This document shows positions 1 to 29,992 of a stretch of DNA of 29,992 bases, piece after piece. Under the pieces are notes generated by a model. The model saw only the letters and a list, made by a program, of their open reading frames with translations. It was not told the DNA's origin and did not search any database. This stretch comes from Deltaproteobacteria bacterium (GTDB lineage Bacteria; Desulfobacterota; Syntrophia; Syntrophales; UBA5619). The stretch lies in NCBI GenBank assembly GCA_026388345.1, contig JAPLJY010000102.1:1-29992 (forward strand). Reading direction: 5' to 3'. Within the stretch, counting starts at the first letter, position 1. The number at the start of each line of letters is the position of its first letter. The translations under genes and the position numbers were made by a program.

Positions 1-29
1 TTAAACCACTTCACTGTACCTTCTGACAT
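1..29 (-). CDS. Cold-shock protein (CspA family), first 9-10 codons only
   Basis: Reading the minus strand from 29 leftwards gives ATG and then codons for MSEGTVKWFN (the last codon is cut after two bases). This is the standard N-terminus of CspA-type cold-shock proteins, small OB-fold RNA chaperones; KWFN begins the beta-strand before the RNP1 motif. A strong ribosome binding site (AGGAGG, at 39-44 read on the minus strand) lies 9 bases before the ATG. The rest of the gene is outside the window. The identification rests on ten residues and the ribosome binding site, but this signature is very characteristic. Confidence 0.85.
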
Positions 30-74
30 ATTGTGCATCCTCCTTTCATAAAATTCTTTGCAAGTCGGATGAAC

Positions 75-102
75 ACGATGGCAAAAACTACAGGAGTGTC
101 AA
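75..102 (-). promoter_or_regulatory. Possible sigma70 promoter for the cold-shock gene
   Basis: On the minus strand a perfect -35 box TTGACA (plus-strand 97-102) is followed after 16 bases by a weak -10 candidate CATCGT (75-80). The predicted transcript start would be about 40 bases before the csp ATG, giving a short leader, unlike the ~150-base leader of E. coli cspA. The -35 is exact but the -10 matches only three of six bases. Confidence 0.4.
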
Positions 103-443
103 AAACTTTTTTAATCACGTCGTCTAGCCTTGCACTTCAAAACGTCTATATCCAACTCTGCATCCCGCCGCCCCAACTGGAGCGAGGATGCGGTGCCCTT
201 ATAGGGGGATTCGGCCCGAATGTCAAGCTTTATTTTGCAGCGCGTTATTTGCTTCTTGAGACGCAACAGAAATAATGTTAGACAAAACAAGGTGTCGCTC
301 CTGTAGCCATGGGTGCCGTATTCCGTATCCGGTCTGAAGTCCACGGCGGGTCTGCTGTGGCGGTAGGAATTGTTTTGCGTTTGTTCTCGTGGAATGATCG
401 GCTGTCCGGATTTCGTTAATCCACTGATTTGAAGGAGGGAACC
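103..443. other. Non-coding stretch between the csp gene and the QueG-like gene
   Basis: This stretch separates two divergent genes (csp to the left, QueG-like to the right). I see no convincing gene, RNA or repeat in it. The small open frames here have no recognisable sequence and no good ribosome binding sites. The right end, 431-438 (GAAGGAGG), is a strong ribosome binding site for an ATG at 444 that is followed at once by TGA. Confidence 0.5.
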
Positions 444-486
444 ATGTGATGCCATTCGTAATTTCGGTCGGGAAAACGGGGCGGAC

Positions 487-1206
487 GTGGTGGGGTTTGC
501 CGCCATTGAGGATTACCGCTCTCCGCGGACACCGGATCCGCGCACGCTGCTTCCCGGGGTCCGATCGATGGTGGTCTTGGGATACCGGGAACTCGATGGA
601 GGGCTCGAATCGGAGAACGAGCGAATCCGGATGATGTCGCGTCTTGCCATGATGAATCTGATGACCCGGAACAATTACCTGCTCGCGAAGTTCATCGAGG
701 ACCGGTTCCGGGCGAAGGCGTCGTCGATCGCCCCCTCCTATCCTCTGAACATGGCCGCTCCCGCCATGGGCGTAGTCGCCGACCTCTCACTGCGGCATGC
801 GGCGGTCGCTGCGGGACTGGGTGTCTTCGGTCGCCACAACCTCGTCATCCACCCCCGTTACGGAACGCGGCTCATCTTCACCGCCTGCCTTACCGATCTG
901 CCGCTTGAATCCGATCCCCCTGTCCGGGACGAGCTCTGCAACCGGTGCAATCTCTGCGTCGAGGCCTGCCCGGCAAAGGCGCTGGAGGAGGAGGGGAAGA
1001 CGGATCCGATGAAATGCCTTCGGGTTTCGCAGCCCAACGGCATCGGCGGCGCGATCGCCTACGGCAAGAAGTTCATCGGGGCGGCGGCCGAGACGAAGAA
1101 GGAGCAGCTCATCAATCCACGGTTCCTCGAACTCTATCAGGCCTCCTTCATCGGTTTTGAGTACCACTGCTTCCGGTGCGTGGCCGTCTGCCCGGCCTGC
1201 CGGTAA
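487..1206 (+). CDS. QueG-like iron-sulfur protein with two ferredoxin-type clusters (start disrupted)
   Basis: The protein resembles the epoxyqueuosine reductase (QueG) / reductive-dehalogenase-like iron-sulfur family. Visible features are an N-terminal core with LGVFGRHNLVIHPRYG near residues 111-126, a 4Fe-4S motif C151-x2-C154-x2-C157-x3-C161-P, a separate Cys at 177, and a C-terminal group C228-x2-C231-x3-C235-x2-C238. Such proteins transfer electrons, sometimes to a corrinoid, but the substrate of this branch is not known. The frame stays open upstream to 433 and reads CDAIRNFGRENGADV, clearly family-like, yet has no start codon there. A good ribosome binding site (431-438) and ATG (444) are in another frame that stops after one codon. 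GTG at 487 is the first in-frame start but lacks a ribosome binding site. The real gene therefore probably began at 444 and is frameshifted, or the assembly has an error. Confidence 0.75.
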   Translation: MVGFAAIEDYRSPRTPDPRTLLPGVRSMVVLGYRELDGGLESENERIRMMSRLAMMNLMTRNNYLLAKFIEDRFRAKASSIAPSYPLNMAAPAMGVVADLSLRHAAVAAGLGVFGRHNLVIHPRYGTRLIFTACLTDLPLESDPPVRDELCNRCNLCVEACPAKALEEEGKTDPMKCLRVSQPNGIGGAIAYGKKFIGAAAETKKEQLINPRFLELYQASFIGFEYHCFRCVAVCPACR

Positions 1207-1289
1207 GCGCCGTTGTCCGGTATCTCCGGAAAATGTAGGAAAGCGGGAAAAAGGGAGACCTTTGGGCCACCAGGGCAGCGGATCATGAA

Positions 1290-1520
1290 CTATGATTTTC
1301 GCCGAAAATTCGGACAACTGTGAATGGGCAGGAGATAGCGGTTGTGGTAGCGACAGATACCGGCATCCCCTCGGCTGCACCCGTAGACGGAACTCAAGGC
1401 ATTGATTCCCTTGAAGACCCCTTCCAGCGTGAGGGGGTCGTTGTCGAAGTGTTCACAGTCCCCGCACCGCACCCCTGATCGGTTTCCGGCGCCAAACAGC
1501 AACCCGCGCAACGTTTTCAT
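1290..1520 (-). CDS. Small Cys-rich protein, last gene of the dsr train
   Basis: A 76-aa protein starting at ATG 1520, 22 bases after the dsrP stop and in the same direction. It has five Cys in a zinc- or iron-binding-like pattern: C19-x2-C22 followed by EHF, then C48, C56 followed by RYHNRY, and C69 in SCPNF. There is no signal peptide or membrane segment, so it is probably cytoplasmic. I do not recognise a named family, though small proteins with a C-x2-C...C..HxRYL...CP.F pattern occur as hypothetical proteins elsewhere. Location suggests co-transcription with dsrMKJOP. The ribosome binding site is weak (AGGTG). A longer frame from 1616 would overlap dsrP by 74 bases and lacks family-like sequence in its extra N-terminus, so the shorter start was chosen. 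Confidence 0.65.
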   Translation of the reverse strand: MKTLRGLLFGAGNRSGVRCGDCEHFDNDPLTLEGVFKGINALSSVYGCSRGDAGICRYHNRYLLPIHSCPNFRRKS

Positions 1521-1542
1521 AAGGCACCTGATCGCGGTCTTT

Positions 1543-2694
1543 TCATGCTTCCGTCCTGACTGAGATGAAAATCTTGTAGAAAATGGTGAGCAACAGCAAT
1601 CCCAAGGCCCAGACACCGATTGTGATGGCGATTTCCGGTCCCGTGGGGGTATAGTCGGTGATGGCCAAAAGCGGGGAGGGCACGAATCCCGTGACCACGA
1701 GCCCCAGCCCCTTCTCGATCCAGAGTGACAGAAAGACGCCGCAGCAGGCCAAGGCGAGCAGAGGTTCCTTCTGCCGCGCCTGGGGGAGGATCAGCAGGAC
1801 GAGGGAGACGCAGGCGGCCAACGCCGAGACGGTCATCCAGTTCGCGATCGTATGGTGTCCCTCCAGGCCCGTGAAGAGATACCGGAAATGGTCCATATGC
1901 CCCGGGATCTGGCCATAGAACGTCGTGAAGAGCTCCACCAGGACGAAAAAGATGCTTGTCGCCAGCGCGTAGGCCACGATCTTGGCCAGGGTCTGGATCG
2001 CTTTTCCCCCCGCGTCAAAACGGGTGAACCGCTTCAGGATCAGACAAAACAGGATCAGCAGTGCCGGGCCGGAGGCGAAGGCGGAGGCGAGAAACCGGGG
2101 CGCCATGATCGCCGTCAGCCAGAAGCCCCTTCCCGGGAGCCCCGCGTAGATGAAGGCCGTGACGGTGTGGATGCTGACGGCCCAGGGGATGGAAAGGATG
2201 ATCAGGGGCTTGACCCAGGCCGGCGGCGGGACCCCCTTGCGGTCGCTCTCCAGGACCGTCCAGCCGGTGACGATGTTCAGGAGCAGATAGCCGTTCAGGA
2301 CGATCATGTCCCAGAAGAGGACCGATGTCGGCGAGGGGTACAGCAAGACATTCATCACCCGGGCGGGCTGGCCCAGATCGACGAAGATGAAGGTGACGCA
2401 CATGATCACGGCGGCCACGGCCAGGAACTCCCCCAGGATCGTGATCTTGCCGAAGGCCTTGAAGTCGTGCAGATAGTAGGGAAGGACGAGCATCACGGCC
2501 GAGGCCGCGATCCCGACCAGAAAGGTGAACTGGGCGATGTAGAGCCCCCAGGAGACGTCCCGGCTCATCCCGGTGATCCCCAGACCGTAATCGAGCTGCC
2601 GGAGGTAGAAGAAAAGACCGATTAACGTCAGGGCGAGCAGGAATGCCACCCAGATTCCGTATCCGCGACTTCCTTTCAGGGCTTTTTCGAGCAC
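1543..2694 (-). CDS. dsrP: DsrP, NrfD/PsrC-type membrane subunit of DsrMKJOP
   Basis: A 383-aa polytopic membrane protein of the NrfD/PsrC family, with about ten hydrophobic segments and no haem. In DsrMKJOP it anchors the periplasmic DsrJ/DsrO arm and exchanges electrons with menaquinone. The N-terminus LEKALKGSRGYGIWVAFL, then YGLGITGMSRDVSWGLYIAQ, is typical of DsrP. I chose GTG 2694 as start because it lies 7 bases after the dsrO stop with GAGG just upstream; the frame is open further upstream but only over dsrO. Length fits the family. It is the last of the five dsrMKJOP genes here and precedes the small Cys-rich gene. Confidence 0.93.
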   Translation of the reverse strand: MLEKALKGSRGYGIWVAFLLALTLIGLFFYLRQLDYGLGITGMSRDVSWGLYIAQFTFLVGIAASAVMLVLPYYLHDFKAFGKITILGEFLAVAAVIMCVTFIFVDLGQPARVMNVLLYPSPTSVLFWDMIVLNGYLLLNIVTGWTVLESDRKGVPPPAWVKPLIILSIPWAVSIHTVTAFIYAGLPGRGFWLTAIMAPRFLASAFASGPALLILFCLILKRFTRFDAGGKAIQTLAKIVAYALATSIFFVLVELFTTFYGQIPGHMDHFRYLFTGLEGHHTIANWMTVSALAACVSLVLLILPQARQKEPLLALACCGVFLSLWIEKGLGLVVTGFVPSPLLAITDYTPTGPEIAITIGVWALGLLLLTIFYKIFISVRTEA

Positions 2695-2701
2695 GGCGAC
2701 C

Positions 2702-3481
2702 TCACAATCGATAATAGACCTGCGGTCCGGTACCCAGCTCCGGCCGGCGCCGGATCGAGAACCCGCTCTCCAGGACGCGCCGGATCTCCGATCCCTTCTC
2801 TTCAAGATCTCCGAAGGCCAGAGCCTTTTCCTTGCAGGCCATCACGCAGGCCGGGAGGATCCCCTGGGCGAGCCGCTCCTCGCAGAAGTTGCACTTCTCC
2901 ACCACCCCTTTGGTCCGCGTCGGGAAATCCGGGTTCAGCCGGGGGATGAACGGCCGGGGATCGCGGTAGTTCATGCTTCTGGATCCATAGGGGCAGGCGG
3001 CCATGCAGAACCGGCAGCCGATGCAGCGGTGGTAGTCCATTATCACGATCCCGTCGGCCCTTTTGAAGGTGGCCTTCGTGGGGCAGACCCGCACGCAGGG
3101 CGGGTTTTCGCAGTGGTTGCAGAGGACCGGCAGGACAAGACCGCCTATCGCCTCCGGCAGACGGGGATGGGCCTCGGCGGGAAAGATATGTCCCACCTTC
3201 TCCAGGCCGATCCAGTGGATATCGTCCTTGGGGTTCCTGAAATCGGGCACGTTATGGGCGATGTGGCAGGCGTCGATGCAGTCCCGGCAACTCGGGCGGC
3301 ATTTTGCGGCGTCGACCGCCATCGCCCAGCGCCTGGCCTTCAAGGCTGCAAGAGCCCCCGCCGCCGCAATAGCCGCCGGGGTTTCGGCGTTTGCAGCGGT
3401 AAGGGGCGCCCAAGGGGGCAGCAGCAGGCCGACGGCCGAGGCCCCCGCTATCTTCAGGAATTCCCTTCGGGTAGGCGCCAT
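2702..3481 (-). CDS. dsrO: DsrO, Tat-exported periplasmic ferredoxin subunit of DsrMKJOP
   Basis: A 259-aa iron-sulfur protein with a twin-arginine signal (TRREFLKIAGASAVGLLLP, residues 4-22) and an Ala-rich cleavage region near 29-33. Several 4Fe-4S groups follow: C61-x3-C-x2-C68-x3-C72, C121-x2-C-x4-C129-x3-C133-P, C153-x2-C-x2-C-x3-C163-P, and C197-x2-C200 with C212/C216. DsrO passes electrons between DsrJ and DsrP on the periplasmic side. The ATG at 3481 shares one base with the dsrJ stop (TGATG) and is preceded by GAGGAGGTCC inside dsrJ. A longer upstream frame (to 3676) is just dsrJ read in another frame. Coupled translation with dsrJ is likely. Confidence 0.95.
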   Translation of the reverse strand: MAPTRREFLKIAGASAVGLLLPPWAPLTAANAETPAAIAAAGALAALKARRWAMAVDAAKCRPSCRDCIDACHIAHNVPDFRNPKDDIHWIGLEKVGHIFPAEAHPRLPEAIGGLVLPVLCNHCENPPCVRVCPTKATFKRADGIVIMDYHRCIGCRFCMAACPYGSRSMNYRDPRPFIPRLNPDFPTRTKGVVEKCNFCEERLAQGILPACVMACKEKALAFGDLEEKGSEIRRVLESGFSIRRRPELGTGPQVYYRL

Positions 3482-3882
3482 CAGCGGACCTCCTCGGGTA
3501 TGATGTGGCAGCTCCAGCAGTTGGGCTTGGCCCCCGCATAGTCGTGGCAGCGATCGCAGAACTGCGTCTTGTTGCTGTGACATTCCAGACAGGTCCCCGT
3601 CAAACTGATTTGATAGACCTTCCCGTCGGCGGCCCGATAGGAACGGTTCGATTCCCGGACGGCGCTGTCCCGCCAAGCGGCCAGCAGCTTCATGTGGTTG
3701 GCCTTCATGTACGGCGCCGGCTCCACGCAGAGCCTCTCCTTGAGCCGCTCGATCGCGAGGGTATCGAGCCTCAGGTTCGGCGGGGGGACCGTCCTGCCCT
3801 TCCCGTACCAGAGGGGAAAGGTGGCCGCGATCAGGAAGACCACGATCCCAGCGATGATCTTTCCCCGGTCATAGAGTTTCAT
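3481..3882 (-). CDS. dsrJ: DsrJ, triheme cytochrome c of DsrMKJOP
   Basis: A 133-aa periplasmic cytochrome held by one N-terminal hydrophobic helix (residues 8-25) that acts as an uncleaved or signal anchor. Three CxxCH haem c sites are visible: CLECH 98-102, CDRCH 109-113 and CWSCH 122-126. Cys52 in RLCVEP matches the conserved Cys that ligates one haem in characterised DsrJ proteins, and His63 follows. Its role is electron exchange on the periplasmic face of the complex. The gene overlaps the end of dsrK by 14 bases and has a strong ribosome binding site (GGGAGGAAAGG). Length and spacing of haem sites are as usual for DsrJ. Confidence 0.95.
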   Translation of the reverse strand: MKLYDRGKIIAGIVVFLIAATFPLWYGKGRTVPPPNLRLDTLAIERLKERLCVEPAPYMKANHMKLLAAWRDSAVRESNRSYRAADGKVYQISLTGTCLECHSNKTQFCDRCHDYAGAKPNCWSCHIIPEEVR

Positions 3883-5491
3883 CGGCTGCCTTTCCTCCCA
3901 ACGGCTGACCGCGCAGATCCGTCTCCCGTACCTTTTCCCCCTTCATGACCAGGGCATTGGCCAGCAGTTCGTGGACCCCCGAGACGGTGACCCCGGGCAC
4001 CCAGTAGTCCATCAGCGTCGTCAGGGTCGCCCGGTCGATGGCGCAGACGCAGGCCAGACGGTTGACCCCGTGCTTTTCCTTCACCTGCCTAACGGCCATG
4101 GCCCGCGGCATTCCGCCCCGCATCCGCATCTCCAGGTTCTCGTCGTTGCCGAGCCCCGCTCCCGCTCCACAGCAGAGGGTCCTCTCCCGGATGGTGTCCT
4201 CGGCCATCTCGTGGAAGTGGTTGCAGACGTGGCGGAGGATGTAGCGGGGTTCCTCGAAAAGCCCCATGGCCCGGGAGGGGTTGCAGGAATCGTGGAACGT
4301 GACCCGCTGGGCGTCGTTCCGCGACGGGTCGAGCTTCAGCTTCTCGTTCCGGATCAGATCGGCGGTGAATTCGACGATATGGACCATCTTCGTCATGCGG
4401 GCGTTTTCGAACCTGGTCCCCGTGATCGGAGAGACAGGTTCCTCGAGAAAATCGGCCGGGCCGTTCATCGTGTCCATATACTGGTGCAGGACCCGCCACA
4501 TGTGGCCGCACTCACCGCCGAGGATCCATTTGACCCCGAGGCGCTTGGCCTCCGCGTAGATCTTGGCGTTGAGGCGCTTGACCATCTCGTGGGAGGTGAA
4601 CAGACCGAAGTTCCCCCCCTCGGAGGCGTAGGTGCTGAAGGTGTAGTTAAGGCCGATCTCGTGGAAGAGCATCAGATACCCCATGCAGGTGTAGGTCCCC
4701 GGGTCGGCGAAGTAGTCGCCGGAGGGGGTGACGAAGAGGACTTCCGCCCCCTTTTTGTTCATGGGGACCTCCACGCGCACGCCCGTGCGGTCCTCGATGT
4801 CGTCGGCCATGAATTCGAGCATGTCCTTGATCCCGCCGGGCTGGATGCCGAGGTGGTTTCCCGTCCGGAAGCAGTTCGCCGCCGGCTCGATGACCCAGTT
4901 GATGTTGCAGCCGACGAGGTTCAGGAGCTCCCGGCCCATTATCGTGATCTCCGCCTGGTCGATCCCGTAGGGGCAGTAGACGGAACAGCGGCGGCACTCC
5001 GTGCACTGGTAGAAGTAGTAGAACCACTCCTTGAGTACATCGACGGTCAGGTCCCGTGCACCCGAAAGCCTGCCGAAGCGTTTTCCCGATGTGGTGAAAT
5101 AGCGGCGGTAGACCGAACGCAGGAGCTCTGCCCTGAGGACCGGCATGTTCTTGGGATCGCCGGAGCCGATGAAGAAATGGCACTTGTCCGCGCAGGCGCC
5201 GCACCGGACGCAGAGATCCATGAAGAGGCCAAACGATCGGTATTTCTCCAAGCGCTCCCGCATGCCCTCCAGGATGATCTCTTTCCAGTTTTCCGGCAGT
5301 TTCCAGTCCTCGTCGGAAGGCTGCCACGCCCGGGGATTGGGAAGGCCGAGCGCCGTCAGGCTCTTGGCGCCGCCGCTGTAGCTCCAGGTCCCGGGACGAA
5401 AGACGGTTGGGGTTTCCATCCACGGCGTTGCGGGCGGTTCATAACGGATCGCGATCAACTCGTCGGGCTTGGGGATCTTCGCAAAGGACAT
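3869..5491 (-). CDS. dsrK: DsrK, HdrD-like catalytic subunit of DsrMKJOP
   Basis: A 540-aa cytoplasmic protein related to HdrD. It has two ferredoxin-type 4Fe-4S sites (C94-x2-C97-x2-C100-x3-C104 and C163-x2-C166-x2-C169-x3-C173-P) and a C-terminal CCG-type region (GGECGHMW, HDSCNPSR, TLCCGAGAGLGNDE, ACVCAIDR) that binds the special cluster used in disulfide chemistry. DsrK is thought to reduce the DsrC trisulfide/disulfide with electrons from DsrM. It starts 2 bases after the dsrM stop with GAAGGAG upstream. All cluster Cys of the family appear present. Length is normal. Confidence 0.96.
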   Translation of the reverse strand: MSFAKIPKPDELIAIRYEPPATPWMETPTVFRPGTWSYSGGAKSLTALGLPNPRAWQPSDEDWKLPENWKEIILEGMRERLEKYRSFGLFMDLCVRCGACADKCHFFIGSGDPKNMPVLRAELLRSVYRRYFTTSGKRFGRLSGARDLTVDVLKEWFYYFYQCTECRRCSVYCPYGIDQAEITIMGRELLNLVGCNINWVIEPAANCFRTGNHLGIQPGGIKDMLEFMADDIEDRTGVRVEVPMNKKGAEVLFVTPSGDYFADPGTYTCMGYLMLFHEIGLNYTFSTYASEGGNFGLFTSHEMVKRLNAKIYAEAKRLGVKWILGGECGHMWRVLHQYMDTMNGPADFLEEPVSPITGTRFENARMTKMVHIVEFTADLIRNEKLKLDPSRNDAQRVTFHDSCNPSRAMGLFEEPRYILRHVCNHFHEMAEDTIRERTLCCGAGAGLGNDENLEMRMRGGMPRAMAVRQVKEKHGVNRLACVCAIDRATLTTLMDYWVPGVTVSGVHELLANALVMKGEKVRETDLRGQPLGGKAADETL

Positions 5492-5493
5492 CG

Positions 5494-6483
5494 CTACTCC
5501 TTCTCCACGGGCAGGCCCGCCAGCTTCATCTTATCCCGGAACTCGTCCTCGTACTCCTCGTAGGTGTGGACCTTCACAGGGGCGTTCCAGGGGTTGATAT
5601 GCCGGTGCATCCGGCTGTTGTTGGCAAGGTTCCGCGTGGGGCTTAAAAAGACCCCCCCCATGTGCATCAGCTTGCCCATCGGAAAGAAGACCATCAGGGT
5701 AAAGACGAAGCACAGGTGCATGTAGAAGAGCGTGCCGACCCCCTTCGGGACAAAGGGGGAAAAGGTGACCCATCCCAGGGCCAGGTTCTTCACCTGCAGC
5801 AGGTCGGCGGGAAAGAAGTGCCTCATGAGAAGGCCCGTGCCGACGATGCTCAGGATCAGCAACAGGGAGAAGTAATCGGTGAAAAGCGAAATGTAGCGAA
5901 CCTGCGGGACGATCAGGCGGCGGAGGAACAGAAAGGTGATCCCCGCGAGGATCGCGGCGTCGCTCAGGTAGAGCGTCGGAATCCCAATCTCGAAGAAACC
6001 GTCCAGCGACGAGAGGGCGGTGATCCAGGGGGCGATCGGCTCGATAAAAAAACGCAGGTGGCGCAGCACGATGATTAGAAGCGACCAATGGAAGAGAAGC
6101 CCGAAAAACCAGAGTCCTTTGGCGCTGCCGTAGACGGGCCGTTTATGGCCGATGTCGACCTTCGTGTTCCGGAAGAGGGACCGAAACAGGAGAATCTCCA
6201 GGGCCATTCTCCCGATCACACCGGCCGTGGAGGAGGGGCTTTCCAGGCGGGCCCTCCGGATCCAGGGGAGCGAATTCTGCTGGCCGCAGGTAGTCGGGAT
6301 CCGGAAGGGGACGGGGGTCCTCGCCCATTTTACGATGCGGTATGAAAACCCGGCCAGAAAGAAGCCAAAGGCCGCATAGGGGACGATGACCGTAAGCCCA
6401 TAGGCCAGGGTTCCGCTGAGGGCGATCCCCAGGGCCAGCAGGGTCAGGATCAGGATTGCAATCAGGGCCACCAGAAGGTTCAT
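5494..6483 (-). CDS. dsrM: DsrM, b-type cytochrome membrane subunit of DsrMKJOP
   Basis: A 329-aa membrane protein of the NarI-like cytochrome b family with about six transmembrane helices and His residues in helix regions (HWSLLIIVLRHLRF, LLMRHFF, YMHLCFVF, LMHMGGVF) able to bind two haem b groups. It oxidises menaquinol and passes electrons to DsrK, encoded immediately downstream. The C-terminus (NPWNAPVKVHTYEEYEDEFR) is typical of DsrM. ATG 6483 follows the upstream DsrK-like gene by 30 bases; the ribosome binding site is weak. A second DsrM-like protein is encoded at 8124-9068, but this one is followed by dsrKJOP and is the true DsrM. Confidence 0.94.
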   Translation of the reverse strand: MNLLVALIAILILTLLALGIALSGTLAYGLTVIVPYAAFGFFLAGFSYRIVKWARTPVPFRIPTTCGQQNSLPWIRRARLESPSSTAGVIGRMALEILLFRSLFRNTKVDIGHKRPVYGSAKGLWFFGLLFHWSLLIIVLRHLRFFIEPIAPWITALSSLDGFFEIGIPTLYLSDAAILAGITFLFLRRLIVPQVRYISLFTDYFSLLLILSIVGTGLLMRHFFPADLLQVKNLALGWVTFSPFVPKGVGTLFYMHLCFVFTLMVFFPMGKLMHMGGVFLSPTRNLANNSRMHRHINPWNAPVKVHTYEEYEDEFRDKMKLAGLPVEKE

Positions 6484-6513
6484 GTCGGCTTTTCCGTCCG
6501 TCTCAAATTCTTG

Positions 6514-8127
6514 TCATGATGTCCATGAGGGATCATCGCCGAAACGGATCATCGGCTTTTTCATGTCGGTCATCGCATTGACGATCAATTCCACCAGACC
6601 GCCGTAATACAGACGGCTGCGCTCCTCCGCATGATAATAGCCGAAGATGTCCCGGATGGCGCCCTTGCAGTTCGAGCAGGGGGCGCAGACGTATTTCGGG
6701 ACATCCCGGGGTTCGTCCTGGAAGGCGGCCAGAATCTGGAGGAACTTCTTGCGGCTGCTGACCAGATTGCGCCACTCGGCGAAATTGTAGCCCGACATGA
6801 TGGCGAAACCCGAACCACCGCCGCAGCAGTAGTTCTCCACGCCGTGGGGTGTCATTTCCCGGAACCGCGGCGCGATCTTTCTGAGGATCCGCCTCTGGGG
6901 CTCCACGATCCCCATGGCCCGGACGATGTTGCAGGGATCGTGCAGGGTGACCGGGAAATCGTTCCTGCGGGGATCAAACTGCAATTTCCCGCTCAGCACG
7001 ATGTCCTCCAGCGTGACCATAGCCGATTCCCGCGGAACATTGAGGTCTCCCGTAAGCAGTCGGTCGGCGATGACGGTCAGGGCTTTATGGGCATGGCCGC
7101 ATTCGCCGATGACGATCTTCTTGACCTTCAGGCGCCGGGCGATGTCCGCGTGCTTGACGGCGACGCGGGAGAACTGGACGTCGTCGTACCACAGGCCGTA
7201 GTTGACGGCATCGTAGCCGGCCGCCTCCGAGGACAACGTCCAGGAAACATCGGCCGCCTGAAAAATGATGGCGAAGGCCCCGACATTCTCCGGCCAGGCG
7301 AGCATCTCGCCCGCATTGTGGAGCAGGAGGATATCCGCGCCCTCGACATCCCAGGGGATTTCGACCTTGTAACCGGTGACCTCCTCCATCTCCTCCTGGA
7401 TGAGTTCCATACTGTTCTTGGCGGCCGGCGGGGTCATGCCGGTGGAAGAGCCGACCCGGAGATGCTGGACGGAGCCCTTATCGTGGATCTCCTTGGGGGC
7501 GATCCCCATCTCCTGGGAGAAGAGCTTGCGGATTTCGTGGTTGATCAGACCGTTGTCCACGCCGATCGGGCAGACCGTAGCGCAGCGCCGACAGAGCGTG
7601 CAGCGGTAGGACAACTCGGCAAGCCGCGCGATCGTCGTCCAGTTCAGATCGATATCGCCGGTCCATTTGGCAGTGATTTTCCCGCCCGGTTTGAGATATT
7701 TGTTGTAAATCCGGCGCAGGACCTCGGCACGGAACATGGGCCGGTGGATATCTTTTTTGCCGCTCATCTCATAGACAGGACAGGCGTTGGAACAGGTCTG
7801 GCATTTGGCGCAGTGTTCCATGGAAAGCAACAGGGGCTGCAGAAAGGTCCAGTTGTTTTCCTTTTCAAAAAGTTTTTTCAGTCCCGCAAGGAACCGGCGG
7901 ACCAGTTCCTTTTCCTCTTCCCTGTTCGCAGGCTTGAGGATGCCGATGGCCACCGTGTCGTCCAGGGAGACTTCGATGTTCTTGATCTTGTCCGGCTTCA
8001 GGGGGGGGATCGTCGCCTGATTGAAATCCTCATAGGGAGGGGGCAGGGGCGGCAACTCGCCCGGCTCGATGTGGCACAGGCAGTCGGAGGGCCTGGCCAG
8101 GTCGGAGGGGTTCAGGGACCGGTTCAT
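6514..8127 (-). CDS. DsrK paralogue (HdrD/TmcB-like CCG iron-sulfur protein)
   Basis: A 537-aa HdrD-like protein, clearly related to but distinct from DsrK (3869-5491). It carries two 4Fe-4S motifs (C106-x2-C109-x2-C112-x3-C116-P; then CTLCRRCATVCP) and the CCG-type signatures GECGHAHKAL, HDPCNIVRAMG and NYCCGGGSGFA, ending with CAPCSNCKGAI. It probably reduces a thiol-disulfide substrate, possibly DsrC trisulfide, with electrons from its b-cytochrome partner. Its ATG overlaps the stop of that partner (ATGA), with a strong AAGGAGGTG ribosome binding site. In Desulfovibrio the comparable pair is TmcB/TmcC, but no cytochrome c3 gene (tmcA) is present here, so I avoid that name. A frame extending to 8487 is antisense noise. 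Confidence 0.88.
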   Translation of the reverse strand: MNRSLNPSDLARPSDCLCHIEPGELPPLPPPYEDFNQATIPPLKPDKIKNIEVSLDDTVAIGILKPANREEEKELVRRFLAGLKKLFEKENNWTFLQPLLLSMEHCAKCQTCSNACPVYEMSGKKDIHRPMFRAEVLRRIYNKYLKPGGKITAKWTGDIDLNWTTIARLAELSYRCTLCRRCATVCPIGVDNGLINHEIRKLFSQEMGIAPKEIHDKGSVQHLRVGSSTGMTPPAAKNSMELIQEEMEEVTGYKVEIPWDVEGADILLLHNAGEMLAWPENVGAFAIIFQAADVSWTLSSEAAGYDAVNYGLWYDDVQFSRVAVKHADIARRLKVKKIVIGECGHAHKALTVIADRLLTGDLNVPRESAMVTLEDIVLSGKLQFDPRRNDFPVTLHDPCNIVRAMGIVEPQRRILRKIAPRFREMTPHGVENYCCGGGSGFAIMSGYNFAEWRNLVSSRKKFLQILAAFQDEPRDVPKYVCAPCSNCKGAIRDIFGYYHAEERSRLYYGGLVELIVNAMTDMKKPMIRFGDDPSWTS

Positions 8128-9068
8128 TTCACCTCCTTGGGTGTCGAAGAGGCGATGTCGAGCCAGGATTTTCGTCCGTCCGCCCCGACATGCTTTGCCC
8201 CCCAGGTCGGTCTCAAGTTCAGATTCTTCCGAACGGCGGCCTCGATTCGGCCGCCCCGCCGGTTCGGCGCGTCGTCCCATTTGACATCGTGGTAGAGGAA
8301 ATACTTCATGAACATATGGGACATGTGGGTGAGCGGGATATAGGCGACCAGGAGCGACGCCGTCACAATAGCCACCCTCCCGGGGAGACTTTGCCCCGGA
8401 AGGTAAGGGGACACGGAATGCCCCCCCGTCAACAGGCCAAGCGTATAGGCCTTGGCGCCTTCCAGGGCGGGATCGCCGGACAGGCAACTGACGAGGGCGG
8501 AAAGGAAGAAGAGGAGGGTGAACAGAAGATTGAAATAGTCAACTGGGGAGGAATAGTTCCTCAGTTCCGGATCGGCCAGCCGTCTGTAGAGAAGCCCCAG
8601 GGAGCCGATAATGCCGAGGATCAGACCGCCCCATCCCAGCAAGACGATGAGGCCGTCCATGAGGGTCCGGAGGGCGGAGCCGGAGGCAAAGGCGGTCGAT
8701 CCCCACAGGGTGAAACCGGCATGTTTCAACAGCAGCACAAAGGTCGCGATCGTCAGGTACAGGCCGAAATGGAAGGGAAAGGAGACCCACCAGAGGCCCC
8801 GGTTCTCCTTCCACAACGTCCGGATGAACAGGATCTCCGGCACCATGTAGAGCGCCTCGTTCAGCAGCGATTTTTTCTGCTTCTTTTCCCACCAGTCCAC
8901 TTCTTCCATATAGGAGCCGCCATAGACGACCCTGGCGGCCGTTTCATGCTGGACGGGGTAGATCTCCCAGCGGACATGGACGGGCATGGTCATTTGCCGG
9001 TAAATCCGATAAACGGTTGCGATGACGAACACCGCGATGCACAGGTAAGACAAGATGTAGAATCCCAT
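8124..9068 (-). CDS. DsrM paralogue (NarI-like b-type cytochrome)
   Basis: A 314-aa membrane protein with about five to six transmembrane segments and His residues in hydrophobic stretches (FPFHFGLYLTI, LLLKHAGF, HMSHMFMKYF), as in the NarI/DsrM/TmcC cytochrome b family. It should oxidise menaquinol and hand electrons to the DsrK-like protein whose gene overlaps its stop codon. I chose ATG 9068 (5 bases after the dsrC stop) over a TTG at 9083 that would overlap dsrC. Position directly after dsrC suggests DsrC as the final electron acceptor; that is inference. It is divergent from the second DsrM at 5494-6483, so it is not a recent duplicate. Confidence 0.85.
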   Translation of the reverse strand: MGFYILSYLCIAVFVIATVYRIYRQMTMPVHVRWEIYPVQHETAARVVYGGSYMEEVDWWEKKQKKSLLNEALYMVPEILFIRTLWKENRGLWWVSFPFHFGLYLTIATFVLLLKHAGFTLWGSTAFASGSALRTLMDGLIVLLGWGGLILGIIGSLGLLYRRLADPELRNYSSPVDYFNLLFTLLFFLSALVSCLSGDPALEGAKAYTLGLLTGGHSVSPYLPGQSLPGRVAIVTASLLVAYIPLTHMSHMFMKYFLYHDVKWDDAPNRRGGRIEAAVRKNLNLRPTWGAKHVGADGRKSWLDIASSTPKEVK

Positions 9069-9073
9069 AGACG

Positions 9074-9394
9074 CTACACGCAACCCGTCGGTTTCGAGAG
9101 CCCCGCCAGTTTGCAGGCCCCTTTGGCGGGTCCCGTGGGAAAAAGCTCGTAGAGCTTCTTCATGTCCATCCCATTGTCTTTAAGAACCTTGCGGACCATG
9201 GGGGCGATCCCGAACTGCTGATAATAATTCCGCAGATAGCGGATCATCTTCCAGTGCTCTTCCGTCAATGTTCCTTCGATCCCTTCCTCGGATGCATAGG
9301 CCTGGGCGAACTCCTCACTCCACTTGTCCAGTTCCTGAAGGAATCCGTCTTCATCCACTTCGTAAGTCTTTCCCGCCAGTTCAATCGTGGGCAT
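9074..9394 (-). CDS. dsrC: DsrC, sulfur-carrier substrate protein of DsrAB
   Basis: A 106-aa DsrC with the complete C-terminal arm LFPTGPAKGACKLAGLSKPTGCV-type sequence: Cys94 and the penultimate Cys105, 11 residues apart, both present. This defines true DsrC rather than TusE or other homologues with one Cys. DsrC accepts sulfur from sulfite reduction in DsrAB as a trisulfide bridging the two Cys and is re-reduced at the membrane. The ribosome binding site is CGGAGG, 8 bases before ATG. It lies between dsrN and the DsrM/K-like pair; in many sulfate reducers dsrC stands alone, so its inclusion in the operon is informative. Confidence 0.97.
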   Translation of the reverse strand: MPTIELAGKTYEVDEDGFLQELDKWSEEFAQAYASEEGIEGTLTEEHWKMIRYLRNYYQQFGIAPMVRKVLKDNGMDMKKLYELFPTGPAKGACKLAGLSKPTGCV

Positions 9395-9421
9395 GCTGAT
9401 AACCTCCGTATAAAATCTATT

Positions 9422-10876
9422 TCAAATTGGGTGTTGCCGATTCTCGTTATCCGTCATCAATGGGACCTGTTGATCGTCCCGCCTCTTCCTGTACCGTCGG
9501 GCCGCGCCGATCAGGGCCGGGGCCCATAGCGGCGTACCCAATGCATGGAGATGTGTAAAACCAGCCAAAACGTTGTTTCTGATCAGGCCGTCATGGCAGC
9601 CATCCATCCCCGTCCCGCGCTTTACCCGAAATGCCAGCCGGTGTTTGTCCGCCAAACTGGAGAGAACCCGGCAGTAATGGAATTCGTGACCGTTGAGCTC
9701 AGTCCCGACCGGGAAGAAGGGGTTTTCCCTTTCCACCTCCAGGACCGTATAACCGTGTCCCTGGGGGCGTTTTTCCAGACCGAAGGATATCGGCAGGACG
9801 CCCGCCATCGGGTAACTGGAATCGCCGACGCTCAGGGATTCTCCCAGATAGATAAAGCCTCCGCATTCGGCATAGACGGGCAGACCTGCTTCCGCGGCCT
9901 CACGCAGGGAACGGCGGAAGCTCTCGTTTTGAGAGAGGGGACCGGCCTGTGTTTCGGGGAAACCGCCGCCGATGTACAGGGCGTCCAGGGCAGGCAGTTT
10001 CTCGTCCTTTATGGCGCTGATTTCAATGATCCGGGCCCCGCCTTCGGCCAGCGCTTCGATGTTCTCATGGTAATAGAACTGAAAAGCCCTGTCCCGGATC
10101 ACACCGATCCGGACCGGGTCGCCGACGTCAGCCCTCCCCGGGACGATGTCCAGGAACGCATCCGCCTCCCATGGCGGGGCGTTCTGCGCGATCCGGATAA
10201 GCCCCTCCAGATCCAGGTACTCCTCCGCAATCCCGCCCGCCCTCAGCAGGGCGTCCCGGACGAGCTCGTGTTCCTGGGGCGGAATCAAGCCGAGATGCCG
10301 CTCCGGAAAGGGAAAGTTCACCTCCCCCATCCTCGGCACGACGCCCAGAACGGGGAGATGGCAGATCTCCTCGACGGACTTCCGGGCGATGGCAGCGTGG
10401 CGGCTTCCCCCCACCCGGTTGAGGATCACGCCCCGGATATCCACTTCCGGATCAAGATTCTGGCAACCCAGGACCATCGCCGCCGCGGTCCGCGTGACCT
10501 TGTCACAGTCGACCACCAGGACCAACGGGGCGTGGAGCAGTTTCGCCAGCTCGGCCGTGCTGTGTTTCCCATCGGGCGTCATGCCGTCGTACATTCCCCG
10601 ATTCCCCTCGATCAGCGAAACCGATCCCTCCTGCGCGCGGCGTGAGAAAGAGCTTACAACCTGTCTTTTGCCGATCAGGAAGGTATCCAGGTTGTAGCAG
10701 GGGCCCTCCACCGCCCGGGAGAGCCAGGCGGCGTCGATGTAGTCCGGCCCCTTTTTGAAGGGAACGACCCTGAACCCCCTTTTGCGAAGCGCTACGGCCA
10801 AGGCGACCGAAAGCGTGGTCTTTCCTGCACCGCCCCGAAGGGCGGCCAGGACCAGGCGGGGGCAAGGTCGATTCAT
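9422..10876 (-). CDS. dsrN: DsrN, cobyrinate a,c-diamide synthase-like sirohaem amidase
   Basis: A 484-aa protein of the CbiA/CobB family. The N-terminal dethiobiotin-synthetase-like ATPase has the P-loop GGAGKTT (15-21) and KKGPDYID; the C-terminal class I glutamine amidotransferase has YIGGGFPE, the nucleophile Cys in YAECGGFIYLG, and a late His in LNGHEFHY and GFTHLHALG. In dsr operons this homologue (DsrN) is proposed to make the sirohaem amide found in DsrAB. Cobyrinate diamide synthase for B12 is the alternative, but no cobalamin genes are nearby. It starts 13 bases after the dsrD stop; the ribosome binding site is modest. Confidence 0.93.
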   Translation of the reverse strand: MNRPCPRLVLAALRGGAGKTTLSVALAVALRKRGFRVVPFKKGPDYIDAAWLSRAVEGPCYNLDTFLIGKRQVVSSFSRRAQEGSVSLIEGNRGMYDGMTPDGKHSTAELAKLLHAPLVLVVDCDKVTRTAAAMVLGCQNLDPEVDIRGVILNRVGGSRHAAIARKSVEEICHLPVLGVVPRMGEVNFPFPERHLGLIPPQEHELVRDALLRAGGIAEEYLDLEGLIRIAQNAPPWEADAFLDIVPGRADVGDPVRIGVIRDRAFQFYYHENIEALAEGGARIIEISAIKDEKLPALDALYIGGGFPETQAGPLSQNESFRRSLREAAEAGLPVYAECGGFIYLGESLSVGDSSYPMAGVLPISFGLEKRPQGHGYTVLEVERENPFFPVGTELNGHEFHYCRVLSSLADKHRLAFRVKRGTGMDGCHDGLIRNNVLAGFTHLHALGTPLWAPALIGAARRYRKRRDDQQVPLMTDNENRQHPI

Positions 10877-10889
10877 GTGCCATTACCTG

Positions 10890-11129
10890 CTACGAACACT
10901 TCCCTTCTTCCTTCGGGAAGTATTCCGTCAACGTGATGTATGTCGTGCTGCCGCTCGACCAGTAACGGAGAAGCTCCTGGTCGATCAGTTCCTTCAGGAT
11001 GTTCTGGACGGCGTGCCGGTCGTCTCCCGGAAACCATCGAGTGATATCACGGACATAGAACATCTTTTTGTCCCCACACGACTTTTCCTGGAACATCGAC
11101 ATTACACGCGCCTTCAAATCCTCGCTCAT
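10890..11129 (-). CDS. dsrD: DsrD, winged-helix activator of DsrAB
   Basis: A 79-aa protein matching DsrD: SEDLKARVMSMFQEKS, then a winged-helix region with FYVRDITRWFPGDDRHAVQN and LLRYWSSGSTTYITL. Purified DsrD has been reported to stimulate sulfite reduction by DsrAB, and its gene marks reductive-type dsr clusters. The start at 11129 uses GGAGGTGATC as ribosome binding site, which contains the dsrB stop codon (11132-11134), so translation is probably coupled to dsrB. A start four codons earlier would overlap dsrB. Confidence 0.95.
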   Translation of the reverse strand: MSEDLKARVMSMFQEKSCGDKKMFYVRDITRWFPGDDRHAVQNILKELIDQELLRYWSSGSTTYITLTEYFPKEEGKCS

Positions 11130-11131
11130 GA

Positions 11132-12193
11132 TCACCTCCACTTGAACAGCGTCGATGAATGGAAGGTCTCCGTGGCCATATCGAAGTCATCGATGTGCTT
11201 GTCTGTAAACGGGATCTTCGTCAGGGTGAAGAACCTCTCCCACCCGACACGCTCGATCCATTCGCCGACCCGTTCGTGCTTCCGGGCGTGGCTGGCGTAC
11301 ACCTCGATGATGTTCTTGACGGCATCAACGACCTCCGGCCACCGCGGCGGGTTGTTCGGGAGGAAGGGGATCGCGAGCTTGGAAAACGAAGGGGCGCTGC
11401 GGGCGTTGGAGACCTTTCCCCCCACCCAGATGGAGATCCCGTCGTTGTCCGGATCGGCGATGGGCATGGCCGGGCAGACCGTGTAGCAGTTCCCGCAGTA
11501 CATGCACTTCTCGTCGTTGACCGTGACGGTCTTGTTTTTCATGTCCCCGCGGATCGCGCCCGTGGGACAGGAGGCCACCGTGTTCGGAATCTCGCAGACG
11601 TTGGGAACCCGCGTGTTGTCCGGTTTGGGGACTGTCCGGTGGATGCCGAGGATTGCGATGTCGGAACAGTGAACGGCACCGCACATGTTCAGGCAGCAGG
11701 CCAGGGCGATCCGCACATGGGCGGGAAGCTTCATCGTGACAAAATATTCGTAAATCTCATCCATCAGGGCCTTCACGGGGCCGGAGGCGTCCGTCGCCGG
11801 CGTGTGGCAGTGCACCCAGCCCTGGGTGTGGACGATATTCGAGATGGCGTGTCCCGTTCCGCCGACGGGAAAGCCGCGTTTCTCCAGTTCCGCCAGCAGG
11901 GGGGCCACCTTCCCCTGGTCGGACACGAGAAATTCGACGTTGTGGCGGCTCGTGAAGCGCAGATAGCCGTCGCAGTATTTATCGGCGATCTCGCAGATCT
12001 CCCGGATGTGTTCCGTTGAGAGGAGGCGGGGCGATCCGGCGCGGACCGTGTAGAGCACCTCTCCCGACTCCGCCGTGTGGACCAGGACACCCGGCCGGGG
12101 AATTTCGTGATAACGCCATTTCCCGTAGTTCCGGGATATGACGGGAGGAAGCATCGTCTTGTAATCAGGGGGGCCGATATCCGTCTTTGCCAT
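11132..12193 (-). CDS. dsrB: DsrB, dissimilatory sulfite reductase beta subunit
   Basis: A 353-aa beta subunit. [20 protein letters not shown] is the conserved DsrB signature (residues 122-141). Cys in [13 protein letters not shown] (166-178) and C200...C209 surround the sirohaem-linked cluster; a ferredoxin insert follows with C230-x2-C233-x2-C236-x3-C240-P. Together with DsrA it forms the alpha2beta2 enzyme that reduces sulfite. It starts one base after the dsrA stop with AAGGAGGTG inside the dsrA end. Length and motifs are intact. Confidence 0.98.
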
Positions 12194-12194
12194 C

Positions 12195-13385
12195 TTACTT
12201 CACCTCCTTTTTAATGTCTTCGGGCCAGAAGAAGACATACGGGTTTGTCCGCGGGGCCTTGACCATCTGCGGCACCGCAGGCAGTCCCACCGCCCGCAGG
12301 AAAACCCTCATCCCAAGGCGCTTGATCAGCTCGCCAAGCCGCTCCCGGGATTTGCCGTTTTCATCCCACCAGTCCTGAATTCGGAGGATCAGGTCCTTGA
12401 GCTCCTCATAGGGCGGCTCTATCTTCATGAACGGGACGATCACCCATGACAGGAGGGCTCCCTGCAGGATCGGCGCCTTTCCGCCGACGAGGATCGTTGC
12501 GCCTTTCTCCTCGCCCTGCCGGAGGGCCTTCGACATCAGGTTGATGCAGTGCATGCAGCGGGTGCAGTCCTCATCGTAGATCTTGAGTTTCTTGCCGTCC
12601 CATTCCATACATTGGGTCGGACACAGGTCGCAGACCTCCTTTTGGATATCGAGGCCCGATGCGACATAGGCCGCGACTTCCCCCTGGTCGATGCGGATAT
12701 TCCCCTTCCAGGTGCCGATGACGGAAAGATCCGAACGGGCGATGGAGGCGACGCAGTCGTTCGGGCAGGCCGAGATCTTGATCTTGAACTTGTAGGGGAA
12801 CATCGGACGGTGGATCTTGTCCTGGAAACTCATGGTGATGTTGTAACAGGCATCGAGAGAGTCGATGCAGGCCCATTCACAGCGCCCAGGGCCCACGCAG
12901 GCGCTCGGGGTCCTGAGGGCGGAGCCCGAACCGCCGAGGTCGAATCCCGCCTCGGTCAGATCGTCGAAGCAGGGCTGGATGTGATCCGTCGTCGTTCCCA
13001 GGAGGATCACATCTCCCGTGGAGCCGTGCATGTTCGTCAGGCCGCTGCCGTGCTTGTCCCAGACATCGCAGAGGCGGCGAAGCACATCCGTCTTGTAGAA
13101 CCAGCCCGTCGGATGATTGACCCGCATGGTGTGAAAGGCCTGGACGTTCGGAAAGAGCTCGGGGCGGTCCGAATAGCGTCCGATCACACCGGAACCGTAG
13201 CCCTTGACGCCGACGATGCCGCCGTGCTTCCAGTGCCCGATCTTCTCCTTATAGGATAGCTCCAGTTGCCCCAGGAGATCCTCCGCCATGGGGCTTTTCT
13301 CGGCAGCCTGCTTCATGTCCTTCACGAAGCTCGGCCATTTTCCCCCTTCCAGTTGATCCAGAAGGGGAGTCTGTCTTTTCGCCAT
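12195..13385 (-). CDS. dsrA: DsrA, dissimilatory sulfite reductase alpha subunit
   Basis: A 396-aa alpha subunit with the catalytic sirohaem-4Fe-4S motif C163-x5-C169 ... C207-x3-C211 ([13 protein letters not shown] and ISACPNDC) and an added ferredoxin domain C252-x2-C255-x3-C259 / C274-x2-C277-x2-C280. It reduces sulfite in the cytoplasm with sulfur delivered to DsrC. ATG 13385 has an ideal ribosome binding site (GAGGAGGTG, six bases before); an in-frame GTG at 13394 lies within that site and is unlikely. A 166-base gap with two hairpins separates it from the upstream transporter gene, so dsrA may have its own promoter or a processed leader. Confidence 0.98.
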
Positions 13386-13448
13386 AATTGACACCTCCTC
13401 TTTATCTCCGATTGTCCGTTCAATCGGCGTTGCAGGTAAACCTGTGGA

Positions 13449-13473
13449 GGAAAAGCACGCGCACGTGCTTTCC
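13449..13473. repeat. Hairpin in the dsrA leader (first of two)
   Basis: Arms GGAAAAGCACG and CGTGCTTTCC pair through 10 bases with one bulged A, around the loop CGCA. On the plus strand it is followed by GATTTTT, terminator-like, but no plus-strand gene precedes it. On the minus strand it lies about 65-90 bases before the dsrA start, so it may be a leader structure or RNA-processing site. Confidence 0.6.
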
Positions 13474-13487
13474 GATTTTTGTTGCCA

Positions 13488-13530
13488 GCCGCCCCGATGG
13501 CTAAGGTGAACTGCGTCGCCATCGGGCGGC
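13488..13530. repeat. GC-rich hairpin between the yeiH-like gene and dsrA (second of two)
   Basis: Arms 13488-13500 (GCCGCCCCGATGG) and 13519-13530 (CCATCGGGCGGC) pair over 12 bases with one bulged C; the loop is 18 bases. It starts 22 bases after the transporter stop on the minus strand. No T-run follows on that strand, so it is not a classic terminator. It could attenuate read-through or protect an mRNA end between the transporter and dsrA. Confidence 0.6.
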
Positions 13531-13551
13531 GGGCGGGCGGTTAAGGGACCT

Positions 13552-15126
13552 TTAAACCTTCATCCAGTAATCCGCAAAGACGATTGCGGACAGGATAATG
13601 CCCAAGGGGACATTGATCAGGACGCCGATGGTGAAGGCCCAGAAGGGCTTCATCCCGAAGGTGAACATCTCCTTGAAACGGGTGGAAAGGCCGATGCACA
13701 GGAAGCAGAGGACGAAGGCCCAGGAACGGAGCTTCTTGATCGGTGCGATCACATCGGGATCCAAGACACTGCTTTCCCAGTTCGAGCTGGCGGAGAGCTG
13801 GCTGATCGCCGCGATCTGGCCCGGGTCGGTGACCTTTGCCTTGAGCGCCTTCAGGTCATTCCCCGAGAGGAGGCCCTTGAAGGTCAGGGTCTTTTTTACC
13901 GGATCAACGACCAGACGATCGGCGAACTCCGGCGGGACCTGGAACTGCGAGAAATCCGCCTTGTAATCCTTCCCCTTGAATTTCCCCTCCCATTTGGCCT
14001 TGCCCAGATAGTCCGCCGGGATCATCGTTCCGACAATGCTGACGATGATGGAGGCAGCCAGGAATCCGAGGACGAATTTGGGGAAACGCTCCCAGATGAT
14101 CCCGGCCCCGACGGCGCTTTTCTTTTCCCCCTCGCCCTTTTCCCAGAACATGACCGAAACGAAGGCCAGGATGAGGCACCAGATCCCGATCCAGATGTCC
14201 CGGCCGATGACCTTCATCAGGGTGAAGGTTTGGATCGGCACATCGCCGAAACGGGTGGCCAGCTCCGCGGCCACGGCAAAACCGGCCGCATCGGCAAACT
14301 CCGATGAGCCGATGATGGCGCCCGCCACACCGGGGGAGATGGTGTTCGGAACGAGTTGCTTCATGGCGAAGGAGAGGACGAAGATCATGATAATGGCCCA
14401 GACCGTGACGATGGCGATGGTAATCGAGATGTGCTCTTTCTTGGCCTTCACCGCGCCGCCCACGGCAATGGCGGCGGAGACGCCGCAAATGGCGCCGCCG
14501 ACGCCCAGGACCGCGCCGAACTGGGGTTCCAGTTTGAAGATCCTCGTCGCGGCCAGGTAAATCGCAAGCCATGTGCAGACGGAGATGATGGTGGCCTGCA
14601 TCAGGGCGGCGGGACCTGCCTTGAGGATGAGGGTCACAGGCAGCGTCGCCCCCAGAAGGACGATACCGGTTTTGATGTAGTATTCCGTCCGCAGGGAGAC
14701 CTTCATCCAATCGGGCATCTTCCAGATGTTGGAGATGATCAGGCCGATGATGAGGGCAAGAAGCGGGGCCTCGATGTTGAAGTCGATCATGAACTGCAGA
14801 CCCGCGAGGTAAAAGATGATCAGCGAACCGACAAAAAGGATGATGAATCCGGGGATGAACTGGCTCAACTTGTGGCCCATGATCTTCATTGAGAAACTGA
14901 AGACCACGCCGAATACAATAAAGATGGTCAGATAACCGCCGAAATTTTTCGCCAGATCGGCCCAGACCTTTCCGAAATCACTCACCTTGCCGGGAAGGAT
15001 GGCCCATCCTTTGATGGAGGCGCCGGACCACAGCGCAATAATGGATACAATGACGATACCGAGGCCAAGCCATACCGACCACCAATCTTCCGTCTTCCAG
15101 AGTTTCTGAAAACCGTTCTCTTTCAT
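13552..15126 (-). CDS. YeiH/UPF0324-family 'putative sulfate exporter' membrane protein, enlarged
   Basis: A 524-aa polytopic membrane protein of the YeiH (UPF0324, Cons_hypoth698) family. Core family sequence includes [62 protein letters not shown] and, at the end, LCIGLSTRF. Typical members are about 340 aa. This one has an extra N-terminal ~110 residues with about three added membrane segments and a ~95-residue hydrophilic insert (about 370-465) before the last helices. The substrate is unknown; the family name is only putative. Its place directly upstream of dsrA and in the same direction suggests sulfite, sulfate, or a sulfonate as substrate (inference). The ribosome binding site AGGAAGGAGAGG is strong. 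Confidence 0.85.
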
Positions 15127-15164
15127 ATGCCTCTCCTTCCTAAGACGATCCGTCTCATGGTTGC

Positions 15165-15177
15165 GGGTGCTGCACCC
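15165..15177. promoter_or_regulatory. 13-bp palindrome in the yeiH-like/BPL_N divergent region
   Basis: GGGTGC and GCACCC flank a single T, a perfect inverted repeat 39 bases upstream of the transporter ATG. It is a candidate operator or a short leader hairpin for the transporter-dsr transcript. Only symmetry supports it. Confidence 0.4.
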
Positions 15178-15223
15178 AGTCTGAAGATACCGACGTAACG
15201 CATTAAAAACTTGAAAGAACCTG

Positions 15224-15262
15224 GTAGAATCCCGGAGCGAAAAAAATCGTGGTTGATTCTAC
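15224..15262. promoter_or_regulatory. Inverted repeat GTAGAATC/GATTCTAC in the divergent promoter region
   Basis: Perfect 8-base arms lie at 15224-15231 and 15255-15262, separated by 23 bases. Each arm contains TAGAAT, a five-of-six match to a -10 box: on the plus strand at 15225-15230 towards the BPL_N gene, and on the minus strand at 15256-15261 towards the transporter-dsr train. The pair may thus be two facing promoters, or a regulator site. The matching -35 regions are poor (ATTAAA and a T-run). Confidence 0.4.
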
Positions 15263-15396
15263 AACACAATCTGCAAAAAAAAAAGATTTATCAGAGGCTC
15301 TGCATTTTTCATTTGGAATAACGTGCCAAAATCGATATAGGTCATGCTGTGGTTTTCCCCCGATCCATATCACATCAGAGCGAGGCAACGAAAGAT

Positions 15397-16749
15397 ATGG
15401 CACCCTTGATCAACGGTCATTCCCATGGCGACGCCGAAACCCTTCCCAAAAGACCCTGCGCCCTGCTCTGGGACGATTCATTCCTCTGGGGAGTGATGGC
15501 CTGGCGGGCGCTCAAGGAGGCGGGACTGCCCTTTGACCTCCTCCGGGCGGAGGATATCCGGGAGGGAGGGCTTTACCGCTACCGGATGCTCTTTGTGCCG
15601 GGCGGCTGGGCGTCGAACAAGATCAGCACATTGGGAGAGAGGGGGAGGGAAGAGATCCGGCGTTTCGTCGCCGCCGGCGGCAGTTATCTGGGGATCTGCG
15701 GCGGGGCGGGAATGGCCACGGAAAACGGCCTCGATCTCTTGCCGATCCGGAGAAGGCCCTCTTCGGAAAGGGTTCCCAGCTTCAGCGGTCGTATCCGCCT
15801 TTACTGCACCGGGCATGTGATCTGGCAAGACGTTGAAACGCCCGTCTTCTGCGCCTGGTGGCCCTCGCAGTTCCGGATCGCGGATTCGAATGTCCATGTA
15901 CTGGCCAGGTATGAAGATCCGCAAACGGACGCCTTCAGCTCGGATATCAATGTGGCGGACGGCGGAATCGTCGGCTGGTCCGATCTGGAGCAGCGCTACG
16001 GGATCCTTCTGGACCCGGCGCGTCTGTGCGGTGAGCCTGCGGCAATAGAGGGGCGGTTCGGTCGCGGGAGGGTGATTCTGTCGCTGGTCCATTTCGATAC
16101 GCCCGGAGACCGGGACGGCGCCGTTGTTCTTAAAAACCTTTGGACCTATCTGTCTTCCAACGGTTCTGTTTGTCCTGAAACCGGCACAGGAAGCGCAGAG
16201 GGACGATCCGATCCGGATCTGCCGCAAGCGGAGGGACTCTCCGGCCTGGATCTCGCGCAAGAGGTTCTTGAATTGATCGGGGAAATCCAGGCGGCTGTTG
16301 CGGATCTGATCGACACCGGCGCGAGAAATTTTCTGTGGTATTGGCGGAATCCCCTGCTCCTTCATTGGCGCCGGGGCGTTCGGGGCCTGGAATACTCCAC
16401 CTTGGCCGTGATGGTTGCGGAAATCAGAAAACGTCTCGATCATAACCGCTTCGGATATCCTGAAGTGCGGCCGGGACTTCCCGAATCCATAGACCCTGCC
16501 CGGCTACATCCGGATTTGATTGAGATCCGGCGGCAGATTGCCCCTTTTGTTGCTAAGGCACAGCGCCTTCTGGTCCGGGAGCGGTTTTACATGCAGAAGG
16601 CCCCGCTTTCCCCGCTTGTCTGCGATGACGAGGAAATCCGGCGCCTGAGACAGGAACTCTTCGGTTCAACAATGAGTCACGGGGGAGATTTTAAGCATCT
16701 CATCGATGCTGTCGATCGTCTGTTGTACAAGCTTATCCGATGGATATGA
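15397..16749 (+). CDS. BPL_N / glutamine-amidotransferase-like protein divergent from the dsr train
   Basis: A 450-aa protein in two parts. Residues 20-260 resemble the BPL_N (biotin-protein ligase N-terminal) / class I glutamine-amidotransferase-like fold: CALLWDDSFLWGVMAWRALKEAG, LFVPGGWASNKIS, and the nucleophile elbow YLGICGGAGMA with Cys101, then ILSLVHFDTPGD. Residues about 280-450 are helical, charged and without a family I recognise. No ligase catalytic domain follows, so it is not a biotin ligase. Substrate and reaction are unknown. It is transcribed away from the transporter-dsr genes across a 270-base shared region, which suggests common control. I took ATG 15397; a GTG at 15349 is in frame but its extra residues look unlike the family. 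The ribosome binding site is weak. Confidence 0.72.
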   Translation: MAPLINGHSHGDAETLPKRPCALLWDDSFLWGVMAWRALKEAGLPFDLLRAEDIREGGLYRYRMLFVPGGWASNKISTLGERGREEIRRFVAAGGSYLGICGGAGMATENGLDLLPIRRRPSSERVPSFSGRIRLYCTGHVIWQDVETPVFCAWWPSQFRIADSNVHVLARYEDPQTDAFSSDINVADGGIVGWSDLEQRYGILLDPARLCGEPAAIEGRFGRGRVILSLVHFDTPGDRDGAVVLKNLWTYLSSNGSVCPETGTGSAEGRSDPDLPQAEGLSGLDLAQEVLELIGEIQAAVADLIDTGARNFLWYWRNPLLLHWRRGVRGLEYSTLAVMVAEIRKRLDHNRFGYPEVRPGLPESIDPARLHPDLIEIRRQIAPFVAKAQRLLVRERFYMQKAPLSPLVCDDEEIRRLRQELFGSTMSHGGDFKHLIDAVDRLLYKLIRWI

Positions 16750-16829
16750 TGATGCCCCATCCCGTTCCCCGAACCCCTCGCGGACCATCTTGCCGTTCCG
16801 ACCGGATCTTGTTCCACACTGCCCGGGGG

Positions 16830-17315
16830 TTATGAGGAGGCCGGTTTCGCCTCCTCCAAGGTATAGCGAACATTCAGTGTCAGGTCGGGGCGCAGGGAGT
16901 TATAGACGGAGCAGTACTTATTCCGGGAAAGGGCTATGGCGCGATCGATCCGGCGGGAGTCCAGGTTCCTGCCGGCAAGGTGGAGGACCATCTCCACCTC
17001 CCTGAAGAACTGGGGCGGATCGGGATTCCGCTCCCCGGCGATGTCGATCCGGAAATGGTTGATATCCATCCGCATCTTCTTCAGGATGGACACGATATCG
17101 ATGGCCATGCAGCCGCCCAGCAACATCAGCAGGGCCTCCGTCGGCTTGCAGCCCCATTGGGCCTCGGCATCGAATTCGAGCTCATAGCCATGCGGCGTCG
17201 TCCCCACGAAGACCAGGTCCCGGCGCCACGTCAGCGTCGCTTTCGTCGAGGGGGTGATCTTCGCCTTGTACCCGTGCAGTTCTTCCTTTAAGTCGTCCTT
17301 CTCATCTGCCGTCAT
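16830..17315 (-). CDS. OsmC/YhfA-family protein
   Basis: A 161-aa OsmC-fold protein. The two redox Cys of the family are present: Cys69 in LLGGCMAIDIVSILKK and Cys135 in NKYCSVYNSL. OsmC/Ohr proteins reduce organic hydroperoxides; the YhfA branch is less well defined, and this sequence looks closer to YhfA. Cytoplasmic, no signal. ATG 17315 has GGAGGAAGG in front; an in-frame TTG at 17357 is unlikely. It converges with the BPL_N gene, 80 bases apart, and lies 49 bases downstream of the formyltransferase-like gene in the same direction, with which it may be co-transcribed. Confidence 0.85.
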   Translation of the reverse strand: MTADEKDDLKEELHGYKAKITPSTKATLTWRRDLVFVGTTPHGYELEFDAEAQWGCKPTEALLMLLGGCMAIDIVSILKKMRMDINHFRIDIAGERNPDPPQFFREVEMVLHLAGRNLDSRRIDRAIALSRNKYCSVYNSLRPDLTLNVRYTLEEAKPASS

Positions 17316-17364
17316 GACCTTCCTCCACTGGATGATGCTGCATGGAATCCCCGGCAATCGGAAA

Positions 17365-18288
17365 TCAGGCGGCCGCGAAGCTCTCCCCCGGCTTCAGCCC
17401 CGCCTCCGCGGCGAAGGCAGCGGCGTCCTGCTTGCCTGCGTCCGTCCTGACCTTTCCGATCCGGATCGCCCCGCCGCCGGCGGCCACGGCGAATCCGCCC
17501 TCGTCGGCCGCCAGGACCTCGCCGGGACGGGATTCCGGACGGTGAATGTCCGCAATCCCGGCCTCAAAGAAGCGGACCTTCTTCCCCCGATAAAACGAAT
17601 AGGCCCCCGGCTGGGGGTCGCAGCCCCGGATGAGGTTGTGGACCTCCGCCGCGGGTTTCCCCCAGTCGATCCCGGCGACCTTGTCGTTGCAGAGCGGTTC
17701 GTAGGTGGCGAGGCTCTCGTCCTGAACCAGACGGGGCGCCCGCCCCGACTTGATCATATCGACGGACTCCGCGATCGCCTCGACGCCGAGGGGAAAGAGC
17801 CGGTTGAAGTAGAGGGAGCCGGTCGTATCTTCGGGCCCGATGGGGATCCGCTTCTGGAGGAGGACCGGTCCCGTGTCGATCCCCGCGTCGGTCCAGAAGA
17901 TCGAAAGTCCCGTCTCCTGGTCCCCCATGATCAGCGCCAAGTTGATCGCGCTCCCGCCGCGGTGTTGGGGAAGAATGGACGGATGATAGCAGATCGCCCC
18001 CCGTGCCGGAACCGTGACGAAGGAAAACGGGATGATGTCGGTGACGAAGGCCATGATCAGCAGATCGGGATTCGTGGCCCGGAACGCCGCGAGGGTCTCC
18101 GGCGCCTTGTAGCTTTCCGGCTGATGGGCCGGGATCCCGCGGCCCTCGGCGACGGTCTTCAGGGGATCGGGCCTTCCCCCCGGTTTCCCCTGGGGGAGCC
18201 AGGCGGCGATGATCTCCTCCCCCCTGTCCGATAACGTTTCCAGGACCTTGGCGCCGAAGGCGGCCTGTCCCATGATGGCGATGCGCAT
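17365..18288 (-). CDS. Stand-alone 10-formyltetrahydrofolate hydrolase / formyltransferase-like protein
   Basis: A 307-aa protein matching, over its whole length, the N-terminal hydrolase domain of 10-formyltetrahydrofolate dehydrogenase (ALDH1L1) and the Fmt superfamily. Seen: MRIAIMGQAAFGAKVLETL at the start, GAICYHPSILPQHRGGSAIN with catalytic His102, GLSIFWTDAGIDTGPVLLQK with Asp138, IDWGKPAAEVHNLIRGCDPQPGAY, and a C-terminal OB-like part. His and Asp correspond to the hydrolase catalytic pair. No aldehyde dehydrogenase domain is attached. It may transfer or hydrolyse a formyl group from 10-formyl-THF; methionyl-tRNA formyltransferase is less likely from the sequence. ATG 18288 has AAGGAGAAG upstream. 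Confidence 0.82.
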   Translation of the reverse strand: MRIAIMGQAAFGAKVLETLSDRGEEIIAAWLPQGKPGGRPDPLKTVAEGRGIPAHQPESYKAPETLAAFRATNPDLLIMAFVTDIIPFSFVTVPARGAICYHPSILPQHRGGSAINLALIMGDQETGLSIFWTDAGIDTGPVLLQKRIPIGPEDTTGSLYFNRLFPLGVEAIAESVDMIKSGRAPRLVQDESLATYEPLCNDKVAGIDWGKPAAEVHNLIRGCDPQPGAYSFYRGKKVRFFEAGIADIHRPESRPGEVLAADEGGFAVAAGGGAIRIGKVRTDAGKQDAAAFAAEAGLKPGESFAAA

Positions 18289-18424
18289 GATCTTCTCCTT
18301 AGTCTGTCCGGTATGCCCGTATTCTGCCGGAGCGGCTTCTCCAATGAGGTGATGCCTATTTATCACGCCCCCGCCTCCTTTTCAAAGGCGAAAAAAAGGA
18401 AGGGAAATTTGTTCTTAATCAAGG

Positions 18425-18430
18425 TATAAT
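18425..18430 (+). promoter_or_regulatory. Possible -10 box for the YdjM-like gene
   Basis: A perfect TATAAT lies 31 bases before the ATG at 18462. No good -35 box is found at 16-18 bases; the position holds GGGAAA. The support is therefore only moderate. Confidence 0.3.
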
Positions 18431-18461
18431 GACAGACTCAATGTAGATAGAGAAACTGCAT

Positions 18462-19031
18462 ATGAACCCGGCAACGCATTTTCTGACTGGATGGCTGATC
18501 GCCAACGTAGATCACTTGGAGCGGAGAGACAGGGCGCTGGTCACCTTGGCGGGTGTCATCCCTGATGCCGACGGCCTGGGGATCCTTACCGGCATTGCCT
18601 CCCAGGACCAGGGGGCGGGCCTGTACCTCTACGGCCAATATCATCATGTCCTTGCCCACAATGTCTTTTTCGGCCTCATCCTTGCCGCCACGGGCTATGC
18701 CCTTTCGAAAAAGAAAGGACTCACCACCTTCCTTGTCCTTCTCAGTTTTCACATCCACCTGCTGGGAGATATCCTGAGCGGTCGCGGTCCGGACGGGACG
18801 ATCTGGACTATCTCCTATCTGTTTCCTGTTTTGGCAGACGTCCAGTTCTCCTGGTCCGGCCAATGGGAACTGAACGCTTGGCCAAATGTCGTTATCACGG
18901 CCGCCGCCTTGCTGCTAACGCTTTCCCTGGCCTGGCGGCGGGGCTTCTCTCCTGTCAACATATTTTCCGTCAAGGCGGACGAGGCCGTTGTCGCTGCGTT
19001 ACGGAGCCGGTTTCCCGGCCAGCGTGAATAG
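18462..19031 (+). CDS. YdjM-type (DUF457) membrane-bound metal-dependent hydrolase
   Basis: A 189-aa protein with the family hallmarks: NPATHFLTGWLIAN at the start, GVIPDADGLGIL, YHHVLAHNVFFGL, and FHIHLLGDILSGRGPDG. The conserved His and Asp residues form the presumed metal site and several hydrophobic segments place it in the inner membrane. The family is related to phospholipase-C-like/LexA-regulated YdjM proteins, but no substrate is known. It is a single gene, divergent from the formyltransferase-like gene, and ends about 210 bases before the insertion sequence. Confidence 0.78.
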   Translation: MNPATHFLTGWLIANVDHLERRDRALVTLAGVIPDADGLGILTGIASQDQGAGLYLYGQYHHVLAHNVFFGLILAATGYALSKKKGLTTFLVLLSFHIHLLGDILSGRGPDGTIWTISYLFPVLADVQFSWSGQWELNAWPNVVITAAALLLTLSLAWRRGFSPVNIFSVKADEAVVAALRSRFPGQRE

Positions 19032-19237
19032 GAAGGAGAGGCTTCGAATTACCGCAGCCCCTTTCCCTAACTGATAGCAAATACTAATGTTAATACTGGA
19101 CCTCCGGAGAATTTTGTTGAATACGGATTAACATGAGATGTCTTTACAACGTATTTTTACCATTGTGTATGGGATTCGGCTGCCTTCCTTGAAACCACAC
19201 ATAAGAAGTCTCAAAAAACATTCCACAATTTTTTATA

Positions 19238-19245
19238 ATGATCTT
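19238..19245. repeat. Left target-site duplication of the IS (ATGATCTT)
   Basis: ATGATCTT directly precedes the left terminal repeat and is exactly repeated after the right end at 20144-20151. Eight bases is the size known for IS1595-family insertions. Confidence 0.92.
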
Positions 19246-19269
19246 GGTAATTGACCCTACTCTGGCACC
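19246..19269 (+). repeat. Left terminal inverted repeat of the IS
   Basis: This repeat begins GGTAATTGACCC and ends CTGGCACC. It pairs with the right end at 20120-20143, with five mismatches in the middle. Confidence 0.92.
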
Positions 19270-19286
19270 TGTGATAAGGGTGCCAT

Positions 19287-20138
19287 ATGGATCTAACATG
19301 TTATTATGAATTTATATCCAACGAGAGCAAAGCCAGAAGATATCTGCTGGGAAAATGCTTCAAAAACCATCAACGGTTTTGCCCTCGCTGCAGCCAGAGA
19401 AAGCTCTATAAATTATGTGATGGAAGGTATAGATGCTCCCGTTGTGATTACACCTTCCATGACTTCTCAGGTCGCTGGATCAACCGTGGACGCCTGAGCT
19501 GTATTCAGTGGCTGTCCATCATCAAGCTCTTTGAATTGGAAGTATCCGTCCACAAGATGGCCAGGCAGATGACGATATCTTATAAGGCCGTCTATGGCGC
19601 CGTGAACACGATCCGAATGTCCATCCTGAGCCATGCCGAGGATGCGGATGCCTTGCTGGGAGGAGAAATCGAGTTGGATGAGGCCTACTTCGGCGGCCGC
19701 AGGAAAGGCAACCGGGGAAGAGGCGCTGCCGGCAAGGTCCCCGTCTTTGGCATTCTGGAAAGAGATGGCTTGGTCCATGTGAATGTCGTGCCTAATGTTA
19801 CGGCGGAAACCCTTATGGGGCTTACCGTCAAGAAGGTCCGCAGGGGATCTGTGGTCTACACAGATAAATTCAGGAGCTATGATAGCCTGATGTTCTGCGG
19901 ATACCGGCATCTGAAGGTGGACCTCGACAGGTATTTCTCTTCCGGCAAGGTTTACATCAACGGCATGGAGGGATTCTGGAGCTGGGCCAAGGAAAGATTC
20001 ATCAAGCACCATGGCGTCTCCAAGGAGTACTTCCCTCTCTATTTGAAAGAGCTGGAGTTTCGTTATAATAACCGGAACTCTGATATTTTTGACCTGGTCG
20101 CCAACTATCTGTGCGATCTGGTGCCAGAACGGGGCTAA
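19287..20138 (+). CDS. IS1595-family transposase
   Basis: A 283-aa transposase. An N-terminal zinc ribbon (C32-x2-C35 ... C50-x2-C53) precedes the ISXO2-like DDE domain: D131 in EIELDEAYFGGRRKG, D193 in VVYTDKFRSYDS, the NGMEGFWSWAKER region at 226-237, and an acidic residue in LKELEFRYNNR (about 254-256). It cuts and joins the element's ends. No frameshift or stop is seen, so it is likely active. Its stop codon is inside the right terminal repeat. Base composition is lower in GC than the dsr genes. Confidence 0.93.
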   Translation: MDLTCYYEFISNESKARRYLLGKCFKNHQRFCPRCSQRKLYKLCDGRYRCSRCDYTFHDFSGRWINRGRLSCIQWLSIIKLFELEVSVHKMARQMTISYKAVYGAVNTIRMSILSHAEDADALLGGEIELDEAYFGGRRKGNRGRGAAGKVPVFGILERDGLVHVNVVPNVTAETLMGLTVKKVRRGSVVYTDKFRSYDSLMFCGYRHLKVDLDRYFSSGKVYINGMEGFWSWAKERFIKHHGVSKEYFPLYLKELEFRYNNRNSDIFDLVANYLCDLVPERG

Positions 20139-20143
20139 TTACC
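20120..20143 (-). repeat. Right terminal inverted repeat of the IS
   Basis: On the minus strand it reads GGTAATTAGCCCC...CTGGCACC, matching the left end at 19 of 24 bases. It contains the transposase stop codon. Confidence 0.92.
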
Positions 20144-20151
20144 ATGATCTT
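20144..20151. repeat. Right target-site duplication of the IS (ATGATCTT)
   Basis: This is an exact copy of 19238-19245. Removing the element and one copy restores a target that contains two tandem copies of TTTTATAAYGATC. Confidence 0.92.
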
Positions 20152-20195
20152 TTATAACGATCACTGATACCTCATATTTTGTGGCCAATATTACA

Positions 20196-20224
20196 TTGAC
20201 ACTCAAGAACGTTCTTCATATACT
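20196..20224 (+). promoter_or_regulatory. Near-consensus sigma70 promoter of the ydh operon with a palindromic operator
   Basis: TTGACA (20196-20201), a 17-base spacer, and TATACT (20219-20224) form an almost ideal promoter, about 107 bases upstream of the ydhY-like start. The spacer contains the perfect 12-bp palindrome AAGAACGTTCTT (20205-20216). A protein bound there would block polymerase, so this promoter is probably repressed under some condition. The predicted transcript starts near 20231. Confidence 0.75.
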
Positions 20225-20337
20225 CTCACCGCAAATAAAGAATTTCTTATCAATTACCAAGTAGATGGAAATTAGGGGTAATGTTTGGTGACGCAAAAGA
20301 GAACCGGTTCGAGTTTCTCACTCATTAAGGATTTCAC

Positions 20338-21255
20338 ATGGAAAGGCGTAGTGAGAAAAAGGAGATTCTGGAAGTTGGTTCCAACTCGTTCAGTCTGAAT
20401 CCTCTGTGTACCCGTCGACAGACCTTGAAATGGGGCGGGATATCGATCATAGGAATATCTACGCTCCAACCTGTTTTCGCCCAAGGGGCCATAAAGCCCT
20501 TGATCATTATGGAACAGGCCCAGGGGATCGTGGTGGCGGACCCAATGAAGTGTGTCGGATGCGGGCGTTGCGAATTGGCCTGTACTGAATTCAACGAGGG
20601 CAGGGCAAATCCGGCCATATCGAGGATCAAAGTGGGCCGGAACCTCAACTTCGGGCCCGAAGTGGTGTTGGACTGGCGGGAGGGACAGGGCAATTGGGGG
20701 GACGGGCTGGTTTTGCTGGACCTCTGCAAGCAGTGCCCGCACCCTGTGCCATGCGCCAACATCTGTCCGGAGAATGCCATCGTGGCGGCGCCTCCGGGCT
20801 ATACGCGAACGGTCGACCTGGAAAAGTGCACGGGCTGCAAGATCTGCCTGGGAGCCTGTCCCTGGGAGATGATCTCCTTCGATCCGGATTCCCGCAAAGC
20901 GACCAAGTGCCACCTCTGCAACGGGAAACCCAAATGTGTGGAGGCCTGCCCTGCCGAATCCCTCAGTTATGTTTCCTGGCGTGACCTGACCCGCAAGTTC
21001 CCCCCTCGCCTGATGACAACGGCGGGGATTCCATCGGAGCGATCCGTGGGCTGCCAGGAGTGCCACCTCCCCGGTCAAGCGAAGAACGTCCGTCAGGGGA
21101 TGGGAATGTTCCCGGGCTCGGCGAAAGGAGGCAGACCCTTCTCCGCACGGGAGTTCGGCTTCAAGTGGATCGATCTGGCCGGCGCGCTTTTGCTTCCCCT
21201 TGCGGTGGTTTCCGTGGTTGCCCATGCCGTGCTGCGGAAGGTGGTGAAACGATGA
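20338..21255 (+). CDS. ydhY: YdhY-like Tat-exported ferredoxin with added haem motif and membrane anchor
   Basis: A 305-aa protein. The core matches E. coli YdhY: CVGCGRCELACTEFNEG (72-88), CKQC...CANICP (130-143), CTGCKICLGACPW (164-176) and CHLC...CVEACP (191-205), i.e. four 4Fe-4S sites. A twin-arginine signal (TRRQTLKWGGIS, RR at 26-27) directs it to the periplasm. Beyond the YdhY core lie about 85 more residues with a CxxCH haem c motif (CQECH, 239-243) and a C-terminal hydrophobic helix (about 278-298). It likely relays electrons between the YdhV-type enzyme or a donor and the b-cytochrome encoded next. ATG 20338 has AAGGA seven bases upstream. Its stop overlaps the next start (ATGA). 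Confidence 0.85.
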   Translation: MERRSEKKEILEVGSNSFSLNPLCTRRQTLKWGGISIIGISTLQPVFAQGAIKPLIIMEQAQGIVVADPMKCVGCGRCELACTEFNEGRANPAISRIKVGRNLNFGPEVVLDWREGQGNWGDGLVLLDLCKQCPHPVPCANICPENAIVAAPPGYTRTVDLEKCTGCKICLGACPWEMISFDPDSRKATKCHLCNGKPKCVEACPAESLSYVSWRDLTRKFPPRLMTTAGIPSERSVGCQECHLPGQAKNVRQGMGMFPGSAKGGRPFSAREFGFKWIDLAGALLLPLAVVSVVAHAVLRKVVKR

Positions 21256-21887
21256 AAAGAACTTATCTCCATCCCCTGCCCCTGAGGATATGGCATTGGT
21301 TGAACGCTTTCCTGGTCGTTGTCCTCCTCATAACCGGCGCCCAGCTGCGAATACCGGGGATTGCCTCCCTGCGGCCCAACGATCCGGCTCTCATGGTCCA
21401 CAAATACGCCGGCTGGGCGATGGCGGTTTCTTTTGTCATCTGGCTCGTTTATGGCTTGGTCAGTGATCATTTGAGACGGCACTATGTGATGAGGCGGCGG
21501 GACCTCAAAGGGGTCTTCAGCCAGGCAAGGTTCTATCTGTTCTCTATTTTCAAGGGGGAGGAGAACCCTTTCCTGCCGTCACCCGAGGAGATATTTAACC
21601 CTCTCCAGAAGCTTGCCTATGGAGCGATCATGGGCCTCTTGACCCCGGTCCTGGTGGTCACGGGCCTCCTCTACAGCGATATCCTTTTCTTCCGCAAATA
21701 TATTCTGCTTTGGGACATCGTGGGGGTCCTGGATGCCATCCACGTGATCGGCGCCTATGTGTTTGCCCTCTACCTGGTGGTCCATGTATACATGGCAACC
21801 CTCGGGCGGACGGCTTTTTCCCACATCAAGGCAATGATTGTGGGCTATGAGGAAGAGCCCGGTGAACCTGAAGAGAAGGGCGTGTAA
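21252..21887 (+). CDS. Di-haem b-type cytochrome membrane subunit (FdnI/HydC/YdhU type)
   Basis: A 211-aa membrane protein with four transmembrane helices and His residues in the positions of di-haem b561-type subunits: LHPLPLRIWHWLNAF, LMVHKYAGWAM, AIHVIGAYVF and LVVHVYMATLG. It connects the ferredoxin encoded just before it with the quinone pool. It overlaps that gene by four bases and precedes ydhV by 11 bases. It occupies the role of YdhU in the E. coli ydh cluster; I am sure of the cytochrome type, less of strict orthology to YdhU. Confidence 0.86.
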   Translation: MKRTYLHPLPLRIWHWLNAFLVVVLLITGAQLRIPGIASLRPNDPALMVHKYAGWAMAVSFVIWLVYGLVSDHLRRHYVMRRRDLKGVFSQARFYLFSIFKGEENPFLPSPEEIFNPLQKLAYGAIMGLLTPVLVVTGLLYSDILFFRKYILLWDIVGVLDAIHVIGAYVFALYLVVHVYMATLGRTAFSHIKAMIVGYEEEPGEPEEKGV

Positions 21888-21898
21888 AAGGAAATGCC

Positions 21899-24004
21899 AT
21901 GGCCAGATACGGAGGATGGTCCGGAAAGGTGCTTCGTGTTGATCTATCGACCGGGCGTACCTGGACCGAGGACACAGTCGAGAAGTACAAGGACTATTTG
22001 GGCGGCACGGGGATCGGATACAAGGTGATGTGGGACGAGGTCCCTGCGGGGACCAAGCCCAACGACCCTGAAAACCTAATTATCTTCGCGGTGGGACCCC
22101 TGGCGGGGACCGGCGCCCCCTGCAACGGCCGAACGGCCATCACCACCCTCTGGCCGACCTGTTGGCCAAAGCCCTTGGTGGCGAGCGGACATATGGGCGG
22201 GCAGTTTGCCGCCAAGCTGAAATATGCGGGGTACGATGCCCTTGTCATCCAGGGGAGGGCCGACCGCCCCGTCTGGTTGTCGATCGTCGATGAGCAGGTG
22301 GAGATTCAGGATGCCCGCCGGTTCTGGGGGGAAGGCATCCGCCGGACGACCTCTGCGATCACGCAAATGATGGGGTCCGAGTCGGTGGTGGCCGCCATCG
22401 GTCAGGCGGGCGAAAACCTGGTTCCCATGTCTGTGGTGATGAACTCCGTTTCCCACTCCGCCGGCGGAATCGGTTCGGTGATGGGGTCCAAGAACCTCAA
22501 AGCCATTGGGGTGCAGGGCACCGGCTGCGTCCGGATTGCCGGCAACAGAGAGGAGTGGGAAAAGCTGATCAAGTTCCACCTCTCCCTTCTCGGGGCCAAC
22601 AACCAGCACGTCGTTCCCAGCGAGCCTCAGCCGTGGGCGGAGTTTCATGAGTCCGGAAGCCGTTGGAAGGGCGGGAGAGGGCGTTCCTGGGGAGCCGCAC
22701 CTCGACCCATAGAAACAGGAACGTGCGAACCCCACAACCTGAACCGGATCGCCTACCGGACGAACAATGCCGCCTTCTTCATGGGCGATATCGCATGGCA
22801 GTACACCGTCCGGGGAAATGGCTGTACAAGCTGTCCCATCCGGTGCCACACGATGTTGAAGGTTCCTTCCGTGTCTGTGAAATATGGCATCCCGGATGTG
22901 GGGCAAAACACATGCGGCGGTCTCAATTTCGGCCGCTCCTTCTTCAAAGAATTTCCTGACGGCCCGAGGGGCATGACAAATGTGGAGGCTTCCATGGTCG
23001 GCATGCACCTGGCGGATGACCTTGGCCTATGGTGCAACTACAGCCAATTGCAGCGTGATTTCAAGAAACTCTACTATGAAGGGTTCATCAAGAAGAAACT
23101 GGAAGAAAAGGAATTCAAAAGCTACTCCTGGAGCAAATACGAAAAGGGAGACCCCGCTTTTCTCTTCGAGCTCTTGCCACGGATCGCCTCCAAGGATGGG
23201 GAACTGGGAACCGCTCTGGGCCTCGGGACGGGCTATCTCCTTGAACGCTGGGCAATACCGGAAGCGATCTGGGTGAAGGATAAAGAGCTTGCCTACTGGA
23301 AGATGGGCCATCCCAAGCACCACTCAACGGAGGACGCGGGCCAATGCGGGCTCCTCATCAACCTGCCGTACAACCGCGACGCCCAGTGTCACTCCCACAG
23401 CAATTTCGTCCGGAATGGCCTGCCGATTTCCGTGCAGAAGGGCCTGGCCGCCGAGATCTGGGGCTCGCCCGGCGCCGTCGATGCGGTAGGCGCCTACACC
23501 CCGATGAACCCATCCAAGGCCAAGATGGCCAAGTGGTCACTGCTCCGGAAGGAGCTCCATGATTCCCTCTCCCTCTGCAACTGGATGGGGCCCTGGGTGG
23601 CGTCACCGCTCAAAGAACGGGGTTACCGCGGCGATGACTCCATCGAGTCGATGCTTTACAGCCTTGCGACGGGGGATAAGAAAGACCGGCGGGAGCTGGA
23701 CCAAGTAGCTGAACGCATCTTCGCGCTGCATCGGGCCCTGACGATCCGCGATATGAGAACGAAGGAGATGCGCACGATGCACGACACCATCCCCGAGTGG
23801 GTGTTCACCGATAAGTCGGGGAAGGCCCCCTTCACCAAGGGAACCACGCACATGGATCGGAACGATACCAAAGTCGCCCTGGAGATGTTTTACGACGAAC
23901 TGGGCTGGGACAGAATCACCGGCGCCCCGACACGCCAAACCTACCAAAAACTCGGTCTGGCTCAGGTTGCTGCGGAGTTGGGCAAGAAAAATCTGCTGCC
24001 CTGA
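21899..24004 (+). CDS. ydhV: YdhV, aldehyde:ferredoxin oxidoreductase-family molybdo/tungsto-enzyme
   Basis: A 701-aa protein, the same size as E. coli YdhV and similar along its length: LGGTGIGYKVMWDEVPAGTKP, GPLAGTGAPCNGR, AAIGQAGENLVP, GSVMGSKNLKAI, HVVPSEPQPWAE, WSLLRKELHDSLSLCNWM and a matching C-terminus ending in NLLP. The 4Fe-4S ligands C309-x2-C312-x3-C316 (GCTSCPIRCH) and a late Cys in LCNWM are present. Aldehyde oxidoreductases hold a bis-pyranopterin Mo or W; E. coli YdhV has been reported to carry a bis-MPT Mo cofactor. The physiological substrate is unknown. No Tat signal, so it is cytoplasmic, as usual for the family, unlike its exported ferredoxin partner. Confidence 0.93.
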   Translation: MARYGGWSGKVLRVDLSTGRTWTEDTVEKYKDYLGGTGIGYKVMWDEVPAGTKPNDPENLIIFAVGPLAGTGAPCNGRTAITTLWPTCWPKPLVASGHMGGQFAAKLKYAGYDALVIQGRADRPVWLSIVDEQVEIQDARRFWGEGIRRTTSAITQMMGSESVVAAIGQAGENLVPMSVVMNSVSHSAGGIGSVMGSKNLKAIGVQGTGCVRIAGNREEWEKLIKFHLSLLGANNQHVVPSEPQPWAEFHESGSRWKGGRGRSWGAAPRPIETGTCEPHNLNRIAYRTNNAAFFMGDIAWQYTVRGNGCTSCPIRCHTMLKVPSVSVKYGIPDVGQNTCGGLNFGRSFFKEFPDGPRGMTNVEASMVGMHLADDLGLWCNYSQLQRDFKKLYYEGFIKKKLEEKEFKSYSWSKYEKGDPAFLFELLPRIASKDGELGTALGLGTGYLLERWAIPEAIWVKDKELAYWKMGHPKHHSTEDAGQCGLLINLPYNRDAQCHSHSNFVRNGLPISVQKGLAAEIWGSPGAVDAVGAYTPMNPSKAKMAKWSLLRKELHDSLSLCNWMGPWVASPLKERGYRGDDSIESMLYSLATGDKKDRRELDQVAERIFALHRALTIRDMRTKEMRTMHDTIPEWVFTDKSGKAPFTKGTTHMDRNDTKVALEMFYDELGWDRITGAPTRQTYQKLGLAQVAAELGKKNLLP

Positions 24005-24008
24005 CCAG

Positions 24009-24635
24009 ATGGGTGATTTCCAAAGCCAGGCCATACTGAAGGCGAAAAACGTGCTTGAGACAAACAGGGCGAAGGAAGGAGAGGGCGCAGCTCGGGCCAT
24101 AGCCGCCATGATCCGGCAGGAGAGTGAGGCGGGTCAGCTCATTTCGGGGTCCGAGATTATACGCAGGATGGTCGATCAACATCTTTTTGCCTTGCCTGTG
24201 GCAGAGCCGGGGGAAGAGGTCGGAAACATCCTCAAAAAAGGAGTTGAAGAGAGTGAGGATATCCATGAGCTTGCTCTCGATGACGGTTCCCGGCGCTATT
24301 ACTCCTCACACTTTATCACTGCGACGTATGCAAGGATCCTGCTCCAAAAACAGGGCGATCCCCTGCGCCTCATCGCTGAGACCGTTCGGGAAAACTCTGC
24401 AACCTACCCCCGCCCCGTGCCTCTGGATATTTTCACCCAACCGCCCTACGACCTTACCCGCCAGGAGGTCCTGAACCATCTGGAACGGATGGCGGCAGAA
24501 GAGCAGTATCGGGATATCCTTCCGATCACAACGTCGGCATCCAGCGTGTTCCTCTATTCCACCCTTCACCTGGAGCCCGATTATGCTTCCATGCTCGCGG
24601 AGTGGCTCGATGTTGGCCGGTTCAACAATCCCTGA
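24009..24635 (+). CDS. Protein of unknown function in the YdhW position
   Basis: A 208-aa soluble, charged protein beginning 4 bases after the ydhV stop. I see no cofactor motif, signal or membrane segment; the only Cys-rich part belongs to the discarded upstream extension. E. coli has ydhW (about 215 aa) directly after ydhV, so size and order suggest a YdhW-like partner or maturation factor. That is inferred from context, not from recognised sequence. ATG 24009 is chosen over a TTG at 23967 inside ydhV. The ribosome binding site is poor, so translation may be coupled to ydhV. Confidence 0.7.
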   Translation: MGDFQSQAILKAKNVLETNRAKEGEGAARAIAAMIRQESEAGQLISGSEIIRRMVDQHLFALPVAEPGEEVGNILKKGVEESEDIHELALDDGSRRYYSSHFITATYARILLQKQGDPLRLIAETVRENSATYPRPVPLDIFTQPPYDLTRQEVLNHLERMAAEEQYRDILPITTSASSVFLYSTLHLEPDYASMLAEWLDVGRFNNP

Positions 24636-24744
24636 GGGCGTCATTTCATAAATTTGGCATCATATTGACCAAAGGGAAATATCGTCTAACTTTCAAACCA
24701 CATCGGATTTCTATCTACTCGAAATGAATCTATATAAATCAAGC

Positions 24745-24766
24745 TCTCCGCGGCAAGCTGCGGGGG
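24745..24766. repeat. REP-like palindrome (single copy)
   Basis: CCGCGGC and GCTGCGG pair around AA, and three outer pairs including G-T wobbles extend the stem to ten. Such CCGC..GCGG intergenic palindromes resemble REP elements mobilised by REP-associated tyrosine transposases. Only one copy is seen in this window. It could instead be the terminator-like 3' end of the ydh transcript, but no T-run follows. Confidence 0.45.
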
Positions 24767-24991
24767 ATTCTGTGAAGGACTTCGCTAAACTTCAAATACT
24801 AATGTTCAGGGCGGCTGATCTAGATAGGTCAATGAATGCGGAGTGAAAGGCGCAAATTGGAGGGGGAGATATTTCAGGTGATCGTGGGGCTCCGCTCCTT
24901 CCTGAACTGTTGATGTTTTGATTTTTCCCCTCAGCACAACATTTCAACTCATAATTGCTAAAAAACCGCTGCAATCTGGCCTAAAATGTAG

Positions 24992-25238
24992 TACGAGCAA
25001 TTAAGGCAGGTCATCTCGCTGATCCGGGAAGCTATCGGGGAGGATCGGTATCCAGAGTGATTTTAGGGATTTTGTTATCAACGGGCGGGAGCAACAGGAG
25101 CCGGTATTTTGGCTTGGGCGGAAGCCGGCGAATAGGGATAACGACGACAATTATGAGATAATTAGCGGATTTTGCTTTGCTAAATCCGTTTATATCGATG
25201 GCGATGTATCTGACCTTGTTGATATGCATCTTGAATAG
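24992..25238 (+). pseudogene. Possible broken gene fragment of unknown family
   Basis: One frame (24992-25060) reads YEQLRQVISLIREAIGEDR, then YPE and a stop; another, overlapping it (25023-25238), continues with SDFRDFVINGREQQEPVFWL and later YEIISGFCFAKSVYIDGDVS before TAG. Neither has a start codon. If joined near 25058 they give a plausible soluble protein end of about 80 residues. I do not recognise the family. Chance open frames remain possible. Confidence 0.3.
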
Positions 25239-25284
25239 TGCCGCGTTTACGGGAAGTCACGTAGCGGTTTCACTTAAAGGGTTT

Positions 25285-25315
25285 TTGCAAGATAATTTTC
25301 ATTGCAGGATATAAT
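25285..25315 (+). promoter_or_regulatory. Possible promoter of the RND efflux operon
   Basis: A perfect -10 box TATAAT (25310-25315) lies 21 bases before the ATG. The best -35 is TTGCAA (25285-25290) with a long 19-base spacer. The leader would be very short, just enough for the AGAGGAAAT ribosome binding site. A-rich sequence around it favours melting. Confidence 0.45.
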
Positions 25316-25336
25316 GATTATAAAAAAAGAGGAAAT

Positions 25337-26602
25337 ATGAGGCGAGCTAAAAAAGCAGCGATCGTATTTGTTATCCTGGCCTTGGTATCGCTGGGTGCAC
25401 TCCGAGTTGCTCAGATAATCTCAGCCAAAAATGAGGAACCGACAAGAGGCAGGACGAGCCAGGTCCCCATGGTGGACGTTGCTTCCGTGAACCAAGGTCT
25501 GGTGGAGGAGAAACTTCTCCGGACCGGAGATATTGTCCCTGAAACTCAGGTGACGATTAGCTCCAAGGTCCAGGGACGGGTGGAGAAGATCAACGTCCGG
25601 GAGGGGGACCGGGTAAAAGCCGGGCAAGTATTAGTGGTTATGGACTCCCGGGAAGCAGAAGCCAGCGTAGCCCAGGCAAAGGCCAACGTGGAGGCGGCTG
25701 CTGCCCGCTTGAAGCAGGTGAAGGCAACCTCCGAAGAGGCTGTTCAGTCACAGATTCAACAGACGAAGGCCAACATGGACATGGTCGAGTCGGACCTTCG
25801 GCGTACCGAGGGATTGTACCAGGAGGAACTCCTGCCCAGGAAACAGCTTGACGAGGCCCGAACGAAATACAACGTAGCCAAAGCGGCTTACGACCTGGCC
25901 CTGAACAGCATCCGGCAGAAGACCTGGGAAAACGACATCGCCCTGGCCGAGGCGCAATTGGCACAGGCCAAAGCGAGCATGGACTTGAGCCAGGCACAGC
26001 TCGCGAACCTGAGTATCCTGTCGCCCATGAGTGGGACAGTGACCAGGCGTCACATCGACCCGGGCAAGTCGGTCAAGGACGCCGACTCCCCCATGCTGAC
26101 CTTGATGGATCTTAGCGAAGTTAAGATGGTGGTGAACGTCATCGAACGAGAATTTGTGCGCCTGCGCGTCGGTCAGCCTGTGCAGGTGACGGTCACGGCC
26201 TTTCCCGGGAAGACCTTCCCCGCTCGCATCTCCGTCATCAATCCGGCTATTGATATGCAATCCCGCACGGCCGAAATTCAAATTTCCATCCCGAACCCGG
26301 GATATATCCTGAACCCCGGGATGTTCGGTGCGGCGGAGATTATCCTGCGGTCCAATCCGGCGGCGACGCTCGTTCCCATCCAGTCCCTGGTCACGATGGG
26401 AGATAAAGAGATCGTATACGTCATAAGCGGCAACAAGGCCTTCGCCCGCACCATCCGCAAGGGTCTGATCAAGGATACTTCCGTGGAAATCATCGAGGGG
26501 GTAAGGGCCGGGGAGAAGGTTGTCACCGTCGGTCAGGATTCCTTGAAAGATGGGAGCATGGTGCGCCTGACAGCCGATTCGGAGAAAAAAGCGGCCGATT
26601 GA
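25337..26602 (+). CDS. RND efflux membrane fusion protein (AcrA/HlyD family)
   Basis: A 421-aa periplasmic adaptor. An N-terminal hydrophobic helix (residues 8-28) anchors it; no lipobox Cys is seen. A lipoyl half-motif (VTISSKVQGRVEKINVREGDRVKAGQVLVVMD) is followed by a long Ala/Gln/Lys-rich coiled-coil hairpin (about 110-220), the second lipoyl half (LSILSPMSGTVTRRHIDPGK), then beta-barrel and membrane-proximal domains. It bridges the pump encoded next to an outer-membrane channel, which is not in the window. The pump gene begins 11 bases later. Confidence 0.92.
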   Translation: MRRAKKAAIVFVILALVSLGALRVAQIISAKNEEPTRGRTSQVPMVDVASVNQGLVEEKLLRTGDIVPETQVTISSKVQGRVEKINVREGDRVKAGQVLVVMDSREAEASVAQAKANVEAAAARLKQVKATSEEAVQSQIQQTKANMDMVESDLRRTEGLYQEELLPRKQLDEARTKYNVAKAAYDLALNSIRQKTWENDIALAEAQLAQAKASMDLSQAQLANLSILSPMSGTVTRRHIDPGKSVKDADSPMLTLMDLSEVKMVVNVIEREFVRLRVGQPVQVTVTAFPGKTFPARISVINPAIDMQSRTAEIQISIPNPGYILNPGMFGAAEIILRSNPAATLVPIQSLVTMGDKEIVYVISGNKAFARTIRKGLIKDTSVEIIEGVRAGEKVVTVGQDSLKDGSMVRLTADSEKKAAD

Positions 26603-26613
26603 GGATTTAATGC

Positions 26614-29600
26614 ATGAATTTAGCCAAATTCGCCCTGCGCAACCCCATTGCCATCCTCATGCTGGTTTTGGGGGTCATCCTTCTGGGAGTCATTTCTTTC
26701 ATCAAGCTGCCGGTGGATATGTTCCCGGACATCACGTTCCCTTCGATTTCCGTTGGGACCTTCTATCCCGGAGCGAATCCCCAGGATATGGAAAAAATGG
26801 TGACCTATCCTGTGGAAAAAGCCGTTTCCACGGTGAACGGCGTGAAGTATGTCTCTTCGATTTCCCGCCAGGGGGCTTCCCTGGTGAGCATCTATTTCAA
26901 CTGGGGAACGAATCTGGACAGCGCCCAGTCGGATGTTCTGCAGGCCGTCAATCTGATTCTCAGCGACCTCCCCAAGGGCATGCAGTATCCGATCATTCGC
27001 AAATTCGACGTATCCCAGATGGCGGTCATGAATCTTGCCCTGATGGGCGGAGGGCTCAGCGAAGGTCAGCTCTATGATCTGGCGTACAATATCGTAGAAC
27101 CGGAACTCGAACATGTGACGAACGTCGCCTCCGCGGGCGTGACGGGAGGGAAAGTCCGGGAGATCTGTGTGCGTTTTGATCGGCAACGCCTCCAGGCTTT
27201 CAACCTGTCCTGCGAAACCGTGATTCAAGCCATCCAGCAGTCCAATCTGATCATCCCTTCGGGAAACATCAAAGCCGGGCCTTTCGACTACCGGGTGTTC
27301 ACCGAAACCCAGTTCAGCCTGGTCAAGCCCATGGAAGATATTATTGTGACCAGCGGACGGAAACAACCCGTATACATCCGCGACATCGCCAAAGTAGAGG
27401 ATGATTTCCAGGACCAGACGAATATCATCCGCATCAACGGTCAACCCGGCGTTTCCCTGTCCATCCAGAAAACCTCGGGCACCAACACCATTCAGGTGGT
27501 GGATGACGTCCGCAAGGCCTTGCCCGGCATTCAAAAGCTGCTTCCGCCGGGGGTGAAGATGGTGGAACTGTTCGACCAGTCCACCTATATCCGCAACTCC
27601 ATCAAAAACCTGCAGCACGAAGCCCTCATGGGGGCGTTTCTGGCCGTTTTCGTCATTTTGATATTTCTCCGGAATGCGCGCAGCACGATGATCGTCTCCC
27701 TTGCGATCCCCATCTCCTTGGTCTGTGCGTTCATCCTCCTCTACTTGAACAAACTGACGCTGAACGTTTTTACCCTGGGAGGCCTGGCCCTGGGCATCGG
27801 GTGTCTGGTGGATTATGCCATCGTGGTGCTGGAAAATATCTACCGTCATCGCAGCGCCGGCGAGACCCCGGAGGATGCCGCCGTCCATGGCGCGGGCGAG
27901 GTTGGTCGGGCCGTCCTGGCTTCCGCCGTGACGACGATCATCGTCTTTCTGCCGATCGCGTTCATCTCGGGTATCGCCAGGCTCATTTTCACCCCTTTGG
28001 CGTTGACCGTGGCCTTCTCCCTGATCGCTTCCTACTTTGTCTCTCTCACCGTGATCCCCGTTCTTTCGCGCAAGTATCTGCACCCGGAGACCGAAGAGGC
28101 ATTGCCTCCGGATCCCACGGCCCTGGACCGGCTGAAGTGGCGGTTCAAAGGGTGGTTCGACCAGATCGACACCCTGTACCAGAACACCCTGACTTGGACC
28201 CTTTCTCACCGCAAGACCGTCGTCCTGGCGGTAAGCGTCACTTTCCTGGCCAGCCTGCCGCTCTACCTCTTCATTGGAACGGAATTCTTCCCTTCCATGG
28301 ATGAAAGCCAATTCCGCTATGTGGTGCAACTTCCCGTGGGGACGCGCCTGGAGGAGTCGATCCAAGCCGTAGCCAGGATGGAAAAGATCATCCGCGACAC
28401 CATCGGCCCGGAAACCCAGGCGATCCAGGTCAATTTTGGGTTGCCCACGTCTTCGCGGTCGGCACTCTTTTCTCAAAATACCGGGCCCCATACGGGATGG
28501 GTCCGGACCCTGCTCGTCAATCCCGGAAAGAGAAATCTCAGTTCCGAAGCCCTGATGGACAAACTCCGCCCGATCATGATGCGGGAATTCCCCGGCGTGC
28601 GCATCTTCTTCAGCTCCGGGGGGATGGTTTCCCGGCTGATTTCCTTCGGGAATGAGAACCCCATCGACATCGAAATTCTCGGATATGACCTCGCGACATC
28701 GGGGAAGCTGGCCGCCGAGGTGGCTGCCCTGGCCCGTTCGACCCCGGGGGCAAGGGACGTGCGCATCAGCAGGGAGCAGGACTATCCCCAACAGAATATC
28801 GTTATCGACCGGGAGAGGGCCTCCCTCATGGGACTGAACGTGTCTCAGGTAGCCAAGGCCGTGCAAACGTTCATCAACGGGTACAAGGCGTCGGTCTTTT
28901 CAGACCCTCTGACTGGAAATCAGTACGATATCACCGTCCGGGCCCAGGAGAGCGACCGCAATTCCCTCAGCGACCTTAGCCAGATATTTGTGCCGAACTC
29001 CCAGGGCAGGCCCATCTCCATCGACAATATCGCCACCATCAGCCGGGGGGCGGGGCCCATCCAGATTGAGCGCAAGTACCAGCAACGGATCGTCCACGTA
29101 ACGGCCAATACCTTTGGGCGGGATCTCGGGAGCGTGGCCGGGGAGATCCAGGGGAAACTGGATAAGATGCAGGTGGCTCCAAACTTCAAAATCAAGCTGA
29201 CCGGGGCCGTAGAAAGCCAGCGGGAATCCTTCGTCGCTTTGTTTGGAGCCCTGATCCTGGCTGTTGTGCTGGTCTATATGGTCCTCGCTTCCCAGTTCAA
29301 GTCACTGATCGATCCATTCATCATCATGTTTTCCGTTCCCCTGGGAATGATCGGTGTCCTCTGGGCCCTCTTCCTGACCCAGACCAATCTCTCGGTGATT
29401 TCTTTCATGGGAGTGATCATGATGGCCGGTATCGTGGTCAGCAATGGGATCCTTCTGGTCGATTACACCAACCGTCTACGCGGACGGGGTCTGGGGCTCG
29501 AGGAAGCGGTAATCCTTGGCGGGCGGACGAGACTGAGGCCCATTCTTATGACTACACTTTGCACGATTCTGGGTCTCTTTCCTATGGCCATCGGACTGGG

Positions 29601-29757
29601 CGAAGGATCGGAATCGAACGCGCCCATGGCGATCGCGGTTATCGGCGGACTCTCCGTTTCTACTTGTTTAACCCTGTTATTCACCCCTACACTGTATGCG
29701 ATCTTTGAAACTCGCTTTAAAAGGGAAATCTCTCCCGAAAATAAAGGACAGAAATGA
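26614..29757 (+). CDS. RND-family inner-membrane efflux pump (AcrB/HAE superfamily)
   Basis: A complete 1047-aa RND transporter with 12 expected helices and two large periplasmic loops. N-terminus NLAKFALRNPIAILML and FPDITFPSISV are typical, as are the duplicated halves. In the proton-relay helix TM4 the sequence is LGIGCLVDYAIVVLENIYRH: one Asp (400) is kept but the second Asp of AcrB (DD) is Tyr. In TM10 GIVVSNGILLVDYTN lacks the AcrB Lys. This matches a non-AcrB branch of drug/lipid/solvent-type pumps; metal (CzcA) motifs are absent. Substrate unknown. GAGGATT ribosome binding site; no regulator gene adjoins. Confidence 0.93.
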   Translation: MNLAKFALRNPIAILMLVLGVILLGVISFIKLPVDMFPDITFPSISVGTFYPGANPQDMEKMVTYPVEKAVSTVNGVKYVSSISRQGASLVSIYFNWGTNLDSAQSDVLQAVNLILSDLPKGMQYPIIRKFDVSQMAVMNLALMGGGLSEGQLYDLAYNIVEPELEHVTNVASAGVTGGKVREICVRFDRQRLQAFNLSCETVIQAIQQSNLIIPSGNIKAGPFDYRVFTETQFSLVKPMEDIIVTSGRKQPVYIRDIAKVEDDFQDQTNIIRINGQPGVSLSIQKTSGTNTIQVVDDVRKALPGIQKLLPPGVKMVELFDQSTYIRNSIKNLQHEALMGAFLAVFVILIFLRNARSTMIVSLAIPISLVCAFILLYLNKLTLNVFTLGGLALGIGCLVDYAIVVLENIYRHRSAGETPEDAAVHGAGEVGRAVLASAVTTIIVFLPIAFISGIARLIFTPLALTVAFSLIASYFVSLTVIPVLSRKYLHPETEEALPPDPTALDRLKWRFKGWFDQIDTLYQNTLTWTLSHRKTVVLAVSVTFLASLPLYLFIGTEFFPSMDESQFRYVVQLPVGTRLEESIQAVARMEKIIRDTIGPETQAIQVNFGLPTSSRSALFSQNTGPHTGWVRTLLVNPGKRNLSSEALMDKLRPIMMREFPGVRIFFSSGGMVSRLISFGNENPIDIEILGYDLATSGKLAAEVAALARSTPGARDVRISREQDYPQQNIVIDRERASLMGLNVSQVAKAVQTFINGYKASVFSDPLTGNQYDITVRAQESDRNSLSDLSQIFVPNSQGRPISIDNIATISRGAGPIQIERKYQQRIVHVTANTFGRDLGSVAGEIQGKLDKMQVAPNFKIKLTGAVESQRESFVALFGALILAVVLVYMVLASQFKSLIDPFIIMFSVPLGMIGVLWALFLTQTNLSVISFMGVIMMAGIVVSNGILLVDYTNRLRGRGLGLEEAVILGGRTRLRPILMTTLCTILGLFPMAIGLGEGSESNAPMAIAVIGGLSVSTCLTLLFTPTLYAIFETRFKREISPENKGQK

Positions 29758-29992
29758 AAAGGAACCATTTTCAGAGATCGTTTTACTGATATCTTTCGAT
29801 TGTCACTTTCTATACGTAATCATTAACCGCTAATGAATCATCAATCTGATGAGTTGTAGATACCGTCAAGACCCGCAGGGTGTCAATTATCAGGAACATC
29901 ATCATCTCGATAGCAAATACAACTCTACACATAGGCTGATCGGGTCGGAGCAACGAAAACTGGTCGAAACATGCACGTTTCTGAACGCGACT
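29758..29992. other. Intergenic end of the window
   Basis: About 235 AT-richer bases after the pump gene. I see no gene start, RNA gene, or clear terminator hairpin with a T-run. An outer-membrane factor gene could begin beyond the edge. Confidence 0.4.

Follow-up and report, generated by a model that had tools for sequence, protein, structure and literature searches.

How the reduction of the DsrC trisulfide is coupled to energy conservation is a long-standing question, and one study mentions that doubts have been raised about the thermodynamics of the menaquinol:DsrC reaction (PMC3949148). Besides the five-subunit DsrMKJOP complex, complexes of DsrM and DsrK only have been described. A basal DsrK clade of organisms that possess only DsrMK is reported by Neukirchen et al. 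2023 (PMC10504309), and the Deltaproteobacteria within that clade hold DsrMKJOP as well. PMC3949148 likewise describes a second dsrMK(K) set in A. fulgidus, AF0543-AF0545, that is expressed constantly and highly. Because DsrMK-only complexes beside DsrMKJOP have been published, the kind of complex treated here is known and not new, although it has received little study. Of the parallel route that an initial annotation proposed for the present locus, a separate two-subunit quinone/CCG module tied to the Dsr pathway is supported, but not a novel type of complex.

Organization of the dsr gene train

The window, which is the whole 29,992-nt stretch of DNA that was analysed, carries on its minus strand the gene order dsrA-B-D-N-C-M'-K'-M-K-J-O-P of a sulfite-reducing bacterium, with M' and K' denoting a second DsrM/DsrK-type pair. 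Both genes of this pair are found where the initial annotation had placed them, between dsrC and dsrMKJOP, and the ATGA overlap that it described is present. The features of the train are as follows.

12195..13394, minus strand: dsrA (TIGR02064, 570.2 bits)
11132..12193, minus strand: dsrB (TIGR02066, 527.3 bits)
10890..11129, minus strand: dsrD, 79 aa, labelled from operon position and sequence only
9422..10876, minus strand: dsrN, CbiA-type amidotransferase
9074..9394, minus strand: dsrC (PF04358, TIGR03342), both C-terminal cysteines present (GACKLAGLSKPTGCV)
8124..9068, minus strand: M', NarI/DsrM-like membrane cytochrome b, 314 aa, five predicted transmembrane helices, ATG start
8131-8138, minus strand: strong ribosome-binding site aaggaggt ahead of K', as read in the sequence
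8124..8127, minus strand: ATGA overlap of the M' stop and K' start, read directly
6514..8127, minus strand: K', HdrD/DsrK-like protein, 537 aa, two [4Fe-4S] motifs and a CCG domain, start at 8127
5494..6483, minus strand: canonical dsrM (NF038037, 471.8 bits)
3869..5491, minus strand: canonical dsrK (NF045796, 738.1 bits)
3481..3882, minus strand: dsrJ (NF038038, 160.2 bits)
2702..3676, minus strand: dsrO open reading frame, actual start probably near 3481 (NF045797, 301.5 bits from residue 66)
1543..2805, minus strand: dsrP open reading frame, actual start probably more internal (NF045798, 465.9 bits from residue 39)

The intergenic gaps are 27 nt between dsrN and dsrC, 5 nt between dsrC and M', 30 nt between K' and dsrM, and 2 nt between dsrM and dsrK, and the train is likely a single transcript. 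An alternative M' start, a TTG at 9083 within dsrC, is possible. M' and K' are adjacent and have no JOP genes of their own; the JOP genes of the window directly follow the canonical MK genes. Elsewhere in the window, positions 21060-24004 and 19287-20138 hold a gene of the cytochrome b561 type, a gene for an aldehyde:ferredoxin oxidoreductase after it, and an IS1595-type transposase gene upstream of both.

The reported divergence of the pair from dsrM and dsrK is borne out by within-window identities of 30% between K' and DsrK and 28% between M' and DsrM, and by scores on the NCBIfam DsrK and DsrM models of 335.6 bits for K' (cut-off 400) and 23.7 bits for M' (cut-off 300). The window's own dsrMKJOP genes pass all five of their NCBIfam equivalog cut-offs. 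Among the named matches in metagenomes, those to K' are mostly called Fe-S oxidoreductase and those to M' nitrate reductase gamma subunit.

Orthologues and phylogenetic placement

Full-length relatives of both proteins occur in many genomes and metagenomes, and the pair is therefore not a chance arrangement. A profile search of genome contigs with an 18-row K' alignment provided the loci for comparison, the best 80 of 331 being kept, and K' was found in 40 of the 297 genomes of the phylum surveyed at a threshold of E 1e-150 or better with up to four candidates scored per genome. K' proteins score 872-1008 bits on the K' model. The next-best other proteins reach 607 bits for an archaeal paralogue and then 369, and canonical DsrK reaches at most 251. 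Among Archaeoglobaceae, 25 of 55 genomes had a match at a threshold of E 1e-100, and in 19 of these it amounted to at least 680 bits.

In a tree of 158 rows (quick mode, SH-aLRT support only, long branches flagged, no HmcF among the rows), K' proteins form one clade of 94 rows with an SH-aLRT of 99, separate from DsrK, TmcB, and the CCG-receiver proteins described below. Canonical DsrK forms a clade of 39 rows (SH-aLRT 100), and eight TmcB rows group with one further row (SH-aLRT 100) on a stem of 2.31. The K' clade includes Syntrophales, Zixibacteria, Acidobacteria, Chloroflexi, Bacillota, and Archaeoglobaceae, with Bacillota and Desulfobacterota members both inside it, as is a genome that we take to be A. 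fulgidus; Archaeoglobaceae are present in the DsrK clade as well. A Tmc placement, the result that would have spoken against a separate two-subunit quinone/CCG module, did not occur.

The CCG-receiver proteins are DsrK-like [4Fe-4S]2-CCG proteins fused to a response-regulator receiver domain, of which ten were seen (L016:5428-7173, L001:5439-7187, L003, L006, L011, L014, L024, L036, L048, and L056). At L016 the fusion gene, followed by genes for a PAS histidine kinase and a small response regulator, lies between dsrC and M'K'. These fusions are possibly thiol or redox sensors for the Dsr pathway. At another locus (L080:14684-16336) a [4Fe-4S]2-CCG protein carries a DsrC domain as a fusion (PF04358, residues 448-537), and its gene adjoins one DsrM-like and one further DsrC-like gene, which suggests that DsrK-like proteins contact DsrC-like ones directly. 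Compared with the window, L001 is 77-92% identical in DsrMKJOP and a SulP-like transporter, yet only 54% in DsrA and 60% in DsrB, and L002 is 93% identical in DsrAB; trains that are alike in other respects may have exchanged their dsrAB.

Linkage to dsrC, dsrA, and DsrMKJOP

Neighbourhood counts are based on the 77 loci that have M' (3 of the 80 have none). A dsrC-family gene, encoded on the same strand, lies at most 600 nt upstream in 31 of the 77 and at 0.6-6 kb upstream in a further 11, is absent from the 6 kb upstream in 23, and could not be judged in 12 with too short an upstream sequence, such that conservation of the dsrC neighbourhood holds for one part of the loci and fails for another. 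The TGCV tail is present in 27 of the 31 genes directly upstream; the other four (L010:8477-8815, L025:2903-3247, L031:7028-7774, and L053:581-1177) encode DsrC-like proteins that end without the terminal Cys. The order dsrC-M'-K'-dsrM of the window was found in 14 loci, all of them close relatives with a K' identity of at least 78%, and is apparently a Syntrophales trait. The gene dsrM begins within 300 nt after K' in 20/77 loci, and neither dsrC (6 kb upstream) nor dsrM (3 kb downstream) is found in 21/77.

At the level of genomes, dsrA exceeds its curated cut-off in 44 of 50 K' genomes, the 50 being sampled from the 80 loci; a looser E-value count of 49/50 was set aside, as 8 of 14 control genomes were positive too. 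In the 297-genome survey dsrA was found in 144 genomes at a threshold of E 1e-60 (143 over the cut-off), namely in 38 of 40 genomes with K' and in 106 of 257 without it (Fisher p 2.6e-11, uncorrected for kinship). The two K' genomes that have no dsrA, G015 (the Syntrophaceae MAG of L025) and G302, may each be incomplete. A DsrP above the cut-off is present in 36 of the 46 K' genomes examined for it, none of those counted being from Archaeoglobaceae, and a divergent DsrP is present in four of five Archaeoglobaceae loci. The pair is thus usually an addition to DsrMKJOP and not a substitute for it. The reading of M'K' as a module tied to the Dsr pathway is supported by the upstream dsrC genes, the rarity of K' without dsrA, and the position outside TmcB.

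Iron-sulfur and haem ligands

The residues considered in K' and M' map to the window as follows.

6667..6933, minus strand: CCG cluster ligands Cys399, Cys434, Cys435, Cys484, and Cys487 of K', with the K'-typical Cys481 (94/94 K' proteins)
7093..7095, minus strand: His345 of K', equivalent by spacing to EtfD His583 (PMC13083937)
8769..8771, minus strand: codon of M' His100, near-side haem ligand, equivalent to NarI H56
8739-8741, minus strand: codon of M' Phe110, at an expected far-side ligand position
8316..8318, minus strand: codon of M' His251, near-side haem ligand, equivalent to NarI H205
8370-8372, minus strand: codon of M' Ala233, at an expected far-side ligand position

That all cluster cysteines are kept, as the initial annotation maintained, is true of 94/94 K' proteins; what it overlooked is that both far-side haem positions of M' are occupied by residues other than His. 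K' has the HdrD/HdrB-type C-X34-CC ... CX2C set of non-cubane cluster ligands, and the HdrB-type bridging Cys is kept in 94/94 K' proteins, whereas Asp stands there in 38/38 DsrK. The complete ligand set of the EtfD D2 cluster is present as well, with matching spacings of 54, 35, and 3 (PMC13083937). There is no conserved Cys at K' 255-340, so that EtfD's other cluster would have no ligand set in that region.

Haem ligands of M' were assigned from an alignment together with position counts. A simple ligand-spacing pattern proved misleading, as His31 and His41 are ten apart too and lie outside the transmembrane helices. The near-side ligands are kept in 85 of 89 M' proteins and both far-side ligands are missing in 57 of 89, the window M' among them; in canonical DsrM all four His are retained. 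With Phe110 and Ala233 at the far-side positions, the window M' is not predicted to be a di-haem DsrM, and we infer that it binds one haem b. Judged by sequence, the pair is thus different from DsrMK in predicted haem count and in its presumed catalytic cysteines. The open-access literature covered, in the parts that were available, makes no mention of the haem-ligand loss in M' or the Cys/Asp difference in K', and searches of solved-structure sequences returned no chain named DsrK or DsrM.

A proposed role for M'K' and its alternatives

We consider the pair to be a second, DsrMK-only-type complex that acts as a single-haem, two-subunit menaquinol:DsrC oxidoreductase and is less electrogenic than DsrMKJOP or not electrogenic at all, a reading to which we assign a probability of about one half. 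M'K' would be produced from the gene train that also encodes DsrC and DsrMKJOP. As the membrane subunit, M' would carry a single haem b close to the cytoplasmic face and would meet menaquinol. Electrons would then enter K', travelling by way of its two cubane clusters to a single non-cubane cluster of the CCG domain. This cluster would reduce the DsrC trisulfide or disulfide, releasing sulfide and regenerating DsrC. As M' lacks the far-side haem ligands, its one remaining haem is probably the site of quinol oxidation, and the energy yield would then lie below that of the two-haem DsrM route or be nil.

The direction of electron flow may be the opposite, with M'K' oxidising DsrC in its reduced or persulfidated form and feeding the quinone pool in sulfur oxidation, disproportionation, or redox balancing. 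The wiring is reversible in principle, a one-haem architecture fits quinone reduction, and menaquinone is the reported electron acceptor of EtfD, the closest relative with a solved structure; the train nevertheless holds a dsrD-like gene and DsrMKJOP genes that pass sulfate-reduction equivalog models, and no dsrEFH or dsrL was found among the window proteins scanned (a subset of the open reading frames), making reversal unlikely. We regard as equally improbable an EtfD-like role in which the CCG cluster only transfers electrons and serves a flavoprotein or a disulfide other than DsrC: it would account for the full D2 ligand set, but the region without conserved Cys at K' 255-340, the dsrC adjacency, and the dsrA co-occurrence argue against it.

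Two further alternatives concern the partners of the pair. M'K' could stand in for the canonical MK and join DsrJOP as M'K'JOP, as the 20/77 loci with dsrM close behind K' and the frequent presence of DsrP would allow; the 21/77 loci with neither dsrC nor dsrM nearby and the large divergence from DsrMK make this slightly less probable again. K' does match the TmcB (193.1 bits) and HmcF (201 bits) models, but these scores are far under the cut-offs of 735 and 750, the pair likewise falls short on the other TmcBC/HmcEF models (25.3 against 240 and 27.2 against 275), and TmcB forms its own clade on the 2.31 stem. Identity with TmcBC or HmcEF is rejected on the model scores, and for TmcB also by the tree, leaving a Tmc/Hmc-type complex with partner genes elsewhere in the genome exceedingly improbable.

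A tentative and rather doubtful generalization is that many sulfite reducers operate both a coupled, two-haem DsrMKJOP and an uncoupled, electroneutral, single-haem M'K' that oxidises menaquinol on the cytoplasmic side, with the same carrier and sometimes from one operon. Such an arrangement would be a Dsr counterpart of the NDH-1/NDH-2 split, in which cells could give up energy yield for flux or keep going under too small a driving force. For the coupling question, an operon that holds a further reductase defined by its sequence, with fewer haem ligands and another cluster ligand, offers a natural comparison. The far-side His in M and the Cys or Asp at the bridging position in K provide markers that separate the two complexes in metagenomes.

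Comparison with known systems

Mycobacterial EtfD (9ojn, PMC13083937) is one fused protein with proposed electron uptake from ETF and an extra linear [3Fe-4S] cluster; M' and K' are instead two separate genes, the ligands of the linear cluster are missing, and no Etf partner is present among the window genes scanned. With HdrDE and HdrB of methanogens the pair shares a membrane b-cytochrome, a CCG disulfide reductase, and the CX2C motif with bridging Cys, but HdrB has two catalytic non-cubane clusters and K' has ligands for one, and the substrates differ.

The archaeal copy, in an Archaeoglobaceae genome (L135) that we take to be A. fulgidus, resembles the dsrMK(K) set of that organism in holding M', K'', and K' consecutively at about 493-497 kb, its K' scoring at K' level (836.6 bits). 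It differs from the window pair in its second K and in an M' that keeps one of the two far-side His. The dsrC of A. fulgidus, AF2228, lies away from dsrMK(K), whereas the window dsrC adjoins M'.

DsrM and DsrK of DsrMKJOP have in common with the pair two cubane motifs, the CCG domain, and a NarI-type cytochrome; they are set apart by 28-30% identity, Asp for the bridging Cys and mostly CxC in DsrK, and four haem His in DsrM. The DsrMK-only complexes of PMC10504309 share with the pair two genes, no JOP, and, in Deltaproteobacteria, co-occurrence with DsrMKJOP; the K' clade, with its Bacillota and Desulfobacterota members and the presumed A. fulgidus copy, may correspond to the published basal DsrK clade. 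The DsrM His are given in the main text of that paper as highly conserved, with two haems, whereas 57 of the 89 M' proteins compared here are without two of the four.
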